Shown here: positions 1-64,000 of the stretch, one piece after another | How positions within the stretch are numbered: position 1 is the first letter of the stretch | How the letters are laid out: each line of letters starts with the position of its first letter | Source of the DNA: Proluteimonas flavola | Lineage (GTDB): Bacteria; Pseudomonadota; Gammaproteobacteria; Xanthomonadales; Xanthomonadaceae | DNA: 64,000 bases | Direction: 5' to 3' | Assembly: GCF_021191705.1 (NCBI RefSeq) | Contig: NZ_JAIWPU010000005.1 | Location: 248,001 to 312,000, forward strand | The notes under the pieces: model-generated | What the model saw: only the letters and a program-made list of their open reading frames with translations | Told to the model about the DNA's origin: nothing | The model's database searches: none | Made by a program: the position numbers and the translations under genes

Positions 1-77
1 CGCACGGTCACTTCGTCCGGCGCGCTGCCCTCGGCAAAGTGCTTCGCCTGCCACTGGGGGATGCCCATCAGCTTCAT
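1..77 (-). CDS. Putative excisionase-like DNA-binding protein, cut by the window edge
   Basis: Only the first 25 codons are visible, beginning MKLMGIPQWQAKHF. The ATG overlaps the stop of the preceding gene as ATGA, so the start is well set. The opening resembles small phage Xis or MerR-like proteins (a short helix, then a helix-turn-helix and wing), and this is the gene expected next to an integrase. This reading rests on position plus a few residues; it could be any small DNA-binding protein. Confidence 0.4.
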   Translation of the reverse strand, partial: MKLMGIPQWQAKHFAEGSAPDEVTV

Positions 78-256
78 GCTGCCTTCCTCAGAATCAGGCG
101 GCGCCACCACGACTGGCGGCACTGCTGCTGCAGGCGCTCGATCTCCGCACGCTGCAATTCGATGGTCGTCGCCGCGCGCGCCAACTCGTCGCGCAGCGTG
201 TCCTTGCGCGGCTGACGCATCCGGCGCGGCGCGCGCGGGAATAGCTGCTCGGTCAT
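74..256 (-). CDS. Small basic coiled-coil hypothetical phage protein
   Basis: A 60-residue protein with a very basic N-terminus and a central heptad-like helix rich in Leu, Glu and Arg, ending in WWRRLIL. It overlaps its neighbours on both sides by 4 nt and so is translationally coupled within the leftward early operon. I do not recognise a family. Confidence 0.65.
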   Translation of the reverse strand: MTEQLFPRAPRRMRQPRKDTLRDELARAATTIELQRAEIERLQQQCRQSWWRRLILRKAA

Positions 257-1230
257 GCCGCCTGGTCCCGGAACAACTCGTGGTTTTCTGCATTGACCTT
301 TCGACCGGCGACCGCTGCTTCCACATTCCGGATCGCTTGGCGGAAGTAGCTGGCCTTCAGCTCCGCGCCGATGCCCTTGCGCCCAAGTGCGACGGCCGAA
401 TAGACCTCGGACCCGACGCCCATGAAGGGCGTGAACACGACCTCGCCCGGGTTGCTACGCAGGGTAACGATGCGGTCGATCACGTCCAGTTGCAGCGGAT
501 GCACGTGCTTCTCGTCGTCGGAGTCGCGCGCCTCGCGATACGGGAGAACGTGGTCGACCCGAATGTCGTCCCAGAAGCAGCTGGCGTACTGGCGCCAGAT
601 CCAGTGCGAGAAACGGTTCTCCGTCTGCTTCCCCTGCCAGCCGCGGAACGGGAACAGTTCGGGCGGGATGGCGCGATCGCCGGCGTACTCTGTCAGGCCG
701 GTCGGATGGGCCACTGGCACCGGGTTCTCGCCGCTGCGACGAAACACCAGCAGGTAGTCGGCGCCGGCAACGCCGCACTTCGTGGAATCCGCCACAAGCG
801 TGGCGTGCGCGAGGTTCTTTTGCATGGTCCGCAGGCGGACGGCGAGCGGCTCCTTCCAGATTGCGTGCCGGGCGCAGTACTCCCACCCCTCGGCCTCGTG
901 AAGCCGGATGATGTCTCCTGGGAAGTCGCGCAGGCCGTCGCAGCCGCTGTTGCTGGTCGGCACGTCCATGCAGTGCACCGCAGTCATGCGGCCAGGCATG
1001 GTGATGCGGTGCAGCTCCCGGACCACGAAGCGGTAGTGCTCCATGAAGGTGGCGTAGTCCGGGCAGTTGGACAGGTCGCGCTCGCTGCTGCTGTAGTGAT
1101 ACAGGCCGCCGAAGGGTGGGGAATAGACCGACAGGTGCACGCGCTCGTCGGGCAGAGACTGCATGACCTCGATGCAGTCGCCGTGATAGAGCGCGTACTG
1201 GTCGGCAACGCGCTGGTCGATTACAGCCAT
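253..1230 (-). CDS. DNA methyltransferase, N4/N6 amino-type (beta order)
   Basis: A 325-residue SAM-dependent methyltransferase of the N4-cytosine/N6-adenine group. The catalytic motif IV is SPPF at residues 37-40. The SAM-binding FxGxG motif, FMGVGS, is at 269-274 and is followed by GIGAEL. Motif IV before motif I is the beta-class order. The gene overlaps the helicase stop by 10 nt, so the two are probably made together. No restriction endonuclease is adjacent, which fits an orphan phage methylase that protects phage DNA or modifies host regulation. Target sequence is unknown. Confidence 0.85.
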   Translation of the reverse strand: MAVIDQRVADQYALYHGDCIEVMQSLPDERVHLSVYSPPFGGLYHYSSSERDLSNCPDYATFMEHYRFVVRELHRITMPGRMTAVHCMDVPTSNSGCDGLRDFPGDIIRLHEAEGWEYCARHAIWKEPLAVRLRTMQKNLAHATLVADSTKCGVAGADYLLVFRRSGENPVPVAHPTGLTEYAGDRAIPPELFPFRGWQGKQTENRFSHWIWRQYASCFWDDIRVDHVLPYREARDSDDEKHVHPLQLDVIDRIVTLRSNPGEVVFTPFMGVGSEVYSAVALGRKGIGAELKASYFRQAIRNVEAAVAGRKVNAENHELFRDQAA

Positions 1231-2582
1231 GCAGGGATCACCTCGGGATTAGGGAAGGAGGTCCGCGAATCGATCGACAGCTCGCGCTGCATCTCGCGGA
1301 CAAGGTTGGCGAACATGGCGTCAGCTTGGGACGCCTTCCGCTGCAGATTGGCCAGCACGCCGCGCTCGCCCTCGCTGGCGACGATGTCCACCGTGACGGG
1401 GCGCTGCTGACCGAACCGCCAGCAGCGGCGGATAGACTGGTAGTACTGCTCGAAGGAGTGCGATGGGAAGAACGTGACGTGGTTGCAGTGCTGGAAGTTG
1501 AGACCCCACGCACCGATCTTCGGCTTCGTCACCAGCACGCGGGCCTGGCCATTGGCGAAGGCCAGCAGACGCTCTTCCTTTTTCTCGTCGGAGTCGGAAC
1601 CGCTCACCTGCACCGCGCCCGGGATCATTTGCTCGAGCAGGTCGCCTTCGTCGTTCAGGTGGCACCACACCAGCGCCGGCTCGCCGGTATCGGCCACCAG
1701 GGCAGCGACTCGATCGCAGCGCTCACGCAGGGTCCCGCGGCGCTCCGCCCGCTGTTCCTTCAGGTCTGCAGCAGGGAGGGCAAACAGCTCGCCTACCGCG
1801 CGCGTGCGGGCCTCCACGATGTGCTCGCGCTCAAGCAGCTCCGGCAGGATGAATCGGCTGTCGTCAAAGCCGAGATCTGATGGCCTGCGGATCGCCCTCC
1901 CCCACGAGCACACCCACTGCCAGAACGGCTGCTCCGCATGGCCCTTGAACCGCCACTTCTGGGTCTTGCCGTGCATGCGCCCGGTGGCACTGTTGTTCAG
2001 GTCGTTCTTGAAGAACCGATTCAGCATGTCCATGTGCCCGAGGTAGCCGAGCGCCTCGCTGGATGTGCCCAGTTCGATGTAGTCGTTCGGTGCGGCGGTG
2101 GCCGTTGCCAGCAGGCGATACGGCACCTTCCGCATGAAACTGGTGATCTCCGATCGCCGCGTGCCGTCGAACGACTTCAGGATGCTGGACTCGTCGCACA
2201 CCACGCCGTCGAAGTCAGCCGGGTCGAAGTGGTGGAGCCGCTCGTAGTTGGTGAGCGTGATGCGCGCGCGACCGCTCCGGTTCGCGTCCACCTGGAACTT
2301 CTCTGCCTCGCGCTCCATCTGGCCGGCCACCGCCAGCGGGGTCAGAACAAGGACGCGTCCGTTCGTGTGCCGGACCACCTGGTCTGCCCACACGAGCTCC
2401 ATGGGCGTCTTGCCGAGGCCGCAGTCCGCGAAGATGGCAGACCGGCCGCGGGCGAGCGCGTTCTTGACCAGCGCCGCCTGGAAGTCGAATAGGAAGCCTG
2501 GCAGACGCGAAACCGCGAAACCGCGATCGGCTCCGGTGTGGATCTTCGCCCGCAGAAACTCGTCATAGGCGGCCAAGTTCAC
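1221..2582 (-). CDS. DEAD/DEAH (SNF2-like) helicase
   Basis: A 453-residue superfamily 2 ATPase. Walker A is GLGKT (residues 55-59), the Walker B position is DESS (130-133) and the C-terminal arginine-finger motif is RRCWRFGQ (385-392), which is typical of SNF2-like helicases. It sits directly upstream of the amino-methyltransferase with overlapping reading frames. Such helicase plus methylase pairs are common in phage early operons, and a role in antirestriction or DNA repair is inferred only from that pairing. Confidence 0.85.
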   Translation of the reverse strand: MNLAAYDEFLRAKIHTGADRGFAVSRLPGFLFDFQAALVKNALARGRSAIFADCGLGKTPMELVWADQVVRHTNGRVLVLTPLAVAGQMEREAEKFQVDANRSGRARITLTNYERLHHFDPADFDGVVCDESSILKSFDGTRRSEITSFMRKVPYRLLATATAAPNDYIELGTSSEALGYLGHMDMLNRFFKNDLNNSATGRMHGKTQKWRFKGHAEQPFWQWVCSWGRAIRRPSDLGFDDSRFILPELLEREHIVEARTRAVGELFALPAADLKEQRAERRGTLRERCDRVAALVADTGEPALVWCHLNDEGDLLEQMIPGAVQVSGSDSDEKKEERLLAFANGQARVLVTKPKIGAWGLNFQHCNHVTFFPSHSFEQYYQSIRRCWRFGQQRPVTVDIVASEGERGVLANLQRKASQADAMFANLVREMQRELSIDSRTSFPNPEVIPAWL

Positions 2583-2779
2583 GCAGCCTCCTGCATCAGC
2601 GCGGCCAGATCGATCTCGTCGACTGCCTCACGCAGCTGCTGGCGCGCGGCCAGCAGCACGCCGGCGATGTGGCCCGCGGTGTTTCGACCGGGAACGCGCG
2701 CTGAGGGGAAGCGGCCCCAGCTGAAGCCCCAGTTCTTGCGCGGCGCGCGGCGCCGCTGGTGACGCGTTGCGTCGGTCAT
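2579..2779 (-). CDS. Small basic hypothetical phage protein
   Basis: A 66-residue protein starting MTDATRHQRRRAP, basic at the N-terminus with a helical acidic C-terminus ending LMQEAA. Its start overlaps the C5 methyltransferase stop and its stop overlaps the helicase start, each by 4 nt. A longer reading frame through this stretch continues antisense-like across the methyltransferase in another frame and is not the gene. No function recognised. Confidence 0.6.
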   Translation of the reverse strand: MTDATRHQRRRAPRKNWGFSWGRFPSARVPGRNTAGHIAGVLLAARQQLREAVDEIDLAALMQEAA

Positions 2780-4680
2780 CGGGAATCCCTCATCAGGGTG
2801 CGCACCAGCGCCTTGGATGTGCGGTTCGGGACGGCGTTGCCGATCTGCTTCGTGATCTCGGTGGCCGTGCCGGCGAAGTCGTAAACCTCGCCCTCGTCGT
2901 CGAACGACGTGGCTCGCGCCAGCTCGCGCCAGTGCAGCATTCGGTAGTTCACGTCGATGCGGACCTCGTAGGCGCAGTTGTCGACGCGGATGTCGGCCAG
3001 GCCGAACCGATTCGCGGTGGTGATCGTGGGAACCGGCTCGTCGACCGTGTGCACTCGCGGCGACTGTCCCTCGCGCTCGCCGTAGTTCGGCACCAAGCAC
3101 GGCGCGGCCAGGCCCAGCTCGCCACGGTTCGCGCCCGTGATCGTCGGCAGCGGCTCGTCCATGCCATGCGTGCGCGTGTCGCCGTGGTGCGTGACCGGCA
3201 GCGCGAACGCCAGCGACTCCGACGTGGTGATCGTGGCCAGCGGCTCGTCGACGGTGCGCATGTCGCCAATGCGGCCGGTACCGACATTGCCGCGCATGAC
3301 GATCGGGTCGGCCAGTGCGAAGCGTGCCTTCGTCGTCATCGCCGGTACCGGCTCGGCGATCGAGGTCGTGGTCAGGCCCGAGCCGCCGCCGTAATAGGGC
3401 GCGACCAGCGGCACAGCCACGGCCTGATCGCCGCCCTTCGCGGTGGTCACCGTGCGCAGCGGATCTTCGGCGCTGCGCGGTGGGGCCTTGTTGCTGCTGT
3501 TCGACACGGGGACGATCAGTGGATCGGCGAGGAAGCCGCCGCCGGCGGTGCAGATCGTGGGTAGCGGCTCGTCGATCTGGCGCGAGGTGCGCCCGCCCGC
3601 GCTGTTCGTGCGGGTGACGATCAGCGGCTCGACCAGTTGCGGTCGTGCGCAGCCCGGTCGCGCGCCGCCGGCGCCGCCGGTGGTAATCGTCGGAAGCGGC
3701 TGGTCGAGATCGCGCGCGGCGCCACCGCCACCGGTCGCGAGCACCACGCCAAGGTCGGCGGCGCATTCGTCGACAAGGCCCAGCGCGATCGCCTCGGCGC
3801 GACTGAAGACCAAACGCGGCGGCATTCCGTCCATCAGAGCCTGGAGAGCGTCGATGTAGGGCTGCGGCCAGCGGTACTTCACCGCGCCGGCGAGGATGCG
3901 CCGGATGGTGTTCGGCTTCAGCGGGCGAGGGCGGTTGAAGATGCTCTTGCCGCTCAGCTGCCAGTCAATGATCTCGCGCGCGCCGCGCCACTTCGGGCGC
4001 GTGCCGAGCAGGTCGGTCGAACCCTTGCGGGCGTGGGACGGCTCCGGCCATTCCAGCGGACCGCGATCGCTGCGGCCGATCAGAAAGAACCGGCGGCGCG
4101 TGGTCGGGTCGCCATGGTCTGCGCAGCAGATCACTCGCCAGTCGACGCGGAAGCCGACGGCCTGCAGCGCGGCGACCCATGCGCGGAAGTACTCGCCGCG
4201 GCGCGACTTGATCGGGCGGCCTGTGACCAGGCTGCAGGGACCCCAGTCCACGAACTCGGGCACGTTCTCGATCAGGATCCGCGCGACGCGCAGCTCCGTG
4301 CACCAGCGCACGACGTGCCACGGGTCCATGCGCTGCTGGTCGTGCACGGGCCGCCCGCCGCGGGCGCGCGAGTGGAACACGCACGACGGGGCCGCCATCA
4401 GCAGGTCGAGCCGACCTTCCGGCACATGGTCGAGCGGCAGCGCGGATTCCAGGTCAGCACACTTGATGCGCGCTGCGTGGTCCGGATGGTTTCGCTGGTT
4501 CGTCTCGATCGCGACATCCCAGTGGTTCACGCCGACCAGCGACATCGGAATCCCGAGTTCGCGGAATGCGCGCTGCGCGCCGTTGGACATGCCGCCGGCG
4601 CCGCAGAACAGGTCCGCGACGATCCGGGTGCGCACCTTCGGCGCCGCGCGCTGGATGATGATCTCGCCGCCGTCAGCCAT
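2776..4680 (-). CDS. DNA cytosine-5 methyltransferase with seven internal repeats
   Basis: A 634-residue C5 methyltransferase. Motif I is DLFCGAGG (residues 23-30). The catalytic cysteine is Cys100 in APSCVFHS, which replaces the usual PCQ with SC, as in a subclass of phage enzymes. Motif VI is ENV (138-140), and a QIGNAVP-type motif X is near residue 612. Between catalytic core and C-terminus, residues 324-555 hold seven copies of a DEPLPTITT-type repeat. I chose the ATG at 4680 because it overlaps the upstream stop (ATGGCTGA); an in-frame ATG at 4707 is possible. Confidence 0.9.
   Translation of the reverse strand: MADGGEIIIQRAAPKVRTRIVADLFCGAGGMSNGAQRAFRELGIPMSLVGVNHWDVAIETNQRNHPDHAARIKCADLESALPLDHVPEGRLDLLMAAPSCVFHSRARGGRPVHDQQRMDPWHVVRWCTELRVARILIENVPEFVDWGPCSLVTGRPIKSRRGEYFRAWVAALQAVGFRVDWRVICCADHGDPTTRRRFFLIGRSDRGPLEWPEPSHARKGSTDLLGTRPKWRGAREIIDWQLSGKSIFNRPRPLKPNTIRRILAGAVKYRWPQPYIDALQALMDGMPPRLVFSRAEAIALGLVDECAADLGVVLATGGGGAARDLDQPLPTITTGGAGGARPGCARPQLVEPLIVTRTNSAGGRTSRQIDEPLPTICTAGGGFLADPLIVPVSNSSNKAPPRSAEDPLRTVTTAKGGDQAVAVPLVAPYYGGGSGLTTTSIAEPVPAMTTKARFALADPIVMRGNVGTGRIGDMRTVDEPLATITTSESLAFALPVTHHGDTRTHGMDEPLPTITGANRGELGLAAPCLVPNYGEREGQSPRVHTVDEPVPTITTANRFGLADIRVDNCAYEVRIDVNYRMLHWRELARATSFDDEGEVYDFAGTATEITKQIGNAVPNRTSKALVRTLMRDSR
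3013..3711 (-). repeat. Seven-copy protein repeat inside the C5 methyltransferase
   Basis: Degenerate repeats of 30-45 codons, each centred on D-x-P-L-P-T-I-T-T. Copies begin near residues 324, 369, 404, 440, 477, 507 and 545. Each is followed by a variable stretch and a hydrophobic LADPLIV-like strand. They occupy the target-recognition part of the enzyme. Confidence 0.85.
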
Positions 4681-4909
4681 TGCCGCTCCCTCCGTCGGTG
4701 CGCGCATTGCACTTCGGGCACGGCTCGCCGCGCTCCATCTCGGTCCAGTTCGCGCAGATCAGCCAGTCGGATTTGTGACCGCACTTCGAGCACTCGAATA
4801 ACGCGATGACATCCGTGGGGCCGCGGCTTCCGCTGTCGATTGCGTGCATCATCACGCGCGGCTTGGCGCGTGGCGGCTTAAGTTCGGCGAACATGTCGGG
4901 GTAGGCCAT
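4673..4909 (-). CDS. Small zinc-ribbon protein
   Basis: A 78-residue protein with two CxxC pairs, CSKC (about residue 40) and CPKC (about residue 67), forming a treble-clef or ribbon zinc site, and a Gly-rich tail. It overlaps the start of the C5 methyltransferase by 8 nt and lies 3 nt after the large mosaic gene. The role is unknown; a DNA-binding or nuclease-associated adaptor is possible. Confidence 0.7.
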   Translation of the reverse strand: MAYPDMFAELKPPRAKPRVMMHAIDSGSRGPTDVIALFECSKCGHKSDWLICANWTEMERGEPCPKCNARTDGGSGNG

Positions 4910-4912
4910 CGC

Positions 4913-6910
4913 TCAGCCCTCCCCATCAGCGCGCATGGCGGCGGTCAGAATGCGCCGGGCCGTTGCGCGCTTGACGTCGGCCTGACGCCCGGTCCATGTG
5001 CCCCAGTCGCTGCCCCACAGCTCGGCACACGCCCGCTCGACCATCTCGCCCGTGACATCCACTCCGCCGCCCGCGCGCTCTGCGGCTAGCCACTTCGATT
5101 CGCTCTGTTCCAACGCGAATTGGATTTGGGCGTTATCCCGCTGCAATTCATCTAGTTGTCGAAGCACATCCTTGTAGGCGTCAAACTCGCTGTGTGGCTG
5201 TAGGCGATATCCGTACGGCACGCTGCTCAGCGCAGCCTTGTACCCCTCGATAAATCCCTCAATTCCGTGCCATTCCTGGCCCAGGCCGAAGCGATCCGAA
5301 AATTCGCCCCTGATTAATTCTTCTACGGGACTCTGGTCAATGCGCAGTCGCTGATGGCACGTCGGGCACGTACCGTCCGGGTCGTCTACCGCGTCCGTGA
5401 TGTCGCGCTCTGCGGTCGGCGTAGGCGCGGCGGCGAGCATTGCGGCCCACACCTTGCGGCAGTCGTCGGGTGTCGCCGACCACTTCGAGCACGAGTAGCA
5501 ATGCCCGCCGACTTTTTCGTCCACGCCGTAGAGCATTTCGTAGGTCGGCTCCACCGGCACCAGCCGCCACCCCTCCGGCACACCCGCACCCTGCTCTGCG
5601 GCCGGCTGCGGCGCGGCACGACGCACGATCACTTCCCAGTCGCCAATCAGATTCCCCTCACTAGATACGCCGGCCATCGTCGTGCGAATCTCACCTGCGT
5701 TACAGCCGTTGGCCCGAGCTGCCAGATACATGGCGGCAGCTCCCGTCGTCTTGGCTTCCGCACTCCCTACGATTTCGATCATGCGATTCAGCCACTCCGG
5801 CACACCCGCAGCCTGCGATGCGCGGTCTTGCGAAAGGACGGCGAACACACGGCCTGCGATCCACTCACGCTCGCGGATTCCCAGCTTGTGCGCCATCTGG
5901 TTGTCGTGCGCCTCGCCCCAGCGCGGCGATGCTTCGTTCACGGCCTCGAGGATCACGTCGTAGTCCGGCACAAGCCCAGCCATACCAGCCTGCGATGCGA
6001 GGGCTTGGTCCACCTCGAGGGCGCAATCGACGCGAGCCTGCCAGTACGGTGAAAGCTCCGACTCCGGCACGCCTTCGCCGGCCTCCTCGCGCCACTTCGC
6101 CGGCAGCTCCGCCACAGCATCACCGGCCACCAGGGCGCGCGCGGCCACCTCCGCCGCTGCGATGACAGAATCAGGATCGTCGCGATCGGCGCGCAGGATG
6201 TCTGCGACGGTGTTCCACTGCCGCTTTGCGTCGATGGTCTGCGGGTGCGCCATCCACTCGGCATCGGACATGGGCGCGGCAGGGGAGGCGGACAGTGCGG
6301 AGATGCTGCGCAGTTCGTTCGCCACGTGCAGCATCTCGCCAGTTGCCGGTTTGCGCTGCGGGTCAATCTCGGCGATCAGACCATTGATCCGTGCCCACAC
6401 CGCATCCCCGACGACGGCGACGGGCGCGGCTCGCTCGGCAGGCTGTGCCGGTACAGATTTGCGAGCGGCGTTGTACCCCTCGGTGAACCAACTGCCGCGA
6501 CGGTCCGCCCATCCCATGTCCGATCCGAAATTCGCGACGTATGCCGCGTGGGCGCCCGGAAGCTGCTCGCTATGAGGGGGGATAGCGGGCGTATCAGGGG
6601 GGATAGCAGGGGTCGATTGCCGCTCACCCTGCGCCGCCTGCGTCCGATTCCAATGCTCCAAAAGCATCTGGAACGACCCGACAACCGACCCTGGCAACCC
6701 GCCATGCGTATCGGTCACATACGGAGCCAGCAGATCGGCCATGAAGTTGTAGCTGTCCTCCGCTACGTTCTCCTGCGCCGCCTCACCACGCAGGCGGGCG
6801 GCGATGTACTTATGGGCGTCTCTAACGAGAACGGGCCAATACCCGCTCCTGTTGATGTGATCTTCGATCAACTCCAGCGCCCGCGCATCCGTCATCGTGT
6901 CGTTGCTCAT
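4913..6910 (-). CDS. Large mosaic hypothetical phage protein
   Basis: A 665-residue protein with no catalytic motif I recognise. It looks assembled from short modules seen in many phage hypothetical proteins: an N-terminal helical unit, a GYNAARKS unit, a VPEGWRLVPVEPTYEML unit followed by AAMLAAAP, and a C-terminal GEMVERACAELWG unit. Low-complexity linkers of AAPxPAAEQ type separate them. A CTCxxC-like zinc site (CPTCHQR) lies near residue 528. The start ATG at 6910 overlaps the preceding gene by 4 nt. Confidence 0.75.
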   Translation of the reverse strand: MSNDTMTDARALELIEDHINRSGYWPVLVRDAHKYIAARLRGEAAQENVAEDSYNFMADLLAPYVTDTHGGLPGSVVGSFQMLLEHWNRTQAAQGERQSTPAIPPDTPAIPPHSEQLPGAHAAYVANFGSDMGWADRRGSWFTEGYNAARKSVPAQPAERAAPVAVVGDAVWARINGLIAEIDPQRKPATGEMLHVANELRSISALSASPAAPMSDAEWMAHPQTIDAKRQWNTVADILRADRDDPDSVIAAAEVAARALVAGDAVAELPAKWREEAGEGVPESELSPYWQARVDCALEVDQALASQAGMAGLVPDYDVILEAVNEASPRWGEAHDNQMAHKLGIREREWIAGRVFAVLSQDRASQAAGVPEWLNRMIEIVGSAEAKTTGAAAMYLAARANGCNAGEIRTTMAGVSSEGNLIGDWEVIVRRAAPQPAAEQGAGVPEGWRLVPVEPTYEMLYGVDEKVGGHCYSCSKWSATPDDCRKVWAAMLAAAPTPTAERDITDAVDDPDGTCPTCHQRLRIDQSPVEELIRGEFSDRFGLGQEWHGIEGFIEGYKAALSSVPYGYRLQPHSEFDAYKDVLRQLDELQRDNAQIQFALEQSESKWLAAERAGGGVDVTGEMVERACAELWGSDWGTWTGRQADVKRATARRILTAAMRADGEG

Positions 6911-7083
6911 CCCTGCGAACCTCCGCGTGCGGCGCGCTGCGCCTGGTCCCGCATCAGCTGCGCGACATGCATGCGGTTCCGGTCGAGCTGGCTGTAGCCG
7001 TCATCGGGCTCGTTCTCGCGCGCGATGCCGATCAGCCATGCCAGCGCGTCGATCTTGTCTTGGGGGTCGATGTAGTCGCTCAT
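6907..7083 (-). CDS. 58-residue hypothetical phage protein
   Basis: A short gene between two ATGA-type overlaps: its ATG at 7083 overlaps the stop of the HTH gene and its TGA overlaps the ATG at 6910. The protein starts MSDYIDPQDKIDALAWLIG and is mostly helical with a basic end. Perfect coupling on both sides makes it a real gene despite its size. No function recognised. Confidence 0.65.
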   Translation of the reverse strand: MSDYIDPQDKIDALAWLIGIARENEPDDGYSQLDRNRMHVAQLMRDQAQRAARGGSQG

Positions 7084-7520
7084 GCTGCTTGCTCCTGAGA
7101 TTCGTAGACCCAGCGGCGCACGGTCCCGAAGGGCACGCCAAGGGTGCTGCTGATGGTTGCGACCGTCCGGCCGGCGCGGCGCAGGGCGCGCACGCGTGTG
7201 CGGGTATCTGCCGGCCAGTACTGCGGGTGCGTGGATTTGGAAGCCGCCTTCACCGGCGCGCGCATCGCGGCGACGTGGTGCCGGATATCGGCCTCGAGGT
7301 CGGCCGTCCGATGCTTCGGCGCGTAGACACCGACCAGGTTCTCGTCGCCGGGATCCTTGTAGCTGTGCCCGACACGCCGCACGACGATCCCGCCGTCGGG
7401 CAGGATCCAGACGCAGCAGTGCTCCGCAGCGCGGTAGATGCGCTCCGATGCCTGCATCGCTGCTTCGCGCACGCCGATCGCGTGCACGTTGGCGAAGGGC
7501 GGCCTGCCGGGCGCGGCCAT
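7080..7520 (-). CDS. Helix-turn-helix protein
   Basis: A 146-residue protein whose C-terminal third (about residues 108-142, including TRVRALRRAGRTVATISS) reads as a helix-turn-helix of resolvase/transposase-like type, ending GTVRRWVYE. The N-terminal part is unassigned. I chose the ATG at 7520, which overlaps the exonuclease stop as TGATG; a GTG one codon earlier is also possible. It is probably a phage regulator or DNA-binding accessory. Confidence 0.65.
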   Translation of the reverse strand: MAAPGRPPFANVHAIGVREAAMQASERIYRAAEHCCVWILPDGGIVVRRVGHSYKDPGDENLVGVYAPKHRTADLEADIRHHVAAMRAPVKAASKSTHPQYWPADTRTRVRALRRAGRTVATISSTLGVPFGTVRRWVYESQEQAA

Positions 7521-9286
7521 CACGCGGCCGCCTTTTGCTCTGCTGCGTTCGACAGCAGCAGTGCCAGCGCAGCGCAGATCAGCGGGAAGTCCGACTCGCG
7601 ATAGAGCTTCGCCGCGCGCTCCGTGCCGACCGACGGGAACCCGAGCTGCGCCAAGCCGTCGGCGGTGATCGCCAGCGGGGCGATGCGGGCGTTGATGTCG
7701 CCCAGCTTGATCCGCGCGTCTGACTTCACCGCGGCGGCGATGCGCTCACCCAAGCTCGGCACGCCGGCATCGCCAGTCGGCGCAGCGGGAGCAGTGCCAC
7801 GCTCCGCAGTGTCGGCAGCGATCGGGGCAGGTGCAGCCGCGGGTTCGGCGTTTCCCACGCTCTCCGATTGCGCGGCGCGCTCGCGTTCGACGCGTTCGGC
7901 CTCGGCCTGCTGCTCGCGCTGCAGCCGCGCCGCTTCCTCCTGCCGGATCTGCTCTCGCTGCTGCTCCAGGCGCTCGGCCTCGACGCGCTGGGCCTCGGCG
8001 ACGCGCGCGGCGACCAGGTTGCGCAGATCGTCCGGCGCCTTGCTGGCGCACAGCGCGACGCGATCGGCGAACAGGTGGGCGTGCTCCGCGTGCTCGGCCA
8101 GGATCGCCACGTTCGCGCGCACGCGGTCCGCCTGCTGGCTGGCGGCGATCTTCGCGTTCGCGACTGCCGCACCGACCGCATCCTGCATTCTGCTGAGCGA
8201 CTTCTTGCCCTTGATGGCTGCGGCGAGGTCGAGGTGCAGGGACTGCGGCGGCTGGATCAGGTGCTCATCCAGCGAGGCATTGATGCCGTCGAAGTGCTCG
8301 CGCACCGCCTTGGCGCCGTTGGCGACGATCGCTTCCTTGCGGGCCTGCTCCTCGACCTTCACGACCTTGTCCAACGCCAGGCGCGCGGCACAGATGGTCT
8401 GCGCCACGGAGTCGACCATGCGGAACGCTGCGTCGATATCGGTCATCTCGGCCTGAGCCGCTTCCTTGCCGGCCTTCAGGCGTGCTTCCGCCTCCTCGCA
8501 GGCCTTGACCGCGCTCTTGGCAACGGCGAAGTCATGGTCGGTCCGGAGGTCTTCCGGTTTCGGAAGTCGGGCGATGAACTCGTCAGCGCCAGCCTTGAAC
8601 ACGTCCAGGTTGGACGCAATGATCCGACCCTCTACACGAAGCGAGAGGGCGCCGAATCCCGCGATCGGTGCGGCCACCGGCACGGCTTTGGAGGCCTCAG
8701 GTTCGTACGCGGCGACGTCTGCCTCGAACTGCGTCCAGCCAGCGACGATGCGCTCGCGCAGATCGAGATCGGCGTAGTACCAGCAGTGCCGCTGCTCGAC
8801 CAGCGTGTCGCCGTCCCACTTCGACGCCATGAACAGCACCGACTCAGCGCCGGACACCATGCACTGGTGCTCCATCTGGACGCGGTAGTGCTCGGGCAGG
8901 TCGGCACCCTTGCACCCATCGACCATGGCCGCGCGCAGCACGTCGTTGAGCGACTTGTGCTCGAACGCGGCATCGGCCATCAGGGTCAGGCCGTCGAAGC
9001 TGGCCGAGTATTTGCCCTCGGTGCCGACGCACGGGAACAGATCCTCGCCGACGATCCCCTCCGCCAGCGGCCTGGCCAGCGCCTCATAGCGGTGACCGTC
9101 ATCAAAGCGGCGCTTGGTTGCTTCGTCGATCTCGGCGCTGACGCCGGTGGCGGTCTCGCGCAACAGCTCGCTGCGCGCCTTGTACGGCGAGATTCCCAGC
9201 ATCGCCGGCGCATCGCTCGCATTGAGGTGCGCGGCGCGGTGCAAGTGCCATTCGGGGCTGCCCTGTTGCAGGTCTACCAGCTTCAT
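7520..9286 (-). CDS. YqaJ-family (lambda exonuclease-like) recombination exonuclease
   Basis: A 588-residue protein whose first about 220 residues match the YqaJ/lambda-exo fold: QGSPEWHLHR at the start, NASDAPAMLG, GHRYEALAR, SASFDGL, an FEHKS active-site strand and QMEHQCMV. These supply the Asp, Glu and Lys of a PD-(D/E)xK nuclease. The remaining two thirds is coiled coil with a long Arg/Glu/Gln-rich segment and an Ala/Pro linker, making it longer than usual exonucleases. It probably resects double-stranded ends together with the annealing protein encoded nearby. Confidence 0.85.
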   Translation of the reverse strand: MKLVDLQQGSPEWHLHRAAHLNASDAPAMLGISPYKARSELLRETATGVSAEIDEATKRRFDDGHRYEALARPLAEGIVGEDLFPCVGTEGKYSASFDGLTLMADAAFEHKSLNDVLRAAMVDGCKGADLPEHYRVQMEHQCMVSGAESVLFMASKWDGDTLVEQRHCWYYADLDLRERIVAGWTQFEADVAAYEPEASKAVPVAAPIAGFGALSLRVEGRIIASNLDVFKAGADEFIARLPKPEDLRTDHDFAVAKSAVKACEEAEARLKAGKEAAQAEMTDIDAAFRMVDSVAQTICAARLALDKVVKVEEQARKEAIVANGAKAVREHFDGINASLDEHLIQPPQSLHLDLAAAIKGKKSLSRMQDAVGAAVANAKIAASQQADRVRANVAILAEHAEHAHLFADRVALCASKAPDDLRNLVAARVAEAQRVEAERLEQQREQIRQEEAARLQREQQAEAERVERERAAQSESVGNAEPAAAPAPIAADTAERGTAPAAPTGDAGVPSLGERIAAAVKSDARIKLGDINARIAPLAITADGLAQLGFPSVGTERAAKLYRESDFPLICAALALLLSNAAEQKAAA

Positions 9287-9702
9287 CAGTAGTTCTCCTT
9301 CGGAGCGACGATGTCGACCTTCACGTTCCAGCTGGTCGCAAGGCTCTTGATCAGACCGTCGACCAGCGCCTGCGCGATCGCGGAATGCTTCTTCTTGAGC
9401 TGGGCTTCGATCGCAGTTTTGATCTGGGGGCGCATGCCCTCGGCCATCTCATTGATGACATCGCGTGTGATCTGCTGGATGCGGTTCTGAGCGACTGCCT
9501 CGACGAGCTGGAACTTGTTCTCGTAGTCGGAGTTGCTGCGGACGCCATCGGCTCGAACCTTCGCCTGCATGGCCTGGTGCACCGCCATCTCGACCAGCTT
9601 CGTACCGTCTCCCAGGGCCGCGGTGATCGCGGTGCTGACGGCCTGCTTGATGTACGGCTCAAGCACGCTGTTTGGAATCGGGAATGCCATGTTCTCGCTC
9701 AT
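9286..9702 (-). CDS. Hypothetical protein between exonuclease and annealing-protein genes
   Basis: A 138-residue, mostly helical protein starting MSENMAFPIPNSVLE and ending with a short beta segment VKVDIVAPKENY. Both ends overlap neighbours by 4-5 nt. Its place inside the recombination pair suggests an accessory role, but no motif shows what it does. Confidence 0.65.
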   Translation of the reverse strand: MSENMAFPIPNSVLEPYIKQAVSTAITAALGDGTKLVEMAVHQAMQAKVRADGVRSNSDYENKFQLVEAVAQNRIQQITRDVINEMAEGMRPQIKTAIEAQLKKKHSAIAQALVDGLIKSLATSWNVKVDIVAPKENY

Positions 9703-10673
9703 GCCGAGGCCTCCGGCTGCGCGTCCTGCTCGTCATCCGCGAAGCTCACCGGCTTGCCGAGGTTGCGGATGGATTCGACCTGAGCATCGGTCAGCGTGCC
9801 CTTCGTGCGCGCGAGCGTGATGATCTCGTCAGGCGTCTTCTTGCCCTCGCTGATCGCCTTCTCCCACGCCACGATGGCCTTGCCGAACGCCTCTTCCGTG
9901 TAGGGCTTCAGCTCCGGCTTGGCTGCGGCTGCAGCATCGGCGGGGGCGGCAAACGCATCTTCCGGCGTGGTGTCGCCGTCCTTGATCGCGGTCAGCATTC
10001 CGCGCAGCAGGACCAGGTGCTCGAGGCCGATGTCTTCGACGCCAGCGACTTCCAGCTTTGCGCATACCTGCTCAGACGAAATCCCGAATCGACGGAATCC
10101 TTCGAGGGCGTTGGCGCGGCGGTTGGCGAGCGTCTGAATGTCGCCCATGATCACCTTCCGAGCCGCACTGTAGATGTCCTCCCAGAACGCCTTCGGAACG
10201 CCCTTCAGCACGGCGTTGCGCAGCGCGATCGAACAGGCCGCGTTCGCGGTGACGCCGATCATGTCGGCCTTGAAGCGATTGCCGCGCTTGTCGACGATGC
10301 GCCGCTGCACCTCGTAGGTGATCGCGACGTTGCGCTCCAGGTCGTGGAAGACGCCCTGCGCGATGATGAAGTCGCCGCGGTCGTCGATGACGCGCGCGCC
10401 GGCGCGGTTGTTGCCCCATGCGGAGGCGACCACCTCGGCGAAGCGAGCGGACGGGCCTTCGATCGTCTTGCCGTCGCGGGGCAGGGCATAGACGCACTGC
10501 TCGGCGATGCTCTCGCTGAGCGTGACCATCTGCATGGATTCGTCGCGGAAGCGCTTCAGCGAACGGGGGAAGCGGCGTGCGGTGCTGATCTGCTGTTCGA
10601 TTTCGGAACGGCTGATCATCGCGGCCATGCCTTCCTCGGGAACCAGCTGACCCTCGCGGGTGGTGTCGTTCAT
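9699..10673 (-). CDS. Phage recombination-associated protein, candidate single-strand annealing protein
   Basis: A 324-residue protein beginning MNDTTREGQLVPEE. The ATG at 10673 has a strong AGGAGAG ribosome site 8 nt upstream, so longer readings are rejected. The core (about residues 30-200: GPSARFAEVVASAWGNN, GVFHDLERNVAITYEV) is a conserved phage family that usually sits beside YqaJ exonucleases. The annealing-protein role is inferred from that pairing, not from a motif. The C-terminus is an Ala-rich linker and a short helical domain. Confidence 0.7.
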   Translation of the reverse strand: MNDTTREGQLVPEEGMAAMISRSEIEQQISTARRFPRSLKRFRDESMQMVTLSESIAEQCVYALPRDGKTIEGPSARFAEVVASAWGNNRAGARVIDDRGDFIIAQGVFHDLERNVAITYEVQRRIVDKRGNRFKADMIGVTANAACSIALRNAVLKGVPKAFWEDIYSAARKVIMGDIQTLANRRANALEGFRRFGISSEQVCAKLEVAGVEDIGLEHLVLLRGMLTAIKDGDTTPEDAFAAPADAAAAAKPELKPYTEEAFGKAIVAWEKAISEGKKTPDEIITLARTKGTLTDAQVESIRNLGKPVSFADDEQDAQPEASA

Positions 10674-10928
10674 TCGTGCTCTCCTGCCGGCGGCGCCGGG
10701 TTGTGTGGCTTCGCGCGGGCGCAAGTCGGTCAAAGAGGGCGCCAGCCCGGTGGTTTGAATGGATCCCGGCATTGCCCGGCCGGGGCGGGTGTGGCGGCGA
10801 CAGGGGGGACGCCGCCGGGGGAGGGTGGAGAGGGCCGGTGCTGATCTCCGGCATTCCGATCTCAGACGATCCCGGGTGCTCGCGGTGCAAGCGGGGAGCG
10901 CATCAGCCTGCGCATTCCTCTCCGTAGA
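10674..10928. other. Intergenic stretch with a GC hairpin
   Basis: No convincing gene. An inverted repeat GGCGGCG/CGCCGCC lies at about 10,793-10,816 around a purine loop, without a T-run on either strand. It could slow transcription between the KTSC gene and the recombination genes. Confidence 0.3.
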
Positions 10929-11213
10929 TCAGGCTGCCTGGTCGACCGGCGCCGGCTCTTCGATCCGCGTGTACGGGTACTTCTCCGGGAACGGCTTGAT
11001 GTGCGCGCCGAAGTGCTTGCCGATCGAGTCGGCATCGCGCAGCGCGGCGAAGGTCGCGGTGTCGACGTTCTTGTAGTGGTAGACCGAGCCCGGGCCGCGG
11101 TTCTCGCGGTAGCCCTTCGTGAAGCAGATGGCGAGCGTGTTGGTCTCGGGGTCGTGGCCGATGCTGTGGATCTGCGACGAGTCAACGTCGGTCAGGGCGA
11201 TGCGCTGGGTCAT
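10929..11213 (-). CDS. KTSC-domain protein
   Basis: A 94-residue protein with the KTSC pattern: SSQIHSIGHD near residue 12, TLAICFTKG, and VYHYKNV near residue 44. KTSC domains are short beta-rich modules common in phage and bacteria and linked to RNA or nucleic-acid handling. The ATG at 11213 is preceded by GGAG, which favours it over a longer upstream extension. Confidence 0.75.
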   Translation of the reverse strand: MTQRIALTDVDSSQIHSIGHDPETNTLAICFTKGYRENRGPGSVYHYKNVDTATFAALRDADSIGKHFGAHIKPFPEKYPYTRIEEPAPVDQAA

Positions 11214-11239
11214 GGGATGTGCTCCGTGCGGTAAGTGGA

Positions 11240-11776
11240 TCAGGCGGCGTCCGCCAGGTCCGTCTGTTCGGGGTCGGTCTGCGTGGCGCGCTTGCCGGAG
11301 CCGACCGTCAGGACAACGTCCTCGCAGATCCATGCTTCCGAGATATCGGCCAGCTCATCAGCGTCGACGCCTGCGGAAGCGGTGAACGTCAGATCGACGC
11401 TGCCGCCTTCCTTCGGCTCGGCGACGAATTTCTTCAGCTTCACGTCGACGAGTACGATCGGGCTCGCATCATCCAGCTGGCCCGCAATCTCGATCTCGCA
11501 ACCCGAGAACTCGTGCGCCAGGCGCTGCGGCTCGAGGCTCGGGAACTTGACCTCGGTCAGCACGTCGCCGATGGTCGGCAGCGATTGCTGCTCGCCCTTC
11601 GCCGGCTTGCGGAACAAGAACTTCCGCAGGTCCTTGTCGAACTGATCGAGGATGGTGTTGCTCGCGCTCAGGGTGAACTTGATGTCCACCGCGCGCTCGC
11701 GCTCGTCGCCGTGGCGCTCGACCCTCTGATTCACATTGGCGATCGTGGCCTGGGCCTTGTCCGGCTGGAATTGCAT
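11240..11776 (-). CDS. Hypothetical protein in the recombination operon
   Basis: A 178-residue protein starting MQFQPDKAQATIANVNQ. It alternates beta strands with acidic turns and ends in an Asp/Glu-rich tail (TDPEQTDLADAA). An acidic tail on a beta-rich fold is a feature of single-stranded DNA-binding proteins, but I see no diagnostic motif. It lies 26 nt upstream of the KTSC gene. Confidence 0.6.
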   Translation of the reverse strand: MQFQPDKAQATIANVNQRVERHGDERERAVDIKFTLSASNTILDQFDKDLRKFLFRKPAKGEQQSLPTIGDVLTEVKFPSLEPQRLAHEFSGCEIEIAGQLDDASPIVLVDVKLKKFVAEPKEGGSVDLTFTASAGVDADELADISEAWICEDVVLTVGSGKRATQTDPEQTDLADAA

Positions 11777-11817
11777 GGGATACCTCGTCGGTGATGCCGG
11801 CACCGCCGGCGGGGTGA

Positions 11818-12045
11818 TCAGGCGGAAATGCTTTCGGCAGACCGGCGCAGCGATTCGCGCACCTCGGACACCACGCGAGCCGCGGACTTGCCGCCGGCGT
11901 TGTAGGCGTCGCGCGCACGCTGGGCGGCACGCAGTGCGAGCTGGTCGCTGTAGCCGAGCCGGCGGGCGGCGATGTTGGTCTGCGCGAACACGCCGACAGC
12001 CTTGGCGGCGCGCGCGGTGTGCATCGGGATGACGTTCGAAGACAT
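11818..12045 (-). CDS. Small basic helical hypothetical protein
   Basis: A 75-residue protein starting MSSNVIPMHTARAAKA, Ala/Arg-rich and helical. An AGGAG ribosome site precedes the ATG at 12045. No family recognised. Confidence 0.6.
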   Translation of the reverse strand: MSSNVIPMHTARAAKAVGVFAQTNIAARRLGYSDQLALRAAQRARDAYNAGGKSAARVVSEVRESLRRSAESISA

Positions 12046-12053
12046 GACGACTC

Positions 12054-12371
12054 CTATGCGGCCTTCGGCCACGCGTGGGTTTCAGGGGACAGATCGGTGG
12101 GGAGGGGAACGTCGCTGGTGACGCGCGCGCGGATCTCGCCGTAGCGCATTGCGTGGAAGCCGGGGAGGCGCGCCCAGCGGCGGGCAAATGCCAGTTCTTC
12201 GATCGGATCCACCGGCACACAGCGGATCCAGCCATCGACGCATCCATCTGCGCCGCACTCGACGGGATAGTCGGTCTGCGGATCGCCAGACGCGCTGTCG
12301 TTGCGCATGACCTCGCCGGCGCCGTTGCAATCGCGGCAGATTCGGTGGGTCGGGGTGTTGCGCGCGGTCAT
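12054..12371 (-). CDS. Zinc-finger (DnaJ-like CxxCxG) protein
   Basis: A 105-residue protein with CRDCNGAGEV near residue 12 and CGADGCVDGW near residue 40, a pair of CxxCxG-type knuckles as in DnaJ zinc centres. Such small proteins are frequent in phage early operons. Its start overlaps the next gene's stop by 4 nt (ATGA). Confidence 0.65.
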   Translation of the reverse strand: MTARNTPTHRICRDCNGAGEVMRNDSASGDPQTDYPVECGADGCVDGWIRCVPVDPIEELAFARRWARLPGFHAMRYGEIRARVTSDVPLPTDLSPETHAWPKAA

Positions 12372-12715
12372 GCCGCACCGCCGGTGACGCGGGCGATGGC
12401 GGCATCGATTCGAGCAAGCGTGTTCGCGCTGGGGATTCCCTTGCGATCGCGTACTTCCACGACCCACTCGCGGGCGTACTGCAACGCCTCCAACAGTTCC
12501 GGCGCGGCGGCGATCAGGCGGGCATTGGCTGCGCGCTCAGCAGCTCCTACCGTCGCACCAGTCGTCGTGGGATAGGTAACCTCGCCCAGCCGGTACGTCG
12601 TCTTGCCCGCGCCCTCTACGTACTCGACATCTCTCATAATTGAGATGCTCGGCCGCATCTGGCTGGCGCCGCTCTCGTGTCCGACATGCCACGGCCCCGG
12701 CGTATGCGCGCTCAA
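12368..12715 (-). CDS. HTPGPW-family phage protein, copy A
   Basis: A 115-residue protein beginning with a TTG codon that overlaps the upstream stop (TTGA). The TTG is chosen because the conserved start SAHTPGPWHVG follows at once. The middle contains ANARLIAAAPELLEAL and the C-terminus AIARVTG. The same signatures occur in a second gene at 22,381, so the phage carries two paralogues, one in each early operon. Function is unknown. Confidence 0.7.
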   Translation of the reverse strand: MSAHTPGPWHVGHESGASQMRPSISIMRDVEYVEGAGKTTYRLGEVTYPTTTGATVGAAERAANARLIAAAPELLEALQYAREWVVEVRDRKGIPSANTLARIDAAIARVTGGAA

Positions 12716-12927
12716 AGCAACACCGCCTGGATGACCACCGCGCCGCCGATGCCCACGCTCACGAACAGCAGACGCGTCGCGATGACACCGCGGCGGCGCG
12801 AGCCGGTCCACGTGCGGACGGCATCCCCGAGGGACACAGACGCCCAGCCGCTCAGAATCAGCCACGTCGCGATGTAGAGCGCGCCTACGGCCGCGAACAG
12901 CAGGTCGAGCTTGTCGTGCGCGCTCAT
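12712..12927 (-). CDS. Small two-helix membrane protein
   Basis: A 71-residue protein with two hydrophobic helices (about residues 8-28 and 50-70) separated by a basic loop (RTWTGSRRRG), so probably an inner-membrane hairpin. Coupled to both neighbours by 4-nt overlaps. Confidence 0.65.
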   Translation of the reverse strand: MSAHDKLDLLFAAVGALYIATWLILSGWASVSLGDAVRTWTGSRRRGVIATRLLFVSVGIGGAVVIQAVLL

Positions 12928-13124
12928 GCGGCACGCTCCAGCTCGGCGCCGAGCGCCCGCGCCAGGTCTTCCCGGTTCCGCGCTTCGATCTGCAGGCGGA
13001 GCCGCTGCATCGCCATCGACGCGATCTCGCGCTCCGCCGGTGTCAGATCGAAGTCGATGCCGTCGAAGACCGGCTCGCGTGCCGACGGGTCGACACGATC
13101 GGTGACGGGCTGCCAGCGGGTCAT
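12924..13124 (-). CDS. Hypothetical helical protein
   Basis: A 66-residue protein starting MTRWQPVTDRVDPSA with an amphipathic Arg/Glu-rich C-terminal half. It overlaps both neighbours by 4 nt. No family recognised. Confidence 0.6.
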   Translation of the reverse strand: MTRWQPVTDRVDPSAREPVFDGIDFDLTPAEREIASMAMQRLRLQIEARNREDLARALGAELERAA

Positions 13125-13414
13125 GCCGCACCGCCCTTCGCGAGCGCAGCGCGCAGGCCAGCACGTTCCAGCAGCTCCACAACGCGGGCCTCGAAATCGG
13201 ACGGACGCTCTTCCAGCAGCGCCAGCGCCTCAGTGCCGAGCGCCAGCTTCCGCGCGTTCGCCACATTGCCCGCCGGGCACAACTGCCGGCTCACGCAACG
13301 GGCCACCTCGATCGTGCAATCGCCGTTCCAGACCGTCATCCCGTGCGCCACAAACTGGCCGCGGGTCGGCTCGGAGCTGGGGGTGTGCGGATCGAGCGAG
13401 ACGGCGGCGATCAT
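13121..13414 (-). CDS. Hypothetical phage protein
   Basis: A 97-residue protein starting MIAAVSLDPHTPSSEPT, with a predicted beta start and a helical C-terminus. It contains two Cys (CTIEVARCVSRQLC) without a clear metal-site pattern. Overlaps neighbours by 4 nt. No function recognised. Confidence 0.6.
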   Translation of the reverse strand: MIAAVSLDPHTPSSEPTRGQFVAHGMTVWNGDCTIEVARCVSRQLCPAGNVANARKLALGTEALALLEERPSDFEARVVELLERAGLRAALAKGGAA

Positions 13415-13686
13415 GCCGCAACCTCCGTCGGCTCGAGCAACTCGGCGCGCTGGGCGTCGTAGAAGTCAGCCGCGTGGTTCAGAGCCTCGGCGACCCGGCG
13501 AGCTTCGGCCGTGGTCATGTAGACGTTCGAGCTGAAGCATGACGCATCGACGGAGATCACGACCTGCATGCCATCCGTGTTCGGCAGGTGCACTGATCGC
13601 AGATTGAGACTGACCGGGCTGTGCTCCAGGAAGACGGAGCGGTCGGTCGTCTTCAGTTCCTTGCGGCTTGCCATCTCCGTATCCAT
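13411..13686 (-). CDS. First gene of the leftward early operon, hypothetical
   Basis: A 91-residue protein starting MDTEMASRKELK; an internal ATG at 13674 is an alternative start. It has a beta-rich middle and a helical AEARRVAEALNHAADFY end. As the first gene after the leftward promoter it holds the position of lambda N or cIII, but I see no arginine-rich antiterminator motif. Confidence 0.6.
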   Translation of the reverse strand: MDTEMASRKELKTTDRSVFLEHSPVSLNLRSVHLPNTDGMQVVISVDASCFSSNVYMTTAEARRVAEALNHAADFYDAQRAELLEPTEVAA

Positions 13687-13728
13687 GGCCCCGGCTCGTC
13701 GTGAGCTGTGTCGTGGGGCGATGGACGT

Positions 13729-13757
13729 AACTTACCCATGGGTAAGCATGCAGTCAA
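13729..13757 (-). promoter_or_regulatory. Leftward early promoter (pL-like)
   Basis: On the minus strand TTGACT (13757-13752) and TAAGTT (13734-13729) are separated by 17 nt. One operator lies in the spacer and over the -10 box; the other overlaps the -35 box. Predicted start is near 13,722, giving a leader of about 36 nt to the first gene. Confidence 0.7.
13731..13746. promoter_or_regulatory. Operator OL1
   Basis: A perfect 16-bp palindrome, CTTACCCATGGGTAAG, inside the leftward promoter spacer and -10 box. Nearly identical to the operator at 15,835. Confidence 0.75.
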
Positions 13758-13771
13758 TACCCAAAGGTAAA
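13756..13771. promoter_or_regulatory. Operator OL2
   Basis: AATACCCAAAGGTAAA, an imperfect copy of OL1, centre to centre 25 bp from it and touching the -35 box. Confidence 0.65.
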
Positions 13772-13794
13772 TTATTTTTCCGGCCGTGGGACAG

Positions 13795-13818
13795 CAAAAA
13801 CCCCGCCGGAGCGGGGTT
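13795..13818 (-). terminator. Rho-independent terminator of the immunity operon
   Basis: An 8-bp stem AACCCCGC/GCGGGGTT around a four-base loop, followed on the minus strand by a T-run. It lies 26 nt past the stop of the coiled-coil membrane gene and separates it from the leftward promoter. Confidence 0.85.
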
Positions 13819-13843
13819 CATGTGTACGGTGCTCGTGGCTCAG

Positions 13844-14302
13844 TTAGGGGCTGGGGCTGCCAGATGCCGCAGCGAACGCTCTCCATGCGCCGAGTGCGAC
13901 GCCGCCGACGGCCAAGATCGTGCCAAGCGTCCACGCGATGACCTTGTAGCCAACGCCGTACATCGAGACCTTATGCTCAGAATTCGCGAGTCGAATCTCG
14001 GCGAGCACTTTGCCCGCTTCAGCGTAGAACTCGGATGCCCGCGCCTGCGAAATCTTGGCGTCCGATTCGGACTGCGCCCGCATCGCGACAAAGTCTGTAC
14101 GCATGGCTGAAAGCTCGCCCCGGATGCTCTCTGCAACTGTGGCAACACGCGCCTCGGAAGCTTCGAGTCGTGCGTTCATCTCATGGCGGGTGACGTCTGT
14201 CATGGGCTCATCTTGGGGGCGGTCATCTTCCCGCGCAACTCTAGCCTCCCTGTACGCGAGCATGTTGATGGGGTCGTAGGGTCGTGCTCCCTGGTTACTC
14301 AT
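13844..14302 (-). CDS. Coiled-coil membrane protein, candidate exclusion or defence factor
   Basis: A 152-residue protein with an acidic N-terminus, a long heptad helix (about residues 40-108) and one C-terminal transmembrane segment near residues 122-144 (VIAWTLGTILAVGGVALGAW). It looks like a C-tail-anchored coiled coil. It is coupled by ATGA to the zinc-ribbon gene and followed by a terminator, so the two form the end of the repressor-linked operon. The position between repressor and leftward operator is that of lambda rexAB, known for phage exclusion; function here is inferred. Confidence 0.7.
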   Translation of the reverse strand: MSNQGARPYDPINMLAYREARVAREDDRPQDEPMTDVTRHEMNARLEASEARVATVAESIRGELSAMRTDFVAMRAQSESDAKISQARASEFYAEAGKVLAEIRLANSEHKVSMYGVGYKVIAWTLGTILAVGGVALGAWRAFAAASGSPSP

Positions 14303-14658
14303 TCCGTCTTCCTTCCGTCCTCAACCCAATCCCGCAGAATCGCCATCGCAAACATTCTCGCGTAGCCGCAGGAAGCGCATACGACTGCAAACAACGGGAG
14401 AGGAGGGTGCTCTGGAAGCACGACGAGTTTGCCGTCGTCGCCGACCTTCCCGCTAGGGATCATGGAGAAGCTTCCATCCCCATATCCAAAAGCAGTCAGC
14501 CAACGGTCTTCCGCGCAGACCTGGCATGCTTGTGGTCCCGCTGCTTTCCAGTTCAGAAACTCGGCTGCGTCGGCGCTAGATATCGTGGTGCCTTTGTAGG
14601 CAATCTCAGATATCCAGCCAGGGTGATCCGCCCGCATCGGCTCATGGCTATCGGTCAT
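14299..14658 (-). CDS. Zinc-ribbon protein paired with the coiled-coil membrane protein
   Basis: A 119-residue protein with two CxxC knuckles, CQVC (about residue 45) and CASCGYARMF (about residue 94), separated by a beta-rich stretch. This matches a widespread family of small phage and bacterial zinc-ribbon proteins of unknown function. The stop overlaps the start of the membrane gene by 4 nt. It is likely expressed in the lysogen because it lies downstream of the repressor gene. Confidence 0.7.
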   Translation of the reverse strand: MTDSHEPMRADHPGWISEIAYKGTTISSADAAEFLNWKAAGPQACQVCAEDRWLTAFGYGDGSFSMIPSGKVGDDGKLVVLPEHPPLPLFAVVCASCGYARMFAMAILRDWVEDGRKTE

Positions 14659-14700
14659 CCGTTCAAACCTCCCAGCTCCCTATCCAGCGAATGCGGCACG

Positions 14701-15060
14701 TCAATTGCAAACCTGCGCCCACGTCTTGTCCATTTCGCCCGCGCCCATTTGCTCCTCGAGCGCTTGTATGTCGCCGGCAGATACGAACCTCTGATACCCG
14801 CCCATCCCGCCGAACGAGTTCTTCGAGTTCACCTCTCCGCACACAACAGGTGCGCCGCTCTTCTTCGACAGATGGACGTTTCGGAATTCGGCGCTCGCGG
14901 GGTCTTTCAAATTCCGCTGAACTCGGCGCTGCATCTCGTAGGTGTAGTTCTGATCCTTACGGTCAGCTTCGCGTGCAGCTTTCATCTCTGGGTCTGAGCA
15001 ACCCGAGAGGGCAATGACGGACGTCACAACCGCAGCTAGCAACTTCCTTCCCATGCTCAT
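14701..15060 (-). CDS. Prophage lipoprotein
   Basis: A 119-residue protein with a signal peptide and lipobox LSGC (Cys about residue 21), so exported and lipidated. The mature part has a conserved LKDPASAEFRNV segment followed by a CGEVNSKNSFGG segment, a pattern seen in many gammaproteobacterial small lipoproteins. It lies between repressor and the zinc-ribbon gene, so a lysogenic-conversion or surface-exclusion role is plausible. A second ATG two codons in is possible. Confidence 0.75.
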   Translation of the reverse strand: MSMGRKLLAAVVTSVIALSGCSDPEMKAAREADRKDQNYTYEMQRRVQRNLKDPASAEFRNVHLSKKSGAPVVCGEVNSKNSFGGMGGYQRFVSAGDIQALEEQMGAGEMDKTWAQVCN

Positions 15061-15092
15061 GCCCCTGTGCCATTCCTGGCGTTGTTGAATCC

Positions 15093-15776
15093 CTAGTTGA
15101 ACCTGTCCACGCGGGCGCGCAGGTAGACCTTGCCGCCGACGATAGCCCCCCTGGGCAGGGGTAGCTCTGGATAAGCCTTGTTGTCGCTGTGAGCGTAGAT
15201 ACCAGCATCCTCGCCATGGTCCACGAGGCGCTTGATCTGCTGACCGTTGCCAAGGTTGATCAGGTACAGCCCATCGCCGTCGTATTTGGACACGCCCGTG
15301 TCGACAATCACGGAGTCGCCGGGCTGGATAACAGGAATCATCGAGTCTCCGCGCCCTGTGACCAGCACCAGGCGGCCAGGTGGCGGCAGGAACCCTACAA
15401 CGGCCCGGATGTAATCGGGCGGGAACTCGACCGCCCGGATCACTTCCGGGAAGTCCTCATTGATTCGTCCATCCCCCATATCCGCCTCCGCTGCGATCAA
15501 GTCGATGCGGAAAGAGTCTGACGAATCTGTCTCAGTCGCTGCGATGCGTGAGACGGATTCAGCAGGTTCACCCGAGACCTGGGGGAAGGCAGAAACGATC
15601 TTGTCCCAAGAACCCTCAGCTAGACGCTTACCGCCTTTCTTGCCGGCCGGATAGGCAAGGCGAGAGACATAGCTCGCGTCGATCCCCGTCTTCGCCGAGA
15701 TCTCCGACACACCGCCATGACCGATCTCGGCAATCAGCTTCAATAGCGCCATCCGTCGCCGTTCGTACTTATCCAT
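15093..15776 (-). CDS. Phage repressor, S24/LexA-type (cI-like)
   Basis: A 227-residue repressor. The N-terminal helix-turn-helix spans about residues 10-55 (VSEISAKTGIDASYVSRLAY). The C-terminal S24 domain carries the GRGDSM serine near residue 146 and a QQIKRL lysine near residue 182, the Ser-Lys dyad of LexA-like autoproteolysis. A clean Ala-Gly or Cys-Gly cleavage site is not obvious, so SOS cleavage is uncertain. It is divergent from the Cro-like gene across three operators and should hold both early promoters off in the lysogen. Confidence 0.9.
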   Translation of the reverse strand: MDKYERRRMALLKLIAEIGHGGVSEISAKTGIDASYVSRLAYPAGKKGGKRLAEGSWDKIVSAFPQVSGEPAESVSRIAATETDSSDSFRIDLIAAEADMGDGRINEDFPEVIRAVEFPPDYIRAVVGFLPPPGRLVLVTGRGDSMIPVIQPGDSVIVDTGVSKYDGDGLYLINLGNGQQIKRLVDHGEDAGIYAHSDNKAYPELPLPRGAIVGGKVYLRARVDRFN

Positions 15777-15795
15777 CGGCGAAGGATGGCAGCTT

Positions 15796-15811
15796 CTTAC
15801 CCGCAAGTAAT
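15796..15811. promoter_or_regulatory. Operator OR, repressor-proximal
   Basis: CTTACCCGCAAGTAAT, the weakest copy of the operator family, 20 bp before the repressor start. It probably controls the repressor's own promoter. Confidence 0.6.
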
Positions 15812-15826
15812 TGACCCTCGGGTATT
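15811..15826. promoter_or_regulatory. Operator OR, middle
   Basis: TTGACCCTCGGGTATT, directly abutting the previous operator (centres 15 bp apart) and reaching the -35 box of the rightward promoter. Confidence 0.65.
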
Positions 15827-15852
15827 GACTTGACCTTACCCAAGGGTAAGAT
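15825..15852 (+). promoter_or_regulatory. Rightward early promoter (pR-like)
   Basis: TTGACT (15825-15830), a 16-nt spacer and TAAGAT (15847-15852). The strong operator fills the spacer and overlaps the -10 box, mirroring the leftward promoter. The predicted start point falls at or next to the Cro-like ATG at 15859. Confidence 0.65.
15835..15850. promoter_or_regulatory. Operator OR, Cro-proximal
   Basis: CTTACCCAAGGGTAAG, a near-perfect palindrome differing from OL1 only in the two central bases; it covers the -10 side of the rightward promoter. Confidence 0.75.
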
Positions 15853-15858
15853 CGCGTC

Positions 15859-16098
15859 ATGATCACACTCCGCGCATACCTCACGAAACTGAGTCCCGAT
15901 GAGCAGGCGGCATACGCTTTGCGCGCCGGGACGACCATCGGCTATCTCCGCAAGGCCATGTCCAAAGGCCAGCGGTTCGACGGCGCTCTGGCGCGCCGAC
16001 TGGACGAAGAGTCCAACGGTGAGGTGTCCCGCCACGACCTCCGCCCCGACGTCTTCGGAGATGCGCCTACGGCCGTACCTCGCAAGGAGGCCGCATAA
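15859..16098 (+). CDS. Cro/YdaS-like DNA-binding protein
   Basis: A 79-residue helix-turn-helix protein (TTIGYLRKAMSKGQRFDG at about residues 25-42, then LRPDVFGD) of the YdaS/Cro group that pairs with S24 repressors. It is the first gene of the rightward operon. The ATG lies almost on the predicted transcription start, so the message may be leaderless or nearly so. Confidence 0.8.
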   Translation: MITLRAYLTKLSPDEQAAYALRAGTTIGYLRKAMSKGQRFDGALARRLDEESNGEVSRHDLRPDVFGDAPTAVPRKEAA

Positions 16099-16299
16099 AT
16101 GGCCGCTCGCGACTTCACCCGCTTCGAGCCGAATCCCGACGAGTCCGTCGAGTCCGTGGCCGGGATCATCACGATCTGGGCCAACGAACGAAATCTCACC
16201 GGCGCCCAAGTCCGCATGATCTTCGAGGGCGGAATGCTCGCGTCGCGCGCATTCCTGCCCGATCTGCTGTTCGCGGAGTTCAGCGGGGAGGGCGGCTAG
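16099..16299 (+). CDS. Hypothetical early protein
   Basis: A 66-residue protein starting MAARDFTRFEPNP directly after the Cro-like stop (TAAATG). It ends tail-to-tail with the reverse gene, sharing a CTAG so that both stop codons overlap. No family recognised. Confidence 0.6.
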   Translation: MAARDFTRFEPNPDESVESVAGIITIWANERNLTGAQVRMIFEGGMLASRAFLPDLLFAEFSGEGG

Positions 16300-16508
16300 A
16301 TGAGCCTGAATTTCCGCCCGGTCTCGATCCCGACCCATCCGTCCTCTGACGGGTTGAGGTGCTCGCCGTCCAGCGTCCGATACGTCGGCAGGGACGTGAA
16401 GCTCCCCGCGCCCTGGAAGGTGCTGGCGTCCCTCTGCGAAGTGGTGCGGACGATCTTCGTCGCGTTGCCGTTCTCGTCCTCGGCGTCCAGCCTTTCGACC
16501 TTGCTCAT
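16296..16508 (-). CDS. Reverse accessory gene C, beta-rich hypothetical protein
   Basis: A 70-residue protein starting MSKVERLDAEDENG, with a YRTLDGEHLNPSEDGWVGI beta segment near the C-terminus. An AGGAGG ribosome site lies 6 nt before the ATG. It is the last of three reverse genes that each carry the same 62-nt leader element. Reading on the forward strand here lacks a ribosome site and is treated as a shadow. Confidence 0.75.
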   Translation of the reverse strand: MSKVERLDAEDENGNATKIVRTTSQRDASTFQGAGSFTSLPTYRTLDGEHLNPSEDGWVGIETGRKFRLI

Positions 16509-16570
16509 GTCGGCCTCCTGCGGCCTCTCGGTAGTGGTATCGGGAGCCTACCGCAGGAGTGCCGGCGCCT
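16509..16570 (-). promoter_or_regulatory. Leader element copy 1 of 3
   Basis: AGGCGCC begins exactly 62 nt before the start codon, GGTAGGCT lies at about -42, and an AGGAGG ribosome site is at the end. Same layout as the two elements at 17,079 and 17,346. Confidence 0.65.
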
Positions 16571-16622
16571 ACCGCGGCGCGCCCGCTGCCGACCAGGCGA
16601 AGGCGGCCGCATGACCTCCGGA

Positions 16623-17078
16623 TCAGAATCCGAGCTTGGAGTCGCAGGCGGTACACCACAGCGCATGTCCGTAATAGAGGGCGGTGCGCTGCAGAACGAC
16701 CTTCTTCCCGCTGTCGAAGCACTTCTGACAGAGGTAGTGGGGGGGCTGGACGGCATCGCTGTTCCCTTCGCTGATTTCGGGAAGCGGCTTGCTCTTGTAG
16801 ACCCAGACGCCCTCGGAGATTTGGACAAGCGCGTAGTTGTCGCGCTCGGACTGCATTCGCTTCAGCTCTCGAAGCTGGTCCTGTGTCTCGCGCAGGTTGT
16901 TCTGGATATCCGCCATCTGGGTTCCGTAGAGGAACAGACCCTGCTGCGCCTTGAGCAGTTGATCGTTGACCGCAGCGATCTGCGCGGCGACCAGGTTGTG
17001 GTCGCGGATCCCGACGGCAGCCGACGCGGCTTCCTTCGCGATGGTGAGTGAAGCCATGACCGCGCTTAACGAATCCAT
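16623..17078 (-). CDS. Reverse accessory gene B, coiled-coil plus zinc-ribbon protein
   Basis: A 151-residue protein with an Ala-rich N-terminal helix, a heptad coiled coil at about residues 45-85 (NNLRETQDQLRELKRMQSE) and a C-terminal zinc ribbon made by CQKC and CTAC (about residues 117-146). Similar small proteins occur as accessory genes in other prophages. It has its own leader element and GGAGG site. Function unknown; the architecture resembles a fusion of the two proteins at 13.8-14.7 kb. Confidence 0.75.
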   Translation of the reverse strand: MDSLSAVMASLTIAKEAASAAVGIRDHNLVAAQIAAVNDQLLKAQQGLFLYGTQMADIQNNLRETQDQLRELKRMQSERDNYALVQISEGVWVYKSKPLPEISEGNSDAVQPPHYLCQKCFDSGKKVVLQRTALYYGHALWCTACDSKLGF

Positions 17079-17140
17079 GTCCGCCTCCGGTAGTGATCGG
17101 GTGTCTCAGCACCACCAATCCTACCGGCGGGCGGGCGCCT
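17079..17140 (-). promoter_or_regulatory. Leader element copy 2 of 3
   Basis: AGGCGCC begins exactly 62 nt before the ATG at 17078, with GGTAGGAT at about -45 and GGAGGCGGAC next to the start codon. Confidence 0.65.
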
Positions 17141-17345
17141 ATCCCTCGCCGGTCATCAGCTTGGAGAGGCCGATGACGCGTGCAGCTCGATCGGGTGGCA
17201 TCTCCGCGGTCAGTTCCAAAAGCGCCTCGCTGACCTCCATCGAGAAGCGGGGATCTGCCATGGCTCGCCGTGCGAGGGCAGACAAGACCCCCTCCATTGC
17301 AGTCATGAGCAGCAGCATTTCGAGCTTCAACTCTTTGTCGTCCAT
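17139..17345 (-). CDS. Reverse accessory gene A, small helical protein
   Basis: A 68-residue helical protein starting MDDKELKLEMLLLMTAMEG. GGGAGGGCGAC precedes the ATG at 17345. It is the first of the three reverse genes between the Cro-like and CII-like genes. No family recognised. Confidence 0.7.
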   Translation of the reverse strand: MDDKELKLEMLLLMTAMEGVLSALARRAMADPRFSMEVSEALLELTAEMPPDRAARVIGLSKLMTGEG

Positions 17346-17407
17346 GTCGCCCTCCCTGCGGGCTGTGTCTGTGGCCAGCGCAGCGTACCGCAGGGCGGGC
17401 GGCGCCT
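17346..17407 (-). promoter_or_regulatory. Leader element copy 3 of 3
   Basis: AGGCGCC begins exactly 62 nt before the ATG at 17345, with GGTACGCT at about -42 and a GGGAGG ribosome site. Confidence 0.65.
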
Positions 17408-17427
17408 TTCTTCCCTGATTCGATCGT

Positions 17428-17456
17428 CTCCATGCCTCGCATCGTCGGGCATGGAG
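17428..17456. promoter_or_regulatory. Hairpin upstream of the CII-like gene
   Basis: A 9-bp inverted repeat CTCCATGCC/GGCATGGAG around an 11-base loop, 31 nt before the CII-like start. No T-run follows. It may be a regulatory hairpin or a binding site. Confidence 0.45.
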
Positions 17457-17487
17457 GTTCCACCGTCTCCAATCGAGATCACCTCCG

Positions 17488-17931
17488 ATGAATGTCACCG
17501 ATGCTGCCTACGACACGGTCCACCAGTACCCCGGTGGATCAGTCGCATTGGCGCCGCGCCTGGGCATGTCCGATGCCACGTTGCGCGGCAAGGTCAACCC
17601 GAACACCGATCGCAACCGGCTCGCGCTGGAAGAAGCCGACGAGATGATGGGCAAGACCGGGGACTTCCGGATCCTGCACGCGATGGCCGCCATGCATGGG
17701 CACGTCGCGATCCGTGTCGATGCTCCTGAGGCCGGCTGCCTGATCAGTTCGCTGCTCGCTGCTGGCAAAGCGAAGGGCGGGGTGTCCGGCCTGGTCAGCG
17801 ACGCGATCTCCGACGGCCAGATGACGCCGAACGAGGCCGCTGAGATTGTCCGGGCGTGCATGGATGCCATCCAGGCGCTGTCAGCAGTCGCCCAGCACGC
17901 GCGCGCCAAGTCGGCGAGGGCGCCGGCATGA
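17488..17931 (+). CDS. Phage regulatory CII-family protein
   Basis: A 147-residue protein with the CII-related signature: an N-terminal region HQYPGGSVALAPRLGMS followed by TLRGKVNPNTDRN (about residues 12-43), then a helical C-terminus. In related phages it helps decide lysogeny by activating transcription. An ATCACCTCCG purine-poor leader precedes it, so the ribosome site is weak. Confidence 0.8.
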   Translation: MNVTDAAYDTVHQYPGGSVALAPRLGMSDATLRGKVNPNTDRNRLALEEADEMMGKTGDFRILHAMAAMHGHVAIRVDAPEAGCLISSLLAAGKAKGGVSGLVSDAISDGQMTPNEAAEIVRACMDAIQALSAVAQHARAKSARAPA

Positions 17932-18260
17932 AGATCGTGACGCGCGCCCTGCCGTGCACTCCGGTGATCAATGGCGTTCCGAGTTTCTTCCCCTTCTCTG
18001 GCATTGACGTCGGGCCGCTGTTCGTCCACCGCATAGCCCACGACGAGCTCGAGAACGTGTTTCTTCCTGGCTGGGGCGTCACGCATACGTTGACCGGGCT
18101 GTCGATCGCCAAGGGCTACACCTCGAAGACCCGCGCACTGCGGGTTGCGAGACAGCTCAAGGCCCTGGATTGCTGGGGCTTCTCGACCCAGGCGGAGGCG
18201 AAACTTCTGCCTGAGGCGACCAAGGCCCTGATCTTCTCGATCAGGGAGGGCGGTGCATGA
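17928..18260 (+). CDS. Hypothetical early protein
   Basis: A 110-residue protein starting MKIVTRALPCTPVING. The ATG overlaps the CII-like stop by 4 nt. It has an N-terminal beta-rich part and a C-terminal Lys/Arg-rich helix. No family recognised. Confidence 0.6.
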   Translation: MKIVTRALPCTPVINGVPSFFPFSGIDVGPLFVHRIAHDELENVFLPGWGVTHTLTGLSIAKGYTSKTRALRVARQLKALDCWGFSTQAEAKLLPEATKALIFSIREGGA

Positions 18261-18340
18261 ACGTCACGCTCCGCGCCATGCGGCTCGGGATCTTCCAGTG
18301 GCACTGCCGCGGCGCACGCATCGAGTGCGGCTGCGCATGA
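18257..18340 (+). CDS. 27-residue micro-gene
   Basis: A reading frame of 27 codons starting MNVTLRAMRLGIFQW and ending ECGCA, joined to both neighbours by ATGA overlaps. Only the perfect coupling argues that it is translated. Confidence 0.4.
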   Translation: MNVTLRAMRLGIFQWHCRGARIECGCA

Positions 18341-18444
18341 CCGTCTACCGCACCCCCTCACTCGCCGGTAGCTCCGGCAAGGACAGCCCGGACCCGGCGG
18401 GTTGGGGGATCGCGGCTCATCGGGCAATCCGGAGTGCGCAATGA
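18337..18444 (+). CDS. 35-residue micro-gene
   Basis: A reading frame of 35 codons starting MTVYRTPSLAGSSG, again overlapping both neighbours as ATGA. It is Gly/Ser-rich and has no recognised family. Confidence 0.45.
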   Translation: MTVYRTPSLAGSSGKDSPDPAGWGIAAHRAIRSAQ

Positions 18445-18626
18445 AGACTGAAGTGTTCCCCACGATCCAGGCGCTGACCGTCGAGAGCGGCAAAGGGTTC
18501 GTGATCCTGAGCCAATACGACGATGTCAGAGGTGGCGACGCCACGATCTACATCCCTGTCGCCCAGGTCACCGCCACATGCGCCGCCATCAAGGCTGTGG
18601 CGAAGGAGTCGCACGGTGGCGAGTGA
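18441..18626 (+). CDS. Hypothetical early protein
   Basis: A 61-residue protein starting MKTEVFPTIQALTVES, with alternating beta segments and a final helix. Coupled upstream by ATGA and overlapped by the next gene by 11 nt. Confidence 0.6.
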   Translation: MKTEVFPTIQALTVESGKGFVILSQYDDVRGGDATIYIPVAQVTATCAAIKAVAKESHGGE

Positions 18627-19620
18627 TGCGCGTCTATCGACGGCGCTGCCGTCGCATCCCAAGACGAAGAAGCTGGCGCGCAGGCTCGGCCCTGCAGGTC
18701 CGCTGGGCTGCATCTACCTGTTCCTATGGGCTGCTGCGAATCGCAGCGATGGCGACCTCTCGGGCATGACGGACGAGGACATCGAGTTGGCCGTGGATTG
18801 GGACGGCGACGCCGGTGCATTCGTCCGCGAGATGGCTGATGTCGGCTTCCTGGACGGCGAGCCGGGCAGCTACTCGATACACGACTGGTCGGAGCACAAC
18901 CCGTGGGCGGCCAGTGCCAGCTCCCGTGCCGAGAAATCGCGCTGGGCCGCGCTTTGCAAGCAGCATGGGCGGAAGGAAGCGGCGCGATTGATGCCTGCCT
19001 ATGCACTGCGTCTGGCCGAATCTGGCAGTGCCAAAGATGCTGATTCGAGTGCCACGGGCACCGGTTTGGCAGTGCCAAAAAGTGCCAGTGGCACTCGAAA
19101 TACCGATTCTGGCAGTGCCCCGTCTCCGTCTCCGTCTCCGTCTCCGTCTCCGTCTCCGTCTCCAGATCAAGATCAATCTTTGTCGACGGCTACGCCGACG
19201 ACGGACCTGCTGGGAGGTAAGACCAGCACCGATGACCTGACGGCCAAGCGCGCAGAGCGAATCGCGGCAGTCACCGAGGACGCCATCGCTGCGTACAACC
19301 GCATCCTCGGAAAGCCGCATGGCCTGCTGCGATCCGTTCGCCTAGGCGTGGGCGTCGATACCCGTCGGGAGCAGGTCAAGCGCTGCCTGAAAACCGCTTC
19401 CGAGATCTGCCAAGCCCTGTACGGAGACACGAGGGTTACGCCGCAGTTCTGGCAGGAGTACTTCGAGACCGCGGCTGACGACGACTTCCATAGCGGCAAG
19501 GGGCCGTATGCCGGCGACCACGAGAACTGGCGGCCTGACTTCGAGTTCCTGACGAAGAAGAAAACCATGCTCAAGCTGTTCGAGCGTTCGGCCGACGGAG
19601 ATTTGGAGGCCGCGGCATGA
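18616..19620 (+). CDS. Replication initiator / helicase-loader-like protein
   Basis: A 334-residue protein starting with GTG (VASDARLSTALPSH). The first about 110 residues look like a winged helix (FLWAAANRSDGDLSGMTDED, then FLDGEPGSYSIHDW) as in phage replication O-type proteins. A Ser-Pro linker at about residues 169-183 separates it from a helical C-terminal domain that probably contacts the helicase. It is immediately upstream of, and overlaps by 4 nt, the DnaB-like gene. The origin may lie within the gene, as in lambda O, but I cannot identify iterons. Confidence 0.75.
   Translation: MASDARLSTALPSHPKTKKLARRLGPAGPLGCIYLFLWAAANRSDGDLSGMTDEDIELAVDWDGDAGAFVREMADVGFLDGEPGSYSIHDWSEHNPWAASASSRAEKSRWAALCKQHGRKEAARLMPAYALRLAESGSAKDADSSATGTGLAVPKSASGTRNTDSGSAPSPSPSPSPSPSPSPDQDQSLSTATPTTDLLGGKTSTDDLTAKRAERIAAVTEDAIAAYNRILGKPHGLLRSVRLGVGVDTRREQVKRCLKTASEICQALYGDTRVTPQFWQEYFETAADDDFHSGKGPYAGDHENWRPDFEFLTKKKTMLKLFERSADGDLEAAA
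19120..19161 (+). repeat. Six-base tandem repeat coding for Ser-Pro
   Basis: Seven consecutive copies of CCGTCT inside the replication initiator gene, giving the Pro-Ser linker. Because the unit is 6 nt, copy-number change would alter linker length without breaking the frame. Confidence 0.9.
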
Positions 19621-21053
19621 CGCACGACGACTACAGCCACGACGGGCTGCGCGTGCCCCCGCAGGCGCTGGAGGCCGAGCAGGCGGTGCTGGGTGGCCTG
19701 ATGTTCGGCACGCAGGCCAGCGAGCGCGCGTGGCACGAGATCAGCGACATGCTGGCCGAAGAGAGCTTCTACCGCCGCGACCACCAGCTGATCTGGCGGG
19801 CGATCAAGGCCCAGGTCGACGCCGGCAAGCCGACGGACTCACTGACAGTCGGCGACTGGTTTGAATCGCAGGGCCTGGCCGAGCGCGTGGCAAACGGCGC
19901 CTACCTGACGGAGCTGGTCAGCGGCACGCCGTCGGTCGCGAACATCCGGGCTTACGCCGAGATCGTGGCGGACAAGGCGCGGATGCGCGCCGTGATCGAG
20001 TTCGGAACCGAGCTCGTCGCCGCGGGTTACGACCCAGAGGGCCGCAGCAGCATCGATCTGATCGGTGAGGCGATGACCCGAGCCTCCGGCCTGCTGACCG
20101 CGCAGCCATCGGAGTCGCAGCCGATTTCCACTGCGATCGACGCAGCGTTTGCCGAACTGGTCGAGCGGAACGAGAAGGGCGAAGGCATGGACGGCCTGGC
20201 GTCGGGCTTCGACGCCTTCGACGACATCCTCGGCGGACTGACGCCGGGTGTGCATTTCCTCGGCGGCCGGCCCAAGCACGGTAAGTCGACGTTCGCGCAG
20301 AACATCGCCGAGCACGTCGCACTGAAGCTGGGCAAGGCCGTGCACATCGTCATCCTCGAGATGACGGAGAAGCAGTACGCGAAGCGCGTTATTGCGTCGG
20401 TGGGGCGGGTCAACTCGCAGCGCATGCGCCGCGGCACGCTCGACGATATCGACTGGCAGTCGGTGTCGCGCACGGTTGCCCGCATGCGTGGCGCGCCGAT
20501 CTACATCACGAAGCCAGGCTCGTGCCGCATCGAGCACATCTGCGCTCAGATCCGGCGCCGTCACGCGATGACGCCGCTGGGCCTGGTCGTGCTCGACTAC
20601 CTGCAGCTGGTCGAGATCGTGACGGCAAAGGGCGAGAACTACTCCGTCGCCGTCGGCCGTGTCACCCGTGCACTGGTGAACCTGTCGCAGGAGCTGGGCA
20701 TCCCGGTCATCTGCCTGTCGCAGCTGAGCCGCGAGACCGAGAAGGAAGGACGGCCGAAGCCGTCGCATTTGCGCGATTCCGGCTCGATCGAGGCCGACGC
20801 TGAGTCCGTGATCTTCGTGTACCGGGAAGAGGTCAACAAGCCGGATTCAGAATACCGCGGGACCATCGAAGTCATCGTGGCGTTGAACCGCAACGGCGCA
20901 GGCGGCTCCTGCCGGCTGCTGTTCGACGGCGCCCAGTACCGGTGCGAGCCGCTGCCGGAGTACTGGCGGCCCGAGCGCAGCGAAGAGCAGGACGACAAGC
21001 CGAAGCGATCGCGCGGCTTTGGTAGCGCCGGGCGCGACAGGGCGGCCGCCTGA
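19617..21053 (+). CDS. Replicative DNA helicase, DnaB family
   Basis: A 478-residue DnaB-like helicase. The N-terminal domain (about residues 12-120, PPQALEAEQAVLGGLM) is followed by the RecA-like motor with Walker A GRPKHGKS (217-224), and a LVVLDYLQL Walker B. It unwinds DNA at the phage fork after loading by the upstream protein. ATGA overlap with the initiator. The C-terminus is basic (RSRGFGSAGRDRAAA). Confidence 0.92.
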   Translation: MTHDDYSHDGLRVPPQALEAEQAVLGGLMFGTQASERAWHEISDMLAEESFYRRDHQLIWRAIKAQVDAGKPTDSLTVGDWFESQGLAERVANGAYLTELVSGTPSVANIRAYAEIVADKARMRAVIEFGTELVAAGYDPEGRSSIDLIGEAMTRASGLLTAQPSESQPISTAIDAAFAELVERNEKGEGMDGLASGFDAFDDILGGLTPGVHFLGGRPKHGKSTFAQNIAEHVALKLGKAVHIVILEMTEKQYAKRVIASVGRVNSQRMRRGTLDDIDWQSVSRTVARMRGAPIYITKPGSCRIEHICAQIRRRHAMTPLGLVVLDYLQLVEIVTAKGENYSVAVGRVTRALVNLSQELGIPVICLSQLSRETEKEGRPKPSHLRDSGSIEADAESVIFVYREEVNKPDSEYRGTIEVIVALNRNGAGGSCRLLFDGAQYRCEPLPEYWRPERSEEQDDKPKRSRGFGSAGRDRAAA

Positions 21054-21232
21054 TGGACGATCGCGCATTCCGCATCCACGTCGCACGCGTGCACCTCAAC
21101 GAGTGCCGGGCGCGCCGGCATAGCCGCGCGAACCGGGATTTCTACTGGATCCTGTTCGCGTCCGCGCAGAACGCGCGTCGCCAGGCTGCGACCATGCGCG
21201 CGGCCCCGGCGCAAGCGGGGCTGTTCGGATGA
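21053..21232 (+). CDS. Small basic hypothetical protein
   Basis: A 59-residue protein starting MDDRAFRIHVARVHLNE, Arg-rich and helical. It is linked by TGATG to the helicase gene and by ATGA to the next gene. No family recognised. Confidence 0.55.
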   Translation: MDDRAFRIHVARVHLNECRARRHSRANRDFYWILFASAQNARRQAATMRAAPAQAGLFG

Positions 21233-21846
21233 AGACCGATGCCGCCAAGAAGATCGCGCGCAAACGCGCGACGCGTCCGATCTACCTCAGGCCGATGCGT
21301 TTGGCCGACCCGACCGACGGTGTGGAGTACGCGGCATTCGTTCCGGCCAATGCCATCGATCAGCGGCTGTGCCGCGAGCGGAAGTACAGCGTCAATCAGG
21401 AGTACCGGGCCGAGATCAAGGCTTCGCGGAACGTCGCCTTCCACCGGCTGGCGCACGCGCTGGGTCATCTGCTGGTCGACTCGGTGGACGACTTCGCCGG
21501 CCTGGACGCGCACGCGGCGTTGAAGCGAGTGCAGTTGGAGTCGGGCATCGCCTGCACGGTCGAAGAGCGGGACGCGCGCCCGGTGATCGACGCGGTGCTG
21601 GCGGCTGCTGAAGCGACGCTGGGGCAGGGCGCCGCGAAGGTGCTGGCCGGTGTGCTCCCGGTAATCGAGACGATCCCGATCAAGACGGCGCAGTCGCTAG
21701 CGTTCGACGCCATGGATGAAGACGAGTTCGCCGGATTCTTCACTGGCATCTGCGACCACATCGACGCGAACTACAGCAGCGTGATGACGGACAGCGTGCG
21801 GGCGGAATACCTGCTGATGACCGGTGGGCAGCGGAGGGCTGCCTGA
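21229..21846 (+). CDS. DUF1367-like phage protein
   Basis: A 205-residue protein with YLRPMRLADPTDGVEY at the start and a central KYSVNQEYRAEIKASRN then FHRLAHALGHLL, a pattern like the DUF1367 family found in phage nin-type regions. The rest is helical. The role is unknown, with recombination accessory functions suggested by location in related phages. Confidence 0.55.
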   Translation: MKTDAAKKIARKRATRPIYLRPMRLADPTDGVEYAAFVPANAIDQRLCRERKYSVNQEYRAEIKASRNVAFHRLAHALGHLLVDSVDDFAGLDAHAALKRVQLESGIACTVEERDARPVIDAVLAAAEATLGQGAAKVLAGVLPVIETIPIKTAQSLAFDAMDEDEFAGFFTGICDHIDANYSSVMTDSVRAEYLLMTGGQRRAA

Positions 21847-22217
21847 TGCGCCGGGGCCGCTCCACGTCCAAGCCGACCCGGGAAGAGTCCGCGTGGATCG
21901 ACACCGTGAAGCGACTCGGGTGCCTTTGCTGCAGAGCGCGCGGCTATCCCCATGACCCGGACGGTCCCGTGGTCGAAGCGCATCACCTGCTGTACGGCGG
22001 CATCCGGCGCGGCCACCTGCACACCGTGGGCCTCTGCGCCTGGCACCACCGCGGCCGCCTGATCGTTTACGGCTGGTCGCACGCCCAACACCGCCAATTT
22101 CTCGGTCCGTCTCTGGCCGAGGGAAGTGGCCCATTCCGCGTGGAGTTCGGCGACGACGAATCGCTGATGGCCGCGCAACACCGACTGATCGAAAAGAGCT
22201 CGAGGAAAGCAGTATGA
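21846..22217 (+). CDS. Ref-like HNH nuclease
   Basis: A 123-residue protein resembling the P1 Ref family of RecA-dependent nucleases: CLCCRARG near residue 24, a VVEAHHLLYGG HH motif near residue 43 and GLCAWHHRG near residue 62. The His and Cys form an HNH-type metal and zinc site. In phage it can help RecA-directed recombination. Confidence 0.75.
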   Translation: MRRGRSTSKPTREESAWIDTVKRLGCLCCRARGYPHDPDGPVVEAHHLLYGGIRRGHLHTVGLCAWHHRGRLIVYGWSHAQHRQFLGPSLAEGSGPFRVEFGDDESLMAAQHRLIEKSSRKAV

Positions 22218-22384
22218 CGAAGCAACAGCATGAGCAGGCCCGGCTGGCCGGCGAGATGGCGCGGCGCGCGGGACGCGGTCGAGACAAGTGCCCGCTTTAC
22301 GGCATGGGCGAGGAAAGCCAGAAGCTGCGCGAGGCTTGGTACGCCGGCTGGGACGCGGCCAACGAAGAGAGGGCTGCGGCATGA
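22214..22384 (+). CDS. Rmf/CrpP-like small protein
   Basis: A 56-residue protein starting MTKQQHEQARLAGEMARRAG with KCPLYG near residue 31 and REAWYAGWDAANEE near residue 43. The CP...W..GW..A pattern matches ribosome modulation factor and the related CrpP family. Rmf dimerises ribosomes in stationary cells, so the phage copy could alter translation or another process; this is not tested by the sequence. Confidence 0.6.
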   Translation: MTKQQHEQARLAGEMARRAGRGRDKCPLYGMGEESQKLREAWYAGWDAANEERAAA

Positions 22385-22680
22385 GCGCGCATACGCCGGG
22401 GCCGTGGCAGTATGTTGCAACCGAATATCCGCGGGGATGGCTGATTGAAGCGCGCGACGGCACGTACACGATCGCAGTTGTCCGCGACGGTTCGGGATCG
22501 GTAGCGAATGAGGCCAACGCCCGCCTGATCGCCGCCGCGCCCGAGTTGCTCGAGGCGCTGATTCTCCTTGAGCGCGAGATGGTCGCCTCAGGAAACGCCA
22601 AGGCGGCTGACTACGGCTGGAAGCCAGCGATCGAGAAAACGCGCGCCGCCATCGCCAAGGCTACCGGAGATGCCGCATGA
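22381..22680 (+). CDS. HTPGPW-family phage protein, copy B
   Basis: A 99-residue protein starting MSAHTPGPWQYVATEYP, with ANARLIAAAPELLEAL in the middle and AIAKATG at the end. It shares these segments with the gene at 12,368-12,715, so the two are paralogues. It overlaps both neighbours by 4 nt. Function unknown. Confidence 0.7.
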   Translation: MSAHTPGPWQYVATEYPRGWLIEARDGTYTIAVVRDGSGSVANEANARLIAAAPELLEALILLEREMVASGNAKAADYGWKPAIEKTRAAIAKATGDAA

Positions 22681-23135
22681 AGGCCCGCCCCGTGAGTTCC
22701 GCCATCGTCGAGTGGCTGGAAGCAAACCCTGGCCAGCACACGGCGAGCGACATCGCGCATGCACTCGGCCACGCGCGCGGCACCGCCGGATACAAGGCGA
22801 TCGGTCGCACGGTGTGCCGCCTCGATGACAACGGCGCGGTGAACAGCGGTTGGGTCAACGGCAGCACGAAGCATTTCAGCTTCAGGAAGCCGCTGCAGTC
22901 GGCCGCGCCCCGTGTTGAGCCGATGGTGCTGCACCGTCACCGGTCATCCTCGCTGGCCGGCCTGATTCCGGCGCCGGTCGGCCGCGTGCGCAGCGCAGAA
23001 ATGGCGTCGCGGCCTGCTGATCGTGCAGAGACGGTCGCTGAGTTCCGCGCGCGCGGCGGCAAGGTCGAGCACGTGCAGGGCTTCGAGGCGGTGCGTCCGC
23101 ACGTGACTCGGCCGGCGTGGAGAAACGCGGCATGA
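22677..23135 (+). CDS. Winged-helix-like hypothetical protein
   Basis: A 152-residue protein whose first 75 residues look like a winged helix (SSAIVEWLEANPGQHTASDI, then a C-terminal beta hairpin) and whose end contains ETVAEFRARGGKVEHV, a short module found in phage proteins. The two parts are joined by a Pro/Arg-rich linker. It may bind DNA. Confidence 0.6.
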   Translation: MKARPVSSAIVEWLEANPGQHTASDIAHALGHARGTAGYKAIGRTVCRLDDNGAVNSGWVNGSTKHFSFRKPLQSAAPRVEPMVLHRHRSSSLAGLIPAPVGRVRSAEMASRPADRAETVAEFRARGGKVEHVQGFEAVRPHVTRPAWRNAA

Positions 23136-23644
23136 CGGCCCTGCGCGTGACGTTCGGAATCGACCCGGGGCTGAGCGGCGCTGTCGCCACGCTGATCGAT
23201 GGGGAGCCCGGCCCGATCCTCGACATGCCGGTGGTCCAGGTCGGCGATTGGCGCGAGGTCGATGCCGCATCGCTGGCCGAATGGATTCGCCTGATCCGCG
23301 CGCAGCACCCAGGCGCTGACTTCTCGGCATGCGTGGAGAAGGTGAGCGCACGCCCCGGCGACGGCGGCACCAGCGCGTTCCGGTTCGGCGAGGGGTACGG
23401 GCAGATCAAGGCGGTGCTCGGGGTCCTCGGCTTCTTGGACTACAGCCGCTCGATTCCCGCTGTCTGGAAGCGGCACATGGGCCTGATCGGCACGGACAAG
23501 GATGCCGCCCGGCTGCTGGCAATCCGCCGGTTCCCGAGCGCCGCGCACCTGCTGCAGCGGAAGAAGGATTCCGGCCGCGCCGACGCGCTGCTGCTGGCGC
23601 TCTGGCACGAGAACACCCAGATGCACGGGAAGAACGCCGCATGA
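23132..23644 (+). CDS. RuvC-like Holliday-junction endonuclease
   Basis: A 170-residue RNase-H-fold nuclease. Catalytic acidic residues are visible: Asp11 in FGIDPGLSG, Glu69 in VEKVSA, Asp146 and Asp151 in KKDSGRADALL. It probably resolves branched DNA before packaging. The start at 23132 overlaps the previous stop by ATGA and is preferred over an upstream ATG. Confidence 0.85.
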   Translation: MTALRVTFGIDPGLSGAVATLIDGEPGPILDMPVVQVGDWREVDAASLAEWIRLIRAQHPGADFSACVEKVSARPGDGGTSAFRFGEGYGQIKAVLGVLGFLDYSRSIPAVWKRHMGLIGTDKDAARLLAIRRFPSAAHLLQRKKDSGRADALLLALWHENTQMHGKNAA

Positions 23645-24084
23645 GCATGGAGTCTGTGGCAGCGCTGGCGCTGCATATGGCGCATCGCGCCCACGCCGGG
23701 CAAGTCGACAAGGCCGGCCAGCCCTACATCGAGCATCTGGCGCGTGTAGCCGCAGCGGTCAATGACGACCCCGAGGCAGAAGCGGTGGCGTGGCTGCACG
23801 ACGTGCTCGAGGACCAGATTGCGTGGTGCGACGCGCATGCCTTCGAGTTCGTGGCCCTACCGCTGAATATCCTCGAAGCGGTGGCTGATCTCACTCGTGC
23901 GGCCGACAAGTCCGAGGCCTTCTACTACTGGAGGATCCGGCATAACCCGCTGGCGCTGCGCGTGAAGCTGGCCGACATCGCCGACAACAGCGACGAGGCG
24001 AGGCTGGCGATGCTCGATCCGGCGGTGGCTGATCGTCTGCGGAATAAGTACGCCGCCGCTCGCGTGGCGCTGGGGGTTTCGTGA
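23641..24084 (+). CDS. HD-domain hydrolase, MESH1-like (alarmone hydrolase-like)
   Basis: A 147-residue protein with the metal and substrate motifs of SpoT/MESH1 hydrolases: HAGQ (His18), YIEH (29-32), WLHDVLED (HD at 53-54, ED at 57-58) and VKLADIADN (108-116). MESH1 enzymes remove pyrophosphate from (p)ppGpp, or phosphate from NADPH in animals. The full set of residues suggests an active enzyme in the early phage operon; the true substrate is inferred. It overlaps both neighbours by 4 nt. Confidence 0.8.
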   Translation: MSMESVAALALHMAHRAHAGQVDKAGQPYIEHLARVAAAVNDDPEAEAVAWLHDVLEDQIAWCDAHAFEFVALPLNILEAVADLTRAADKSEAFYYWRIRHNPLALRVKLADIADNSDEARLAMLDPAVADRLRNKYAAARVALGVS

Positions 24085-24335
24085 GGGAAAGCCTCAACCC
24101 AAGCAACCTGACCCGGCCCGAGTCGGCCACCGAGCAGCGCCTGAAGAAGCGCTACCGCGCAGCGATCAGAAAGCGCGGCCTGTGCGCCTTCTGCACCTGT
24201 CGGGAGACGACCTTCGGCGTCGCGCACTGCCGTGACCAGCCCGGCCGACAGATGGGCATGTGCCAGGACGACGGACGGCTGCCGGCGTTCCGGCTGGACG
24301 ACACCACGATTGACGAGTTTCGGGAGGCCGCATGA
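24081..24335 (+). CDS. Cys/His-containing hypothetical protein
   Basis: An 84-residue protein starting with GTG that overlaps the hydrolase stop (GTGA). The centre CAFCTCRETTFGVAHC could bind a metal. The remainder is basic and helical. No family recognised. Confidence 0.55.
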   Translation: MRESLNPSNLTRPESATEQRLKKRYRAAIRKRGLCAFCTCRETTFGVAHCRDQPGRQMGMCQDDGRLPAFRLDDTTIDEFREAA

Positions 24336-24826
24336 ACGCGGAAGAGTTGGAGGACGCGCTGCGTGCCTGGGGCCGATGCTACGGCGAGGGCGGCGGATCG
24401 GAATGGCAGGAGGATCGCAGCCTCACCGGCGACAGCCCGCTCGCTGCCATGGCCGGGAAGAAGGCGCAGGACAGTGCGCACGACTTCCGCAGCAGCGCGA
24501 GCCGGCTTGCTGCGATGGGATCGAACGGTCGACGCGCGCCGGATTGGTCCTGCGATCCTGTGCGCGCTACGGAAACGCGCAGCCATCGGCCGAGCTACGA
24601 CCGGCGCGAAACGCCGACGGTCGTGCGCGTGCAGGCCGCGTGGCTTGCGCTGCGACGCTTCGATATGGCCGCGGCCGAAGTGCTGCGAGTGCACTACCAG
24701 TTGCGCGTGCTGTCCCGTGATGAGCGTGCGGAGAAGGTCGGGCTAAAGCTTTCGGCGTACAAAGACAGCCTGCGCGGTGCGAGGGTCTACATCGCGGGCA
24801 ATATGGCCGGGCCGATAGCAGCATAG
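24332..24826 (+). CDS. Late regulator candidate (Q-like antiterminator position)
   Basis: A 164-residue protein with a disordered middle and a C-terminal helix-turn-helix (about residues 118-155: AAEVLRVHYQLRVLSRDE, then LKLSAYKDSLRGARVY). The helix pattern, and its place as last gene of the early operon right before a strong promoter, fit antitermination protein Q-like or sigma-region-4-like regulators. Function is inferred from fold and position. Confidence 0.6.
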   Translation: MNAEELEDALRAWGRCYGEGGGSEWQEDRSLTGDSPLAAMAGKKAQDSAHDFRSSASRLAAMGSNGRRAPDWSCDPVRATETRSHRPSYDRRETPTVVRVQAAWLALRRFDMAAAEVLRVHYQLRVLSRDERAEKVGLKLSAYKDSLRGARVYIAGNMAGPIAA

Positions 24827-24854
24827 ATTTGGTACGGATGTCGCTAATTGCCAG

Positions 24855-24883
24855 TTGACACTCTGGTGTTACCTTTGTAATCT
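24855..24883 (+). promoter_or_regulatory. Strong sigma-70 promoter
   Basis: TTGACA (24855-24860), a 17-nt spacer and TAATCT (24878-24883), a near-consensus pair. It lies 95 nt before the next gene and opens the region beyond the Q-like gene, as the lambda late promoter does. The leader contains a GGGTCG/CGACCC hairpin at 24,893-24,907. Confidence 0.8.
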
Positions 24884-24977
24884 ACACACATCGGGTCGCA
24901 ACGACCCACCGCACCGGACGGCATCCGGTCCTAGCCACGGACCCACCCGATGGGGCCGGGCAAGAAGGAGAAAGACC

Positions 24978-25238
24978 ATGAACAACGCCATCTATTTCAT
25001 CCGCGAAGCTCAGGGCAACTGGACGGCCTGCAGTGCGCAGACCATCGGCGCCGCGAAGCGCGCTGCGGTGCGCGGCAAGATTTTCCAGGGCACCGACGCA
25101 TGGGTCGGTCGCGCGATCGGTAGCCGAATCGAGCCGATCGCGGTCAAGCGCGCTGATGCGCTGAACATGTCGGCGAAGGGTCGATGGGTCGAGCTGGACC
25201 CCGACAACGCGAGCGTCAGCGACTACGGCGTCATCTGA
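24978..25238 (+). CDS. Hypothetical protein behind the strong promoter
   Basis: An 86-residue protein starting MNNAIYFIREAQGNWT with an AAGGAGA ribosome site 8 nt upstream. It reads as a small beta-alpha fold. Being alone behind a strong promoter and followed by a GC hairpin suggests high, separate expression. No family recognised. Confidence 0.65.
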   Translation: MNNAIYFIREAQGNWTACSAQTIGAAKRAAVRGKIFQGTDAWVGRAIGSRIEPIAVKRADALNMSAKGRWVELDPDNASVSDYGVI

Positions 25239-25245
25239 CCATCTG

Positions 25246-25268
25246 CGCCCCGGCCAACCGTCGGGGCG
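25246..25268 (+). terminator. Weak terminator or attenuator hairpin
   Basis: A 7-bp stem CGCCCCG/CGGGGCG between two genes. It lacks a proper T-run, so it may attenuate rather than stop transcription or stabilise the message 3' end. Confidence 0.45.
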
Positions 25269-25286
25269 TCTCTACAAGGAGCCGTC

Positions 25287-25808
25287 ATGGCTGAGCGATT
25301 CACAATTTACGCGGGCGAGCCGATCGCAACGGTCCTCGCCGGCTACGAAGACAACCGCAGCGGCAGGCTGAATCAGGTCGCGGCGGATTACACGCAGATG
25401 ATCGTCTCGCTGGTGCCGCAGTTCACGGCGCAGCAGTGGCAGGCCCTGGCCGACGTCCTGGGCGACGGCGCGTTGCGAGACGAGCGTGGCTTGCGCTTTG
25501 CTTGGGCGAGCGTGGCCGATAGCAAGGCAGACGGAATCGGAGAAAAGTGGGGCATCGACGTGAATGCTCTGGCGGCAGTTGTCAGGCAACTCAAGCTGCC
25601 GCAGCTGATCGCACTGCGCGAGGTCCTCGCGCGCTACCGCAACAGCGAAGACGGTAGCCACGAGAATCCGGGGGATTTGCTGCGCGCGTGCGGCGCTGAT
25701 GTCACGGCCTCTGGGGCTTCTATCGTCGAATCCATCCGCGAACTCGAGCTGTCGGACGACGAGGCGCAGGCCATCCGTGCAGGGGCGGATGAGGCGCGGC
25801 GGGGGTAA
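25287..25808 (+). CDS. Hypothetical phage protein
   Basis: A 173-residue protein starting MAERFTIYAGEPIATVL, mostly helical, with an acidic C-terminus. An AAGGAG site precedes the ATG. Its opening resembles short phage proteins of unknown role. It ends 1 nt into the next gene. Confidence 0.6.
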   Translation: MAERFTIYAGEPIATVLAGYEDNRSGRLNQVAADYTQMIVSLVPQFTAQQWQALADVLGDGALRDERGLRFAWASVADSKADGIGEKWGIDVNALAAVVRQLKLPQLIALREVLARYRNSEDGSHENPGDLLRACGADVTASGASIVESIRELELSDDEAQAIRAGADEARRG

Positions 25809-26305
25809 TGGCGGCGTCGATCGACGAGGGTTGCCCGATCTGCGGCGGCCCGATCCCTGAGCGGGCGCGCGGAAGCCGACACGGGCATCCGCCGAAGACT
25901 TGCAGCGAAGCATGCCGCAAAGTGCGGGCGTCGCGTCGCGAGCAAGAGCGCTATGCGCGCGTGAGGCAATCGAGCGCGTGGAAGGAGACGCGCGCGGCCT
26001 ACATCGTCAAGCTCAAGCAGAGGATGGACTCCGACCCGGAGTTTGCTTTGATATTTCGTGCCGAGGCGGCTGCGCGGACGCGGGAGTGGAATGCACGAAT
26101 CCGCTCGATTGATCCGGCGCGGCACGAGCAGATGAAGGCGGAGAAGCGGGCGGAACGCGCTGCATGGCGGCAGCGCTTGGAAAGCGATCCCGGCGCGTGG
26201 GAAGCGCACAAAGCCGCGTGCCGAGCATGGTATGCGGGGCTGACTGACGCGGAGCGGGATCGTATTTTCTACGCGCCGAGGCGCATCCGCTTGACGCGCG
26301 GTTAG
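25808..26305 (+). CDS. Zinc-finger-containing hypothetical protein
   Basis: A 165-residue protein with an N-terminal zinc knuckle (CPICGGPIP at residue 9, then TCSEACRK at about 37) followed by a long basic helical region rich in Arg, Lys and Glu. It could bind nucleic acid. It is the last gene before a terminator. Confidence 0.6.
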   Translation: MAASIDEGCPICGGPIPERARGSRHGHPPKTCSEACRKVRASRREQERYARVRQSSAWKETRAAYIVKLKQRMDSDPEFALIFRAEAAARTREWNARIRSIDPARHEQMKAEKRAERAAWRQRLESDPGAWEAHKAACRAWYAGLTDAERDRIFYAPRRIRLTRG

Positions 26306-26350
26306 CCAAGGCGCATGATTCGCGTCATCGTGGCAAAGCTGCGACCAGGA

Positions 26351-26374
26351 CCTCGGCCAAGTGCCGGGGTTTTT
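26351..26374 (+). terminator. Rho-independent terminator before the lysis genes
   Basis: A 7-bp stem CCTCGGC/GCCGGGG with one wobble pair and loop CAAGT, followed by TTTTT. It lies between the zinc-finger gene and the endolysin gene. Confidence 0.8.
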
Positions 26375-26550
26375 CGTTTCCGGCCCTACCAGGCCGCTCC
26401 CGGGAGCCGGGATAGCCTGCAGCGGGCAGGCGAGAAGCCGCAGCCGCAGCCCCGTTCGACTCGGGGCGCCATCCACGCCCGTCAATCCCCAACCGGACCA
26501 AGTCGCTGAGCCTAGCCGGGCGCGGTGCGGGCACCTATTGCGAGACCATC
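26375..26550. other. Non-coding stretch before the endolysin gene
   Basis: No credible gene. It contains a strong hairpin AGCCCCG/CGGGGC around TTCGACT near 26,446-26,466, which looks like a tRNA T-arm but has no matching acceptor stem. A long forward reading frame crossing it is out of frame with the endolysin. Confidence 0.4.
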
Positions 26551-27216
26551 ATGATTTCAGCAGCCGCCATCGTGAAGATCGCGCCGGCTGCAGCGCCGTA
26601 CGCCGTCGAACTGGTCAGGCAGATGGCGGAAGCGGGGATCATGGCGAACGTGAAGCGCGCGGCGATGTTTCTGGGCCAGGTCCACGTCGAGTCGGGTGGC
26701 TTCGGGACAGTGGGCGAGTCCCTGAACTACTCGGCCGACGCGCTGAAGACCATGTTCGGCCGCCACCGGATCAGCCTGGCCGACGCGGACAAGTTCGGCC
26801 GCCGGACTGGCCAGTCGGCGAATCAGAGCGCCCTGGCAAACATCCTGTACGGCGGCGAGTGGGGCCGGAAGAACTTGGGCAACACGCACGCCGGCGATGG
26901 GTGGAAGTTCCGCGGCCGCGGCTTGAAGCAGCTGACCGGGCGCGACAACTACCGGCGCTTCAGCAGGGCGTGGCAGGGCGACGAGTCGCTGCTCGACAAC
27001 CCCGCACGAGTGGCGCTGCCGGACGGCGCGGTCGCTTCGGCGGTGTGGTTCTGGGTCGCGAACGGGCTCAACGATCTGGCGGACCGCGGCACCGTCGGGG
27101 ACGTGACGCGCAGGGTCAACGGCGGCACGAACGGACTGGCCGAGCGCAAGGCGTGGACGGAGCGGTACGCGGCTGCGTGGCGGGACCTGTCTCGGTTCGT
27201 CGGCACCGCGATCTGA
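26551..27216 (+). CDS. Endolysin, glycoside hydrolase family 19
   Basis: A 221-residue lysozyme/chitinase-like endolysin. The catalytic region shows FLGQVHVESGGF (Glu about residue 48) and a GRGLKQLTGRDNY segment near residue 131, both typical of GH19 phage lysins that cleave peptidoglycan. No signal peptide is evident, so it should need the holin encoded next for release. Confidence 0.9.
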   Translation: MISAAAIVKIAPAAAPYAVELVRQMAEAGIMANVKRAAMFLGQVHVESGGFGTVGESLNYSADALKTMFGRHRISLADADKFGRRTGQSANQSALANILYGGEWGRKNLGNTHAGDGWKFRGRGLKQLTGRDNYRRFSRAWQGDESLLDNPARVALPDGAVASAVWFWVANGLNDLADRGTVGDVTRRVNGGTNGLAERKAWTERYAAAWRDLSRFVGTAI

Positions 27217-27218
27217 CG

Positions 27219-27620
27219 GTGGCCGAGATCGTGACCGGGACCAAGATCGTGGCGCTGACTGCGGCCGCTGCCGCTGCTGTGCCGGCGCGTGAGATGGCGC
27301 CGCATGTCGCATGGATGCACCTGGACGTCGGCGCGCCGTTCAACGTGCTGGTTGCGATCGCGTTCGGCGCGTTCGTGGGCGTGTGGAACCGGCGGATCGA
27401 GCACAAGGGCAACCTGATCGGCGCCTTCATGGCATCGCTGGTCCTGACGATCGGCGCGGTGGTCGGAATCCCGGAGTGGACCGGGTACGCATGGAGAGAC
27501 GCTGGCTATCAGGCAGCGATGGGGATGCTGCTCGCGTTTACGTCACAGAACTGGGGGCCAGTGCTGATCGAAAAGATCAGCGAGAAATTCTTCAACTCGA
27601 GGAAGTCCCATGTCGAGTAA
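27219..27620 (+). CDS. Holin-like membrane protein
   Basis: A 133-residue protein starting at GTG 27219, two nucleotides after the endolysin stop. Hydrophobic segments lie at about residues 5-22, 40-57 and 68-88, with a fourth weaker one, and the C-terminus is charged (EKISEKFFNSRKSHVE). This matches phage class-I-type holins. The start could also be the GTG four codons later. Confidence 0.7.
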   Translation: MAEIVTGTKIVALTAAAAAAVPAREMAPHVAWMHLDVGAPFNVLVAIAFGAFVGVWNRRIEHKGNLIGAFMASLVLTIGAVVGIPEWTGYAWRDAGYQAAMGMLLAFTSQNWGPVLIEKISEKFFNSRKSHVE

Positions 27621-27942
27621 CGCGTGGTCGATTCTGGCGCTGCCAGCCCTTTCCGTTGTGTGGTTGACGGCGATGTTCGGGCTCAACGATGTACGGCCGT
27701 ACTCGCTACGGCGCGTGGTGAGCTGGGCCGGGGCCGTCGACTTCGGGCTCGGCCTGTCATTCCTCGCCATGGCACTCGGGAGTTTCATGATGCTGGCGGC
27801 CGTCATCTTCGGGGCGCACATCTACACCTGGCGCGGCTGCCTGCTGATGTGGGGCGTCGCCGGGGTGTTCGGGCTCGTCGGCAAGTTCGCGCCGTGGCGC
27901 CGATGGATCCGCAGGCTGTCGCAGATGGAATCAGCGCGATGA
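27610..27942 (+). CDS. Small multi-spanning membrane protein
   Basis: A 110-residue protein with three hydrophobic segments (about residues 6-24, 43-68 and 76-92) and a basic tail WRRWIRRL. It overlaps the holin gene by 11 nt. It could be a second holin or an antiholin in the lysis cassette. Confidence 0.6.
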   Translation: MSSNAWSILALPALSVVWLTAMFGLNDVRPYSLRRVVSWAGAVDFGLGLSFLAMALGSFMMLAAVIFGAHIYTWRGCLLMWGVAGVFGLVGKFAPWRRWIRRLSQMESAR

Positions 27943-28295
27943 CGCTGGCTGGCAAGCTGCTGGCGGCGCTGATCGTCGTGTCTCTGTGCGGCGCGTTCGC
28001 GACCTGGCGCTGGTCGAGCGCATCGGCGCGCTGCGACACCCGCATCGCTGAGCAGCGCCTGGATGACGCCCGAACGGCGGCGAAGGATCAGGCAGACGCC
28101 CTGAAGACCGCGGCCGGCATCTGGGCGGGCGAGCGCGACAGGCTGCGCGGCGAGCAGACATCCGCCGCTGGCAACACCCACACCCGGGAGACGCTGATCC
28201 GCGAGGTGCGCGTGACCGGTGAGTGCGTCATGCCGGCCGGTCTGCCGAGCCTGGCGCCAGCCGTGCAGGAGGCTCGCGATGCGGCCCGTGAATAA
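27939..28295 (+). CDS. Rz-like i-spanin
   Basis: A 118-residue protein with an N-terminal membrane anchor (about residues 5-22, LLAALIVVSLCGAF) and a long periplasmic coiled coil. It overlaps the Rz1-like gene by 17 nt in another frame, the usual spanin arrangement. Together they fuse inner and outer membranes at lysis. Confidence 0.8.
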   Translation: MTLAGKLLAALIVVSLCGAFATWRWSSASARCDTRIAEQRLDDARTAAKDQADALKTAAGIWAGERDRLRGEQTSAAGNTHTRETLIREVRVTGECVMPAGLPSLAPAVQEARDAARE

Positions 28296-28587
28296 AACGC
28301 TGAATATTCTGGCGGCGATCTGCATTTCTGCGGCACTGGCCGCGTGCGGGAGCGGGGCTCCGCGCGCCGAGGCGCCACTGATCACCCCGTGCCTGGACGA
28401 GCCGACCGCCTACGTGCCGGACGAGCCGCAGGCGCCGCCGGACGGAGCGCCGATCCCGGACAGCTACGTCGTGGCCCTGAAGGGCTGGGCGAACAGCCTG
28501 CTCGGTGTGGTGACGCAGGACCGGATCGCATGGCGCGGTGAGCGCAGGTGCATCCGGCGCTTCGCGGATGAGGGACAGATCCGATGA
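28279..28587 (+). CDS. Rz1-like o-spanin lipoprotein
   Basis: A 102-residue protein with a signal peptide and lipobox LAAC near residue 22, then a Pro-rich mature part (YVPDEPQAPPDG). An AGGAGG ribosome site precedes the ATG at 28279. Outer-membrane partner of the i-spanin. Confidence 0.8.
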   Translation: MRPVNKTLNILAAICISAALAACGSGAPRAEAPLITPCLDEPTAYVPDEPQAPPDGAPIPDSYVVALKGWANSLLGVVTQDRIAWRGERRCIRRFADEGQIR

Positions 28588-28781
28588 TCAGCGAAGCGCG
28601 GGCATCCCTCAACTTCGGGCCGGGCCAAGGCGTGGCCGGGTTCACCGCTTCCTCATTCAAGAAGCGAGTCGGAAGCCTGCAGATCACCGATGGCTTCGAG
28701 GTCGCGTCCTACACCAAGCCCTGCGCGCTTCATCGCTGGGCAATGCGTCTGGTGTTCGGTTGGAAGTGGCAGGACGCGTAA
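28584..28781 (+). CDS. Hypothetical protein
   Basis: A 65-residue protein starting MISEARASLNFGPGQG, overlapping the o-spanin stop by 4 nt. No family recognised. Confidence 0.55.
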   Translation: MISEARASLNFGPGQGVAGFTASSFKKRVGSLQITDGFEVASYTKPCALHRWAMRLVFGWKWQDA

Positions 28782-28848
28782 TGCCCCAGCTGTCCCCCCA
28801 AGCAAGCGAGATAGATAGCGGGCCGTCGGGGCCGCGCTGCCGATAACC

Positions 28849-29070
28849 TTATTCGTGAACGATTATCTCCTTCGGAGGGACGTACCACGAATCTGCGACC
28901 CAGCAATTGCCTTGGACACAGACGATCGCTTGACAGAACGCACCTCCGGTCACGGGGTCCGGGGTGCAGTTAACTGAGGTGTTCGCCATCGCGGGAGAAG
29001 CAACTGGCAGGGAGCCTGCGTATGCGATCACGCCTGTCGCGAATGTTGCAGCGAGAAACTTCATCTTCAT
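28849..29070 (-). CDS. Secreted Cys-rich accessory protein (reverse moron)
   Basis: A 73-residue protein with a signal peptide (MKMKFLAATFATGVIAYAG, cleavage after about SPAMA) and a short mature part holding four Cys (CTPDPVTGGAFC, CVQGNC), suggesting two disulphides in the periplasm or outside. GGAAGGA precedes the ATG. It is transcribed against the late operon, which marks it as an independently expressed lysogen gene. Confidence 0.7.
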   Translation of the reverse strand: MKMKFLAATFATGVIAYAGSLPVASPAMANTSVNCTPDPVTGGAFCQAIVCVQGNCWVADSWYVPPKEIIVHE

Positions 29071-29240
29071 TTGAATTCCTTCCGGATGCGCCGTGTTGGC
29101 GACTTGAGTCTTTCGCACGCGCGCTCCGACCGCCATAAGACTTTCCGTCAGACAACTGTAGGGGAATCCTTACTGCTCGCTCGCATGGGCGCACAGCTGG
29201 TGCCCCGACGATTCCCGTTCGCGGGAGAGGATCAGATCCG

Positions 29241-29645
29241 ATGAAAAATCTCGTGCGCGTCGGCGAACATGGCATCGCCGCGGTGCGCGTCCGGCTGGGG
29301 ACCTTCGGGCGGCCGGTCATCCAGGTCCAGCGCTCGCGGTCCAAGCGATGGCTGTTTGGCCGTCCCAGTGGCGAGCCGCCGGTGTCGCAGATCAGCAACA
29401 CTGAATGGCGCGACGCAGGTAAGGCCGACGCAATCGAGCTGGCGCAGTTCCTTGTCGGGCTTCAGGCACAGCAGACCATCGACGTCGCGGACATAGACTA
29501 CCCGGCTCCGGTACACGCGGCCGCTGCACTCCGTCCGGGCAGCAATGGGCCGGCGCCGTCGAGCAGGCCGGCGCCGCCGCCGAATCCGCCAGCGCCGCAC
29601 GGCTACGAGCCGCCTGCGCGCAGCCCTGATCCGGAGGAAGGCTGA
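29241..29645 (+). CDS. Hypothetical protein with Pro-rich tail
   Basis: A 134-residue protein starting MKNLVRVGEHGIAAVRV, a beta-rich first half and a disordered Pro/Ala-rich end. A GAGAGG site precedes the ATG. No family recognised. Confidence 0.6.
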   Translation: MKNLVRVGEHGIAAVRVRLGTFGRPVIQVQRSRSKRWLFGRPSGEPPVSQISNTEWRDAGKADAIELAQFLVGLQAQQTIDVADIDYPAPVHAAAALRPGSNGPAPSSRPAPPPNPPAPHGYEPPARSPDPEEG

Positions 29646-29761
29646 TGCTCTCGTTCGTCGGTGGCGTGGTGGTCGGGCTGGCGCTCGGCGCGCTGCTGGC
29701 AGGGGTCGTGTCGCTCGTAGCGATCGCGAAGGTGCTCGAAGGCGTGAGGCCTCGGTTCTGA
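29645..29761 (+). CDS. 38-residue membrane peptide
   Basis: A single hydrophobic helix (MLSFVGGVVVGLALGALLAG onward) with a short basic tail. Coupled to both neighbours by TGATG-type overlaps. It may be an extra holin-like or membrane-regulatory peptide. Confidence 0.5.
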   Translation: MLSFVGGVVVGLALGALLAGVVSLVAIAKVLEGVRPRF

Positions 29762-30495
29762 TGGGCAGGCTGAAGACCATCCCCCCGCGCGTCACGCCGG
29801 CACCAGGTCGCCTGCAGCAGGCAGGCACCCCGAGCCAGCACCGGACCTGCCGCCGTTGCGAGAAATCGCTGCCCGCTACAACGGAGTTCTTCCCGCCGCA
29901 CAAGATGGGGAAGTTCGGGCTGTACACGCACTGCCGGCCTTGCAAGAAGCTGCAGGATGCTGAGCGCCGCGCGCGCCCGGACCAGCAGGCCAGACAGCAG
30001 GCGTGGCGCGAAGCGAATCGGGAGAAGGTGCAGGCCTACAACCAGCAGTACCGCGATGCCGGCTACACCTCGACGGAACACGGCCGGCGTTGGCGGGCAT
30101 CGAACCCTGAAGCCTCGCGGCGGATGGAGCGTGAGAAGCAGGCGCGATACCGGCGCACCAGGCCGTGGCTCGTCCTCAAGGAGCGTGTGAGCAGCCGTAT
30201 GCGCACCATGCTTCTGGGGTGCGGCGGCAAGTCTCAGGCCCGCACGGAGGATCTGCTGGGCTACTCGCTGGACGAACTGGCTCGGCACCTCGAGCGGCAG
30301 TTCACCGATGGTATGACGTGGGAAGCGTTCCACCGCGGCGAGATCCACGTCGACCACATCGTGCCGGTCTCGTCGTTCCGGCCGGCCAGCGCAAATTGCC
30401 CTGAGTTCCGCGCGTGCTGGGCGATGGGCAACCTGCGCCCGCTGTGGGCCAAGGACAACCTGAGCAAGGGAGCGAAGCGGGAGACGCTGCTGTGA
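29761..30495 (+). CDS. HNH endonuclease with zinc finger
   Basis: A 244-residue protein. The N-terminus has CRRCEKSL and a HCRPCKK zinc site (about residues 29-63), the middle is Arg-rich, and the C-terminus holds the HNH core IHVDHIVPVSSF near residue 200 followed by NLRPLWAKDN. It lies just before the packaging genes; it may be a free-standing nuclease with a packaging-linked or mobile role. Confidence 0.75.
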   Translation: MGRLKTIPPRVTPAPGRLQQAGTPSQHRTCRRCEKSLPATTEFFPPHKMGKFGLYTHCRPCKKLQDAERRARPDQQARQQAWREANREKVQAYNQQYRDAGYTSTEHGRRWRASNPEASRRMEREKQARYRRTRPWLVLKERVSSRMRTMLLGCGGKSQARTEDLLGYSLDELARHLERQFTDGMTWEAFHRGEIHVDHIVPVSSFRPASANCPEFRACWAMGNLRPLWAKDNLSKGAKRETLL

Positions 30496-30797
30496 CATGG
30501 GGCAGCGGCCGAGGCGGTAGGCCGTGGCGCCGCAAGCGCATGGCGGTGTTCGTGCGCGACCTCTTCACCTGCCAGCGGTGCCGGCGCATCGCCACGGCTG
30601 ACCAGTTGGTGTGCGATCACATCATCCCACTGGTCAAGGGCGGCACAGACGACGAGTCCAACCTGCAGACGCTGTGCGGCGGCCCTGGCGGCTGTGCAGA
30701 GGCCAAGGACGCAGAGGACCGAGGCGCACCATTGAGGGTGGAGGTCGGCGTTGACGGGTGGCCTCGTGGAAAATCGCGGCGTGGAACGCGAAGCTGA
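30492..30797 (+). CDS. HNH nuclease associated with terminase
   Basis: A 101-residue protein with CQRC at about residue 27, VCDHIIPLVKGG near 40 and SNLQTLC, an HNH fold like HK97 gp74. In HK97-like phages this nuclease works with the terminase in cos-type packaging. Start is GTG 30492, overlapping the previous stop (GTGA). Confidence 0.8.
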   Translation: MTWGSGRGGRPWRRKRMAVFVRDLFTCQRCRRIATADQLVCDHIIPLVKGGTDDESNLQTLCGGPGGCAEAKDAEDRGAPLRVEVGVDGWPRGKSRRGTRS

Positions 30798-30944
30798 ACC
30801 GAATGAGCCTGAACGGCGAAACTGAACAACCTGAACGCGAGCATGAACGAGCGAGGGGGGGGTGACCGGAAACTCGGAGGCCATCGCGCCGGACACCGAC
30901 CCGAACCCTCTCTTCGCGATCCCACGATTCACAGGACGACCCTG

Positions 30945-31331
30945 ATGCCCCGCCCACGACTGCCAGCTGCGAAGGCCGCGGCGACCGGCGCTGCGATCCG
31001 GAACCCGAGCCGGTTCAAGGGCCGGAAGTCGCCGAAGAACACGCGCCCGCTGGGCAAGCCGTACGCGGGCATGACAGCGGTCGAGATCCGGTACTGGAAG
31101 GAGTTCGACGCAGAGCTGTCCTGGTTGAACTCGGGTCACCGGGTGTTGGTGCGGATGGCATGCCGGTTGTCGGCGAAGATGGACGAGGGTGAGTTCGGGG
31201 TCTCGGCGGCTCAGGCGCTGAGTTCGATCCTGTCGAAGCTGGGGGCAACCCCAGTGGACGAAACGAAGGTGGCGCAGAGTGGCGGCGAAGAAACGGACCC
31301 GGGCGAAGAGTTCTTCGGCCGACCGAACTAG
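30945..31331 (+). CDS. Terminase small subunit
   Basis: A 128-residue protein with RFKGRKSPKNTRPLG then GMTAVEIRYWKEF, the pattern of P27/HK97-type small terminase, followed by a helical C-terminus. It recognises packaging DNA. I chose ATG 30945 with AGGAC upstream; a start 102 nt earlier is possible. Confidence 0.75.
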   Translation: MPRPRLPAAKAAATGAAIRNPSRFKGRKSPKNTRPLGKPYAGMTAVEIRYWKEFDAELSWLNSGHRVLVRMACRLSAKMDEGEFGVSAAQALSSILSKLGATPVDETKVAQSGGEETDPGEEFFGRPN

Positions 31332-33153
31332 CGCGTATGCCCATGCGGTGCTGGCCGGCGAAATCGTGGCCGGGCCTCATGTGCGGAACGCCTGCCGCCG
31401 GCATCTGGACGACCTGGCGCTGGGGAAGAAGAGGGGGCTGACTTTCGACCACGCGGCAGCGGAGCGGGTGTTCGACTTCTTCGAGAAGGTGCTGAAGCTG
31501 TCGGAGGGGCAGTTCGAGGGGCAGCCGTTTCAGCTCCACCCGTCGCAGGCTTTCGTTCTGGGCAACCTGTTCGGGTGGAAACGAGCGGACGGCACGCGCC
31601 GGTTCCGCCGCGCGTACATCGAGCAGGGCAAGGGCAACGGGAAGTCGCCGTTGGCCGGCGGCGTCGGACTTTACGGCCTGCTGGCTGACGGTGAGGCCGG
31701 CGCGCAGGTCTATGCGGCAGCGGCGAAGCGAGACCAGGCCGGCATCCTGTTCGCCGACGCGGTGAAGATGGTCAACGCCGCGCCGGCGCTGAAGAAGCGG
31801 GTGACGTTCTCGGGAGGGCCCGGGAAGGAATACAACATGGCGCACTTCGCCAGTGGCAGTTTCTTCCGGCCGGTGTCGAGGGATACGGGCAAGACGGGCT
31901 CTGGCCCGCGCCCGTTCGTCGTGCTGGCTGACGAGGTGCACGAGCTGCCGGACGGGAAGATCCTCGAGATGCTCGAGCGAGGTTTCAAGTTCCGCCGCCA
32001 GCCGCTGCTGATGATGATCACGAACTCCGGCAGCGACCGGAACTCAATCGCATGGGAGGAACACGAGTGGGCGGTCAAGGTCGCCGCCGGCAACAACGAC
32101 GCGGTGACCGACCCGTCGTACCAAGGCGAGCCGCTGGATGACTCGACCTTCAGCTACGTCTGCGCGCTCGACAAGGACGACGATCCGCTGAATGACCCGA
32201 GTTGCTGGGCGAAGGCGAACCCTCTGTTGGGTGTGACGCTGACAGAGGAGTATCTCGCCGGCGTCGTGGCGCAGGCCAAGAACCTGCCGGTGAAGCAGAA
32301 CGGCATCCTCCGGCTGCACTTCTGCGTCTGGACCGACGCGTCGGCGGCATGGATGAGCCGCGAGGTGGTCGAGCCGCTGATGCAGGAGTTCACCACCGCG
32401 CAGCATCTGGGCAAGTCGATCGCGGTCGGCCTGGATCTTTCGCAGAACCGGGACATCACCGCGGCGGGGTTCGTGGTGGAGACCGGATCGAAGGAGGTCG
32501 AAGTCATCGACCGAGACGGCAACACGTCGATCGTGTCGAAGCCGACGTTCGATGCGTGGATCGAGGCCTGGACGCCGGGCGACACGATGCACGCGCGGTC
32601 GGAGAGCGACAAGATTCCGTATCCGGTCTGGGCGCAGCAGGGGCACATCCACGCACCGGCCGGCAAGAGCATCAGCTACCGGCACGTTGCGCAGACGTTG
32701 GTCGAGTACGACCGGGACTACGAGATAGGGATCGTTGCCTACGACCGGTACGCGTTCCGGCGGTTCGAGGAAGACGCTGCCGACCTGCAGCTGACGCTGC
32801 CGTATGTGGAGCATCCGCAGGGCGGCACGAAGAAGGGCAAGCCGACGCCCGGGATGATCGAAGAGGCGAAGCGACAGAAGAAGGAAGCCGAGGGGCTCTG
32901 GTTCCCCGGCTCACTTCGCATGCTCGAGGACGCGATGCTCGAAGGCCGCATCCGGTTCAAGAAGAACCCGGTGCTGATCTCTTCGATGATGTCGGCCGTC
33001 ATCGAGCAGGACAAATGGGACAACCGGTGGCTGTCGAAGCAGCGATCGGTGAACAAGATCGACGCCGCGGTAGCGATGGTGATGGCGTTCGGCGCTGCAA
33101 TGGCCGGCCCCATCGATCACAAGCGGCCAATCATCCTGATGACATTGGGGTAA
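31279..33153 (+). CDS. Terminase large subunit
   Basis: A 624-residue terminase starting at GTG 31279, overlapping the small subunit. Walker A is QGKGNGKS near residue 118, Walker B FVVLADEVHE near 216. The C-terminal nuclease begins with VGLDLSQNRD near 389. It powers DNA entry and cuts the concatemer. Confidence 0.92.
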   Translation: MAAKKRTRAKSSSADRTSAYAHAVLAGEIVAGPHVRNACRRHLDDLALGKKRGLTFDHAAAERVFDFFEKVLKLSEGQFEGQPFQLHPSQAFVLGNLFGWKRADGTRRFRRAYIEQGKGNGKSPLAGGVGLYGLLADGEAGAQVYAAAAKRDQAGILFADAVKMVNAAPALKKRVTFSGGPGKEYNMAHFASGSFFRPVSRDTGKTGSGPRPFVVLADEVHELPDGKILEMLERGFKFRRQPLLMMITNSGSDRNSIAWEEHEWAVKVAAGNNDAVTDPSYQGEPLDDSTFSYVCALDKDDDPLNDPSCWAKANPLLGVTLTEEYLAGVVAQAKNLPVKQNGILRLHFCVWTDASAAWMSREVVEPLMQEFTTAQHLGKSIAVGLDLSQNRDITAAGFVVETGSKEVEVIDRDGNTSIVSKPTFDAWIEAWTPGDTMHARSESDKIPYPVWAQQGHIHAPAGKSISYRHVAQTLVEYDRDYEIGIVAYDRYAFRRFEEDAADLQLTLPYVEHPQGGTKKGKPTPGMIEEAKRQKKEAEGLWFPGSLRMLEDAMLEGRIRFKKNPVLISSMMSAVIEQDKWDNRWLSKQRSVNKIDAAVAMVMAFGAAMAGPIDHKRPIILMTLG

Positions 33154-33156
33154 CGC

Positions 33157-33729
33157 ATGAGCAACGAGAACCGCGCCTACAGCCTGTTGCAGGTCAAGAG
33201 CTACGACGACGACCAGCGCATCATCACCGGCATGGCGACCACACCTGAGACCGACCGGATGGGCGACATCGTGGAGCCGCTGGGTGCGAAGTTCGCCGCC
33301 GAGCTGGCACTGCTCTGGCAGCACCGCCACGACAGCCCCGTCGGCACGGTGAAGTTCGGCAAGCCGACGGCGAAGGGGATCCCGTACACCGCCTGGGTGG
33401 CGAAGATCGAGACACCGGGCGCGCTGAAGGATCTGTGCGACCTCGCGTGGCAGTCGGTGAAGGAGAAGCTCGTTCGCGGTGTCTCCATCGGCTTCCGCGC
33501 GCTCGAGTACAGCTTCATGGACGGCGGCGGAATCCGCTTCACCGAGGTGGAGATCTACGAGCTTTCGCTCGTGACGATCCCGGCGAACGCGTCGGCCACC
33601 ATCCAGACGATCAAGGCCTGCGACACCGGCCTGCGTCGCTCCACGCAACTCGGTGTCCGGCTGATCCAGCCGCCGAAGCCCGCGCCGAAGCGGCTCGAAA
33701 ACGGCGCCGTGCGACTGCTCGGCAACTGA
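33157..33729 (+). CDS. HK97-family prohead protease
   Basis: A 190-residue serine protease of the HK97 prohead family: WQHRHDSPVG (His) near residue 49, VRGVSIGFR (Ser) near 107 and ELSLVTIPAN near 135. It cleaves capsid proteins during maturation. Confidence 0.88.
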   Translation: MSNENRAYSLLQVKSYDDDQRIITGMATTPETDRMGDIVEPLGAKFAAELALLWQHRHDSPVGTVKFGKPTAKGIPYTAWVAKIETPGALKDLCDLAWQSVKEKLVRGVSIGFRALEYSFMDGGGIRFTEVEIYELSLVTIPANASATIQTIKACDTGLRRSTQLGVRLIQPPKPAPKRLENGAVRLLGN

Positions 33730-33833
33730 GCAACTGGGCCAACCGGCCCGCGGGGTGGAACCCGCTTCCCATTGATGCAGGCACTGCCCGGCGTGGAATC
33801 CGGGCCGAACGGCTGCGCCCACAAGGAACCGAA

Positions 33834-35285
33834 ATGAAGACCATCGCAGAGCAGCTGGAAGCCCTGAAGGCGACCCGCGAAGCGCACCAGAAGAAGATGT
33901 CCGAACTGGCCCAGAAGTCGATCGACGAAGGCCGTTCGATGAACACCGGCGAGGCCGAGGAGTTCGACAATATCGAGGGCGAGGTCAAGAACCTCGACGC
34001 CGACATCGAGCGCCTGACGCGTCTGCAGGCCGTGCAGGCGAAGTCGGCAACGCCGGCGGTCGTGACCGCGGCTGACAACGCGAAGGCGGCCGACGAAGCG
34101 GCGAGCCGCGGCGTCACCACCGGCGTGCAGGTCAAGAACACCGAGAAGCTCGAGAAGGGCATCGAGTTCGCCCGCTACGCGATGTGCACACTGAAGGCGA
34201 AGGGCAACCCCGAGCTGGCCTTCCGCCTGGCCGAGAAGCACTATCCGCAGAACGAGCGTGTGGTGAACACCCTGAAGGCGCAGGCCGAGGGTGCGGACCT
34301 GGGCGGCATCATGAAGGCCGTGGTCGAAGCCGGCACCACGCTGGATTCGACGTTCGCCTCGCCGCTGGTGGACTACCAGAACTTCGCCGGCGACTTCATC
34401 GAGTTCCAGCGTCCGCAGTCGATCATCGGCCAGTTCGGCCAGGGCAACGTGCCTGGTCTCAACGGCATCCCCTTCAACGTCCGCATCGCTGGCCAGACCA
34501 GCGGCGGCAACGCGAGCTGGGTCGGTGAAGGCGCGCCGAAGCCGCTGACCGGCTTCGACTTCAACGCGACCGAACTGCGCTGGGCGAAGGTGGCGGCGAT
34601 CTCGGTGCTGACCAACGAGCTGATCCGCTTCTCCAGCCCGTCGGCCGAGCGTCTGGTGCGTGATGCGCTCGCCGCCGCGGTGAACGAGCGCCTCGACATC
34701 GACTTCATCGATCCGGCGAAGGCCGCGGTGGCGAATGTTTCGCCCGCATCGATCACCAACGGCGCGACCGCTGTCGCTTCCGGCGGCAACGATGCCGACG
34801 CCATCCGTGACGACGTGCGCCGCCTGTGGGCGCCCTTCATCGCGGCGCGCAACCCGCCCCGCAGCGCGGTCTACCTGATGGACAGCACGACTGCGCTGGC
34901 TCTGAGCCTGATGCTCAATCCGCTGGGTCAGGTCGAGTTCCCGGGCCTGACCATGGCCGGCGGCACCTTCATGGGAGTGCCCACGATCGTGTCGGACTAC
35001 ATCCCGGCCGGCATCGTGGTGCTGGTGAACGCGCGCGACATCTGGCTCGCCGACGATGGCCAGGTGACGGTCGATGCCTCGCAGGAGGCCTCGCTGCAGA
35101 TGCTGGACAACCCGACGAACAACTCGGCGTCCGGCACCGCGACGAGCATGGTCTCGATGTTCCAGACCAACAGCACAGCATTCCGCGCGGAGCGCTACAT
35201 CAACTGGGCGCGCCGTCGCGCTTCCGGCGTGGCGTACCTGACGGGCGTGGCGTGGGGCCAGCCGGCCGCGCCGGGCGGCGGCTGA
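33834..35285 (+). CDS. Major capsid protein, HK97 fold
   Basis: A 483-residue capsid protein. The first about 100 residues form a coiled-coil delta domain probably removed by the protease. The rest shows the HK97 core, including the SWVGEGAPKP strand near residue 225 and the KVAAISVLTNELI segment. An AAGGAAC site precedes ATG 33834. Confidence 0.92.
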   Translation: MKTIAEQLEALKATREAHQKKMSELAQKSIDEGRSMNTGEAEEFDNIEGEVKNLDADIERLTRLQAVQAKSATPAVVTAADNAKAADEAASRGVTTGVQVKNTEKLEKGIEFARYAMCTLKAKGNPELAFRLAEKHYPQNERVVNTLKAQAEGADLGGIMKAVVEAGTTLDSTFASPLVDYQNFAGDFIEFQRPQSIIGQFGQGNVPGLNGIPFNVRIAGQTSGGNASWVGEGAPKPLTGFDFNATELRWAKVAAISVLTNELIRFSSPSAERLVRDALAAAVNERLDIDFIDPAKAAVANVSPASITNGATAVASGGNDADAIRDDVRRLWAPFIAARNPPRSAVYLMDSTTALALSLMLNPLGQVEFPGLTMAGGTFMGVPTIVSDYIPAGIVVLVNARDIWLADDGQVTVDASQEASLQMLDNPTNNSASGTATSMVSMFQTNSTAFRAERYINWARRRASGVAYLTGVAWGQPAAPGGG

Positions 35286-35301
35286 TCCAGCAGAGCGAAC
35301 G

Positions 35302-35321
35302 ACGGGGCCTTCGGGCCCCGT
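35302..35321 (+). terminator. Hairpin terminator after the capsid gene
   Basis: An 8-bp stem ACGGGGCC/GGCCCCGT with a UUCG loop followed by CTTCTG. It probably shapes capsid versus downstream expression. Confidence 0.65.
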
Positions 35322-35347
35322 CTTCTGTCCGAAGCATCGAGGTGACT

Positions 35348-35575
35348 ATGAGCAAGGTCGAGATCGAGAAGCGAGGGCGCGTTGTCCGGGTGCATTCGCG
35401 CGTGGCTGACGTACTGGTCGCGCGCGGCGGCTATCTGCGCCGCGACATGGTGGCGGCGGCTCCTCAGGCCGTGCCGGCGCAGCCCGCAGCGAAGCCGGAA
35501 GCGCCGAAAGCCGCGCCGGCGAAGAAGGCAGCCAAGGCCGCGCAGCCCGCAGCGAAGCCGGAAGCGTCCAAATGA
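35348..35575 (+). CDS. Small Ala/Lys-rich hypothetical protein
   Basis: A 75-residue protein starting MSKVEIEKRGRVVRVHS; the second half is low-complexity Ala/Pro/Lys with a duplicated QPAAKPEA unit. It sits between capsid and portal genes, where head decoration or scaffolding-like proteins often lie. Role unknown. Confidence 0.55.
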   Translation: MSKVEIEKRGRVVRVHSRVADVLVARGGYLRRDMVAAAPQAVPAQPAAKPEAPKAAPAKKAAKAAQPAAKPEASK

Positions 35576-36996
35576 CCGCGTTCTCGCCCCGCGATCTGGC
35601 CGTTGCCGCCGGTGTGCGCCAGCACGGCGCTGACTACCTGCGCACGCTGTCGCCGGCCGCTGCGACCTCGGGGCGAGACGGCTGGCATTCGCTGCAGGTG
35701 CAGGAGCCTTTCGCCGGCGCATGGCAGCGCAACCTCAGCGAGAGCCACAGCACCATCCTGTCCTATCCGACGCTGTACGCGTGCCTCAACCGAATCGTCT
35801 CGGACATCGGCAAGCTGCCGTTCGTCCTGAAGGCAGAGGACGAGCACGGCATCTGGTCGATCGACAAAAGCAACACGTCGTATTGGCCGGTGCTGCGCAA
35901 GCAGAACGCCTACCAGTCGGCGCAGCAGTTCCGCGAGTCCTGGGTGTTGTCGAAGTTGGTCCAGGGCAACACCTACATCCTCAAGGGGCGCGACGATCGC
36001 GGCGTCGTGACGAGGCTCTGGGTGCTCGATCCCAACCGCGTCCAGCCGATGGTCGCCGAGACCGGCGACGTCTTCTACCAGCTCAACTACGGCTCGGGTG
36101 CGAACCTGCTGCCGGAGCAGTATCCGGGCGAGCAGCTGATCATCCCGGCCAGCGAGATCATCCACGACCGCATGAACTGCTTCCATCACCAGCTGATCGG
36201 TGTGCCGCCCCTGTGCGCGGCGAATTGGGCGGCGGTGAAGAACATGAAGATCCTGCGCGATTCGACGCGGTTCTTCACCAACGGCGCTAACCCCGGCGGC
36301 ATCCTCACGGCCCCCGCTGGCATGAGCGAGCCGGACGCGCAGGCGGTCAAGGAATACTGGAACAGCAACTTCCAGGGTGAGAACGCAGGCAAGGTCGCGG
36401 TGATCGGCGCGGACATGAAGTTCACGCCGTTCGCGTTCAAGGCCGCGGACTCGCAACTGGTCGAGCAGATGCGCTACTCCGACGAGCAGGTTTGCCAGCC
36501 CTTCGGAATCCCGCCCTTCAAGATCGGCATCGGCAGCATCCCCGCCGGCATGAAGGTCGACGACATCAATCAGCTCTACTACTCGGACGCGCTGCAGGCA
36601 CACATTGAGGCGATGGAGAACCTGCTGGACGAAGGCCTTGGCATCAAGCGTCCGCAGGGCGTGGAGTGCGATCTCGAGCCGCTTCTGCGCATGGATATGG
36701 GTAAGCAGGCCGAGGTCCACACGAAGCTCACCGGCGGCGGCATCGAGACGCCGAACGAGGGGCGGCGCGCCTTCGGTCTCAAGCCGCTCGAAGGCGGCGA
36801 CACGGTCTACATGCAGCAGCAGGACTACCCGCTGGCCCAGGTTCGGCTCAACAAGATCGAGCAACCGGCGCCGGACCATGCGCCTGCACCGCCGTCTGAG
36901 AGTGACGACGCGGGCGACGAAGACAACGCGGACGACGTGGCGAAGCTGCTGGCCCTGCTGATCGAAAAGGAACTGGTCGATGCTGAGTATTCGTGA
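35572..36996 (+). CDS. Portal protein, HK97 family
   Basis: A 474-residue portal protein with LYACLNRIVSDIGKLPF near residue 65 and GNTYILKGRD near 132, and the GIPPFKIG segment near 310. It forms the ring through which DNA enters and joins the tail. It is encoded after the capsid gene, not before the protease. It overlaps the next gene by 17 nt. Confidence 0.9.
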   Translation: MTAFSPRDLAVAAGVRQHGADYLRTLSPAAATSGRDGWHSLQVQEPFAGAWQRNLSESHSTILSYPTLYACLNRIVSDIGKLPFVLKAEDEHGIWSIDKSNTSYWPVLRKQNAYQSAQQFRESWVLSKLVQGNTYILKGRDDRGVVTRLWVLDPNRVQPMVAETGDVFYQLNYGSGANLLPEQYPGEQLIIPASEIIHDRMNCFHHQLIGVPPLCAANWAAVKNMKILRDSTRFFTNGANPGGILTAPAGMSEPDAQAVKEYWNSNFQGENAGKVAVIGADMKFTPFAFKAADSQLVEQMRYSDEQVCQPFGIPPFKIGIGSIPAGMKVDDINQLYYSDALQAHIEAMENLLDEGLGIKRPQGVECDLEPLLRMDMGKQAEVHTKLTGGGIETPNEGRRAFGLKPLEGGDTVYMQQQDYPLAQVRLNKIEQPAPDHAPAPPSESDDAGDEDNADDVAKLLALLIEKELVDAEYS

Positions 36997-38212
36997 CGCA
37001 TCCGCGCTTGCGCGCGAGCTTGGCGGAGTGGTCAAGGTGCACGTCGCCACCGCCCTCAAGCCGCTGCTGACGCGAGTCAAGGATCTGGAAGAGCGCGACG
37101 TTGGCGCAGAGGCTGCCGCGGCTGTCAGCCGCCACTTCGATGCGCATCCGGTGCAGCACGGGCGGGACGCAGATCCTGCCGCGATCGAAGCTGCGGTGCG
37201 TGCCGCGGTGGCTGAGATTCCCGCTCCGAAGGACGCGGAGCCCGTGTCGGACGATCAGATCGCGAGCCAAGTCGCGCGCTACATGGAGGCCAATCGCAGC
37301 CGTGAAGGGAACGACGCGGACCCCGCCATGATCCGGAAGATGGTAGCCGATGCAGTTGCCGGCATTCCTCCGCCGAAGGATGGCCGCGATGCTGATCAGG
37401 TTTCTGCGTCCGACATCGATCTGGCGATTCAGCGCCATTTGACCTCGCATCCGATCCGCGACGGAAAGGACGCTGATGAGGTGGATCTTGGCGCGCTGGC
37501 TGATCTAGTCATCTCGAAGCTGCTGGCGTCGGATCGTCTCTCCACGCTCGCCGACCTCGCAGCTGCGAAGGCCGTTTCGGAACACTTCGAAGTGCATCCG
37601 GTTCAGCACGGCCGCGATGCCGACCCCGAGCAGATCCGCACGACCGTTGCGGAGGCAGTGGCTGCGATCCCGCCGCCGAAGGATGGCCGCGATGCTGATC
37701 CGGTCAGCGACGCGCAGATCGCGGCACAAGTCGCCAGGTACGTCGAGTTGCACCCGCCCAGGAATGGCGCGGACGGCGTGGGCCTGGCTGGCGCCATGAT
37801 CGACCGCACCGGCGCGCTGATCGTGACGACCACGAGGGGCGAGGCGATCAACCTTGGCCGTGTAGTCGGCGAGGACGGCAAGGACGGTCTGGCATTCGAC
37901 ACCGCCAGCGGCGAGTACGATGCGGATCGCGGCTTCGTGATCCGGCTTGCCGCCGGCGACCGCTCGAGCGAGTTCGTCCTGCCGTACATGGTCCACCGCG
38001 GCTTCTGGCGAGAGGGCATGGGCACGAAGGCCGCGCAGTCGGTGACGCACGACGGCGCGCTGTGGATCGCCAAGCGCGCGAACGCATCCAAGCCCTGCCT
38101 GGAGAATGCAGACGACTGGATCCTGGCGGCGCGAAAAGGCCGCGACGGCAAGGACGGGAAGTCGGTGAAGGTGGCATCCGGCCCTGTGTCGCTGGAGCCT
38201 GGCCGTGGGTGA
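36980..38212 (+). CDS. Repeat-rich head-associated protein
   Basis: A 410-residue protein following the portal. It carries repeats of an acidic D-A-D module (HGRDADP, EGNDADP, DGRDADQ, DGKDADE, HGRDADP, DGRDADP) alternating with helical DQIASQVARY units, then a globular C-terminal part ending in collagen-like GRDGKDGKS. The Asp/Gly-rich repeats could bind metal. I infer a head or connector accessory role only from position. Confidence 0.65.
   Translation: MLSIRDASALARELGGVVKVHVATALKPLLTRVKDLEERDVGAEAAAAVSRHFDAHPVQHGRDADPAAIEAAVRAAVAEIPAPKDAEPVSDDQIASQVARYMEANRSREGNDADPAMIRKMVADAVAGIPPPKDGRDADQVSASDIDLAIQRHLTSHPIRDGKDADEVDLGALADLVISKLLASDRLSTLADLAAAKAVSEHFEVHPVQHGRDADPEQIRTTVAEAVAAIPPPKDGRDADPVSDAQIAAQVARYVELHPPRNGADGVGLAGAMIDRTGALIVTTTRGEAINLGRVVGEDGKDGLAFDTASGEYDADRGFVIRLAAGDRSSEFVLPYMVHRGFWREGMGTKAAQSVTHDGALWIAKRANASKPCLENADDWILAARKGRDGKDGKSVKVASGPVSLEPGRG
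37127..37774 (+). repeat. Repeats within the head-associated protein
   Basis: Two long units of about 101 codons share near-identical DNA around GCCGAAGGATGGCCGCGA at about 37,373 and 37,676, plus shorter HGRDADP-type copies. Suggests past in-frame duplication. Confidence 0.7.
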
Positions 38213-38597
38213 GTTCGTGACCCTAGAGGATGCGCACACTCAGCTGCGCACGTCCGCCGATGATGACCCGTGGCTGGCGTTGTGGATCCCGGCCGCAAGC
38301 GCGGCGGTCGAGGCGTGGCTGAAGCAGCCGTGGCGCTGCTACAAGCTGCAGATCGACGCGGTAGGCCTCCCGATGATCGGTGAGGAAGGTGTGCCGCTGC
38401 CGGTGCTGGACGAAGAAGGCAAGCCGGTCGTGCACCCGCTCGTGAGGTCGGCAGTGCTGGTCGAGCTGGCGGCGCAGTACCGCTTCCGCGACAGCGAAGG
38501 CGCACCAGTGGTCGAGCCGAGCGCCGGTCACGGCTACGTATTGTCCCAGGGCGCCACCGCACTGCTGGCGCCTCTGCGCAAGTCGACGGTGGCGTGA
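38205..38597 (+). CDS. Head-tail connector, gp6-like
   Basis: A 130-residue protein starting at GTG 38205, overlapping the previous gene by 8 nt. The N-terminal helical part (DAHTQLRTSADDDPWLALWI, AAVEAWLKQPW) matches phage gp6-like connector proteins that bind below the portal. Confidence 0.75.
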   Translation: MGEFVTLEDAHTQLRTSADDDPWLALWIPAASAAVEAWLKQPWRCYKLQIDAVGLPMIGEEGVPLPVLDEEGKPVVHPLVRSAVLVELAAQYRFRDSEGAPVVEPSAGHGYVLSQGATALLAPLRKSTVA

Positions 38598-38938
38598 TGA
38601 CACGCCTGACCGCCGGCGAGCGCCGCCACCGTATCCGTTTCGAGCGGCCGGTGACCGTGGAGAACGACTTCGGCGAGATCGTCGGCACTGGCTGGGAGCC
38701 TGTGATCGAGGTCTGGGCGAAGCGCACGAATCAACTGAGCGCGACGACCGAGGCTGTGGCGTCCGGCGCGCAGTCCTACCGCGAGCAGGTCCGCTTCGAC
38801 ATTCTGCCGCGCGAGGTCGCGTCGGACTGGCGCATCGTCGACCGCCGCGGCCGGATCTACGACATCAGGTCGGTCGGCACCAGCAACGACGGCAGCGAGA
38901 CGGCGGTGATCGCCGTGTCCGGCCTGAATCAGGGATAG
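38597..38938 (+). CDS. Head-tail adaptor
   Basis: A 113-residue protein starting MTRLTAGERRHRIRFERPV of the SPP1 gp16-like head-tail joining family, ending in an alternating beta pattern (DWRIVDRRGRIYDIRS). I chose ATG 38597; a GTG one codon earlier overlaps the previous stop. Confidence 0.8.
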   Translation: MTRLTAGERRHRIRFERPVTVENDFGEIVGTGWEPVIEVWAKRTNQLSATTEAVASGAQSYREQVRFDILPREVASDWRIVDRRGRIYDIRSVGTSNDGSETAVIAVSGLNQG

Positions 38939-38988
38939 CATGATGGTCAGCGGAAGCGCGAAAGCGCGGGGAGCGTTGTACCGGGTCT

Positions 38989-39058
38989 GGGGGTTAGATT
39001 CCCCTGCCTCCGTGGCGTCCCGACCAAGGTTGCCGGTTCGAGTCCGGACGGTCCGCCA
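38989..39058 (+). other. tRNA-like remnant in the late operon
   Basis: A stem-loop GGGGG-TTAGATT-CCCCT is followed 36 nt later by a T-arm-like GCCGG-TTCGAGT-CCGGA and a CCA at 39,056. The 3' strand fits only 7 nt before CCA and no paired 5' acceptor strand is visible upstream, so it is not a working tRNA as read. Confidence 0.4.
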
Positions 39059-39077
39059 CATCCGCCTCCAATACCAA

Positions 39078-39102
39078 GGGCTCGCCATCGGCGGGCTCTT
39101 TT
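39078..39102 (+). terminator. Terminator-like hairpin after the tRNA-like remnant
   Basis: A 9-bp stem GGGCTCGCC/GGCGGGCTC with two wobble pairs, loop ATC, followed by TTTT. Such hairpins commonly follow tRNA genes. Confidence 0.65.
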
Positions 39103-39115
39103 CGTTGGACTGACC

Positions 39116-39535
39116 GTGAGCATTACCACCAGCATTTCCGGCCTGGGCGCCCTTGCCCAGGACTTCGCGAGCCTGAAGCGCGGATCCCAGAAGCGCGTGC
39201 TTCGTCAGGCCACGATGGCCGGCGCGCGCGTCGGTCGCGATGCGATCCGCGATGCCGCGCCGGTGCGGGAAGGCATCACCCGCAAGAACGTGGTTGCGGC
39301 AGCCGCCAAGCAGAACGAGCCCGGCACGTTCACCTCCGGTGTGCGCGTGCGCGGCGAGCGGCGCGACGACGGAACCAGCCCGGCTTACACGTGGCGCTTC
39401 AGCGAGCTCGGCACCAGCAAGGAGCCGGCGCGTCCGTGGATCCGTCCCCCTTGGGACAGCAACGAAGACGAGATCGCGGCCGCGGTGCGTAACCGCCTCG
39501 GCAGCGCGATCGACGAAGCACTGGGACGCCGATGA
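39116..39535 (+). CDS. HK97 gp10-like tail-component protein
   Basis: A 139-residue protein starting at GTG 39116. It has the gp10 family pattern: an N-terminal helix, AGARVGRDAIRDAAPVREG and a WRFSELGTSKEPARPWIRP segment. It probably joins tail and head. Confidence 0.8.
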   Translation: MSITTSISGLGALAQDFASLKRGSQKRVLRQATMAGARVGRDAIRDAAPVREGITRKNVVAAAAKQNEPGTFTSGVRVRGERRDDGTSPAYTWRFSELGTSKEPARPWIRPPWDSNEDEIAAAVRNRLGSAIDEALGRR

Positions 39536-39900
39536 TCGAGCGACTGATACAGGCCCGACTCAAGCAAGAGCCGGCGATTGCTGCTGGGCGCGTGTTTGAT
39601 GGAGTCGCGCCGGACCCGGTACAGCGCCCCTACGTGCGGCACTTCCATATGGGCGGCGAGCTTGGCCAGACCTTCTGCGGCCCGGACGGCAGTGACGAAG
39701 GCAGCGTCCAGATCGACTGCTTCTCCGAGTTCCGAGCCGGCGCCACCGATCTCGGCTGGGACGTTTTCCGGCGCCTGAAAGAGGCCGGACCTGACTTCGC
39801 CGTCGATTCAATCCGCCGGCTCCCGAGCGCGTACGAACCGGACACCAAGCTCTATCGGGTGTCCTGGGAAGTCGCCATCACCACCACCACACCCGACTGA
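39532..39900 (+). CDS. Tail completion protein (DUF3168-like)
   Basis: A 122-residue protein with RVFDGVAPDPVQRPYV near residue 21 and the beta-rich DUF3168 pattern. It overlaps the previous stop by 4 nt. It likely terminates the tail tube at the head end. Confidence 0.8.
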   Translation: MIERLIQARLKQEPAIAAGRVFDGVAPDPVQRPYVRHFHMGGELGQTFCGPDGSDEGSVQIDCFSEFRAGATDLGWDVFRRLKEAGPDFAVDSIRRLPSAYEPDTKLYRVSWEVAITTTTPD

Positions 39901-39914
39901 GAGGTATCGCCACC

Positions 39915-40370
39915 ATGGCTTCCAAGTTCACGCGCTCGCAGGGCACGAAGCTCTTCATCTCCCTGGCCGTCATCGATGCGCTGTCCACGCCGCCCGTCGA
40001 CGACGAGGACTACATCGCGCTCGGCTGCACCCTCAACAGCTACAACCGCGCCGGCGGTCAGCGCACCGAGATCGATGTCTCCACGTTCTGCTCCGAGGTG
40101 GTCGAGAAGGACTTCGGCCTGAAGGACAACGGCACCGCGACGTTCTCCGGCAACTACTTCGACGGCGACGAGGCTCAGGATCTGCTGCGCGAGGCCGAGC
40201 AGACCGGTGACCGCCACGAGTTCCGCGTCATCGACAGCCGCAACCGCGAGGCGCGCTTCATCGGCGTGGTCACGCAGACCTCCGAGGAGTCGAGCGTCAA
40301 CGGCAAGTGGAACGCCACCTTCACGGTCGCGATCGTCTCGCCGATCGTGCGCGCGGCCTACGTGCCCTGA
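39915..40370 (+). CDS. Major tail tube protein
   Basis: A 151-residue protein starting MASKFTRSQGTKLFIS with alternating beta strands (NGTATFSGNYFDGDEAQDLL), matching siphovirus tail tube proteins. It is followed by the chaperone pair, as expected. Confidence 0.8.
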   Translation: MASKFTRSQGTKLFISLAVIDALSTPPVDDEDYIALGCTLNSYNRAGGQRTEIDVSTFCSEVVEKDFGLKDNGTATFSGNYFDGDEAQDLLREAEQTGDRHEFRVIDSRNREARFIGVVTQTSEESSVNGKWNATFTVAIVSPIVRAAYVP

Positions 40371-40969
40371 TGGCTGCCAAGCGAGGAACACCCGACGCCG
40401 CGTCGAGCATCCGCGCCCTCGCCACCGACCCGCTCGCGCCTTTCAAGCGCGAGTCGGTCGATGTCCCAGAGTGGAACGACGCGAAGCTGGTCGTGCGCCA
40501 GATGACGGCCGGTGACTGGGTCGACTACCGCGCCGAGATCGACCGCGCACGGCGCAAGGCCATAAAGGATTCCGGCATCACGTCGGACGATCTGGCGGCC
40601 GAGAACGAGAAGCTGCGTGTCCTGGCCGATGCTGCCGTTGCCCTGCTGGAGGGGCTGCAAGACAACGTCGCAGACGACTCCGATGTGGCTGCGCTGAAGG
40701 CTCGCCTTGCCGGACGCGTGACGAATCTCCAGCACTCCGTCGAGAGCGCGACGCTGATTCCGATCCGGCCAAACATCATGCCCGCCACCGCGCTTGCGCT
40801 GGTCCGCACGCTGCACAGTCCGGATGGCCAGCGCGTGCTGACGGACCAGGACGTTGTGCATGTCGCCGCGTCGTTCTCGGACGTGCATGGCCGTTTGGTG
40901 GACAAAGCCTTCGAGCTGAGCGGAATTTCGCAATCCGTGGACCCGGTTGAAGAAGCGGGAAACGTCTAG
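40370..40969 (+). CDS. Tail assembly chaperone (G-like)
   Basis: A 199-residue protein linked by TGATG to the tube gene. It is acidic and helical and stops at a TAG six bases after a GGGAAAC heptamer. Shifting -1 there continues into the T-like frame to 41,244. Together they build the G and GT chaperones that load the tape measure. Confidence 0.85.
   Translation: MAAKRGTPDAASSIRALATDPLAPFKRESVDVPEWNDAKLVVRQMTAGDWVDYRAEIDRARRKAIKDSGITSDDLAAENEKLRVLADAAVALLEGLQDNVADDSDVAALKARLAGRVTNLQHSVESATLIPIRPNIMPATALALVRTLHSPDGQRVLTDQDVVHVAASFSDVHGRLVDKAFELSGISQSVDPVEEAGNV
40957..40963 (+). promoter_or_regulatory. Programmed -1 ribosomal frameshift site
   Basis: GGGAAAC read as G_GGA_AAC in the zero frame, a classical X_XXY_YYZ slippery heptamer, six bases before the zero-frame stop and at the start of the T frame. 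Confidence 0.85.
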
Positions 40970-41244
40970 AGCAGGAGCCGGACCTGCGATTTCTGTGCGA
41001 CCTCGCGCTCCGGCTGGGGCGGACGCTCAAGGAACTGCGCGAGACGATGGACCCGTCCGAGCTGGCCGTGTGGATTGCGAGAAGTCGCGAATCACCGATC
41101 GGTATGGACCGCGAGGACTTTCACGCCGCGCAGGTGGTTAGCGCGGTCAGCGGCGGCACGATCGCGAACGCGCTGCCGAATTGGGGCAGAGCGTCCTCCG
41201 ACGATCCAGATGCACCGATCAACGAACTGATGGGCGGCGACTAG
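40963..41244 (+). CDS. Tail assembly chaperone T extension (via -1 frameshift)
   Basis: Ninety-three residues in the -1 frame after the slippery site, containing LRFLCDLALRLGRTLKELR and MDPSELAVWIAR, the usual T-domain pattern. It has no good start of its own and should be made as a 291-residue GT fusion. Confidence 0.85.
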   Translation, partial: RLEQEPDLRFLCDLALRLGRTLKELRETMDPSELAVWIARSRESPIGMDREDFHAAQVVSAVSGGTIANALPNWGRASSDDPDAPINELMGGD

Positions 41245-41269
41245 GCCGCCCTTTTCTTTTGGAGTCCTG

Positions 41270-44200
41270 ATGGCCACCAGCCTGCGCGAACTGATCGTCT
41301 CGGTATCCGCCGACACGACGAAGTACCAGCGCGAGATGGACCGCGCCTCGCGCATGGGCGGCCAGTACTTCCGGTCGATCCAGCAGGGCGGCGCCGACGC
41401 GACTCGGTCGTGGGATCGCCAGACCTCGGCGGCGCGCACGCACGCGAACGCGCTGGACGCCAGCACGCAGGCGATCAGCCGTTACGCCGCGGTCGCGGCC
41501 GGCGCTTTCAGCGTCGGCACGCTCATCGGCATGGCGGACGACTGGGGGCAGATCAGTGCCCGCATCCGGATCGCCACGACCAATCAGGAGGAGTTCGCGC
41601 TGGCGCAGACGCGCCTGATGGAGATCGCGAACCGAACCTATCGCGACTACAACGAGGCCGCAGATCAATTCGCCGGCACCGCGCAGTCGATGCGCGAGAT
41701 GGGATTCGCGGCCGCAGACACGCTGGACTCGGCCGAGGCGCTGGGCCTGGCGCTCGTTGCAGGCGGCAGCAACGCGCAGCGCGGCGCGTCGGCGAACGAC
41801 GCCTGGGCCAAGTCGATGGTGCAGGGGCGCATCGCGACGGAGCAGTTCCAGACCCTCCTGCTGCAGACCCCGCGCGTTGTGCAGGCGCTGGGTGACGGGC
41901 TGGGCAAGACGACCCAGCAGCTGCAGCAGATGGCGAAGGACGGCCAGCTGACGGCGCAGGTCGTGGTGCCGGCGATCACGTCGCAGATGGGGAAGCTGCG
42001 CGCTGAGGTCGAGTCGATGCCGACCACTGTGCAGGACGCTGGTATCCGGTTCCGCAACGAGTTGCGCGCTTGGGTAGGCGGCCAGAACGAGGCTTTCGGC
42101 GCCACGCAGGTGCTGGTGCGTGGCATCGAGGGCGTCACTGAAAACCTCGAGGCGCTGATCACCATCGGCGGCGCGGCCGGCCTCGGCATGATCGCCGGCA
42201 AGATGGTGCAGATCGGCACCGCGACCGCGCAGGCGGCAGTCAGCGCGCTGCAGTCCCGCGCCGCTGTCATCGCCGAGGCGGTGGCGATGCGGGATGCGAC
42301 CGCGGCCGGGCTGGCCAAGGCGCAAGCGGATCTCCGGCGCGCGCAGGCCGCCATGACCGCGACGCGCGGGACGGCCGACAGTGCACGCCAGTCCCGCGCT
42401 CTGGCCAATGCACTGCTCACAGAGCGGCAGGCCGCCGTGGCCGCGGCGACCGCGCAGGTCAACTATGCCCGAGCGACGAATCTCGCCGCGGCTGCAGGTC
42501 GCGGCGCGCTGGCGATCCTCGGCGGCCCGGCCGGTCTCGCGCTGACCCTCGGCACCGTCGCCGCCGGCTGGCTCCTGTTCCGCGGCGGAACGGACGATGC
42601 GAGCCAGGCGCTGGTCGACTTCAGCGGCGCGGCCGACACGGCGATCGAGAAGTTCCGCGAGCTCAACGCCCAGCAGCAGGCCGGGCAGTTGCTACGACTC
42701 GACGACCAGATCACCGAGAGCACGCGCGCTGTCGAGCAGGCGATTGAGCGCATGGTCGCAGCGGCAAGCGCGTTCGGCTCGAACGACATGCTGGCGCCGT
42801 ACCTGGATCAGATCCGAACGCTGCAGGCCGAGTTCGGGGCCGGCCGCATCTCCGCCGATGAGCTCTCCGAGCGGGTGGCCGCGCTCAACCAGCAGGTGCT
42901 GCAGGGATCGCCGGCGGCGCAGACCGTCGGCCGCGACTTCGTTCGCTTCGGCGAATCGCTGGCGACATCGGCGCGCGAGGCTGACCGCAAGCGCGTCCTC
43001 ATGGCCACGCTCACGCAGACCAACACCGAGACGGGCAATGCCGCGGCCACAGCAGCCGGCAAGTACGACCAGCAGGCCGGCGCGATACGCGGCGTGGGCC
43101 AGGCCGCCGTCGACGTCGACGCCCAGCTGCGAAGCCTCGACAGCCGGCTCAACGCGCAGATCGTCAATCTGGTGCGCATCCGCGACGGCGCCGAGCAGGC
43201 GATGATGGTCGAGATCGGCCAGCAGATTAACGCTGCCGGCGGCGTCGGCGCGCTGACGCCGCAGCAGCGTGCAGCGTTCAACGAGCAGATCGCGGCGCAG
43301 CGCCGAGTGATGCAGCAGACCGAGGCCGCGCAGGCCGCGGCGAAGGCGTCGAATGCTGCCGACCGGGCTGGCTCGAAGCAGGGCGACCAGTGGCGCGACT
43401 ACAACGCGCAGATGGAGCGAGCGATCGCGCTGCAGCAGTCGCTGGCCGAGGCCTACGGCCAAGGCGAGGCCGCGGTTGCCGCATCGAACCGGCAGCACGA
43501 GATCGAGGAGCAGGTGCTGCGCTTCGGTGAATCGCGCCGTGCTGAGATCACGAAGCTGATCAACGACGAGGCCGAAGCTCGCGCGCGCGCCGAAGGTAGC
43601 CAGCAGATCGGTGCGCTGGAACGGCAGATCGAGATGTACGGTCTCGTCGGCAACGCCGCGAAGATGGCATACGAGACCGCTGAGGGTGCACTCGCCAGCC
43701 TAGACGGCAAGCAGAAGGAAGCGCTGAACAACGCGGCGCAATGGCTCGACTGGCTCGACGACATGGCCGCGCTGGACGCCGAACGGGACAAGGTCCGCGA
43801 CGACTTCGCGAAGAAGGAAGTTGGGCGCCTCGGCGCTGTGTCGGCCTTCGCAGATCAGGCCGCCCGCAACATGCAGTCGGCTCTGGGAGACAACCTCTAC
43901 AACGTCCTCGACGGCAAGTTCTCCCAGATCGGCGACTCCTTCGAGAACATGATCAAGCGCATGTCGGCAGAGCTCGCGGCGTCTCGGGTCTGGGAAATGC
44001 TCGGGACTGCCATGTCCGGCTATACGGGGCAGGGCGCGTGGGGCAACTTCATCCGTGGCGTCGGTGGCGCGATGCAGACCGACCCTGGCAAAGCAGGTGG
44101 AGGCCCCGTCCGCCCGCACTCGTTTCAGCCTGTCGCTGAACGCGGTCCGGAGCTGCTGCAGGTCGGTGGCCAGACGATGCTGATGATGGGGGCCGCAGGC

Positions 44201-44437
44201 GGCATCGTGTCGCCGCTGATGAACAAGGCCGGAGGCGGCGCCGCTGCAGCTGGCCCGATGCAGGTCGTGATCAACAACCACGGCAGCAACCAGGTGCAAG
44301 CGCGCGAGGAACGCCAGCAGCAGCCGGACGGCTCGGTTCTGCGTCGGCTGATCATCGACGTTGTCGGAGAGAGCCTCTACGGCGGGCAACTCGGCTCGAT
44401 GGGCCGGAACTACTACGGCTGGAGGCCGGCGACCTGA
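41270..44437 (+). CDS. Tail tape measure protein
   Basis: A 1055-residue protein with a long coiled-coil and Ala/Gln-rich repeats, an N-terminal domain (REMDRASRMGGQYFRS) of lambda tail-length type, hydrophobic segments near residues 400-440, and a Gly-rich C-terminus. At about 0.15 nm per residue it predicts a tail near 158 nm, consistent with a siphovirus. GGAGT precedes ATG 41270. Confidence 0.92.
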   Translation: MATSLRELIVSVSADTTKYQREMDRASRMGGQYFRSIQQGGADATRSWDRQTSAARTHANALDASTQAISRYAAVAAGAFSVGTLIGMADDWGQISARIRIATTNQEEFALAQTRLMEIANRTYRDYNEAADQFAGTAQSMREMGFAAADTLDSAEALGLALVAGGSNAQRGASANDAWAKSMVQGRIATEQFQTLLLQTPRVVQALGDGLGKTTQQLQQMAKDGQLTAQVVVPAITSQMGKLRAEVESMPTTVQDAGIRFRNELRAWVGGQNEAFGATQVLVRGIEGVTENLEALITIGGAAGLGMIAGKMVQIGTATAQAAVSALQSRAAVIAEAVAMRDATAAGLAKAQADLRRAQAAMTATRGTADSARQSRALANALLTERQAAVAAATAQVNYARATNLAAAAGRGALAILGGPAGLALTLGTVAAGWLLFRGGTDDASQALVDFSGAADTAIEKFRELNAQQQAGQLLRLDDQITESTRAVEQAIERMVAAASAFGSNDMLAPYLDQIRTLQAEFGAGRISADELSERVAALNQQVLQGSPAAQTVGRDFVRFGESLATSAREADRKRVLMATLTQTNTETGNAAATAAGKYDQQAGAIRGVGQAAVDVDAQLRSLDSRLNAQIVNLVRIRDGAEQAMMVEIGQQINAAGGVGALTPQQRAAFNEQIAAQRRVMQQTEAAQAAAKASNAADRAGSKQGDQWRDYNAQMERAIALQQSLAEAYGQGEAAVAASNRQHEIEEQVLRFGESRRAEITKLINDEAEARARAEGSQQIGALERQIEMYGLVGNAAKMAYETAEGALASLDGKQKEALNNAAQWLDWLDDMAALDAERDKVRDDFAKKEVGRLGAVSAFADQAARNMQSALGDNLYNVLDGKFSQIGDSFENMIKRMSAELAASRVWEMLGTAMSGYTGQGAWGNFIRGVGGAMQTDPGKAGGGPVRPHSFQPVAERGPELLQVGGQTMLMMGAAGGIVSPLMNKAGGGAAAAGPMQVVINNHGSNQVQAREERQQQPDGSVLRRLIIDVVGESLYGGQLGSMGRNYYGWRPAT

Positions 44438-44793
44438 TGGCGCAGCTACCCGAAGGCGTGTGCATCCGCCTGTCCGACTTCAGCGAGACCTTCGACCCGA
44501 GCGTCGAGCGGACCGAGATGGAGCGTGGCGTCCCGAAGCAGCGCGTGATGAACTCGCAGGTGCTGGTCAAGTCGAGCTGCACCTTGATGTTCCGCGACGC
44601 AGCCCACTATCAGGTGTTCGAGGACTGGTACTTCCTGACGATCGGGCGCATCGGCTGGTTCACGGCCGAGCATCCGCGCACGAAACAGCTGATCAACTGC
44701 CGCTTTGAGGGTGGCAGCATCGGCACGCTCCAGGTGATCAATCATCGGACCGGCCGGTGCGCGCGCTCTCTCGTGCTTGAGTACCTCAGATAG
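44437..44793 (+). CDS. Minor tail protein
   Basis: A 118-residue protein starting MAQLPEGVCIRLSDFSE, beta-rich, linked by TGATG to the tape measure gene; position fits the lambda gpM-like tail-tip protein. Confidence 0.65.
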   Translation: MAQLPEGVCIRLSDFSETFDPSVERTEMERGVPKQRVMNSQVLVKSSCTLMFRDAAHYQVFEDWYFLTIGRIGWFTAEHPRTKQLINCRFEGGSIGTLQVINHRTGRCARSLVLEYLR

Positions 44794-44817
44794 CGGGCGC
44801 CACCACTGGCGCCCGCT
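44792..44817. terminator. Bidirectional hairpin between convergent genes
   Basis: An 11-bp stem AGCGGGCGCCA/TGGCGCCCGCT with a four-base loop, between the minor tail gene and the reverse Cas2-fold gene. Confidence 0.75.
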
Positions 44818-44823
44818 GCTCGG

Positions 44824-45090
44824 TCAGAAATGACGGTTGATCCAGTCTTTCGTGCCGGCCTTCGCTTTCACAAAACGTGGCTTCTCAGTGAACTTGACGA
44901 CGATGAGGTAGTCGTCGTCATCGACGAATCCTTGCAAGTGGTCACGAACTGCCTCCGTAGAGTCGGTCGTGAGACTGAGCAGATACACCGATTCCACGGG
45001 CTTGTGACCGCCGAGCCGTTCCATCTCATCCCAAAGCGGCTGGTAGTTCTTCGTCTTGTTCAAATCGTAAGAAACAACGAACAGCGCCAT
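44824..45090 (-). CDS. Cas2-fold (SinR/VapD-like) protein
   Basis: An 88-residue protein beginning MALFVVSYDLNKTKNYQPLW, with the first-strand Asp9 that corresponds to the Cas2 metal-site Asp, then LQGFVDDDDYLIVV. This is the small-family pattern annotated as SinR-like or Cas2-like; VapD toxins share the fold. There is no cas1 or CRISPR array nearby. AAGGAA precedes the ATG. As a reverse gene in the tail operon it is probably expressed from the prophage by itself. Confidence 0.7.
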   Translation of the reverse strand: MALFVVSYDLNKTKNYQPLWDEMERLGGHKPVESVYLLSLTTDSTEAVRDHLQGFVDDDDYLIVVKFTEKPRFVKAKAGTKDWINRHF

Positions 45091-45241
45091 ACCTATTCCT
45101 TGGCTCGCCCCCTGTTGGGCGGTTCAAGCCTATCTCAGGCACCAACCAGTTTCACCACGGCCTAGGGTCGCTCCCGAACATCCGGTGATCATCTGCCGCC
45201 GGTTCGGCCGTGTCCTATTCCTCGCAGATGGAGGGAATCAG
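45091..45241. promoter_or_regulatory. Divergent intergenic region of the Cas2-fold and Rha genes
   Basis: A 151-nt space with no coding potential. A weak minus-strand pair GTGAAA and TAGGCT, 17 nt apart, points at the Cas2-fold gene. The Rha gene has a GGAGGG site but no clear promoter. Confidence 0.35.
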
Positions 45242-45748
45242 ATGAGCAACGTCATCCACCTGGCGCGCCACGACGGCGAGCCGCGCGTCGACACGCTGGA
45301 GATCGCACACTACCTCGGCACCGACCACGCCAGCACGATCAAGCTGGTGCGTCGCCACGTCGCCCGCTTCGAGAAGCTCGGAAGGGTCAGATTTGAAATC
45401 CGAGCCTTCGCCACTCGTGGCGGCCAGCAGGAGCGAGAGATTGCGCTCCTGAATGAGGACCAGGCCTACCTGCTGCTGGCATTCAGCCGAAACAGCGAGC
45501 GCGTGATGGACCTCAAGGTCGCGCTGGTTCAGGCGTTCGGCGACTGCCGCCGCAACGGCGCCGCGCACGCCTTGACGTACTGGCAGCAGCTGCAGGAGGT
45601 CGATGCCGCAGATCGCGAGTCGCTGGCACGAGCATCGGCCGGCTCGCACGCGATGCTCGCGCGCCGGCGCGAGAAGCCGATCCTGCGAGAGCGACGAAAA
45701 GTGCTTGAAGCGAAGGTCGCGCCTGACCTCTTCAAGATCGCCGCCTAA
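45242..45748 (+). CDS. Rha-family phage regulatory protein
   Basis: A 168-residue protein with the Rha N-terminal domain: DTLEIAHYLGTDHASTIKLV near residue 13, FEIRAFATRGGQQ and LNEDQAYLLLAFSRNS near 75. The C-terminus is helical and basic. Rha proteins affect phage growth and regulator balance. It is followed by its own terminator. Confidence 0.85.
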   Translation: MSNVIHLARHDGEPRVDTLEIAHYLGTDHASTIKLVRRHVARFEKLGRVRFEIRAFATRGGQQEREIALLNEDQAYLLLAFSRNSERVMDLKVALVQAFGDCRRNGAAHALTYWQQLQEVDAADRESLARASAGSHAMLARRREKPILRERRKVLEAKVAPDLFKIAA

Positions 45749-45750
45749 CC

Positions 45751-45777
45751 AACCCGCCCACCGGCGGGTTTCTTTTT
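45751..45777 (+). terminator. Rho-independent terminator after Rha gene
   Basis: An 8-bp stem AACCCGCC/GGCGGGTT, loop CACC, followed by TCTTTTT. Confidence 0.9.
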
Positions 45778-45789
45778 GCCTGGAGCACC

Positions 45790-46251
45790 ATGAGCACATT
45801 CGTGGAGAGAAAGCAGCGGGTCACGGATACCTCCGGCCTGCTGCTGTTCCTTGAAATCAGCGCGCCATCGATCCCTGAGACGCTGCGGATCGTCAACGAC
45901 ACGCAGAACTGGCCCAGCAATGGCGTCGAGTACATCGCGTGCCCGTTCGGTTTCAAGCTGCCGGACGACACGGCAGGCCAGACACCGCGCGCGCAACTGG
46001 TGATCGACAACGTTGGCCTGGGGATGACGCAGGATCTGGAGGCGCTACAGCCCAACGAACTTGTGATGTGCCGGCTGATGGTCAGCGACCGCGCGAACCC
46101 GAACGTCTACGAGCGCGTCTACCGGCTGCCGATGACGATGGCCTCGGCCGGAACTGGCCAGGTGACGGCGCAGTTGGGCGTCGATTTCCTCATGCGCCAA
46201 CAGGCCGTGCGCCTGCGCTACAACCCGTTCACCGCACCGGGCCTGTTCTGA
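45790..46251 (+). CDS. Tail protein, DUF1833-like
   Basis: A 153-residue beta-rich protein (GLLLFLEISAPSIPETLRIV, then YIACPFGFKLPDD). The pattern fits DUF1833-type tail proteins near lambda L. TGATG joins it to the next gene. Confidence 0.75.
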   Translation: MSTFVERKQRVTDTSGLLLFLEISAPSIPETLRIVNDTQNWPSNGVEYIACPFGFKLPDDTAGQTPRAQLVIDNVGLGMTQDLEALQPNELVMCRLMVSDRANPNVYERVYRLPMTMASAGTGQVTAQLGVDFLMRQQAVRLRYNPFTAPGLF

Positions 46252-46640
46252 TGCGCCTCGCTGACGTTGAGCGGTACACCGAGATCCCGTACTGCGGGAA
46301 CACGCTGGACTGCGCCGACTTCGTGGTTCTGGTGCAGCGCGAGCTGTTCGGCCGCAACGTGCAGCTTCCGAACGGCCGCCCCCGCGGCGCGCGCGGGCAG
46401 GCAGCATTGGGCGAACTGTCAAAGCCCTACGGTGTCCGCACCGAGGCGCCACGCGACGGCGATCTCGTGCTGATGTTCGAGCACGGTCGACCGGCCCATG
46501 TCGGCGTCTACTTCCACCTGGCCCATGAAGGCTGGGTGCTCCATTCTAACGAGCGCAACGGCTGCAGCGTGCTGCATCGCGTGCGCGAGCTGCCGGACTA
46601 CGGCGCTCCGATTGAGGGTTTCTACGCATGGGCCGAGTAA
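46251..46640 (+). CDS. NlpC/P60-type tail peptidase (K-like)
   Basis: A 129-residue NlpC/P60 cysteine peptidase. The catalytic Cys lies in TLDCADFVVL near residue 20, followed by HVGVYFHL (His near 83) and HSNERNG. In siphoviruses this domain sits at the tail tip and helps cross the wall. Confidence 0.8.
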   Translation: MRLADVERYTEIPYCGNTLDCADFVVLVQRELFGRNVQLPNGRPRGARGQAALGELSKPYGVRTEAPRDGDLVLMFEHGRPAHVGVYFHLAHEGWVLHSNERNGCSVLHRVRELPDYGAPIEGFYAWAE

Positions 46641-46702
46641 CGAGCATCGAATGCCGAATGCCGCCTGGAGTCACGCATGTCACTGTGCCGATGTGCGTCC
46701 TG

Positions 46703-47152
46703 CTACGGCTCGATGGTGAATCGGTAAACGCCCCGGAATCGGTCCATCACCAGGCAGCCTTGTCCCAGCAGCGCCCGGCCGATGATTACGGTGTACGGCG
46801 AGTTGCGCATGGCGCCGACCCTGACGACATCCGCGCCGCAGAGGACGCGCGAGCCGTCGTTGAAAATCAGCTCGATCGTGCAGTCCCTGGCCACGGAATC
46901 GTTACGGCCAGCGACGCCCCCAAGGTCGATATCCCGGACATGCCGGCCTGTGACCCGGTCCAAGACGGTATCGACGACGCAACCGTAGTCGCAGCCGGTG
47001 TCGATCAGCGCAATGGCTGGAATTGACTCGCCAGGCTCGCCTTTCGGCGGATGCAGAACGACGTCGATGACCGGAACCGCTGACGCATCGGTCGGGCTCG
47101 CCGGCGTGCCGTCCGGCCCTAGGAATCGAATCGGCACGAAGCGATCGGCCAT
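46703..47152 (-). CDS. Retropepsin-like aspartic protease (reverse)
   Basis: A 149-residue protein with one DTG catalytic triplet (residues 51-53 in ALIDTGCDYG) and a C-terminal VIIGRALLG near residue 122, the two hallmarks of a retropepsin half that must dimerise. There is no signal peptide. An AAGGAGG site precedes ATG 47152. It runs against the tail operon and faces the J-like gene, so it is likely an independently expressed accessory gene. Confidence 0.75.
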   Translation of the reverse strand: MADRFVPIRFLGPDGTPASPTDASAVPVIDVVLHPPKGEPGESIPAIALIDTGCDYGCVVDTVLDRVTGRHVRDIDLGGVAGRNDSVARDCTIELIFNDGSRVLCGADVVRVGAMRNSPYTVIIGRALLGQGCLVMDRFRGVYRFTIEP

Positions 47153-47177
47153 GCAATCCTCCTTGAGTACGGACCTG

Positions 47178-50100
47178 ATGCTACCCCACGCGCACACCCG
47201 CCTGATCACCACGCCGCATCCTGTGACGTGCGAAGGGCAGCGGAATTTCGCGGCGCCGTTGATCAAGGGCGAGACGCTGGGCCAGTTCCTGCGGCGCTCC
47301 GTGCCGAACTGGACGGGCGACGCCTGGGAAGTCCGCATCAACGGCGTCGTGGTGCCGCTCGAAGTGATGGACCGCGTGCGCCCGAAGGACGGCACACTGA
47401 TCGAGGTGCGGAGCCTCGTCAAGAAGCAGGCGCTCTACATCGTCGCGATGATCGCGCTGACGTACTTCACGATGGGCGCTGGCGCTGGCTGGATCGCGGG
47501 TGCGGCAGGCGTAGCCGCCGGCGGCACTGCCGCGATGATGATCGGTGTCGGGCTTTTCATGGCCGGCTCGATCCTCATCAACAAGGTGCTCGGCCCAAAG
47601 CCCGCCAGCGCCGGCGGCCAAGCCGACCAGAACACCGTCTACAACATCGGTGCTGGCCGGAACCAGGCGCGCCCCTACCAGCCGCTGCCGCTGGTCTTCG
47701 GCGTTGTGAAGTACGCGCCGGACATCATCAGCGCGCCCTACACATGGTACGAGGGCGAGGATCAGATCCTCGGCATGGTGCTGACGCCGGGCATCAATGC
47801 GCAGCGCGTCGAGGCGCTGACCAATGGCGATGCGCCGTTGTCGGCCTACGAGGGCGTGCAGGTCTACCACGCCGGCTTTCCCGGCATGCCGGACCAGCAG
47901 ATCCCGCTGTACAGCGATGCGGACACGATCCAGGGCGGCGAGCTCAACAAGGACCAGACGTGGGTTCAGCGCGCCACGCCCGCGCGAACGGTGCGCATCC
48001 AAGTCAACCTTGAGTACATCCTCGGCGACCAGACGAGCAAGGGGAAGCCGTACCTCAACGTCGAAACAGTCGAAGTGCAGTACCGCGTCACCGGCGCGAC
48101 GAACTGGATGCCATTGGTCTCGCGCAACTTCGCGAACAGCAGCTACGACCCGAAGCGCGCGACGCTCGCGCGCGACGTGGCCGAGGGCCAGTACGACGTG
48201 CGCGTGCGCATCCTCGGGCGCGCGATCGACGGCGGTGGCTCGAACGGTCGCTCGCAGTGGCAGTGGACCACGATGACCGCGGTGCAGGCCGACACGGCCT
48301 CCTACGCCGGCATCCCGCGCATCGGCGTGCGGATCAAGGCGACCGGGCAACTCAACGGCGCGCCGGATGAGCTCCGCTGCGTTGTGCATAGCCGGCCGAT
48401 CCCGGTCTGGAAGGGCACCAGCTGGGTCACGGAAGAGACCAGCAACCCGGGCGCGCAGATCCTCCAGTACGCCCGCGGGATCAGCGACGAGAACGGCGAC
48501 CGCATCGCCGGCATCGGCCTGTCGGACGACATGATCGACATCGCCGCGTTGCAGGCTTTCATGCTGCACTGCGCGGCCCACCAGTTCGGATACAACTACG
48601 TCGTCAAGGACGCGCGCAACCACGACGAGATGGTGAATTCGCTCGCGGCGGCCGGCTTCGGCCAGGTGACGTGGGCGGGCGGCCGGCTCTCGGTTGTCTG
48701 GGCCGCGGCCGATCAGCCGCTCTCCGGCGTGGTGAACATGGCCACGATCAAGAAGGGCCAGTTCCAGGTCGACTACACGCTGGCCAACGCCGCCGACGGC
48801 ATCGAGTTCACCTACTACGACGCCGAGGACTGGTCGACGAAGACCATCCGCGTGCCGGCGCCGGGTGTCACGACGATGCTCAACCCGGCCACGGTGACGG
48901 GCGAGGGCGTCACCAGCGAGGCTCACGCCGCGATGCTGGCCCGCTGGCATCTGGCGCAGTCCCTGTATCAGTACAAGGACATATCGTTCGCCACCGACAT
49001 CGAGCATCTGAGCTATCAGCGGCTCTCGCTGCTGTCGCTGTCGCACGACCTGACGCAGTGGGGATTCAGCGGTCGCCTTGTTGGCGCATCGATCGTGGGT
49101 GGCGTGGTGTCGCTGGCTCTGGACGAGCCGGTGCCGTCGCCGCCGCCCGGCGGCGCCTACGTCGGCCTCCGCATTCCGGGCGAGCGAACCTACCGCGTGT
49201 TCGGGGTGCAGCCCTTCGAAGGCACCAGCAGCACGCTGACGCTCACCGGTGCGTGGCCGAACGATGCGCCGCTGCCGGGCGATGCTGCCGGCAATCCCGC
49301 GCACGACACACTGTGGTGCTACGACTTCAAGGCCACGCCGGGCTACCGCGTGCGCGTGGTCGCGATCGAGCCGGAGAGCGATCTCAAGGGCGCGCGTGTG
49401 GCCGTGGTGCCGGAGAGCGCGGAGTTCTGGCACTACGTGACGACGGGCGAGTACATCCCCGCGCCGAATGAGAGCCTGCTGCAGACGCGTCCCGTCGCAT
49501 CTGGACTGAAGGTCTCCGAGCGCCAGGTGGTGCAGGGCGACACAGTGTTCACTGAACTGGTCGCGTCGTTCGAGATCGACGGCCCGGTCGGCGATGTCAT
49601 CGTCCAGATGAGCGACGACAACGACGAGCTGGTCGAGGTCGCACGCACGACCACGCGCACCGCGGCATGGCGCATCCCGGGTGCCGGCACCTACCAGATC
49701 GTCGTGCGTCCCTTCGCACCGGATGGCCGGCCTGGCGTCGCTACCGTCACGATCTACACCACGATCGGCGCCGACGCGCCGCCGGTACTTGTGGACCTGT
49801 TCGATGTCGAGGAGCGTAGCGGTGGCGTGCGGCTCTACACCTGGGGCTGGCTGGCTGGCACCACGCAGTCGGCGGACTTCGCCGGCGTCGAGATCCGATA
49901 CACCGCCGGCAGCGTCCCCGCGCCCGACTGGGAGGCGATGACGCCGGTCGGCGCTGACGGCTATCACACGGCCCCCTTCGAGGCGGTTATCCCGGACTCG
50001 GGCCAGTGGACGTTCGCTGCGCGCTCGCGCAACACCAGTGGCACGCTGTCGACGGGCATGCGCGTCGTCACCAAGACGCTGACCGCCAACCTCGGCGAGC

Positions 50101-52682
50101 AGCTGGACGATGTGACGCAGCGCCAGCAGGAGAATAAGGAGCGGCTCGACCAGGAAATCATCGACCGGTTCAACACCGACGCCGCGGTCGCGGCAAACGC
50201 TGCCGCTGACGCGACGGCCAAGGCCAACGCTGCGCGTGATACGGCGCTGGCCGCCGCCGCTGCCGCTCATGCTGCTGCGGCGGCGGCGCAGGCAGACGCC
50301 GAAGCGCTCGCCGCGCAACTGGCCGAGATCACCGGTGCCGACGAGTGGAGCCCGACCACTCTCTACGCCGCCGCTGCGTTGAGCAAGCGCAACGGTGCGC
50401 TGTACCGGGCCTTGCGGGCGAGCACGAACAAGCCGCCCGAGTCATCTCCGCTCGACTGGGAGAAGATCGGCGATTACGCGAGCCTGGGCGAAGCCGTCGC
50501 CGCCGCGCTTTCGCTTTCGCAGCAGACCGCAACCGACCTCGCGGTCCAGGCGACCCGGCTGGATGCGGTGACAGCGCGCATGCCGACGGGCACGGGCCCG
50601 CTCGCGGCATCGGCAACAGTCTCCGACAACAACACCGCCAGCATCAACCGCGACACCGCGCTCGGCGCACGCCTCGCGGTGACGGAAGCCCGCATGCCGA
50701 CCGGTTCAGGCGAACTGGCGACCCTGGCCAGGGTGGTGCAGGCCGAGACAACGGCGGCCGCGGCGAACAGCGCCCTGGCGACGCGCACCACGTCCATGGA
50801 AGCGCGCATGCCGACCGGGACAGGGCCACTCGCAACTCAAGCGACGGTGACCGCATACGACGCCGCCAGCGTCACTCGCGACACTGCGCTCGGCAACCGG
50901 ACGACCGCGATCGAGACGCGTCTGCCGACAGGCACGGGCCCTCTCGCGAGCGAGGCGCGCGTGGTGCTGGCCGAACAGGCGGCGGCTACCGCTGCGAGCG
51001 CGAATGCCTCGCGCATCAGCGTGGTCGAAGGTCGCATGCCGACCGGCACCGACAAGCTCGCTAACGAAGCCCGTGTCGTGCAAGCGGAAACGGCCGCAGC
51101 GAGCGCGAATGCGGCAAACGCCAGCGCGATCCAGAACCTGCAGGCCGGGCTGCGAAATGCTGCGACGGTAACGAATGGAGGCTTTGAATTCGACGGCGAT
51201 TGGTCGCTCTCGTCGGAGTACAGCTACTACAGCAGCCAGGCCGAAGCGCGCAACGGTTCGCGTTACGTCCGGAAGTCCGGGGTCGCTGGCGAAGGCATCA
51301 CGACGTTCAAGGACGGCGTGAACACGAGCTTTGCTGTTGAAGGAGGAGCATCGCTGCGGTTCGGAGGCTACGTGCGGGCTCTCAACTCGGTGACAGCAGC
51401 GGGGTATGGCTACATTGCTGTCGCCTACGATGCTTCGGGCAGCATCGTAGGCAGCAGGTTCGCGCAGCGGCCGGGGGGCGCTTCCCATCTTTGGGCGTTG
51501 CTCGAAGATGTCTGGGCCTTGCCAGCAACAGCTGTGTCATGCCACATCCGGATACGCACTGTCGGCCACTCGTCGGGCGTGATCGGTTTTGACGATGCTT
51601 ATGCACGTCGAGTTGACCCGGCGACAACCGCGAATGCGAACGCGATTACCGCAACAGATGTGCGTGTCGCGGAGCACGCGGGGCAGCTGTTGGCGCAGGC
51701 GCAGTTGATTCAAGGGCTGCAGGCAACGTCAGGGTCGCAGTCGGCGTCGATCAATACGTTGATGCAAGTCAACGCGTCTTCTTCCGCAGCGCCCGATGTC
51801 CGGAACGCGTCGTTCGAAACAGTGGGCGGCTGGGGCACTAGCGGCACCAACGAAGTGCTGCCAGCGGCAGCGTCTTACGACGCAACGCCCGGACGCACTG
51901 GTGCGCGCAGGATGGTGTTCACCGGGAACGCCGACATCGTAAACACGGGGCGTACCGGCGTCCGCTTTGGCGAGCGGCTGAGGATGACAGCATGGGGCGT
52001 TCGGACCGGGCCATCGCTGCCAGCGGCAGCCCAGGTGCGGATCATCGCGCGGGAGTACGACGCGGCCGGCGGTTTTCTCAGCACCGTACTTGTCGCAACT
52101 GCGGAAATCGGCGCGGGCTTCGCATACATCGCCGCAACTGCGCTGTACTCACCAAGCTCACCGAACGTGTCGTTTGTGACCGTACAGCTTTCGCCGCGGG
52201 GGGTCACGTCGGGCGCCATGGCAATGGACGACGTGAGCGTCGAGCGTCTGACTACCGCAGACGAAAGCGCGATGGCGAAGTTCGGCATCTACACCGATGT
52301 CAACGGCAATATCGCTGGTATCGAGAGCGAGAACAACGGCCAAGTATCCACCGTCAGCATTCTTGCCACCGTGTTCCGCGTCTTCGCCGGCGCCGCAGCC
52401 AGCGGCATGGAATGGCAGGCGAGCTACATCCGCATCTACGGCAACGGGTATCAGCTGGTGATGGGCACAGGCTTCGGCACCGGCAGCAACCTGGTCCAGT
52501 GGTTCGGTCCGAACATTGGCGCCGCGAACTGCACCACGGCGAACTGCACCGAGTGCAAGACGATCACCGGGCAGACCTTTATCCGCGGCTCCAACGCGCA
52601 GGGGCACATGGAGATCACGAATACGCTGCTGCAGGTGTTTGACGTCAACAACGTCCGGCGTATTCGCCTGGGTTTGCCCTGA
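47178..52682 (+). CDS. Tail tip / host-specificity protein, J-like
   Basis: A protein of about 1834 residues. Near the N-terminus are a GETLGQFLRR segment, hydrophobic helices (about residues 90-145) and the LPLVFGVVKYAPDIISAPY motif of J proteins. Residues about 1133-1322 hold five RMPTGTG repeats. Two jelly-roll-like domains follow (NGGFEFDGDWS...FDDAYARRV and NASFETVGGWG...MDDVSVERL), then a C-terminal Cys cluster (ANCTTANCTECK). I chose ATG 47178; upstream in-frame ATGs would overlap the protease gene. It probably recognises the receptor. Confidence 0.88.
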   Translation: MLPHAHTRLITTPHPVTCEGQRNFAAPLIKGETLGQFLRRSVPNWTGDAWEVRINGVVVPLEVMDRVRPKDGTLIEVRSLVKKQALYIVAMIALTYFTMGAGAGWIAGAAGVAAGGTAAMMIGVGLFMAGSILINKVLGPKPASAGGQADQNTVYNIGAGRNQARPYQPLPLVFGVVKYAPDIISAPYTWYEGEDQILGMVLTPGINAQRVEALTNGDAPLSAYEGVQVYHAGFPGMPDQQIPLYSDADTIQGGELNKDQTWVQRATPARTVRIQVNLEYILGDQTSKGKPYLNVETVEVQYRVTGATNWMPLVSRNFANSSYDPKRATLARDVAEGQYDVRVRILGRAIDGGGSNGRSQWQWTTMTAVQADTASYAGIPRIGVRIKATGQLNGAPDELRCVVHSRPIPVWKGTSWVTEETSNPGAQILQYARGISDENGDRIAGIGLSDDMIDIAALQAFMLHCAAHQFGYNYVVKDARNHDEMVNSLAAAGFGQVTWAGGRLSVVWAAADQPLSGVVNMATIKKGQFQVDYTLANAADGIEFTYYDAEDWSTKTIRVPAPGVTTMLNPATVTGEGVTSEAHAAMLARWHLAQSLYQYKDISFATDIEHLSYQRLSLLSLSHDLTQWGFSGRLVGASIVGGVVSLALDEPVPSPPPGGAYVGLRIPGERTYRVFGVQPFEGTSSTLTLTGAWPNDAPLPGDAAGNPAHDTLWCYDFKATPGYRVRVVAIEPESDLKGARVAVVPESAEFWHYVTTGEYIPAPNESLLQTRPVASGLKVSERQVVQGDTVFTELVASFEIDGPVGDVIVQMSDDNDELVEVARTTTRTAAWRIPGAGTYQIVVRPFAPDGRPGVATVTIYTTIGADAPPVLVDLFDVEERSGGVRLYTWGWLAGTTQSADFAGVEIRYTAGSVPAPDWEAMTPVGADGYHTAPFEAVIPDSGQWTFAARSRNTSGTLSTGMRVVTKTLTANLGEQLDDVTQRQQENKERLDQEIIDRFNTDAAVAANAAADATAKANAARDTALAAAAAAHAAAAAAQADAEALAAQLAEITGADEWSPTTLYAAAALSKRNGALYRALRASTNKPPESSPLDWEKIGDYASLGEAVAAALSLSQQTATDLAVQATRLDAVTARMPTGTGPLAASATVSDNNTASINRDTALGARLAVTEARMPTGSGELATLARVVQAETTAAAANSALATRTTSMEARMPTGTGPLATQATVTAYDAASVTRDTALGNRTTAIETRLPTGTGPLASEARVVLAEQAAATAASANASRISVVEGRMPTGTDKLANEARVVQAETAAASANAANASAIQNLQAGLRNAATVTNGGFEFDGDWSLSSEYSYYSSQAEARNGSRYVRKSGVAGEGITTFKDGVNTSFAVEGGASLRFGGYVRALNSVTAAGYGYIAVAYDASGSIVGSRFAQRPGGASHLWALLEDVWALPATAVSCHIRIRTVGHSSGVIGFDDAYARRVDPATTANANAITATDVRVAEHAGQLLAQAQLIQGLQATSGSQSASINTLMQVNASSSAAPDVRNASFETVGGWGTSGTNEVLPAAASYDATPGRTGARRMVFTGNADIVNTGRTGVRFGERLRMTAWGVRTGPSLPAAAQVRIIAREYDAAGGFLSTVLVATAEIGAGFAYIAATALYSPSSPNVSFVTVQLSPRGVTSGAMAMDDVSVERLTTADESAMAKFGIYTDVNGNIAGIESENNGQVSTVSILATVFRVFAGAAASGMEWQASYIRIYGNGYQLVMGTGFGTGSNLVQWFGPNIGAANCTTANCTECKTITGQTFIRGSNAQGHMEITNTLLQVFDVNNVRRIRLGLP
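50574..51143 (+). repeat. Five 114-bp repeats in the J-like gene
   Basis: Copies start at 50,574, 50,688, 50,802, 50,916 and 51,030, each beginning with the RMPTGTG-type motif and exactly 38 codons long. Types alternate: copies 1 and 3 share INRDTALG-like ends, copies 2, 4 and 5 share VVQAE-like ends. Confidence 0.9.
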
Positions 52683-52987
52683 TGCCGGCCGGGCTTGAAG
52701 CATGGGACGCGCAGGGGCGAATCGTCGTTGACCTCACGGATCGACTTACGCAATACCTGGGCGAGGCGGTCGTGACGGCTGGGGTAAACGGAAGCGTATC
52801 GGTCCCGCAAACCGGTGCGGGCAATTCGGTGTGGGCGGCCTTCATTTCAGGGAGCGTGATCGATCGGTCGCGGGTGACGCCTGCGTTTTCAGTCAGCGGC
52901 AACACGATCAGCTGGGCGTGGCCGGCGAATCTCGCCGGTTCGGGGCTGATTGCCGTTGGCGGCGTTGTCAAATTCGGACGGTACTGA
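52682..52987 (+). CDS. Tail-tip accessory protein
   Basis: A 101-residue beta-rich protein starting MPAGLEAWDAQGRIVVDL, linked by TGATG to the J-like gene. Its repeated aromatic and Gly strands fit a small tip or fibre component. Confidence 0.65.
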   Translation: MPAGLEAWDAQGRIVVDLTDRLTQYLGEAVVTAGVNGSVSVPQTGAGNSVWAAFISGSVIDRSRVTPAFSVSGNTISWAWPANLAGSGLIAVGGVVKFGRY

Positions 52988-53685
52988 TGGGCGTCTACTT
53001 CGAGAGCGTCAATGACGACGCTGCGATCCAGATCGATGACACGTTTGCCAACTTCGCCTACGTGCAGTCGGTGGCGGTGCAGCCGGTTGCGTCGACAGAT
53101 CAGAGCGCGCAGGCCGGGACGGGGCGGTGGTCATTCTCGGTGCAGGGTATTGATCCGCTTCTGGCGGTGAGCGCCCCCGATGGCGTGGCACTGGATCAGC
53201 GCACGCAGAGCGGATCGGTGTTCAACTTCTCGGGCCTTTGCGAGACGACCGGCAGCATCACGTTCTACGTGTTCGACCGCCCGGTGATGGGCGGTAGCGG
53301 GCAGTACCTAGAGATCCGCAACGCGGCCAATGAGGTCGTGTTCGACGCCTCCGCACGCTACATGCGCGTCATGGGTCAAATATCCAGCACGGGAGGCGCG
53401 GGCTCGATATCGGTGCCAGCCGGCCGGACATACGGTGCGCTATTGGGGCTGAGCGGCCAGGCAATCACCGTGGCCGGTGGCTACGTCGGTGGTGGCCCGT
53501 ACTGGCTGGTGCAGGTCATCAACGAGCGACCATTTGTCCGCGTGAGTGGCGGAGTCGCGTCTTACGGGAGATTCCGCAGCCATTCCTGGGCGCAGGATGG
53601 CCCGTCGGGCGTCCCCACGCCGAATCCCGGTCAGTACGGCAGCCCCTCGCTAATCACTCCAGTGGTCGACATCACCGGCTACTGA
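52987..53685 (+). CDS. Tail-tip or fibre protein
   Basis: A 232-residue protein starting MGVYFESVNDDAAIQIDD, rich in Gly and aromatic residues and beta strands. Its location after the J-like gene suggests a receptor-contact or tail-fibre role. Function is inferred. Confidence 0.6.
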   Translation: MGVYFESVNDDAAIQIDDTFANFAYVQSVAVQPVASTDQSAQAGTGRWSFSVQGIDPLLAVSAPDGVALDQRTQSGSVFNFSGLCETTGSITFYVFDRPVMGGSGQYLEIRNAANEVVFDASARYMRVMGQISSTGGAGSISVPAGRTYGALLGLSGQAITVAGGYVGGGPYWLVQVINERPFVRVSGGVASYGRFRSHSWAQDGPSGVPTPNPGQYGSPSLITPVVDITGY

Positions 53686-53718
53686 TCCTTCGATACACCA
53701 AACCAAAAGAGAAAGCAC

Positions 53719-54048
53719 ATGAGCATGAAGATCAACGTCCGCGTCGATGCCAACCCGGAACTGCTGCGCCAGCATCTCGAGGACCACCTCGCCGCCAACC
53801 CAGTCGCTGAGCGCGAACCGCACCCGTTCCAAGCCGGCGAGTTCATCCGCTTCACGGGAGACCTCGCCCGAGCACTGAGCGTCGCCCCTGACAACCCGGT
53901 GCTGGTGAAAGAGGCGAACCCTGGCTCGCCGACCATCACCTGCCTGTTCTACAACGCGAATGGCGACATCCAGGAGCACAACTTCACGCCGTCGCAACTG
54001 CGCGGTGCTGAGGACGAAACAGATTCGGAAATTCCCGAAGCGGCTTGA
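53719..54048 (+). CDS. Hypothetical protein
   Basis: A 109-residue protein starting MSMKINVRVDANPELLR with an acidic Glu/Asp tail. No family recognised. Confidence 0.6.
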   Translation: MSMKINVRVDANPELLRQHLEDHLAANPVAEREPHPFQAGEFIRFTGDLARALSVAPDNPVLVKEANPGSPTITCLFYNANGDIQEHNFTPSQLRGAEDETDSEIPEAA

Positions 54049-54245
54049 AGGATTACCCCGATACGGAATTCCCCGTGTCGCAGCCATCCTGCATCAACAG
54101 CACGTGCGTGCGCCGCGGCCGTATCCCCCCAGGATGCTGCCGCGATCGCCGGCCTTCGGGCCAGCGCACGCTGCTGCCTGAATCACGCCGATCAGCGTGG
54201 TTTCGGGTCTCGGCCCATGCGACCCGCCCGTCGGAACATGACGGC

Positions 54246-54431
54246 ATGGTCAACCAGCACAAGGCCCGGTGGGCCGCTCGCCGGGCGGAAGCTCTGGAGC
54301 GGCAGGCGATGGACTTGGGCGCGGAGCGGGGCGGGGACTGGCGCGAGCGCAGCCGTCGACGCGAGGCCGTGACGCGTCTGCATCGCGAGTCGGCCCGCTA
54401 CAGGCAGATGGAGGCCCGCTGGGCGGCGTAG
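54246..54431 (+). CDS. Small Arg-rich hypothetical protein
   Basis: A 61-residue protein starting MVNQHKARWAARRAEALER, basic and helical. A longer start at a TTG (54045) is possible. The ribosome site is weak. Confidence 0.4.
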   Translation: MVNQHKARWAARRAEALERQAMDLGAERGGDWRERSRRREAVTRLHRESARYRQMEARWAA

Positions 54432-54469
54432 TCGCAGGGTCTGCGACGACCGGGCGTAGGATCTCGTCC

Positions 54470-54841
54470 ATGAAATGGGTCGGCGTCACAATCCATGACG
54501 AGGTGAAGACGGTCCTGCAGATCGACGGCGTCGGCGTGGCGCGGATGAGCGAGCGGCTGGGAGGGACGTGGTTCGTGTACCTCTGGTATCACCACGGGTT
54601 CGAGGATCGGGTCACTCGCAACTGCAGCAGCTTCGAACAGGGCCGGGCCGGGGTCGAGATGTGGGCGCAGCGGCACATGGACACGCTGTGCCGCGAGGTG
54701 GCGGAGATCAACGCGGCGAGTGCCGCGCGGCGAGTCCGGTATGCGTCGGAAAGCTCGGAGCCGTATCGACCGGTGTATGGGCCTGAGCCACGTCATCCAG
54801 GCAGGCCGAAGGGTCAGCGGCGGGGACGCAAGCCGTTCTGA
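54470..54841 (+). CDS. Hypothetical protein at the right end of the prophage
   Basis: A 123-residue protein starting MKWVGVTIHDEVKTVLQID, beta-rich then basic (RPKGQRRGRKPF). It is the last clear phage gene. No family recognised. Confidence 0.55.
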   Translation: MKWVGVTIHDEVKTVLQIDGVGVARMSERLGGTWFVYLWYHHGFEDRVTRNCSSFEQGRAGVEMWAQRHMDTLCREVAEINAASAARRVRYASESSEPYRPVYGPEPRHPGRPKGQRRGRKPF

Positions 54842-54964
54842 TCCGCCACCCTATCCGCGCGTAACGCATTGATCGGATTGGGCACGATTGTGCCTGTTCT
54901 GGGCACGCCTTCTGCCCCCCGTTTCCCTGTCAGATCAACAGGATGGCGGCGTCACGGCGCAAGT

Positions 54965-55009
54965 CTGGGGGACAAGTGGTCGTCGGTTCAAATCCGGCTA
55001 CCCCGACCA
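54965..55009 (+). other. attR: 3' half of tRNA-Pro(GGG)
   Basis: The sequence matches tRNA positions 32 to CCA: anticodon loop CTGGGGG, 3' anticodon strand ACAAG, T-arm GTCGG-TTCAAAT-CCGGC, acceptor TACCCCG, discriminator A, then CCA. Position 72 is G, so position 1 would be C, the C1-G72 pair unique to tRNA-Pro. The partner CTTGT strand and 5' acceptor CGGGGTA are absent upstream, so only the 3' half remains; the phage joined here. Confidence 0.85.
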
Positions 55010-55029
55010 AAACACGCGACATCCGAACG

Positions 55030-55061
55030 GCCCGTGCGCAAGCGCGGGCTGTTCTGTTTTT
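55030..55061 (+). terminator. Terminator following the tRNA-Pro remnant
   Basis: A GC hairpin GCCCGTGCGC/GCGCGGGC with a small bulge, followed by TTTTT. It likely served the original tRNA gene. Confidence 0.75.
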
Positions 55062-55080
55062 GGTCGTATCCAGCGTGGCG

Positions 55081-55248
55081 TCAGGCCGCGTCCAGCAGCG
55101 CGCGGCCCTCGCTCGTGAGATCGATATCGCCGTCCTCGGCCAGCACGGCATAGCCCGCATTGACGGCCCAGTCGGTCTCGGATTCGCTGATGGGTGTCGT
55201 CGCGTCGATATCGCGCAGGATGCGGCGCTGGTCATCGTTGATCTGCAT
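55081..55248 (-). CDS. Small host hypothetical protein
   Basis: A 55-residue protein starting MQINDDQRRILRDIDAT, acidic and helical. It has no phage-like features and is the first gene right of attR. No family recognised. Confidence 0.5.
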   Translation of the reverse strand: MQINDDQRRILRDIDATTPISESETDWAVNAGYAVLAEDGDIDLTSEGRALLDAA

Positions 55249-55437
55249 GTGGGTGTCCGGTGCGGGGGATGCGTCAACGTAGCGATGCGGATGTCGGCGA
55301 GGCGTGCCCACTGGATGCTCGGCCGATTGCGCACACCGCCAGGCTGAACGGAACGCCGAAGATGCGCATCAGGCGATGCGCATTCGCGATTGCGACTTCG
55401 TATGCTCGGCCTTCATCTTCTTGAACGGATCTGGCTG

Positions 55438-56541
55438 ATGGAGAAGCGGTTCGGTGTTGCGGTGCTCGCGTTCGCAATGGCATCGGTGTCGGTGGCCCCT
55501 ACCGTGTAGGCGCAGGAAGCTGCGGCGACCTTGCCTGCGCCCGCCGTGCAGTCCGATACGTCCGACGTCCGGGACATGGACACCGTCGTCGTCACCGGCG
55601 TGCAGCCCGGGCCGGGCCTGTGGCGGGTGCGGCGCGACGATGGGCACACGCTCTACATCCTCGGCACGCAGTCGCCGTTGCCCGCTGACATCACGTGGCG
55701 CGCGGATGAGGTGCGAGACGTATTGACCGAGGCGGGCGTCGCGCTCGGGCCGCCGGGTGTGCAGGTCGGGGCCGACGTCGGCTTCTTCCGTGGTCTGACC
55801 CTCGCGCCGTCCGCATTCCGTGCGATGCGCAATCCCGATGGCGCCACGCTGGAGGAATTGCTGCCGGCGGATCTCTACGCGCGTTGGTCGGCGCTCAAGC
55901 AGCGTTACATCGGGCGCGATCGCGGCATCGAGCGCAAGCGCCGCTTGATCGCGGTGTATCAGCTGTATCGCGCAGCGCTGGAGCGCAACGGCCTGCGCGA
56001 GGGCGGAATCATCGGTCCAGTCATCAACGAGGCGCTCAAGGCGCGTGGCATGGAGGTCGCGTCGACCGTGCTCGAGCTCAAGATCGACGATCCACGCGGC
56101 GCACTGGCCGCGTTCCGGCGCGAGACGCTCAAGCCCGAGGATCTCGACTGCGTGCGCGGCACGCTCGACATCATCGAAAGCGATCTGCCGTTGATGACGG
56201 CGCGAGCGAACGCATGGGCGGTTGGCGATCTCGATGCGCTGCGCGGCATGCCCGATGCGCGGGCGCAGGTCATGACCTGCCTGTCGGCGTGGACCGCGAG
56301 CGAGACCGCGCGCGAGCTGGGCATGGCGGATGTTCAATCGAAGGTCGGCGCGGCCTGGCTGTCGAAGGTCGATGCCGCGATGGCCGAACACCCGGTGGTC
56401 TTCGCGACGGTGCCTCTGGATTCGTTGCTGCGCGCCGATGGACAGCTCGCAGCGCTGCGGGCGCGTGGTTACACCGTGCTGGCGCCCGATGAGGCGGACG
56501 TCGTCGAAGACGCGGAAAGCGACGAGACAGCGGCGCCCTGA
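55438..56541 (+). pseudogene. TraB/GumN-type protein with an in-frame stop after its signal peptide
   Basis: A secretory signal MEKRFGVAVLAFAMASVSVA begins at ATG 55438 but is cut by TAG at 55507-55509, in the same frame as the long body that continues to 56,541. The body (HTLYILGTQSPLPADI near residue 60 of the full frame) matches TraB/GumN-type proteins of gammaproteobacteria. A single C-to-T change (CAG to TAG) would create the stop. Either the gene is inactive, or translation restarts downstream without export, or the base is wrong. Confidence 0.75.
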
Positions 56542-56542
56542 A

Positions 56543-56560
56543 GGCCCGCAGACGCGGGCC
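56543..56560. terminator. Bidirectional hairpin between TraB-type gene and dxs
   Basis: A 7-bp stem GGCCCGC/GCGGGCC with loop AGAC between convergent genes. Confidence 0.65.
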
Positions 56561-56567
56561 CGTTCGA

Positions 56568-58481
56568 TCAGCCCGCTGCGGCGGCCTGCAACGCCACGCC
56601 GCCGCTGCGCAGCTCCGGCCAGCGGCGCAGCACCGCCTCGCGGATGCCGGCGACATCGAGCCCTGCTTCGGCGAGCAGATCCTCGCGGCTGGCGTGATGC
56701 TGGAATGCGTCGGGCAGGCCGAGGTGCAGCACCGGCATCGTGACGCCTTCGGCATTGAGCAGTTCGGCAACACCCGAACCGGCACCGCCGGCGATCACGT
56801 TGTCCTCGAGCGTCACGAAGCCGTCGTGGGTCATCGCCAGTTCCAGCAGCAGGGCGCGGTCGAGCGGACGCACGAAGCGCATGTTGACGACGGTCAGGTC
56901 GAGCGTCTCGCCGACCTGCTCGGCGGCCGGCACGATCGCGCCGAACGCCAGCAGCGCGATGCGCGCACCGTGGCGGCGCACTTCGGCCTTGCCGATCGGG
57001 AGGGTGTCGAGCCGGGTATCGATGGCGACACCAGGACCGGTGCCGCGCGGGTAGCGCACCGCGGCCGGGCCTTCATGGCAGAAGCCGGTCGTCAGCATCG
57101 CGCGGCATTCGTTCTCGTCGGCCGGTGCCATGACCACCATGTGCGGCACGCAGCGCAGGAAGCTCAGGTCGAGGTTGCCGGCATGCGTGGCGCCGTCCGG
57201 ACCGACGACGCCGCCACGGTCGATCGCGAACAGCACGTCGAGCTTCTGCACCGCGACGTCGTGGACCAGCTGGTCGTAGGCGCGCTGCAGGAAGGTCGAG
57301 TAGATCGCGACGACCGGCTTGGCGCCTTCGCAGGCCATGCCCGCGGCCAGCGTGACCGCATGCTGCTCGGCGATGGCGGTGTCGAAGTAGCGCGCCGGAT
57401 ATTCCTTCGAGAAGCGCACCAGCCCCGAGCCTTCGCGCATCGCCGGCGTGATGCCGAGCAGCAGCGGATCGGCCGCGGCCATGTCGCAGATCCAGTCGCC
57501 GAACACGTCGGTATAGGTCGGCTTCTTTGCCCCGCTCTTGGCGACCAGGCCCTTGTCGGGATCGAACGGGGACACGGCGTGGTAGCCGATCTGGTCGCCC
57601 TCGGCGAGTTCGTAGCCCTTGCCCTTGGTGGTGATGATGTGCAGCAGTTGCGGACCTTTGAGGCCCTTGAGCGTCTTCAAGGTCTCGACCAGCGCCTGGA
57701 CGTCGTGGCCGTCGATCGGGCCGGTGTAGTGGAAGCCCATTTCCTCGAACAGCGTGGACGGCACGAACATGCCCTTCCAGTGCTCTTCCCAGCGGCGCAC
57801 GAACTTCGCAGTCGGGTTGTTCTTGTCGCCGAGCAGCTTCTTTCCGCCTTCGCGCAATGCATTGAGCGTGCGGTTGCCGGTCGCGCGGCCGAGCATCTTG
57901 GTCAGCCCGCCGACGGCTTCGCTGATCGACATGCGGTTGTCGTTGAGGACCACCAGCATGTCCGGCTCGGGTTCCATACCGCCGGCGTGGTTGAGTGCTT
58001 CGTAGACCATGCCGGCGGTCATCGCGCCGTCGCCGATCACTGCGACCACGCGGCGGTCGTTGCCGGCCTGCGCGTTGGCGATCGCCATGCCCAGTGCGGC
58101 CGAGATCGAGGTCGACGAATGGCCGACGCCGAAGGTGTCGTACTCGGACTCCTCGCGCTTGGGAAACGGCGCCACGCCGTCCTTCTGCTTGACCGTGTGG
58201 ATGCGGTCGCGGCGGCCGGTCAGGATCTTGTGCGGATAGGTCTGGTGGCCGACGTCCCAGACGACGCGGTCGTGCGGCGTGTCGTAGAGGTAATGCAGCA
58301 CCGTCGTGAGTTCGATCACGCCGAGGCCGGCGCCGAAATGGCCGCCGCTCTTGCCGACGGATTCGATGAGATAGGCACGCAGTTCGTCGGCGATCGCGGG
58401 CAGTTCGGCTTCGTCGAACTGGCGGAGGTCGGACGGCGCGTCGATGCGCGCAAGGCGCGGATAGCGCGTGGAGTCGATCAT
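56568..58481 (-). CDS. dxs: 1-deoxy-D-xylulose-5-phosphate synthase
   Basis: A 637-residue protein matching Dxs along its length. The thiamin-diphosphate site is GDGAMTAGM with a NDNRM end (about residues 158-190), and the catalytic Glu lies in [13 protein letters not shown] (about residue 375). It makes DXP from pyruvate and glyceraldehyde-3-phosphate, the first step of the MEP isoprenoid pathway. Start [13 protein letters not shown] is preferred. Confidence 0.97.
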
Positions 58482-58551
58482 CCGGCAATTGTACGCCCGG
58501 CCCCGCGACCGGCGTCACCGGCCTGTCATGGAAGCCGCACGTTCACTGCAT

Positions 58552-59667
58552 TCAGCGACGGCGCAGGCGGGAGAAGAACCCGCCCCGACGCGCGGGTTCG
58601 TCGACCGCTTCGGGTGCCTCGACGAGCGGCTCCGCGTAACCCGTGGCGAGGTTGGCGTTCACGAACCGGACCACTTCGTCTGCCGGCAGTCCGCTGGCGG
58701 CCACAATCTCGTCGAGCGTGGCCGGGCCCTTCATCATCGCGGTCGCGATGCGGAAGTGGCGCGGATACTCGCGCTCGGTCTGCGGCCACTTGTTCAGCTG
58801 GTAGCGCGCGTCCGGGTCGTGCTCCGGTGCGAGGGTGCCGTTGCCGGCCAACAGGCCGCCCAGCCAGACCAGACGCAGCAGCGGCTGTGGCGCGCCGGAC
58901 GCCTGCGCCTCGCGCGCCCAGGTCGCGTCGTCGACCGGTTCGATCGCATCGCGCCCGATCGGGCCATCGAAGTACTGGCTCAGCGGCTTGAGCGTGGTCG
59001 GGCCGTGGTACTGCTGTGCATCGAAATCGAGCCACAGCGTCGGCCCGGTCTCGCGGCGATAGCGACGGCGGCCGCGCAGCACGCCGGCATCGATCCAGGT
59101 CGCGAAGGGCAGGGCGCGTTCGGGTTCCGGTTCGGGTTCGGGCGCGACCGGGATGACCTCGGGTTCTGCCTGCGCTTCCGGTTCTGCGACGGGTGCGGGT
59201 TCGATTGCGCCTTCGGGCTCCTGAGGGCCGACTTCAGGGGCGGCCTGGACCACCGGCGCGACTTCGGGCACGGTCACCGGGATCGCTTCTTCGCGCGAGT
59301 GGATCACAGGCGCAGCGGCCACCACCGCTGCAGGCACGACAGGCGCGCGCAGCACGATGTCCTGCCTCGCCGCGATCTCGCACAGCAGCGCAGCCATCGC
59401 GTTGTCGTCGAACGGACGCCCGAGCCGGAAATGGGTCTGTACGCGTGGCGCCGAGGTCAGGCCGACGATCTGCTTGCCCGCCGCGTGCAGGCGCAGCCAG
59501 CTCATCGGGCCGTACATGCTGTCCATGTCGACGATGACGTGTTCGGCATCGGATTCGGCGACCAGCAGGAACGGTTCGCCGAGCTGGGCGTTGGCACCGG
59601 CGAAAGCCGCGCGCAATGCGGTTTCGGTGGCGGTGTCCATTCCGCTCAGGGCGATGGTCAGGGGCAT
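58552..59667 (-). CDS. Hypothetical protein with Pro/Glu-rich linker
   Basis: A 371-residue protein starting MPLTIALSGMDTATETA. A folded N-terminal part (LVAESDAEHVIVDMDSMYG) is joined by a long linker of Pro, Glu and Ala (EPEPEPER) to a C-terminal helical part that ends in a basic RRRR-like tail. Start is uncertain; 59709 is also possible. Function unknown. Confidence 0.65.
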   Translation of the reverse strand: MPLTIALSGMDTATETALRAAFAGANAQLGEPFLLVAESDAEHVIVDMDSMYGPMSWLRLHAAGKQIVGLTSAPRVQTHFRLGRPFDDNAMAALLCEIAARQDIVLRAPVVPAAVVAAAPVIHSREEAIPVTVPEVAPVVQAAPEVGPQEPEGAIEPAPVAEPEAQAEPEVIPVAPEPEPEPERALPFATWIDAGVLRGRRRYRRETGPTLWLDFDAQQYHGPTTLKPLSQYFDGPIGRDAIEPVDDATWAREAQASGAPQPLLRLVWLGGLLAGNGTLAPEHDPDARYQLNKWPQTEREYPRHFRIATAMMKGPATLDEIVAASGLPADEVVRFVNANLATGYAEPLVEAPEAVDEPARRGGFFSRLRRR

Positions 59668-59773
59668 GCAGGAAGTACCGGGCGACGCGGCGCGAGGCGC
59701 GCTATCCATGAAGTGTAGCCAGTGCCACGCAGGCTGTGCAGCGCACGCGATGCGCGGCGCGCGGCGGCGGACA

Positions 59774-60433
59774 TCAGCCGCGATCGCGGCGCGGCAGGTG
59801 GGTGCTGAGGAAGGCCATCTGGTCGGCGAGGATGTTGCGGTTGCTGAGGATCAGATGCTCGATCCAGCTCGGCCGGAACGGCACCGCCAGCAGCGGCATC
59901 GACGCCTCCTGCGGCGTGCGTGCGCCCTTGCGCGAATTGCATTGGAAGCACGCGGTGACCACGTTTTCCCAGATGTCGAGGCCACCGCGCGACAGCGGTT
60001 CGACATGGTCGCGGGTCAGCGTCTGCCGGCCGGCGCGACGACCGCAGTACAGGCACAGCTGGTGATCGCGGGCGAACAGGGCGGTGTTGGTCAGCGCGGG
60101 CGTCGGATCGGTCGCGCTCGGACGCACGTGGCTGCGGCCGGCGATGATCGGATGCAGATCCATGCGGCTCTGCTGGCCGGTCGCCCGGCACATGCCGCCA
60201 TGCACGGTCATGCAGGGATCGCCGAGCGTCCAGGCGACTGCGCCACGTGCGTACAGGCACGCCGCGTCCTGCCAGCTGATCCAGTTGAGCGCACGGCCGT
60301 GGGCGTCGAGTGCGAGCAGGCGGACTGCATCGAGACGCGGGGCGTGATCAGAAAGTGCGGCGGAAACTCCGGAATCCAGCGCGTTTGCAGCGCCGGTGGG
60401 GATCAGGCGTGCGATCGCGCTGTCTGCCTCCAT
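59774..60433 (-). CDS. Host HNH endonuclease-like protein
   Basis: A 219-residue protein starting MEADSAIARLIPTG. Its C-terminal half holds the HNH core: CLYCGRR near residue 126, TRDHVEPLSRGG near 139 and CFQCNSRKG near 158. It may act on DNA or RNA. The longer frame into the neighbouring gene is not used. Confidence 0.75.
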   Translation of the reverse strand: MEADSAIARLIPTGAANALDSGVSAALSDHAPRLDAVRLLALDAHGRALNWISWQDAACLYARGAVAWTLGDPCMTVHGGMCRATGQQSRMDLHPIIAGRSHVRPSATDPTPALTNTALFARDHQLCLYCGRRAGRQTLTRDHVEPLSRGGLDIWENVVTACFQCNSRKGARTPQEASMPLLAVPFRPSWIEHLILSNRNILADQMAFLSTHLPRRDRG

Positions 60434-60527
60434 TGCGACCGAGCATATACCCGATCGATGACACATTGCGCAACGGATGCACGCACGTCGCGACGCCGGG
60501 CGGCAGTGGCGGCGTGCGTGCAGGTTC

Positions 60528-62318
60528 TCAGCTGTCGAGCGCCTCGTTGGCGATCGACAGCAGCGAGGCCGGACCACTCGCGATCGCCGCCGCGTGCGAC
60601 AGCGTGCGCGGCAGGATGCGGGTGAAGTAGAAGCGGGCGGTCTCGCGCTTGCCGGCCTTGAAGGTCTCCGGACGCGACGACGCATCGGCCACCGCCACGC
60701 TGCGCGCCCACCAGTAGGCCAGCGCCACATAGCCGGAGAAGAACAGGTAGTCGTGGGCGGCCGCGCCGATTTCCTCGGGATCGGCCGCGGCGCGTTCCGC
60801 GATCGAACGCGTCAGCGCCTGCCATTCGCCGGCCTTTGCCCGCAGCGGCTCGATGAACTCGGCCAGCGCCGCATCGTTCGAATGCTCGGCGCAGAAGCGC
60901 TCGATCATGCCGAGGAACACGCGCAGGCCCGCGCCCTGCAGCTGCAGGGTCTTGCGGCCCATCAGGTCCAGCGCCTGGATGCCGGTCGTGCCCTCGTAGA
61001 GCGTGGTGATGCGCGCGTCGCGGGCCAGTTGCTCGATGCCGTGCTCGGCGATGTAGCCGTGGCCGCCGAAGCACTGCAGCGCGTGGTAGGTGCACTCGTT
61101 GCCCCACTCGGTCAGGCAGCCCTTGACGATCGGCGTCAGGAAGCCGAGCAGATCGTCGGCCTCCTTGCGCGCGGCATCGTCGGCGGCGAGTTCGGCGCTG
61201 TCGACCAGCGAACCGGCGTGATACGCCAGCAGGCGGCCGCCTTCGGTTAGCGACTTGCAGGTGAGCAGCATGCGGCGCACGTCGGGCTGCACGAGGATCG
61301 GATCGGCCGGCTTCGACGGCAGTTTCGGGCCCGACAGCGCACGCGACTGCAGACGTTCGCGCGCATAGCGCAGCGCGTTCTCGTAGGCGCGCGTGGCGAG
61401 GCCCAGGCCCTGCACGCCGACGCCGAGGCGCGCGGTGTTCATCATCGTGAACATCGCCATCAGGCCCTTGTGCGGCTGGCCGATGAGATAACCCTGCGCG
61501 CCGTCGAAATTCATCACGCAGGTCGCGGAGCCGTGGATGCCCATCTTGTGCTCGACCGCGCCGCAGCGCACCGCGTTGCGTGCGCCGACCGTGCCGTCGC
61601 GCGCGACCTGGATCTTCGGCACGATGAACAGCGAGATGCCCTTGCTGCCCGCGGGCGCATTGGGCAGGCGCGCGAGCACCAGATGGATGATGTTGTCGGT
61701 GAGGTCGTGCTCGCCGGCGGTGATGAAGATCTTGGTGCCGGTGATCGCGTAGCTGCCATCGTCGACCGGCTCGGCGCGCGTCTTCAGCAGGCCCAGATCG
61801 GTGCCGCACTGCGGCTCGGTCAGGCACATGGTGCCGGTCCAGGTGCCGGCGATCAGCGGCTTGAGGAAGACTTCCTTCTGCCAGTCCTCGCCATGGTGGC
61901 GCAGCGCGTTGACGGCGCCGTGCGAGAGCAGCGGGAAATTGCTCCAGGCGAGGTTGGCGGCGTCGATCATTTCTTCGAGGCAGATGCCGATCGCGTGCGG
62001 CATGTTCATGCCGCCGAATTCGGCCGGTGCGCTCATGCCGGTCCAGCCGCCTTCGGCGAACTGGTCGTAGGCGGCCTTGAATCCGTCGGGCGTGGAGACC
62101 GCGCCGGTGGCCTTGTCGAAACGCACGCCCTGTTCGTCGCCGATGCGGTTGAGCGGCGCGAGCACGGTCTCGCACAGGCGCGCGCACTCGTCGAGCACGG
62201 CGTCGACGGTCTCGCGGTTGGCGTCGTCGAAGCCCAGCGTGGAGAACAGGGATTCGACCTGCAGCACGTCGTGCAGCGCGAAGCGGATGTCGGTCAACGG
62301 GGCGTGGTAGGTGCTCAT
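60528..62318 (-). CDS. Acyl-CoA dehydrogenase, long C-terminal type
   Basis: A 596-residue FAD flavoenzyme of the DmdC/FadE5-like class. The flavin and substrate segments CLTEPQCGTDLGL (about 160) and YAITGTKIFITAGEHD (about 190) are clear. ARITTLYEGTTGIQALD near residue 433 carries the catalytic Glu. It oxidises acyl-CoA in beta-oxidation, possibly with a special substrate. Confidence 0.92.
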   Translation of the reverse strand: MSTYHAPLTDIRFALHDVLQVESLFSTLGFDDANRETVDAVLDECARLCETVLAPLNRIGDEQGVRFDKATGAVSTPDGFKAAYDQFAEGGWTGMSAPAEFGGMNMPHAIGICLEEMIDAANLAWSNFPLLSHGAVNALRHHGEDWQKEVFLKPLIAGTWTGTMCLTEPQCGTDLGLLKTRAEPVDDGSYAITGTKIFITAGEHDLTDNIIHLVLARLPNAPAGSKGISLFIVPKIQVARDGTVGARNAVRCGAVEHKMGIHGSATCVMNFDGAQGYLIGQPHKGLMAMFTMMNTARLGVGVQGLGLATRAYENALRYARERLQSRALSGPKLPSKPADPILVQPDVRRMLLTCKSLTEGGRLLAYHAGSLVDSAELAADDAARKEADDLLGFLTPIVKGCLTEWGNECTYHALQCFGGHGYIAEHGIEQLARDARITTLYEGTTGIQALDLMGRKTLQLQGAGLRVFLGMIERFCAEHSNDAALAEFIEPLRAKAGEWQALTRSIAERAAADPEEIGAAAHDYLFFSGYVALAYWWARSVAVADASSRPETFKAGKRETARFYFTRILPRTLSHAAAIASGPASLLSIANEALDS

Positions 62319-62364
62319 GCGTCTGCCTGGCTGGTGTACATGTTCGTGTCTGGATGGCGCGGCG

Positions 62365-62847
62365 TCAGCGCATCACGCCGGGCAGGCCCGGGACGGGATT
62401 CAGGGTGCTGTCGCGACGCACGGTGTAATCCCTTGCGCTGCCACGATCGTCGGGCGCGGCAAGGATGCTGCCGTCGATCCGATAGGGCAGCGAGCGACCC
62501 GCCGCGAGCGCATCGGCCGCATGCAGGCGACCTTCCGCCGAGGGTGCGAGGGTCAGGTTCAGGATGTCGGCCGATTCGGGGCCGATCGTCAGTGTGGTCG
62601 CGTCTTCCAGCGTGCCCGCAGACACGCCATCGACCGACACCGCGAACCGGATTGATTCGAAGCGCATCGGAATGCTGCTGTAGTTCTGCAGGCGCAGATC
62701 GACCGACCAGTTGCCGTCGGCGCCGACGCTCAACTGCTGGATGCTCGCGGTGGGCTCGGACACGCGGCGCTGCCCGGTCACGCAGGCGGCGAGGGCGCCT
62801 GCCATCAGCAGGATCGTCAGCAGTTTCCACGGTTTCATGCGCGGCAC
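62365..62847 (-). CDS. LEA-type-like lipoprotein
   Basis: A 160-residue protein with a signal peptide and lipobox LAAC (Cys near residue 22). The mature part has a beta-sandwich look (NWSVDLRLQNYSSIPMRFES, then ATTLTIGPESADILNLTL) like LEA-type-2 domains. It is probably an outer- or inner-membrane lipoprotein of unknown role. Confidence 0.7.
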   Translation of the reverse strand: MPRMKPWKLLTILLMAGALAACVTGQRRVSEPTASIQQLSVGADGNWSVDLRLQNYSSIPMRFESIRFAVSVDGVSAGTLEDATTLTIGPESADILNLTLAPSAEGRLHAADALAAGRSLPYRIDGSILAAPDDRGSARDYTVRRDSTLNPVPGLPGVMR

Positions 62848-62990
62848 TCCGGTTGCGGGTGGAGGCCGATGTTAACGCGTCGCCGGCCGCAGACTGCTGC
62901 GTGGAACCGGCGGAATGCCGCACTCGACACCAGTTTTCCAAAAACGGTTGCCGTCCGCGAGCCTGCCCCGTATCATGCGCCTCCCGCAGT

Positions 62991-63066
62991 GGCCGGGTAG
63001 CTCAGTTGGTAGAGCAGGGGATTGAAAATCCCCGTGTCGGGGGTTCGATTCCCTCCCCGGCCACCA
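62991..63066 (+). tRNA. tRNA-Phe (GAA)
   Basis: A full 76-nt cloverleaf: acceptor GGCCGGG/CCCGGCC, anticodon loop with GAA at about 63,024-63,026, T-arm GGGGG-TTCGATT-CCCTC, A73 and CCA. Confidence 0.97.
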
Positions 63067-63161
63067 TTGCGAACGTCGGAGGCCCGCCAAGTGCGGGTCT
63101 TCTGCGTCGTGGCCCCACCACTCGCGCGGCACGGTGGACCCTTGCGATCGTCCGCGGCCAC

Positions 63162-64000
63162 TCAACGCGCCCGTGCGGCGCGTATGCGGTCGTACAGGCC
63201 GCCATCGGCGAAATGCGTGGCCTGCGCCTTCGACCAGCCGCCGAACGCGTCCTCGACGGTGACCATGGCCAGCGGGCGGAAGCGCGCCAGCTGCGATGCC
63301 GGCACGCCTTCGCGCAGCATGGGGCGGAAATGGTGCTGCGCGACCAGCCGTTGCGCGGCCGGCGTGTACAGCGTCTCGACGTAGGCATCGGCTACTGCGC
63401 GGACGCCGTGCGCCTCGGCATTGCGGTCCACGACCGCGACCACTGGTTCGGCGCGGATGCTGATGCTGGGATACACGATCTCGAACGCCTGGCTGGTCAG
63501 CGGATCGGCCAGTACGCGCAATGCTTCGTTCTCCCACGCCAGCAGCACGTCGCCGATGTCGCGTTCGACGAAGGTGTCGCGGGCCCCGCGTGCGCCGCGG
63601 TCGAGCACCGGCACCTTGGCGTAGAGCCCGCGCATGTAGTCCAGTACGCGTGCGCCATCGCGATACGTGCGCGCCGCCCAGGTCCACGCCGCCAGATAAC
63701 TCCAGCGCGCCACGCCGGAGGTCTTCGGATCGGCAGTGACCACTGCGACGTCGCCGACCAGATCGCCCCAGTCGGCGACGTGCTTCGGATTGCCCTTGCG
63801 CACGAGGAACACCACGGTCGAGGTGTAGGGCACGCTGTCGTGCGGCATCCGGTCGCGCCAGTCCGCATCGAGCAGTCCTGCCGATGCGATCCGGTCCACG
63901 TCCGCCGCGAGCGCGAGCGTCACGACATCCGCCGGCTCGCCCGCGATCACCGCATCGGCCTGTGCGCCGGAGCCGCCATGCGTCTGCAACACCTCGACAT
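63162..64000 (-). CDS. sbp: Sulfate-binding protein of an ABC transporter, cut by the window edge
   Basis: At least 278 codons of a periplasmic sulfate/thiosulfate-binding protein; the N-terminus with signal peptide lies past the edge. LQTHGGSGAQADAVIAGEPA at the visible start and ADVVTLALAADVD are typical, and a ValGluVal continuation shows the frame runs through the edge. It captures sulfate for the CysTWA importer. Confidence 0.9.
   Translation of the reverse strand, partial: VEVLQTHGGSGAQADAVIAGEPADVVTLALAADVDRIASAGLLDADWRDRMPHDSVPYTSTVVFLVRKGNPKHVADWGDLVGDVAVVTADPKTSGVARWSYLAAWTWAARTYRDGARVLDYMRGLYAKVPVLDRGARGARDTFVERDIGDVLLAWENEALRVLADPLTSQAFEIVYPSISIRAEPVVAVVDRNAEAHGVRAVADAYVETLYTPAAQRLVAQHHFRPMLREGVPASQLARFRPLAMVTVEDAFGGWSKAQATHFADGGLYDRIRAARAR

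Follow-up and report, generated by a model that had tools for sequence, protein, structure and literature searches.

A zinc-ribbon and membrane-protein gene pair in the rexAB position of a lambdoid prophage of Proluteimonas flavola

What do the genes between the repressor and the leftward operators of a lambdoid prophage in Proluteimonas flavola contribute to the lysogen? In the preliminary description of this locus, genes for a lipoprotein, a zinc-ribbon protein, and a tail-anchored coiled-coil protein were said to occupy the place of lambda rexAB, and the last two were suggested to be a phage-defence module. We refer to these genes and their products as A, B, and C, respectively, and to the whole 64,000-nucleotide stretch of DNA that was analysed as the window.

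Position of the three genes

Profile matches to genes across the window indicate a prophage of the lambdoid type. The gene content left of the cI/cro switch includes a RecE-like exonuclease, and further prophage genes encode a CII-like activator, a DnaB-like helicase, the major head protein, the portal, the tape measure, and a J-type fibre. The immunity region (Table 1) has the order OL, terminator, C, B, A, cI, OR, cro; the corresponding map of lambda is OL, rexB, rexA, cI, OR, cro. The lambda rexAB genes are described as lying just downstream of CI (PMC12894663). As first described, A, B, and C are all encoded on the minus strand, in the same direction as the cI-like repressor, and the last two genes overlap by 4 nt (14299-14302). 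The G+C content of A, B, C, and cI is 57-61%, as compared to 66.5% for the window; low G+C relative to the genome is common for accessory phage genes.

With at most one mismatch, the palindrome TTACCCNNNGGTAA matches six times in the 64 kb (0.08 expected), and these matches correspond to four places, two of which match on both strands. Two places are beyond C (13732 and 13757) and two are in the cI-cro gap (15797 and 15836), with none elsewhere in the 64 kb. Because the palindrome is confined to OL and OR, we place A, B, and C where lambda has rexAB; the operators flank cI-A-B-C, so the earlier claim of a rexAB position was exact. Genes that lie between OL and OR in this position would be expected to be expressed together with cI in the lysogen. 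The genes also end at a terminator-like element, as had been proposed: C is separated from the next leftward gene by a strong hairpin with a U run. The hairpin has -19 kcal/mol, versus a mean of -9.48 for shuffled sequences (z = -4.29; 0 of 200 shuffles was as good). A consensus terminator scan also lists this hairpin, in a total of two sites in the region versus 1.7 in shuffles.

Beyond cro, another small protein of the zinc-ribbon type is encoded at 16623-17078 on the minus strand (phrog_1244, 3.6e-30). The first half of this protein looks helical and its C-terminal half contains CQKC and CTAC, with helix and ribbon in one chain. The 616-aa major head protein (33435-35285, plus strand; phrog_617) is long enough that it could accommodate a fused protease part, and a tRNA-Phe gene (62991-63066, plus strand), which lies rightward of the recognized phage genes, is a possible attachment site.

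Table 1. Features of the immunity region, with positions in the window
Feature	Position	Strand	Remarks
OL-like operators TTACCCATGGGTAA and ATACCCAAAGGTAA	13732..13770	.	Left border of the immunity region
Terminator-like hairpin with U run, 3' of C	13796..13820	-	Stem 13812-13800
C, 152 aa, one C-terminal membrane helix	13844..14302	-	Divergent candidate for the anchored coiled-coil family
B, 119-aa zinc-ribbon protein	14299..14658	-	C45xxC48 and C94xxC97; leave-one-out profile, phrog_4293
A, 119-aa lipoprotein	14701..15060	-	Lipobox LSGC18-21; phrog_2320 family
cI-like repressor with S24 peptidase-like domain	15093..15776	-	Peptidase_S24 7.5e-14; phrog_4 8.5e-27
OR-like operators, cI-cro gap	15797..15849	.	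TTACCCNNNGGTAA matches
Divergent Cro/YdaS-like regulator	15859..16098	+	phrog_25161 1.2e-15; phrog_35 9.9e-11

Relatives of the three proteins

Searches with the single sequence of B gave no match in phages, viral contigs, plasmids, or genome contigs, and in 150 related genomes B matched itself alone. Single-sequence results alone would suggest orphan genes; relatives were revealed by family profiles. B has two CxxC motifs, starting at residues 45 and 94, and phrog_4293 matches its C-terminal end (2.3e-5). A search of 200 genomes of the order with phrog_4293 led to two loci (L002 and L003) with the same triad as the window: an S24-type repressor, a zinc ribbon, and a short protein with a membrane helix. 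In all, phrog_4293 had matches in two genomes out of 200 from the order, two out of 369 from the class, and one out of 14 controls, the last being an archaeon; phrog_6136, which does not match C, had them in one genome out of 119 from the taxonomic family and, again, in one archaeon among the 14 controls. Since both profiles also match archaeal controls, they are not specific to phages.

A five-sequence zinc-ribbon profile that includes the window, L002, and L003 matched in 20 of 398 genomes at E 0.01. We set the weaker matches aside and kept the 12 genomes with E ≤ 1.2e-4, which include the window and both earlier triad loci; in 10 of these 12, a gene for a membrane protein directly follows the zinc ribbon. 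Eight of the 10 membrane proteins are of the anchored type (the window and L042-L048), and reading by eye placed a repressor-type gene upstream in six of the eight (the window, L042, L043, L044, L046, and L048); in the regions of L045 and L047, also read by eye, the pair is present and no repressor was seen. In the other two (L049 and L050), which are not in a visible prophage, the partner of the zinc ribbon is a membrane protein with two helices. The same ribbon type lies outside visible prophage at L050 (3589-4250), L049 (3573-4248), and L018 (270-853), and in each of these the overlapping downstream gene encodes a different membrane protein. Zinc-ribbon relatives at L051 and L052, which have no such membrane partner, are beside peptide-precursor-like and transporter-like genes (by eye).

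A 19-sequence profile from which the window was left out finds B at E 4e-16 among the 409 ORFs of the window, the comparison of B to the family by hhalign gives a probability of 98.6, and the four cysteines are invariant across the 19 zinc-ribbon sequences. These comparisons place B firmly in the zinc-ribbon family. No signal sequence is visible, and B looks cytosolic. A structure model of the zinc ribbon (pLDDT 77.9) gave no fold match at E 0.001 or better and none with Z ≥ 5; the low-score matches are generic ribbons such as TFIIS, NrdR, and MqsA, and A0A0H5ARH7, which matches best among viral proteins, is as long as PS1_27 (87 residues) and a candidate for that protein. We judged a Pfam match of B to Receptor_2B4, and matches of the B profile to RNA-polymerase and ribosomal zinc ribbons (best E 0.001), to reflect chance, composition, or generic ribbons.

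The ties of C are weaker. Hydropathy indicates one strongly hydrophobic stretch near the C-terminal end (19-residue windows starting at 120-122). A leave-one-out anchor profile ranks C best of the 409 ORFs in the window, but at E 0.0026, and hhalign comparisons to the anchored family, which is phrog_6136/phrog_3556-like, give probabilities of 58.9 and 14.6. With the single sequence, we found one weak match in phages (E 6e-3), itself and one weak match in the 150 genomes (E 5e-4), and nothing in Pfam at E ≤ 1; a match to apolipoprotein E was judged to be due to chance or composition. The earlier label of C as a tail-anchored coiled-coil protein is supported for the single C-terminal membrane helix but not for the coiled coil: for residues 36-112, heptad periodicity (3.5/3.6) was equalled by 778 and 542 of 1000 shuffles. 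A heptad signal is found in 28 of 34 relatives of C (25 of 26 and 3 of 8 in two sets). Among relatives from the same order (L042-L047), just two of six have one (L043, L044, L045, and L047 do not), so its absence weighs less heavily against C than at first sight. We describe C as the putative membrane partner of B in the family's position, with a weak link to the family itself. Because of this weak link and the missing heptad signal, C could be a membrane partner of another kind than the anchored family.

A belongs to the phrog_2320 family (1.2e-23), and a search of the 150 genomes gave matches to it in seven further members of the genus; we read the A-family proteins of L005, L006, and L009 individually. 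The viral-contig scan with A found no relative. In Gordonia phage Bosnia (L145), a lone A-family lipoprotein gene (3992-4309) lies on the opposite strand between the tail chaperone and tape measure genes, in a moron-like place. PADLOC-DB matches of A to BrxL (0.0026, over 44 residues) and PDC-S31 (0.033) were judged to be chance, and a single-sequence structure model of A was poor (pLDDT 63.2). Since A-like proteins occur outside immunity regions, we consider A to be a separate, envelope-directed cargo gene from another family than the pair.

Recurrence behind phage repressors

Does the pair recur at other loci, or are its genes chance neighbours? We scanned viral and genome contigs, without regard to position, using an alignment of two anchors (L048 and PS1_26 of phage PS-1), both from repressor-linked loci; the search pattern in the anchor tail was MA[HK]GF[KG]W. 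The scan gave 64 and 24 loci, respectively. Judged by the anchor core, 72 of these are distinct, and in one more no ORF could be read. There were 27 distinct close loci from viral contigs with sufficient upstream sequence (L057, L058, L060-L082, L086, and L088), after L059 (290 nt upstream) and the near copies L083-L085 and L087 were left out. In 23 of these 27, a co-directional repressor lies within 1.2 kb upstream of the anchor, usually with one short partner gene in between; without L065, the PS-1 contig that was a source of the query, it is 22 of 26. The 23 repressors were identified by a local S24 profile (14), by Pfam (seven: L060, L062, the Arc-like L063, L066, L067, L074, and L082), or by eye (L064 and L068). 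No repressor was found within 1.2 kb upstream at L058, L072, L075, and L079; L079 has a zinc ribbon, and an HTH gene is 1.7 kb away. The order in the record of phage PS-1, on which we found no literature, is Cro, CI, zinc ribbon, anchor.

Among the 32 weaker viral matches (L089-L120), 21 were read by eye, and one of them (L098) has a repressor, a zinc ribbon, and an anchor; when all 32 were searched with the repressor profile, the single match was L093, a near copy of L086. By the same approach, 4 of the 24 genome-contig loci have a repressor upstream (L126, L127, L135, and L136), where L126 nearly duplicates a locus from the viral contigs, and L135 and L136 are near copies of each other. The association of anchor and repressor, strong among the close relatives in phages, is weak elsewhere. 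Reading by eye also found solo anchor copies in bacterial chromosomes (e.g., L130-L134) and copies among tail-type genes (L075 and L094), which argue against a purely exclusion-related role.

According to the preliminary description, its proposal would fail if the two families were always found apart; instead, the pair recurs at other repressor-linked loci. Its recurrence after repressors in other temperate phages supports the view that it is no chance neighbourhood. As a fixed unit, the pair fared less well: a zinc ribbon accompanies the anchor at 11 of the 23 loci (L060, L064-L069, L071, L074, L076, and L080), but the other 12 have another partner, and there are the solo copies. We assigned partner classes, lipoproteins, and the ribbon of L080 (CPCG and CNECG) by eye. 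L063 and L082 share a phrog_5893 partner, and the remaining partners are mostly short and helical-looking, with no PHROG match for the seven that were tested. Nor do lipoprotein and pair form one set, since A is present here but a lipoprotein is no constant companion of the pair. L076 has the window's own order (repressor, lipoprotein, zinc ribbon, anchor) with a different lipoprotein, and lipoprotein-like genes are in the same operons at L042, L057, L070, L076, and L081 (by eye).

Some of these operons have other features. Genes for SNase-type nucleases are in the repressor operon at L081 (3218-3721), L135 (3600-4004), and L136 (3588-4004), immediately upstream of the anchor gene or of the partner gene; the one in L135 was identified by Pfam (3.4e-21) and the other two by eye. 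At L068 (3377-4198), a CI-like repressor and a single zinc ribbon are followed by two tandem anchor-type genes.

For 27 loci, the window included (L063, L081, L044, L046, and L135 were left out), we asked if a palindrome present between cI and cro is found again in the 700 nt that follow the anchor, as compared to control segments. In 11 loci (the window, L042, L048, L057, L061, L064, L066, L073, L077, L088, and L127) the recurrence beats 95% of control segments, versus about 1.4 expected, which is approximate as the control segments overlap. In the other 16, including PS-1, it was not above 95% of control segments. The OL-OR position therefore has sequence support for part of the family.

The exchange of partners is clearest in two related phages (L067 and L070) that are 95% identical over 1337 nt. 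Their repressors differ (50 of 224 residues identical) and so do their partners, which are a zinc ribbon in one and another protein in the other. Within the anchor gene the homology sets in again (78% over 280 nt), and in the anchor core 58 of 62 residues are identical. In the membrane-helix tail there are 19 synonymous codon changes and 1 non-synonymous change. Across the family, the median dN/dS of the tail is 0.11 (42 usable of 153 pairs), for a tail that was partly selected by the search pattern. The family's membrane helix is under purifying selection and conserved as protein. The anchor tree (27 rows, without the window, L042-L047, and L098) is weakly resolved, with 2 of 24 inner branches starred; on it, the zinc-ribbon labels do not cluster (10 changes versus a shuffled mean of 9.4) and the helical-partner labels cluster slightly (6 changes versus 8.4).

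Possible roles and known systems

We propose that B and C may be a two-component lysogeny module that works like RexAB, with a soluble sensor and a membrane effector against superinfecting phages, and we judge the chances of this reading to be about even. A, B, and C would be lysogeny cargo, transcribed with cI in the prophage state. The small cytosolic B would be translated with, and is probably bound to, the tail-anchored inner-membrane protein. B would sense a superinfecting phage through one of its products, and C, anchored and probably an oligomer, would then disturb the membrane or block the infection there. We favour the sensor and effector reading because of the position, the overlap of the genes, and the analogy with two tested exclusion systems in which a soluble and a membrane protein are linked to a repressor: gp44/gp43 of CarolAnn (PMC6426606) and RexABpp of Pseudomonas putida P1 (PMC12894663). 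Several observations speak against this reading: no defence model matched, C has a weak tie to the anchored family and no heptad signal, and the operator palindrome did not recur above controls at 16 of 27 loci. In P1, moreover, the two genes directly after CI (PP_3897 and PP_3898) were dispensable against the 7B and 9A phages that were tested, and the defence is in the next two genes (PMC12894663).

As a tentative extension, which we rate as less likely than not, the family could be a widespread, modular exclusion system of proteobacterial temperate phages, with a conserved tail-anchored effector and exchangeable cytosolic sensors (the zinc ribbon, the phrog_5893 protein, or small helical proteins). 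A sensor that is swapped with the immunity region would change the target specificity while the effector is kept. If the pair does work like RexAB, then the rex position holds a larger, modular class of proteobacterial prophage defences, whose membrane part would be constant and whose sensors would be interchangeable and for which PADLOC-DB version 2.0.0 has no model. In that version, B and C had no match at E ≤ 1, and 10 proteins of related loci had none at E ≤ 0.01. A literature search, from which most subscription papers and all preprints were missing, found no description of a zinc-ribbon and anchor pair.

The pair might instead stabilize lysogeny by tuning the repressor switch, much as Hex of phage 434 guards the repressor from RecA-driven cleavage. 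The hex gene lies after, and partly overlaps, the repressor gene, and spontaneous induction is reported to be nearly 30-fold higher without it (PMC3564112); here, B-like genes overlap the repressor's stop at L042, L043, L060, L068, and L069. This role seems unlikely to us, as it would need no membrane anchor. Also, at L060, L066, L074, and L098 the repressor ahead of the zinc ribbon and anchor gave no S24 match, just other CI or HTH matches, and at L063 an Arc-like regulator precedes a similar anchor that has a different partner. By analogy, the stability and exclusion roles are not exclusive, as Hex is described as acting against phage P22 too (PMC3564112).

Another explanation is a block at the envelope of the Sie or Ltp type, in which the anchored pair and the lipoprotein would hinder DNA entry or adsorption without killing the cell. 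The recurrence of lipoprotein-like or SNase-type genes in the same operons would fit, and so would the precedent of Ltp of phage TP-J34, described as an exclusion lipoprotein (PMC3952083). We regard this as improbable given that B, with no visible signal sequence, looks cytosolic and that A-like proteins also occur outside immunity regions. Finally, resumption of homology within the anchor gene, after different repressors and partners in L067 and L070, would suit an anchor core that is kept mainly as a DNA joint for recombination of immunity cassettes, with the pair otherwise neutral cargo, but the synonymous changes and low dN/dS indicate that the protein is conserved and make this very improbable.

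Returning to the reading of B and C as sensor and effector, how does the pair compare to known systems? A relative of C at L048 resembles XhlA (PF10779) at E 9.5e-6, under the curated cut-off, and unlike xhlA its gene follows a repressor, with no lysis cassette as far as seen. Ltp is also a lipoprotein of temperate phages that is involved in exclusion (PMC3952083), but of streptococcal phages; A is accompanied by a zinc-ribbon and membrane pair, and the two are likened by type. Hex, like the genes considered here, is encoded after the repressor, on the PRM message (PMC3564112), but it is described as one protein that acts on RecA-driven repressor cleavage, whereas pairs of the B-C type also follow repressors without S24.

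For RexAB, a January 2026 paper counts only five such systems (PMC12894663). The described types (lambda, CarolAnn, Sbash, Butters, and P. putida P1) each have a soluble and a membrane protein that are expressed in the lysogen, and the lambda and CarolAnn pairs are cotranscribed with the repressor (PMC12894663, PMC6426606, PMC7542560). We tested for homology to RexA and for a four-helix RexB and found neither, and because of this we do not file the pair as a member. A sequence comparison of B for RexA gave one unrelated Pfam match (E 0.031), and B and its family profile found no RexA in the PDB at E ≤ 1. RexB of Sbash, Butters, and P. putida is described with four helices, and C has one by hydropathy. 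Judged from the sequence, the resemblance of the pair to RexAB is in its layout: the window pair lies after the repressor inside the immunity region, with one lipoprotein gene intervening.
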